NCBI GenBank assembly: GCA_017437925.1
Contig: JAFRWQ010000026.1
Span: 1 to 11,143 of the forward strand
DNA: 11,143 nucleotides
Source of the DNA: Bacillota bacterium
Lineage (GTDB): Bacteria; Bacillota_A; Clostridia; Peptostreptococcales; Anaerovoracaceae
Reading direction: 5' to 3'
The notes under the pieces: generated by a model
What the model saw: the letters and a program-made list of their open reading frames with translations, nothing else
What the model was told of the DNA's origin: nothing
Database searches by the model: none
Translations under genes and position numbers: made by a program
Shown: positions 1-11,143 of the stretch, piece by piece
Position numbering within the stretch: position 1 is the first letter of the stretch
Layout: each line of letters begins with the position of its first letter

Positions 1-220
1 AGCACCCCATCGTGCCCATCATGCTCTACGATCCCATCGTGGCCCACGAGTTCGCCGACAGGATGCTGACAAGGGCGTATACGTGGTAGCCTTCTGCTAT
101 CCCGTCGTACCCAAGGGCAAGGACAGGATCAGGACCCAGATCTCCGCGGGCCACACCAAGGAGGACCTGGACTTCGCCATCAAGTGCTTCGGCGAGGTCA
201 AGAAGGAGATGGGACTGTAG
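1..220 (+). pseudogene. kbl: 2-amino-3-ketobutyrate CoA ligase (glycine C-acetyltransferase), 3' end, frameshifted
   Basis: This is the C-terminal part of a PLP-dependent alpha-oxoamine synthase, the Kbl family that cleaves 2-amino-3-ketobutyrate with CoA to glycine and acetyl-CoA in threonine breakdown. The 5' end lies outside the window. Codons from position 3 give HPIVPIMLYDPIVAHEFADR, which matches the family's C-terminal lobe, but that frame meets a stop at 87-89. From about position 68 the frame one base over continues the family sequence (DKGVYVVAFCYPVVPKGKDR, then RIRTQISAGHT) to the stop at 218-220. Inserting one G after the CTG at 66-68 restores a single reading frame. The lesion is therefore a one-base deletion, either a true recent mutation or a sequencing or assembly error. 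Everything after it is well conserved, which favours an error or a very young pseudogene. The acpP promoter starts 37 bp downstream. Confidence 0.8.
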
Positions 221-257
221 CCTGAAGAGGCCCTGTCCCTCTACACGAAAAAAACAC

Positions 258-285
258 TTGCAGTTACCCTGTTATTAACTATAAT
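258..285 (+). promoter_or_regulatory. sigma-70/SigA-type promoter for acpP
   Basis: TTGCAG at 258-263 and a perfect TATAAT at 280-285 are separated by 16 bp in an AT-rich stretch just after the kbl stop. Transcription would start near 292, giving a leader of about 57 nt before the acpP start. This would let acpP be transcribed independently of kbl. Confidence 0.75.
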
Positions 286-297
286 GGTCTCATAAAG

Positions 298-313
298 CGG
301 GCCGGCCGGCCCG
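298..313. repeat. perfect 16-bp GC palindrome in the acpP leader
   Basis: CGGGCCGGCCGGCCCG at 298-313 is its own reverse complement and contains only G and C, between AT-rich flanks. It lies just after the predicted transcription start of acpP. It could form a short hairpin at the 5' end of the mRNA or be a protein-binding site near +10. It does not resemble the FapR operator I know, and I do not recognise a regulator for it. Confidence 0.6.
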
Positions 314-348
314 GACGTGCCATTTCGTTAATAAATATGGAGGTCATA

Positions 349-576
349 ATGGTATTTGAAAAGATCCAGAGCATCATAGCCGACCAGCTCGGCATAGATG
401 AAGGCGATATTACACCGGAAACCAATCTCACCAAAGACCTTGAGGCCGATTCCCTCGACGCCGTTGAGATCATCATGGCGATCGAAGAAGAGTTCGGCAT
501 CGAGATCCCCGATGACCAGGCCGAGAACTTCAAGCTCGTCGGCAGTCTGGTAAAATTCGTCGAAGACAATATGTAA
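349..576 (+). CDS. acpP: acyl carrier protein
   Basis: This 75-residue protein carries growing acyl chains on a 4'-phosphopantetheine arm during type II fatty acid synthesis in the cytoplasm. It has the usual ACP length, acidity and four-helix layout. The attachment motif DSL sits in LEADSLDAVEI, with the modified serine at residue 35. The second half, EEEFGIEIPDDQAENFKLVG, is typical of the family. I chose the ATG at 349 and not the in-frame ATG at 337, because the earlier one lies inside the ribosome-binding site: TGGAGG at 338-343 is spaced 5 nt from 349, and family members begin close to MVFEKI. The gene stands alone here, with its own promoter at 258-285 and its own terminator at 587-628. 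In many genomes acpP sits with other fab genes; none is visible. Confidence 0.97.
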   Translation: MVFEKIQSIIADQLGIDEGDITPETNLTKDLEADSLDAVEIIMAIEEEFGIEIPDDQAENFKLVGSLVKFVEDNM

Positions 577-586
577 ACTGTCAAGT

Positions 587-628
587 AAAAAGGCCTCGCG
601 CTTTGAAAAAGGCGCGGGGCCATTTTTT
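587..628. terminator. bidirectional Rho-independent terminator between acpP and tsaD
   Basis: The arms GGCCTCGCGC (592-601) and GCGCGGGGCC (612-621) pair over 10 bp with one G-T wobble, around a 10-nt loop. Six T follow at 623-628, so acpP transcripts read rightward can terminate. On the other strand, the five A at 587-591 become a T-run after the same stem, so it can also end the leftward tsaE-tsaB-rimI-tsaD transcript, whose last stop codon is about 85 bp away. Confidence 0.88.
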
Positions 629-713
629 ATGCCTTGGGTTTGGGGCGGGGCATCCTTTCGTTTTTATGGACGGGGCGGACGCCGCGGGACTGCATTTACG
701 TAGGATGAAGCTT

Positions 714-1763
714 TCAGCGGCCGGCTTCCAGCTTTGCCAGGTCCTTTTCAAGATCGAGGCTGGGATATACGTCAAGATCGAGCCCCGCGAAGCGGCCTTC
801 CATAGCCTTGCGGTAGGCAGCTTCCGCGACCATGGCCCCGTTGTCGGTGCAGAGCACGGGGGAAGGTATCATGAGGCTCGCTCCCCTCTTTCTGCAGGCC
901 TTCGCCATGCGGTGCCTGAGGGAGGAATTGCAGGCGACCCCTCCCGCAAGAGCGAGGCTCCTGTATCCGGTAAGATCCAAAGCAGCCATGGCCTTGTCCA
1001 CCAGCACGTCTATAACAGCCTGCTGGAAAGACGCGGCGACGTCCGCCCTGTTGATCTCACGGCCCCTCTGCTCTTCGGAATGCAGATAATTTATGACCCC
1101 GGTCTTGGTGCCGCTGAAGGAAAAGTCCAGGCTGTCCTTTTCAAGGTAGACCCGCTTGAACTCGTGGGCGCGGGGGTCGCCCTCCTTTGCCAGGGCGTCC
1201 ACCTTGGGCCCGCCCGGGTAACCCAGTCCCAGGACCCTCGCCACCTTGTCGTAGGCTTCGCCCACGGCGTCGTCCCTGGTCGCGCCCAGTATCCTGAACT
1301 CGTTGTACCCCCTGACCTCGGCCAGATGGGTGTGGCCTCCCGAGACGACCAGCGCCAGGAAGGGAGGCTCGAGCTCCGGATGCTCCAACAGGTTTGCCAG
1401 TATGTGGGCTTGGATGTGGTGCACTCCGACCAGGGGCTTGCCCGAAGCAAGGGCCAGGCCCTTCGCAAAGGCTGTGCCCATGAGCAGGGCTCCCGCAAGG
1501 CCGGGTCCCGCGGTGACTCCTATCTCGTCGATGTCGTCATGAACGACACCCGCCTCGTCCAGGGCCTGCCTGAAGACGTAGGGGATGTTGCTTAAGTGAT
1601 GCCTCGAAGCGATCTCGGGGACCACCCCCCCGTAGACCGTGTGTATCTCGATCTGGGACGAGATCACGTTGGAGAGGAGGTCTTTCCCGTCCGCAAGCAC
1701 CGCTATGGCGGTCTCGTCGCAGCTCGATTCTATGCCCAATGTGAGATGTCTGCCGTCTTTCAT
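714..1763 (-). CDS. tsaD: tRNA N6-adenosine threonylcarbamoyltransferase TsaD
   Basis: TsaD (YgjD/Kae1 family, ASKHA fold) transfers the threonylcarbamoyl group from threonylcarbamoyl-AMP to A37 of tRNAs that read ANN codons, working with TsaB and TsaE. The 349-residue length is usual. The N-terminus LGIESSCDETA is the family signature. The metal-binding HxxxH pair is in HHIQAH (H116, H120). VVSGGHTHL (139-147), LDFSFSGTKTGV, AGGVACNSSLR and the nucleotide-binding CTDNGAM near the C-terminus are all present, so it looks intact. The ATG at 1763 lies 4 nt after the rimI stop, which points to translational coupling, because the Shine-Dalgarno is weak. It is the last gene of the leftward operon and is followed by 85 bp with nothing recognisable and then the shared terminator. 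Confidence 0.97.
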   Translation of the reverse strand: MKDGRHLTLGIESSCDETAIAVLADGKDLLSNVISSQIEIHTVYGGVVPEIASRHHLSNIPYVFRQALDEAGVVHDDIDEIGVTAGPGLAGALLMGTAFAKGLALASGKPLVGVHHIQAHILANLLEHPELEPPFLALVVSGGHTHLAEVRGYNEFRILGATRDDAVGEAYDKVARVLGLGYPGGPKVDALAKEGDPRAHEFKRVYLEKDSLDFSFSGTKTGVINYLHSEEQRGREINRADVAASFQQAVIDVLVDKAMAALDLTGYRSLALAGGVACNSSLRHRMAKACRKRGASLMIPSPVLCTDNGAMVAEAAYRKAMEGRFAGLDLDVYPSLDLEKDLAKLEAGR

Positions 1764-1767
1764 CTTT

Positions 1768-2253
1768 TCAGGACCTGGTCCTAAGCCTTTCCCTTCTCCA
1801 CATTATGACCGCGTCTTCCCTGCCCTGGTAGTAACCCTTGCGTATGCCCTCGCTCTCAAAACCGAGGCCTTCGTACAGGGCCCGGGCGGCCTTGTTGGAC
1901 TCCCTGACCTCCAGGGTAGTGTCCATTATGCCCAGGGCTTCGCAGTCGGCCAGCATGGCCTTGAGCAGCAGTGTCGCTATGCCCCGCCTTCTGTATTCCG
2001 GATGCACCGCCACGTTGCCCAACTGGCACTCGTAGGGGGGAAGGAGCCAGCAGCTGACGCAGGCGACTATTTTGCCTTCGGTCTCGGCAAGGTAAAAGCG
2101 GGAGTTTTTGCTCTCCGTGATGCTCCTCGCTATGCTCTCCCAGCTCCAGGGCACGGGAAAGCAGAGCTTTTCCAGCTCCGCGAGGGCGTCTATGTCGCTC
2201 TTTCTTCCGTCGGATATCCTTATGCTTATATTTTCGCCTTGGTATTCGGCCAT
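1768..2253 (-). CDS. rimI: ribosomal-protein-alanine N-acetyltransferase RimI (GNAT)
   Basis: This 161-residue protein is a GNAT acetyltransferase of the RimI family, which acetylates the N-terminal alanine of ribosomal protein S18 in E. coli. The acetyl-CoA loop is RRRGIA (88-93), after the beta-4 strand NVAVHPEYR. The residues matching the E. coli catalytic pair are E115 in LEVRESN and Y127 in ALYEGLGF. RKGYYQGREDAVIMW near the end is typical of the family. rimI between tsaB and tsaD is a very common arrangement in Firmicutes. Why it travels with t6A genes is not settled, and the real substrate in this organism cannot be read from sequence. The start at 2253 has only a weak GAG-type ribosome-binding site, 36 bp after the tsaB stop. 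Confidence 0.95.
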   Translation of the reverse strand: MAEYQGENISIRISDGRKSDIDALAELEKLCFPVPWSWESIARSITESKNSRFYLAETEGKIVACVSCWLLPPYECQLGNVAVHPEYRRRGIATLLLKAMLADCEALGIMDTTLEVRESNKAARALYEGLGFESEGIRKGYYQGREDAVIMWRRERLRTRS

Positions 2254-2289
2254 GCTTTTCTCGGGTCTGCCGCCCTTCGTTGCCTTTCT

Positions 2290-3033
2290 TTATTTCCCTT
2301 CGGGGGACTTTTCCTTAAGCTTTCTTTCCGCCTCCGCAAGGCGCAGGTACTCGGGGGAGGCGCTGAAGCAGTCGTCAAGAAGCCCGTCCTTAAACATTTC
2401 GGCGGCGAGCCTCGCCGTCCATGAGGCCTTCTGATACCTCAGTTCTTCGGGCGCGGCCTCCGCGGGAAGGCCGCAGTTTTCAAGCTTTTCCTTAAAGGGC
2501 TCTATGCCGTCCCCGAAAAAGATCAGCCTGTCGTAATGCGAAGAGACTTCTCTCAGCTTTTCTATGTACTCGTCGGGGCCGTAGGCGGCGTCGCTTACGA
2601 CGGCCCTGCGGCTGAGGGGCTCGTAGGCTCCCGCGTAGACCTGGCTTCTTCTCGCGTCGAAGACCGGGCAGAAGAGGAGCTTTTCGCCGTTTTTTTTGGT
2701 CAGCAGTTCTTCGCTTCCGCTGAAGGCGAAGGACATGAGGGTGGGAACACATATCACCGGCTTATCCCAGACCTGGGCCAGGGCTTTTGCCGTCGCCATG
2801 CCTATCCTTATGCCGGTAAAGGAGCCGGGTCCCCTGCTCACCGCGACCGCGTCAAGGCTTTCGGGGCTTACTCCCCTCTCATTCAGCAGTTCAGCGATCA
2901 TGGGGGCAATGCGCTGCAGGTGGGAGTACTCGCTGCCGTCGCTCTTTTCGCTTATACAGCCGTCCTTGTAAAGGGCGGCCGAGGCCAGGCGGCCCGTTGT
3001 CTCTATGGCAAGTATCACCATTTTACGGAGCAT
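2290..3033 (-). CDS. tsaB: t6A biosynthesis scaffold protein TsaB
   Basis: TsaB (YeaZ) is a catalytically inactive paralogue of TsaD that dimerises with it and helps recruit TsaE. The protein has 247 residues. VILAIETTGRLASAAL is the N-terminal ASKHA strand pair, and SRGPGSFTGIRIGMATAKAL (66-85) is the diagnostic motif. The C-terminal half is variable, as usual, and ends in SPEYLRLAE, a common TsaB ending. The start is uncertain by four residues: ATG at 3033 has AAAGGA only 1 nt away, while ATG at 3021 begins MVILAIET, closer to the family. Both overlap the tsaE 3' end (18 or 7 bp), so the two genes are translationally linked. rimI follows after 36 bp. Confidence 0.95.
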   Translation of the reverse strand: MLRKMVILAIETTGRLASAALYKDGCISEKSDGSEYSHLQRIAPMIAELLNERGVSPESLDAVAVSRGPGSFTGIRIGMATAKALAQVWDKPVICVPTLMSFAFSGSEELLTKKNGEKLLFCPVFDARRSQVYAGAYEPLSRRAVVSDAAYGPDEYIEKLREVSSHYDRLIFFGDGIEPFKEKLENCGLPAEAAPEELRYQKASWTARLAAEMFKDGLLDDCFSASPEYLRLAEAERKLKEKSPEGK

Positions 3034-3437
3034 ATCCTTTCGTTTTCACCCTCCCCGTAGGAAAGGTCTATGAATATCGCGTCTTCGGGGAGCAGGTCTT
3101 CTATAAGGTCAGCCCACTCTATGACGCAGACGCCCTCCTTTTTAAGGTATTCGAAGAAGCCGGCTTCGAAGAGCTCGTCCTCGTCGCTGACGCGGTAGAC
3201 GTCAAAGTGGTAAAGGGGGAGGCGTCCGCCTTCGTGCTCCATCACTATGGTGAAGGTGGGGCTTGCGACCCTTGTGCTCACGCCCAGGCCCTTCGCGATT
3301 GCCCGGGTCAGGGCGGTCTTTCCCACGCCGAGATCGCCCCTCAAAGCGACCACGTCGCCGGGCTTTAAACGCTCCGCCAGCTTTTCTCCCAAAGCCGCGG
3401 TCTCTTCTTCATTTTTCAGGATATAGGTCTCGGTCAT
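3015..3437 (-). CDS. tsaE: tRNA threonylcarbamoyladenosine biosynthesis ATPase TsaE
   Basis: TsaE (YjeE) is the small P-loop ATPase that resets the TsaB-TsaD complex between rounds of t6A synthesis. Counting from the ATG at 3437 gives 140 residues. The Walker A loop is GDLGVGKT (34-41). The switch region ASPTFTIV follows, then the conserved HFDVYR (77-82) and IEWAD (106-110). A longer frame opens at 3497, but its extra 20 residues (starting MRRRPVPRP) are unlike the family and would overlap the upstream transporter gene by 41 bp, so I use 3437. No strong Shine-Dalgarno is visible there: the 25 bases before it are A/T-rich. The transporter gene stops 19 bp upstream, so the gene is probably co-transcribed with it. 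tsaB overlaps its 3' end. Confidence 0.95.
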   Translation of the reverse strand: MTETYILKNEEETAALGEKLAERLKPGDVVALRGDLGVGKTALTRAIAKGLGVSTRVASPTFTIVMEHEGGRLPLYHFDVYRVSDEDELFEAGFFEYLKKEGVCVIEWADLIEDLLPEDAIFIDLSYGEGENERICSVKW

Positions 3438-3456
3438 GTATATTATTATTTGTTTC

Positions 3457-4677
3457 TCAGTTTTCGGCAGGGGCCGCGGAACGGGCCTGCGCCTCATTTT
3501 TAAGCATCCTGATGGAAAGAAGCATCAGCAGCAGGGCGGCGGCCGAGGTCACGAGGCTGAAGGTATATATAAAGCGGAGGCCGAAGCGGTCCATAAGGAC
3601 TCCTCCTATGGCGTTGCCCAGGACCCCTCCTATTCCTCCCGTAAAGCAGAGCGAAGCCAGGGACTGGGCCCTCACCTTCTGATCGGCCTTGACTATGTCA
3701 TTGGCGTAGAGCACTCCGGCGAAACCGTAGATGCCGTAGCAGAAGAAGCCGGAGAACATGATGGCGTATATGCCGGCGAGGGACCTGACATAGAGGTAGG
3801 CGGCAGACCTTAAAGCATAGGCCGAAAAGGATACGCAGATCAGGGTCCCCGAGCTTAAGTAGCGGAGCAGAAAGCCGGAGATGAACATTATCGGAAGCTC
3901 CATGCCGGCCTGTATCAGTATCGCTATTCCCATCTCCCGGGTCCCGCCCCCCACCGACTCTATCATGCGGTTGAGGAAGGTGCCCAAAGGCGCCTGCCCT
4001 ATGCCCATGACTATGAGCGAGAGGAGAAAGAGGACCAGAGCTTTGTTGCTTTTGAGCATCTCGCCGTAGCTGGTCGCTCCCTTGCCGCTCCCCCGCCTGA
4101 CAGGGTCCACCGGGGGCATAAGGAGCATGGAGATCACGGTCAGGACCTCGATGGCCATGAAGAGGCTCAGCAGGATCTCAGGGTCGTATTTGGCGATGAG
4201 CCTGCCGAAGACCAGAGCTCCTCCGGCCCAGCCCATGGAGCCTATGCCTCTGGGCCAGCCGTAGTTGACCGGAAGCCCGGCGTTGACGTACTGGACCATC
4301 ATGGCGTTGAGCAGGCCGTTGTTGGACTTCTGCGGAGCGTCTGCCATCATGAACATGACGGCGACCAGGGCGACGGAGGGCCTTGAAAAGTGCATCAGGG
4401 CCACGAAGACGAAGGAAAAGGCGCAGAGGGCCACGGTGATCTTCCTTAAAGGTATCTCGGGGTGCCTGTCGCAGAAGTTGGACACGAAGAGCTGCAGGAA
4501 TATGGCGGCGACCGAGGTCATGGAGACCGCCAGTCCCACCATGCCGTCGCTCATGCCGCGGCTCGAAAGAAAGACCGCGGTGAAGCCCTGAAGGCAGCAG
4601 GCAGAGGCCCAGTAAAGGAACTGGGCGACTGCGTAATGTATCTCAATGTTAAGCGCTCTGCGTCTTTCGGGGTCCAT
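3457..4677 (-). CDS. MFS transporter, MFS_1-like family (paralogue A)
   Basis: This 406-residue integral membrane protein has about 12 hydrophobic segments and the look of the LacY-like/MFS_1-like group of the major facilitator superfamily. NYGWPRGIGSMG (138-149) is a family signature at the TM4-TM5 region. A basic central loop (about 190-212) divides the halves, and QKVRAQSL lies before TM11. The substrate cannot be inferred. The ATG at 4677 is preferred over the upstream frame opening at 4746, because GGGAGGAG lies 5 nt upstream and the paralogue starts with the same MDPERRRA. The product is about half identical by eye to the gene at 4795-5982. A promoter overlapping an inverted repeat lies at 4716-4746. 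The 3' end is 19 bp from tsaE, so this gene may head the t6A transcript. Confidence 0.9.
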   Translation of the reverse strand: MDPERRRALNIEIHYAVAQFLYWASACCLQGFTAVFLSSRGMSDGMVGLAVSMTSVAAIFLQLFVSNFCDRHPEIPLRKITVALCAFSFVFVALMHFSRPSVALVAVMFMMADAPQKSNNGLLNAMMVQYVNAGLPVNYGWPRGIGSMGWAGGALVFGRLIAKYDPEILLSLFMAIEVLTVISMLLMPPVDPVRRGSGKGATSYGEMLKSNKALVLFLLSLIVMGIGQAPLGTFLNRMIESVGGGTREMGIAILIQAGMELPIMFISGFLLRYLSSGTLICVSFSAYALRSAAYLYVRSLAGIYAIMFSGFFCYGIYGFAGVLYANDIVKADQKVRAQSLASLCFTGGIGGVLGNAIGGVLMDRFGLRFIYTFSLVTSAAALLLMLLSIRMLKNEAQARSAAPAEN

Positions 4678-4702
4678 TGTCTCCTCCCGGCCGAAAGCCG
4701 TC
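4655..4702 (-). repeat. 48-bp direct repeat over the start of transporter A (copy 1)
   Basis: This segment spans the first 23 coding bases of paralogue A, the RBS and 25 bp of leader. It matches 5960-6007 with only two mismatches (at 4678 and 4694). It includes a small CGGC/GCCG hairpin just before the GGGAGGAG ribosome-binding site. The adjoining coding and upstream sequence is much less similar. Confidence 0.85.
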
Positions 4703-4715
4703 ATCTTTGACCAAT

Positions 4716-4735
4716 CCGTATTATCACAAATACGG
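4716..4735. promoter_or_regulatory. inverted repeat, candidate operator upstream of transporter A
   Basis: CCGTATT (4716-4722) and AATACGG (4729-4735) are perfect 7-bp inverted arms around ATCACA. On the minus strand they cover the predicted -10 and part of the spacer of the promoter at 4718-4746, which is where a repressor would sit. The matching region before paralogue B shares only part of the core (ATCAtAAAT-like) and lacks the arms. I do not recognise the regulator. There is no T-run, so it is not a terminator for paralogue B. Confidence 0.45.
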
Positions 4736-4746
4736 CAAAGAGGCAA
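4718..4746 (-). promoter_or_regulatory. putative promoter for transporter A and the t6A genes
   Basis: Read on the minus strand, TTGCCT (4746-4741) and TAATAC (4723-4718) are separated by 17 bp in the 117-bp gap between the two transporter genes. The leader would be about 35 nt to the ATG at 4677. The elements match the consensus only moderately. Read-through from paralogue B is also possible, because no terminator is visible between the two. Confidence 0.4.
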
Positions 4747-4794
4747 GGATTATTTGACCCGGGAGCGGACTTGGCGCTCGCGTGTTTCCGCGTC

Positions 4795-5982
4795 CTAGCG
4801 GGCTTTTACGGAAAGTGACATGAAGAGCAGCGAGAGGGCTGACAGCGCGACGCTGAAGATCAGCAGGGCCCGCAGTCCTAAGCGGTCGAGTATTACGCCT
4901 CCGACCGCGTTTCCCAATACTCCTCCTATCCCTCCGCTGAAAGCGAGGGAGATGAGGGACTGGGCCCTGACCTTCTGATCCGGCTCGGACACGATCTCGT
5001 TGGCGTACATGACTCCGGCGAAGCCGTAGAAGCCGAAGCAGGAGAAGCCGAGCATGGCAGCGGCGTAAAGCATGCCCGTGTTTCCGCTCAACAGGAAGAG
5101 CAGCGATTTGAGCGCGTAGCAGGCGAAGGAAAAACGGACCAGCTGATGCGGCCTGAAACGCCTGAGGAAAATACCGGACATGAACATGGCGGGCAGCTCC
5201 ATGCCCGACTGTATCATTATGACGACCCCCTGTTCTTTGGCGCTCCCTCCCAAAGACTCGATAAGGCGGTTGAGGAAGGTCCACACCGGAGCCTGACCGA
5301 TGCCCAGCACCACGACCGATATGAGGAAGAGGACGAGAGCCCTGTTGCTTTTGAGCATCTCGCTGTAGCTGCTCGCGCGCACAGACTCCCTTTTTACGTA
5401 AGAGACCGCGCCGACGGGAGGCATAAGGAACATGCAGAGCATGGCAACGGCGGCCGTTCCCATGAATATCGGAAGGAGTATGCCGGAACCGTTCTTCGCG
5501 ATAAGAACGCCCAGCAGAAGAGAAGCCAGCGCGGCGCCCATAGACCCTACCCCCCTGGGCCAGCCGTAGTTCACCGGCAGACCCGTATTAATATACTGGA
5601 TCAGAAGCGCGTTGAGCAGTCCGCTGTCGGATCTCTCGGGAGCGGCGGCAAGCACGAAAAGCGCCGCCGTGAGGACAACGCCGGGCCTTGCCGTATGGAG
5701 GACGGCGGCGAATGCGAAGGCTGCGGCGTACATGAGCACGGTGATCCTCTTCAGGGGTATCCCGGGATGCTTATCGCAGAAATCCGACACCCAAAGCTGC
5801 AGCAGTATGGCCCCTATGGAGGTCAGGGCGACCGTCAGGCCTATCTCGCTGTCATTGAGCCCTCTGTCCGCGAGAAAAAGCGCCGTATAGCTCTCAAGGC
5901 AGCATACGGAGACAAAATAAAAAAGCTGGGTGAAGGCGTAATGTACTTCTATGTTGAAAGCTCTGCGTCTTTCGGGGTCCAT
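4795..5982 (-). CDS. MFS transporter, MFS_1-like family (paralogue B)
   Basis: This 395-residue membrane protein has about 12 hydrophobic segments and is a tandem paralogue of the gene at 3457-4677. Both begin MDPERRRA and share NYGWPRG(V/I)GSMG at the same position (138-149), a central loop ending SY(S/G)EMLKSN, the GMELP motif, and QKVRAQSL before TM11. It belongs to the MFS_1-like/LacY-like group; the substrate is unknown. The start at 5982 has GGGAGGAG 5 nt upstream, identical in setting to paralogue A. It lacks the charged C-terminal tail of paralogue A and ends SVKAR. It is transcribed away from the hydrogenase operon across a 257-bp divergent region. A sugar or small organic solute porter is plausible, but this is only a family-level inference. 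Confidence 0.9.
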   Translation of the reverse strand: MDPERRRAFNIEVHYAFTQLFYFVSVCCLESYTALFLADRGLNDSEIGLTVALTSIGAILLQLWVSDFCDKHPGIPLKRITVLMYAAAFAFAAVLHTARPGVVLTAALFVLAAAPERSDSGLLNALLIQYINTGLPVNYGWPRGVGSMGAALASLLLGVLIAKNGSGILLPIFMGTAAVAMLCMFLMPPVGAVSYVKRESVRASSYSEMLKSNRALVLFLISVVVLGIGQAPVWTFLNRLIESLGGSAKEQGVVIMIQSGMELPAMFMSGIFLRRFRPHQLVRFSFACYALKSLLFLLSGNTGMLYAAAMLGFSCFGFYGFAGVMYANEIVSEPDQKVRAQSLISLAFSGGIGGVLGNAVGGVILDRLGLRALLIFSVALSALSLLFMSLSVKAR

Positions 5983-6007
5983 GGTCTCCTCCCGGCCGTA
6001 AGCCGTC
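5960..6007 (-). repeat. 48-bp direct repeat over the start of transporter B (copy 2)
   Basis: This is the second copy of the segment at 4655-4702, with the same position relative to the start codon and two mismatches. The hairpin before the ribosome-binding site is kept (CGGC, loop TTACG, GCCG on the minus strand, against loop TTTCG in copy 1). Confidence 0.85.
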
Positions 6008-6022
6008 CTGTTTAATCAATTA

Positions 6023-6051
6023 TTAGTATCATAAATGAGTTCCGGACGCAA
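6023..6051 (-). promoter_or_regulatory. weak putative promoter for transporter B
   Basis: On the minus strand, TTGCGT (6051-6046) and TACTAA (6028-6023) are 17 bp apart, about 40 bp before the start codon of paralogue B. The -10 is a poor match. It is suggested mainly by its position, which corresponds to the promoter proposed for paralogue A. Confidence 0.28.
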
Positions 6052-6064
6052 GTCATATTTGCGC

Positions 6065-6083
6065 GGGGGCCTGCCGGGTCCCC
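6065..6083. repeat. GC-rich hairpin in the divergent intergenic region
   Basis: GGGGGCC (6065-6071) and GGTCCCC (6077-6083) pair over 7 bp with one G-T wobble, around TGCCG. Neither strand has a following T-run. It lies between the two divergent promoters, upstream of both. It could separate their regulation or be incidental; the rest of the 257-bp region is AT-rich. Confidence 0.35.
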
Positions 6084-6144
6084 AAACCTCCGGTCAGACA
6101 TAATTTTATTAAATCAAGTCCTTTTATATTACTATTTTAGACGA

Positions 6145-6162
6145 TTGTTATTGAATTCACAT
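6145..6162. promoter_or_regulatory. Rex-like redox operator overlapping the hydrogenase promoter
   Basis: TTGTTATTGAATTCACAT resembles the Rex operator (two half-sites of the form TTGTGAA/TTGTTAA and TTCACAA around a 4-bp centre). By eye, 12 of the 14 half-site positions fit if either left-arm variant is allowed. It covers the -35 box at 6151-6156, the right place for repression. Rex is a repressor that senses NADH/NAD+ and is known to control hydrogenase and other fermentation genes in Clostridia and Thermotoga, so the site fits an NAD(H)-linked hydrogenase operon. No rex gene is in the window. Confidence 0.5.
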
Positions 6163-6179
6163 AACCCAACTGTTATTAT
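6151..6179 (+). promoter_or_regulatory. sigma-70/SigA-type promoter for the hydrogenase operon
   Basis: TTGAAT (6151-6156) and TATTAT (6174-6179) are separated by an ideal 17 bp. The expected transcription start is near 6186, giving a leader of about 54 nt before hydC. It is the best promoter in the divergent region and probably serves the whole nine-gene operon, as no other intergenic space of useful length occurs downstream. Confidence 0.65.
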
Positions 6180-6195
6180 GTCTTTATGGTAACAT

Positions 6196-6216
6196 AGTAG
6201 CAGTTTGTCTGCTGCT
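6196..6216 (+). promoter_or_regulatory. 5' leader hairpin of the hydrogenase operon
   Basis: AGTAGCAG (6196-6203) and CTGCTGCT (6209-6216) pair over 8 bp with one G-T wobble, closing a TTTGT loop. It lies about 10 nt after the predicted transcription start and ends 10 nt before the AAGGAGG ribosome-binding site (6227-6233). There is no T-run. It may stabilise the 5' end of the long mRNA; regulation by it is speculative. Confidence 0.4.
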
Positions 6217-6239
6217 TACTGAAATCAAGGAGGAGAAAG

Positions 6240-6737
6240 ATGGAAAGACTCAACGGAGAATCCATCAAGCGCATCCAGGAGATCGTCGCCGCGCATGCCA
6301 ATGAGCCCGGTCCCGTCATCGTGATGCTTCACGAAGTTCAGGACGAGTTGGGCTACATTCCCTATGAAGCGATGGAAGCGATCTCAAAGGCAACCGGAAC
6401 CAGCGTTGCGGATGTATTTGGTGTGGTCAATTTCTATGCTCAGTTCACTACCGAGCCCAAAGGCAAGCACGTCATAAACGTCTGCCTCGGCACAGCCTGC
6501 TATGTTAAGGGATCTTCCAAACTGGCAGAGATCGCGGAAAAAGTGACCGGAGCGAAGCTCAACGGAACCAGCCCCGACGGCCTGTTTTCCCTTGACGCTA
6601 CGAGATGCCTGGGAGCATGCGGACTCGCCCCTGTTGTGGTGCTCGACGGCCGAGTGATCGGCAGCTGCACTCCCCAGAAGGTCGAGAAAGAGATCCAGGC
6701 TATAATTGATGAGGAAAAAGCAAACAAGGTCTCATAA
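6240..6737 (+). CDS. hydC: NAD-linked [FeFe]-hydrogenase subunit HydC (NuoE-like, thioredoxin-fold [2Fe-2S])
   Basis: This 165-residue protein belongs to the 24-kDa NuoE/HydC/HndA family. It carries a [2Fe-2S] cluster next to the flavin subunit in complexes that exchange electrons with NAD(P)H. The N-terminal helical bundle (about 1-75) includes HEVQDELGYIPYEAM and ADVFGVVNFYAQF. The thioredoxin-like domain binds the cluster with C82 and C87 (CLGTAC) and C123 and C127 (CLGAC). GSCTPQKVE near the end is also typical. The start is clear: AAGGAGG sits 6 nt upstream of the ATG. The stop overlaps the next start (TAATG). Because hydB follows at the far end of the same gene string, this is more likely a HydABC-type hydrogenase subunit than part of respiratory complex I or formate dehydrogenase, but that cannot be excluded without hydA. 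Confidence 0.92.
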   Translation: MERLNGESIKRIQEIVAAHANEPGPVIVMLHEVQDELGYIPYEAMEAISKATGTSVADVFGVVNFYAQFTTEPKGKHVINVCLGTACYVKGSSKLAEIAEKVTGAKLNGTSPDGLFSLDATRCLGACGLAPVVVLDGRVIGSCTPQKVEKEIQAIIDEEKANKVS

Positions 6738-7099
6738 TGAAGCTTAAAGATATTGTCTGTTGTCTGGATGCCGAAGAGCTGGTGCTCCCCTGCGAGGAAG
6801 CTCTGGAAAAAGATCTGGAGTTCGCCTTCGCGACGGACCTTATGAGCGACGCTCTGGCAATGATAAGCGTATCCCCCGAATCCACACTGCTGATCTCGGG
6901 ACTGGCTAACGCCCAGACCATACGCACGGCGGAGATGCTGGATATCGACACAATAGTCTTTGTAAGAGGCAAGCAGCTGAGCGACGAGATACTGGAGATG
7001 GGAAGAGAGAGCGGCATGAGCCTTTTCTCAACAAAACATACCATGTATCAGGCCTGCGGCCGCCTGTATGCAAAAGGACTGAAGGGAATCAATGAGTAA
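6737..7099 (+). CDS. DRTGG-domain protein 1, hydrogenase-operon associated
   Basis: This 120-residue soluble protein consists of one divergent DRTGG-like domain, a small alpha/beta fold found in phosphotransacetylase N-terminal regions and in CBS-containing pyrophosphatases. The region ATDLMSDALAMISVSPESTL followed by LLISGL (35-57) and a second half with IDTIVFVRGKQLSDEIL match the domain layout. Stand-alone copies are recurrent next to HydABC-type hydrogenases in Thermotoga and Clostridia, where they probably act as a ligand- or protein-binding sensor module; no activity is established. It has a Cys pair at 8-9 and further cysteines at 19 and about 106, not arranged as a known cluster motif. 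Its ATG overlaps the hydC stop by 1 nt, and its 3' end overlaps the ATPase gene by 8 nt. Confidence 0.78.
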   Translation: MKLKDIVCCLDAEELVLPCEEALEKDLEFAFATDLMSDALAMISVSPESTLLISGLANAQTIRTAEMLDIDTIVFVRGKQLSDEILEMGRESGMSLFSTKHTMYQACGRLYAKGLKGINE

Positions 7100-7520
7100 C
7101 AGTATTCTGCACAAGGAATATACCGTCATACGATTTGATTATGCGGGCGCGGGCAAAGCCAGCTCCGATATCAAAAAGACTTTGTCTACCATCGGTATTC
7201 CTTCTGCGGTACTGAGAAAGATTTCAGTAGCGAGTTATGAATCGGAGATCAACATGATCATCCACGCCTACGGCGGGGTGATCACCATGGACGTATTCGA
7301 CAACGGCGAGATCCGCCTCGTCTTCCGCGACGGGGGACCCGGTATCCCCGATATCGAAAAGGCCATGACTCCGGGCTTTTCCACGGCCAGCGAAGACGCC
7401 AGAAACATGGGCTTCGGAGCGGGCATGGGACTGCCCAATATCAAAAGAGTCTCCGACTCATTTGACTTACAGACTTCAGAGAAAGGAACTACTCTTACTT
7501 TAGGGTTTGTGGTCTCTTAA
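7092..7520 (+). CDS. GHKL-type ATP-binding protein 1 (RsbW/anti-sigma kinase-like)
   Basis: This 142-residue protein is a stand-alone HATPase domain like those of RsbW and SpoIIAB, which are serine kinases that bind anti-anti-sigma factors. The N box is EINMIIHAY (52-60; N54, H58). The G1 box is DGGPGIPD (80-87, DxGxG intact). The G2 region is GFGAGMGL (107-114), and GTTL (132-135) is G3. There is no histidine-phosphorylation domain and no membrane segment. The neighbourhood contains no sigma factor, STAS-domain protein or PP2C phosphatase, so its target is unknown; the DRTGG protein before it or the HydS-like protein after it are candidates. It overlaps the upstream gene by 8 nt and the downstream start by 1 nt (TAATG). 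Confidence 0.85.
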   Translation: MSNSILHKEYTVIRFDYAGAGKASSDIKKTLSTIGIPSAVLRKISVASYESEINMIIHAYGGVITMDVFDNGEIRLVFRDGGPGIPDIEKAMTPGFSTASEDARNMGFGAGMGLPNIKRVSDSFDLQTSEKGTTLTLGFVVS

Positions 7521-8707
7521 TGAAACGTAAGACTGTCGTAAATTACACACTGGAACGCTGTGTCCGCTGCCTGAGGTGCGTACAGAAATGTCCCACCTCG
7601 GCGCTTACCATGCAGGAAAACCGGATCGTCATCAACGAATCCAAGTGCATCAACTGCGGACGCTGCATGCAGGCCTGCCATTCCAAGGGACTGCTGGCCA
7701 GAGGCAGTTCTCTCGACGAACTGAAGAACTACGACTACACGGTCTGCCTCATCCCCAGCGCTATGGTCATGCAGTGCGGCAGCCAAAAGGAAGCCGAAAG
7801 CCTCTTCTACGCCATAAAGGAACTGGGTTTCGACGAGGTGGTGGACATCACGGGCACCGAAGGCCAGCTGATGGAACTGACCAGAAAGCTCACCGAAAGC
7901 AGCCCCAGCAAGCCCGTCATAGCGTCCAACTGCCCCGTGATAAACAGGCTCGTTCAGGAGAACTACCCCATGCTCCTGGATCACCTGCTCCCGCTGGATT
8001 ACCCCAGCGAGATAGCGGCCAAGCAGGCCCGCAAGGACTATAAGGACAAAGGGAAAGTCGGCATATTCTACTGCGCCGAATGCGAAGCCAAGCTCATGCT
8101 CGCCAAATACCCCTACGGGAACCCCGAGTACGAAGTGGATCACGCCCTGGCGTCGGTGGACATACTGCCCCTGATCAGCGAAAAGCTGGATGAAGGCACC
8201 CTTCCCGCAGTGTTCTGCAGAGAAGGCCTTCAGGCGACGAGCCCCACGCTCATGCCCATGTCCCCGGATCATCTGGTAGCCGACGGTTTCGATAAGATCA
8301 GTGAGATACTGGACATGACCGAATTCGGGATCTTTGACTCCTTCACCCTGCTGCACCTCTTCCCCTGCTTCAACGGCTGCGTGGGAGGGCACCTGCTCTG
8401 GGGCAACGGCTACATAGCCCGTCACAACATAGGAGCCCTGATCTCGGAGAAGAGCAAGGATCCGGCGGATTATCCGGTAGAGGACTTCTTCACCGACGAG
8501 TTCACGCTCCAGGATGACGATACTCTCAGCTTCATTGAGAAGATGGCCTTTTTCAACAGCATCAACGAACAGCTGGAGCATCTGCCCGGCTACGACTGCA
8601 GCGCCTGCGGCATGCAGACCTGCAGGATAATGGCCGAGGAGATAGTCAAAGGCAATAAAAAATTGGACGACTGTATAATTCTTCACAGTATGCAAGAAAG
8701 AGATTAA
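7520..8707 (+). CDS. HydS-like divergent [FeFe]-hydrogenase H-domain protein, putative H2/redox sensor
   Basis: This 395-residue protein has three parts. Residues 14-53 form a 2[4Fe-4S] ferredoxin domain (C14-C17-C20-C24 and C43-C46-C49-C53). Residues about 72-300 form a reduced H-cluster domain. The canonical TSCCP becomes ASNCP (C138), MPCxxKxxE becomes FYCAECEAK (C185), and the last motif becomes FPCFNGC (C283, C287). All four expected H-cluster cysteines are thus kept, but the proton-relay Cys is Asn137, the conserved Lys is Cys188, and the Met before the third motif is Phe281. Residues 360-385 form a C-terminal [4Fe-4S] motif CxxCx4Cx16C. There is no PAS domain. This layout fits the group C/D HydS proteins, thought to be sensors, not H2-producing enzymes. 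Embedding among ATPase, DRTGG and PHP genes supports signalling. Whether it binds H-cluster is unproven. Confidence 0.85.
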   Translation: MKRKTVVNYTLERCVRCLRCVQKCPTSALTMQENRIVINESKCINCGRCMQACHSKGLLARGSSLDELKNYDYTVCLIPSAMVMQCGSQKEAESLFYAIKELGFDEVVDITGTEGQLMELTRKLTESSPSKPVIASNCPVINRLVQENYPMLLDHLLPLDYPSEIAAKQARKDYKDKGKVGIFYCAECEAKLMLAKYPYGNPEYEVDHALASVDILPLISEKLDEGTLPAVFCREGLQATSPTLMPMSPDHLVADGFDKISEILDMTEFGIFDSFTLLHLFPCFNGCVGGHLLWGNGYIARHNIGALISEKSKDPADYPVEDFFTDEFTLQDDDTLSFIEKMAFFNSINEQLEHLPGYDCSACGMQTCRIMAEEIVKGNKKLDDCIILHSMQERD

Positions 8708-8708
8708 A

Positions 8709-9041
8709 ATGACTGTCCGTCAATTGATAGAGGAAACCGGTTGGAACTGTCTTGCCGGAAGCGCTCAGCTGGATAAAGAGATCATCGATGCCTACTGCGG
8801 CGACCTTCTCAGCTGGGTGATGGGCAACGGCGATCCCGACCAGGCCTGGATAACCGTCCAGGTGCACATGAACGTTATAGCGGTAGCGGTGCTCAGGGAA
8901 TTCTCCTGCGTCATAATCGCGGAGAACGCCAATCTCCCCGAGGACGTCATCGCCAAAGCCGAAGAGGAGGGAATGCCCATTCTTGAAAGCGGCATGCCGG
9001 TGTATGCCACCGCTAAGAAGCTTGTCGAACTGGGCATCTGA
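8709..9041 (+). CDS. DRTGG-domain protein 2, hydrogenase-operon associated
   Basis: This 110-residue protein is a more canonical stand-alone DRTGG domain than the one at 6737-7099. AYCGDLLSWVMGNGDPDQAW followed by ITVQVHMNVIAVAVL (28-62) is the family core, and the second half has VIIAENANLPEDVI and ILESGMPVYATAKKL. Genes of this type recur beside HydABC hydrogenases together with PHP and HATPase genes. The molecular role is unknown; a ligand-sensing or partner-binding role is inferred from DRTGG domains in phosphotransacetylase and CBS-pyrophosphatases. It starts 1 nt after the HydS-like stop, and its own stop overlaps the PHP start (TGATG), so it is almost surely co-translated with both. 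Confidence 0.85.
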   Translation: MTVRQLIEETGWNCLAGSAQLDKEIIDAYCGDLLSWVMGNGDPDQAWITVQVHMNVIAVAVLREFSCVIIAENANLPEDVIAKAEEEGMPILESGMPVYATAKKLVELGI

Positions 9042-9742
9042 TGTTTTACGACTTTCACATCCACAGCTGTCTGTCACCCTGCGCCGAAGACGAGATGACG
9101 CCCAATAATATCTGCAACATGGCTCTCATCAAGGGTCTGGATATTATCGCGGTAACGGATCACAATTCCACCCGTCAGCTCAGGTCGCTGAGCAGGGCGG
9201 CGGCCGAGACCGGAATAAAACTGCTCTACGGCGCCGAGCTCGAGAGCAGCGAGGAAGTCCACGTTCTGGGGATATTCCCGAAGCTTGAGATGGCGGAAGC
9301 CCTGCAGCCGTGGATAGACTCCCATATGCCGGGCATACCCAACAGGCCGGACTTCTTCGGAAACCAGCTCCTGCTGGATGAGGAGGACCGCGAGATCGGC
9401 AAAGAGGACAGGCTTCTCATCGTGTCTTTGGACGCGAGCCTTTCGGAGTGCGTGGACGCCATCCACTCCTTCGGGGGGAGAGCCATCCTGGCCCACGTGC
9501 TCGACAGGGCGAACTCGGTAACGCAGCAGCTCGGATTCATCCCCATGGACCTTCCCTACGACGGCCTGGAGATCAAATCCCCCGACCAGATCCAGAGGAT
9601 AATCAAGATGCATCCCTGGATAAAGATGGGGTCCACCCACTGGTTCATCGATTCCGATGCGCACAGGCTGGTGGACATATCCGAGCCGGAAAATATCATC
9701 ACTCATAACGAGGTAAACGAATTGTGGGGTGATATTCAATGA
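9041..9742 (+). CDS. PHP-domain metal-dependent phosphoesterase
   Basis: This 233-residue protein has the polymerase-and-histidinol-phosphatase (PHP) fold, a metal-dependent phosphoesterase barrel. The metal-binding motifs appear in order: H6-I-H8 at the N-terminus, D40-H41-N42, E66 in GAELES, H74 in VHVLGIF, H152 in ILAHV and D206-A-H208 near the end. The set looks complete, so catalytic activity is likely. The family includes histidinol phosphatase and nucleotide or phosphoester hydrolases; the substrate here is unknown. As a possible phosphatase in the same operon as two GHKL ATPases, it could oppose their action, but this is inference. It overlaps the upstream stop by 1 nt and the downstream start by 4 nt (ATGA). 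Confidence 0.88.
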   Translation: MFYDFHIHSCLSPCAEDEMTPNNICNMALIKGLDIIAVTDHNSTRQLRSLSRAAAETGIKLLYGAELESSEEVHVLGIFPKLEMAEALQPWIDSHMPGIPNRPDFFGNQLLLDEEDREIGKEDRLLIVSLDASLSECVDAIHSFGGRAILAHVLDRANSVTQQLGFIPMDLPYDGLEIKSPDQIQRIIKMHPWIKMGSTHWFIDSDAHRLVDISEPENIITHNEVNELWGDIQ

Positions 9743-10293
9743 TGCAGGATCTTGCCATGCAGACGCTGGAGATACTGATGAACAGCATCGGCGCCAAGGC
9801 CGATACGGTGATACTCAGGATCAGGGACAGCGAGCATGACAACAGGATCGATATAGAGGTTGAAGACGACGGCTCGGGAATGAGCCCCGAAATGGTCCGG
9901 AAAGTGACTGATCCCTTCACCACCAGCCGCAAGACCCGGAAGGTCGGTCTGGGGGTAGCCTTCATGAAGGGACTCACCGAACAGTGCGGCGGAAGCTTCG
10001 ATATCCAAAGCGCTCTGGGAGTCGGGACCACGGTCAGAGCCTCGGTGCAGAGGGATCACATCGACACTCCGCCGATGGGAGATCTGGGCGAAATGATGAT
10101 GTATTGCGTTCAGGCGGATGAGAATATCGATTTTGAGTTTTATTACACCACCGACAAGGGTAATTTTAAGTTTTTATCCAGGCAGGTCAAAGAGGAGCTG
10201 GACGGAGTAAGCCTGCAGGAACCGGAGATACTGCTCTGGATAAAGGATTACATAAATGAAGGCGTCAATAATGCTAAGGAGGGCATAGAATGA
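9739..10293 (+). CDS. GHKL-type ATP-binding protein 2 with uncharacterised C-terminal region
   Basis: This 184-residue protein starts with a HATPase domain (about 1-105). The N box is ILMNSIGAKA (N15), with the DxGxG box EDDGSGM (42-48), a short lid with TTSRKTRKVGLGVAFM (61-76) and GVGTTV (94-99). Unlike the first ATPase of this operon, its middle and lid resemble histidine kinases or MutL-like ATPases, yet no phospho-acceptor His domain is present. Residues about 106-184 form an added region (with EFYYTTDKGNFKFLSRQVKE) that I do not recognise. It may bind the DRTGG, PHP or HydS-like partner. The ATG at 9739 overlaps the PHP stop by 4 nt, and the 3' end overlaps the next gene by 4 nt. A second ATG directly follows the first. 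Confidence 0.85.
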   Translation: MMQDLAMQTLEILMNSIGAKADTVILRIRDSEHDNRIDIEVEDDGSGMSPEMVRKVTDPFTTSRKTRKVGLGVAFMKGLTEQCGGSFDIQSALGVGTTVRASVQRDHIDTPPMGDLGEMMMYCVQADENIDFEFYYTTDKGNFKFLSRQVKEELDGVSLQEPEILLWIKDYINEGVNNAKEGIE

Positions 10294-10664
10294 AGAGTTT
10301 GGAAGATCTTAAAAAGATGCGCGAGCAGGCCTTGAAGAAGGTCGAGATGCGCGAAGGCGGCAAGGACTACAGAGTGGTAGTCGGCATGGCCACCTGCGGC
10401 ATCGCGGCGGGCGCAAGACCGGTTCTGAACAAACTGGTGGAGGAGACCGCCGAAAAGAACTACAACTGCGTAGTCACCCAGACCGGATGCATAGGAATGT
10501 GCGTATACGAACCCATCGTGGAAGTCTACGGCAAGGACGGTTCCCACACCACCTACGTGCACGTGGATCCCGAAAAGGCCGTCAAGATCCTGGAAGAGCA
10601 TGTCGGCAAGGGCAATGTTATCGAAGAGTACACAGTTGACTCTGTAAAGGCACGGGAGGTCTGA
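10290..10664 (+). CDS. thioredoxin-like [2Fe-2S] ferredoxin, hydrogenase-operon associated
   Basis: This 124-residue protein is a thioredoxin-fold [2Fe-2S] ferredoxin related to the NuoE C-terminal domain and to the N-terminal domain of HydB. A charged helix (1-22) precedes VVVGMATCGIAAGARPVL (C36), and the second half has TQTGCIGMCVYEPIVEVYG (C67, C71). Its cysteine pattern is C36-C60-C67-C71. The second cysteine of the usual first pair is missing, so C60 or a non-Cys ligand must complete the cluster, if one is bound. Similar short proteins lie just before hydB in HydABC operons (Thermotoga TM1420 is of this type), where they may pass electrons to or from the HydB flavin unit. It starts in an ATGA overlap with the ATPase gene and ends 4 nt before hydB. 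Confidence 0.88.
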   Translation: MKSLEDLKKMREQALKKVEMREGGKDYRVVVGMATCGIAAGARPVLNKLVEETAEKNYNCVVTQTGCIGMCVYEPIVEVYGKDGSHTTYVHVDPEKAVKILEEHVGKGNVIEEYTVDSVKAREV

Positions 10665-10668
10665 TTCC

Positions 10669-11143
10669 ATGATTAGAACCAACGTATTATGCTGCGCGGG
10701 AACCGGATGCACTTCCAGCAGGTCCGCGGAAATATACGACAATTTCGTCAAGTACATCGAGCAGTACGGCCTGAAGGACGAGATCAACGTGGTCAAGACC
10801 GGCTGCTTCGGTCTCTGCCAGAAGGGACCCATCGTCGCGATCTACCCCGACAAGATCTTCTACTGCCAGGTCAAGCCCGAGGATGTTGAGAGGATAGTAT
10901 CCGAGCATCTGTGGAAGGGCCGTGTCGTCAAGGAGCTGGAGCTCAGCGACGAAGACCTCAAGACCGGCGAAAAGATCCTCGACATCGACAAGATCAAGTT
11001 CTATGAGAAGCAGCAGAGGATCGCTCTCAGGAACTGCGGCAAGATCAACCCCGAGGACATCGACGAGTACATCGCCATGGACGGCTACCAGGCCCTGGGC
11101 AAGGTCCTCACCTCCATGACTCCCCAGGAAGTCATCGACACCA
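10669..11143 (+). CDS. hydB: NAD-linked [FeFe]-hydrogenase flavin subunit HydB (NuoF-like), 5' part
   Basis: The frame from ATG 10669 is open to the window edge, giving 158 residues of a protein that usually has about 600. It starts with a thioredoxin-like [2Fe-2S] domain: C9 and C14 (CAGTGC) and C46 and C50 (CFGLC), followed by VAIYPDKIFYCQVKPEDVE. Next comes the linker leading into the NuoF FMN domain, with FYEKQQRIALRNCGKI, DEYIAMDGYQALGKVL and MTPQEVI, the classic entry to the flavin domain. In HydABC complexes this subunit binds FMN and NAD(H) and is the likely site of electron bifurcation between NADH and ferredoxin. GGGAGG at 10654-10659 lies 9 nt before the start. hydA should follow outside the window. 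Confidence 0.93.
   Translation, partial: MIRTNVLCCAGTGCTSSRSAEIYDNFVKYIEQYGLKDEINVVKTGCFGLCQKGPIVAIYPDKIFYCQVKPEDVERIVSEHLWKGRVVKELELSDEDLKTGEKILDIDKIKFYEKQQRIALRNCGKINPEDIDEYIAMDGYQALGKVLTSMTPQEVIDT

Follow-up and report, generated by a model that had tools for sequence, protein, structure and literature searches.

The gene at positions 7520 to 8707 of the window, which is the whole stretch of 11,143 nucleotides that was analysed and comes from a gut bacterium, appears to encode a member of a divergent, PAS-less offshoot of group D [FeFe]-hydrogenases. The odds are about even that the H-domain of most family members contains the [4Fe-4S]H cubane alone and that their role is that of a redox sensor or relay. 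The invariant cluster ligands and the changed pocket of the H-domain agree with such a role, and the neighbouring HATPase, DRTGG and PHP genes agree with signalling. HydE, HydF and HydG were not found in 42 of 50 carrier genomes, and therefore a working H-cluster is in doubt.

The features of the operon and of the encoded protein are collected in Table 1. In Pfam searches, Fer4 matches lie at the N-terminus, Fe_hyd_lg_C covers residues 76-290 (E 1.2e-13), and PF04060 covers residues 355-386, while a PAS domain is absent among the matches. All eight cysteines of the N-terminal motifs are invariant in an alignment of 49 rows. A protein search with the 7520-8707 product returned 290 matches, the best 120 of which, including the window's own protein, were taken; 114 of them were aligned and six were left out for length, and all counts out of 114 refer to this set from the best 120 of 290. 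Each of the positions 360, 363, 368 and 385 of the C-terminal motif is Cys in 113/114. The structure model (pLDDT 90.9) superposes on [FeFe]-hydrogenases, with at least one fifth of the rows of the VIA-align list spanning model residues 1-332 only, so that the fold of the C-terminal domain is barely covered. Maximum-likelihood analysis of 49 proteins joins the 26 rows of the family with three group D-like proteins in a single clade (support 100/100). This clade lies apart from the group A, B and C rows, the root being for drawing only. Within the sensory [FeFe]-hydrogenases, the protein is placed as an offshoot of group D (M2e, TamHydS-like).

Table 1 Features of the operon, of the HydS-like protein and of the H-domain genes of Anaerorhabdus furcosa
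Feature	Position	Strand	Basis
HydC/NuoE-like [2Fe-2S] subunit, first gene of the operon	6240..6737	+	PF01257, E 7.5e-44
DRTGG-like protein, distant paralogue of 8709-9041	6737..7099	+	BLASTP E 3e-5 to 8709-9041
HATPase, anti-sigma-F-like	7092..7520	+	PF13581; TIGR01925 below cut-off
HydS-like H-domain protein, 395 aa	7520..8707	+	intact ORF, ATG start
Two N-terminal [4Fe-4S] motifs, Cys14/17/20/24 and Cys43/46/49/53	7559..7678	+	Fer4 matches
L1: Asn137 (C299 place), ligand Cys138 (C300)	7928..7933	+	alignments
L2: extra Cys185, Ala186 (M353 place), ligand Cys188 (C355), Lys191 (K358)	8072..8092	+	alignments
L3: Phe281 (M497 place), ligands Cys283 (C499) and Cys287 (C503)	8360..8380	+	alignments
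C-terminal Cx2Cx4Cx16C cluster motif, Cys360/363/368/385	8597..8674	+	PF04060
DRTGG/HPr-kinase-N-like protein	8709..9041	+	PF02603 just above, PF07085 just below cut-offs
PHP-domain phosphoesterase-like protein	9041..9742	+	PF02811
Second HATPase	9739..10293	+	PF02518
Small [2Fe-2S] thioredoxin-like ferredoxin	10290..10664	+	PF01257 just below cut-off; fdxn_Clost E 1e-7, below cut-off
HydB N-terminus, cut by the window end	10669..11143	+	PF01257; like full-length HydB of L069 (by reading)
A. furcosa group A, B, C H-domain genes	L149 4529-6049, L149 6311-7981, L142 4894-6654		

The register of the second H-cluster motif is decisive for the reading of the pocket. A profile comparison with PDB sequences aligned the ECEAK stretch with PCIAKK of solved [FeFe]-hydrogenases (9rkm, 30jk/8zqd), hhalign placed it on PCTAKK of HydA, and hhalign against group D-like proteins placed it on SECLSN. 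Since these three alignments, which use different references and one common query alignment, agree on the register, Cys188 corresponds to C355, Lys191 to K358 and Ala186 to the M353 place. In hydrogenases, K358 contacts the [2Fe] site. The first-pass annotation had taken Cys185 as a cluster ligand and Cys188 as the replacement of K358. Its second motif was three residues out of register: Cys185 stands three residues before the ligand Cys188 and is kept in only 40/114 (Leu in 64), while Lys191 is kept in 98/114. As Cys188 is the ordinary ligand and Lys191 keeps the K358 place, there has been no Cys-for-Lys exchange, and the suggestion that Cys188 adds a ligand or a redox switch falls with the misaligned motif. 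The real change in the L2 loop is M353 to Ala186. The first and third motifs do lie on the H-cluster loops as first read: Cys138, Cys283 and Cys287 are cluster cysteines and, together with Cys188, invariant in 114/114, Asn137 and Phe281 occupy the C299 and M497 places, and the final GGG is indeed lost.

The prototypical group A residues C299, M353 and M497 are thus replaced by Asn137, Ala186 and Phe281. The C299 place is occupied by Phe in 95 of the 114 proteins, and in the rest by Met (7), Thr (3), Val (2), Gln (2), Leu (2), Asn (1), Ile (1) or, once, another residue. The single Asn is that of the window; it recurs in the 92% identical locus L005, and among the nearest relatives of the window the place is taken by Thr, Met, Phe, Ile, Val, Gln or His. 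In published sensory enzymes, the residue here is Ala in about 43%, Cys in 17%, Pro in about 10% and Ser in about 10% (PMC10055695). The M353 place is Cys in 106, Ser in 4, Ala in 2 and Val in 2 of the 114, and the M497 place is Phe in 67 and Tyr in 45. The sensory, non-catalytic HydS-like class assigned at first sight fits the architecture, the tree and the operon. The effect that had been attributed to Asn itself is weak, because the C299 place is mostly Phe in the family and varied in the nearest relatives.

Group D enzymes are reported to use a proton route through E252 and E289 of TamHydS (PMC10407848). The corresponding places were set by an inferred ten-residue numbering offset, not by direct alignment with TamHydS. 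By this offset, Pro242 stands at the E252 place, where 97 of the 114 proteins have Pro and one has Glu, and E289 corresponds to residue 279, which is His in the window and Tyr in 42, Ile in 19, His in 10 and Glu in 6 of the 114. The D265 place keeps Asp in 108 of 114. Neither of the known proton routes, through C299 or, by offset, through E252/E289, appears to be kept. Three carriers with maturases (L094, L098, L110) and three without them (L102, L109, L112) have similar pockets.

A scan of species genomes returned 422 relatives, and the 80 best loci were carried forward. By record name, most of them belong to Erysipelotrichaceae, Solobacterium or kin (Anaerorhabdus, Dielma, Traorella, Holdemania), and some of the best 80 of 422 are labelled only as Bacillota/Firmicutes, Oscillospiraceae or Clostridiales. 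The loci L001 and L005, two different copies of the operon gene that are 69% and 92% identical to the window, are both in bin G005, which may therefore be mixed. In L106 (G106), a genome with a 2.93 Mb contig, the family gene is broken by a frameshift, possibly as a pseudogene or through an assembly error. Selenocysteine was considered for several distant members with an apparent internal TGA and rejected, as the TGA was the terminal stop once the frames were read.

In the operon, the gene stands in the order HydC-like, DRTGG-like, HATPase, 7520-8707 gene, DRTGG, PHP, HATPase, [2Fe-2S], HydB and, in relatives, HydA, which follows HydB for example in L005. The product of 6737-7099 has no Pfam match of its own. 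Reading of the ORFs shows the same order in L145, L155, L142 (A. furcosa) and L146 (Dielma fastidiosa), and a slightly altered version of it in three group D-like loci (L152-L154). HydA was recognised by the pattern C[CS]P in 55 of the best 80 of 422 loci, and at least some of the 25 unmatched loci lack it because the contig ends first (L001). Its first motif in these 55 loci is TSCSPGW, in which Ser occupies the position of the ligand C300 (e.g., L036 13928-15685), for which reason stricter HydA motif patterns gave no match. Ser is likewise found at this place in HydA1 of A. woodii (7q4v). The HydA of the operon keeps most catalytic motifs. Upstream, on the minus strand, the window contains a tsaD, rimI, tsaB, tsaE-like cluster (714-3497, translations read only) and two tandem, similar MFS-type transporter-like ORFs (3457-5982, by reading only).

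HydE, HydF and HydG are each described as required for [FeFe]-hydrogenase activity, and deletion of hydG removed all such activity in C. thermocellum (PMC4355364). They were sought in 50 carrier genomes, reached via 50 of the best 80 of 422 loci, with the profiles TIGR03955 for HydG (E up to 1e-50), TIGR03918 for HydF (1e-60) and TIGR03956 for HydE (1e-50). HydG was found in 2, HydF in 8 and HydE in 7 genomes. By comparison of the match lists, none of the three was detected in 42 genomes, G005, the bin of the closest relative, among them; many of the genomes are draft assemblies. The controls were 14 genomes: for HydF and HydE only Thermotoga maritima was positive, above cut-off, and for HydG both T. 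maritima and Bacteroides ihuae gave matches, one of which exceeded the cut-off.

The same genes were sought in an order-level sample of 148 genomes, for which 90% completeness was requested and the actual values are not displayed; many of the searched genomes are metagenome bins. The family is present in 57 of these genomes and group A HydA in 97 (95 above cut-off), including all 57 carriers. HydG was found in 13, HydF, with at most 11 candidates scored per genome, in 23, and HydE in 22. None of the three was detected in 45/57 carriers and in 76/97 HydA genomes, while 8/57 carriers have HydG and 4/57 have HydE and HydF without HydG. Three of the 13 HydG matches contain internal stops, with six in G117. 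A HydG protein query gave no match in six carriers without HydG (G001-G005, G106) or in G257 and G318, which have group D-like genes, and a 19-bit match in G308 of the same kind; the control G053 was matched in full. HydE and HydF without HydG were observed in G041, G150, G011, G021, G061, G062, G072, G144 and G173, and in G011 they adjoin the operon (L145). In a HydG protein search, the species-named entries among the best 120 of 7994 matches are Thomasclavelia or [Clostridium] saccharogumia and one Roseburia hominis bin, which fits absence elsewhere and does not prove it.

A. furcosa was searched by tblastn over 2,353,368 of 2,406,951 bases (97.8%). Within this part, no match to HydE or HydG was better than E 1.2, and all matches to HydF were partial, with at most 50 bits, as expected of other GTPases. 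Against known clusters, the source locus of the queries included, the same queries scored at least 314 bits; in L145, which is without HydG, the HydG query gave only a 64-bit match. The H-domain genes of A. furcosa include HydA, one of group B and one of group C, with intact-looking motifs.

As deletion of hydG abolished all [FeFe]-hydrogenase activity in C. thermocellum (PMC4355364), members without maturases should hold only the cubane by the known route. In the proposed mechanism, the H-domain of most members would carry an ordinary [4Fe-4S]H cubane without the [2Fe] subcluster. Electrons from reduced ferredoxin or from the neighbouring HydABC complex would enter via the two N-terminal clusters, and the reduced state would alter the H-domain and the C-terminal cluster domain. 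The neighbouring HATPase, DRTGG and PHP proteins, as putative signalling partners, would read this change and adjust the HydABC complex or its genes.

Several observations count against a cubane-only protein and would suit a genuine H2 sensor of group D whose H-cluster is complete, made by HydEFG in the genome of the window or by an unknown route elsewhere. Lys191 is kept in 98/114, the HydA of the same operon has near-canonical motifs, and HydG is present in the 8/57 carriers of the order sample. HydE and HydF without HydG, as in 4/57 carriers, would suit an altered pathway. Furthermore, an M2 hydrogenase of Solobacterium moorei is reported to become active after artificial maturation (PMC6984386), and its acceptance of the synthetic cofactor is as expected if the H-cluster is made by an unknown route. 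The group B and C H-domain proteins kept in A. furcosa also sit oddly with the idea that no H-cluster is ever made. Nevertheless, we consider the full H2 sensor unlikely: HydE, HydF and HydG were not found in 42/50 carriers or in 97.8% of the A. furcosa bases, the C299 place is Phe in 95/114 with neither proton route apparently kept, and the characterisation of TamHydS itself is reported to have followed artificial maturation with a synthetic cofactor.

It is quite improbable that the protein does not sense but serves a HydABC-type complex as a docking subunit or as an accessory carrier of electrons between ferredoxin and HydBC: HydA is present in 57/57 carriers of the order sample, and the N-terminal clusters and the C-terminal Fe-S domain match RnfB-type carriers, but the two HATPase, DRTGG and PHP genes around it suggest regulation, and the complexes solved from T. 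maritima, T. kivui and A. woodii are called HydABC in their titles, with no such protein.

Under the favoured cubane-only reading, the 7520-8707 protein may sense the redox state of the cell and not hydrogen. More broadly, we lean slightly beyond even odds towards the view that H-domain proteins of the Erysipelotrichales, the family and perhaps HydA too, are under strong selection without HydEFG, either as cubane-only sensors and complexes or through an undiscovered route to the H-cluster. A large family with invariant cluster cysteines and mostly without detected maturases questions the need for HydEFG and the label of putative H2 sensor for groups C and D. It also bears on gut surveys that equate hydrogenase genes with H2-producing capacity (PMC12578642). 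The named isolate A. furcosa ATCC 25662 makes this reading directly testable.

In the literature, covered in part and with subscription papers mostly outside, nothing was recognised by title or start of abstract on the Phe-299 clade, the operon, bacterial H-domain genes without HydEFG or Erysipelotrichaceae hydrogenases. Group D has one characterised enzyme, TamHydS of Thermoanaerobacter mathranii, for which a role in sensing has been proposed (PMC8163306, PMC13104023). For its characterisation it had been matured artificially with a synthetic cofactor (PMC8163306, PMC6984386), and a 2026 study reports that its C-terminal cluster is not reduced by H2 (PMC13104023). The window protein shares with TamHydS the two N-terminal [4Fe-4S] motifs, the H-domain, the C-terminal Cx2Cx4Cx16C motif and the lack of a PAS domain, as well as a gene position near a bifurcating group A hydrogenase, with a HATPase neighbour. 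The location next to group A HydABC, typical of group D, is represented in the window by the HydC-like gene and the start of HydB. Differences concern the pocket: at the C299 place, where group D mostly has Ala, TamHydS has Ala and the window Asn (family mostly Phe), at the M353 place TamHydS has Ser and the window Ala (family mostly Cys) in place of the group D hydroxyl (Ser/Thr), and at the M497 place TamHydS has Leu and the window Phe (family Phe/Tyr). The E252/E289 route of TamHydS is replaced by Pro242 and His279, by offset. In addition, most of the family's carriers that were examined show no maturases.

L119, L120 and L121, from other Bacillota, form one clade with the family (100/100) and have a similar operon by reading; they are termed group D-like by sequence and length, the tree having no TamHydS row. 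Their pocket differs from that of the window's family: the C299 place is Gln/His, the M353 place Ser and the K358 place Asn, and Glu is kept at the E289 place. TmHydS of group C shares altered C299, M353 and M497 places (PMC10055695) and a C-terminal cluster domain (PMC13104023), whereas group C has a C-terminal PAS domain that the window protein lacks, and the group C-like proteins form a separate clade. Nar1 (CIAO3/IOP1), a eukaryotic Fe-S assembly protein and in this unlike the window protein, can be likened to it in its manner of working and by description only: it is hydrogenase-like and has [4Fe-4S] sites and no diiron site/[2Fe]H (PMC12621388).
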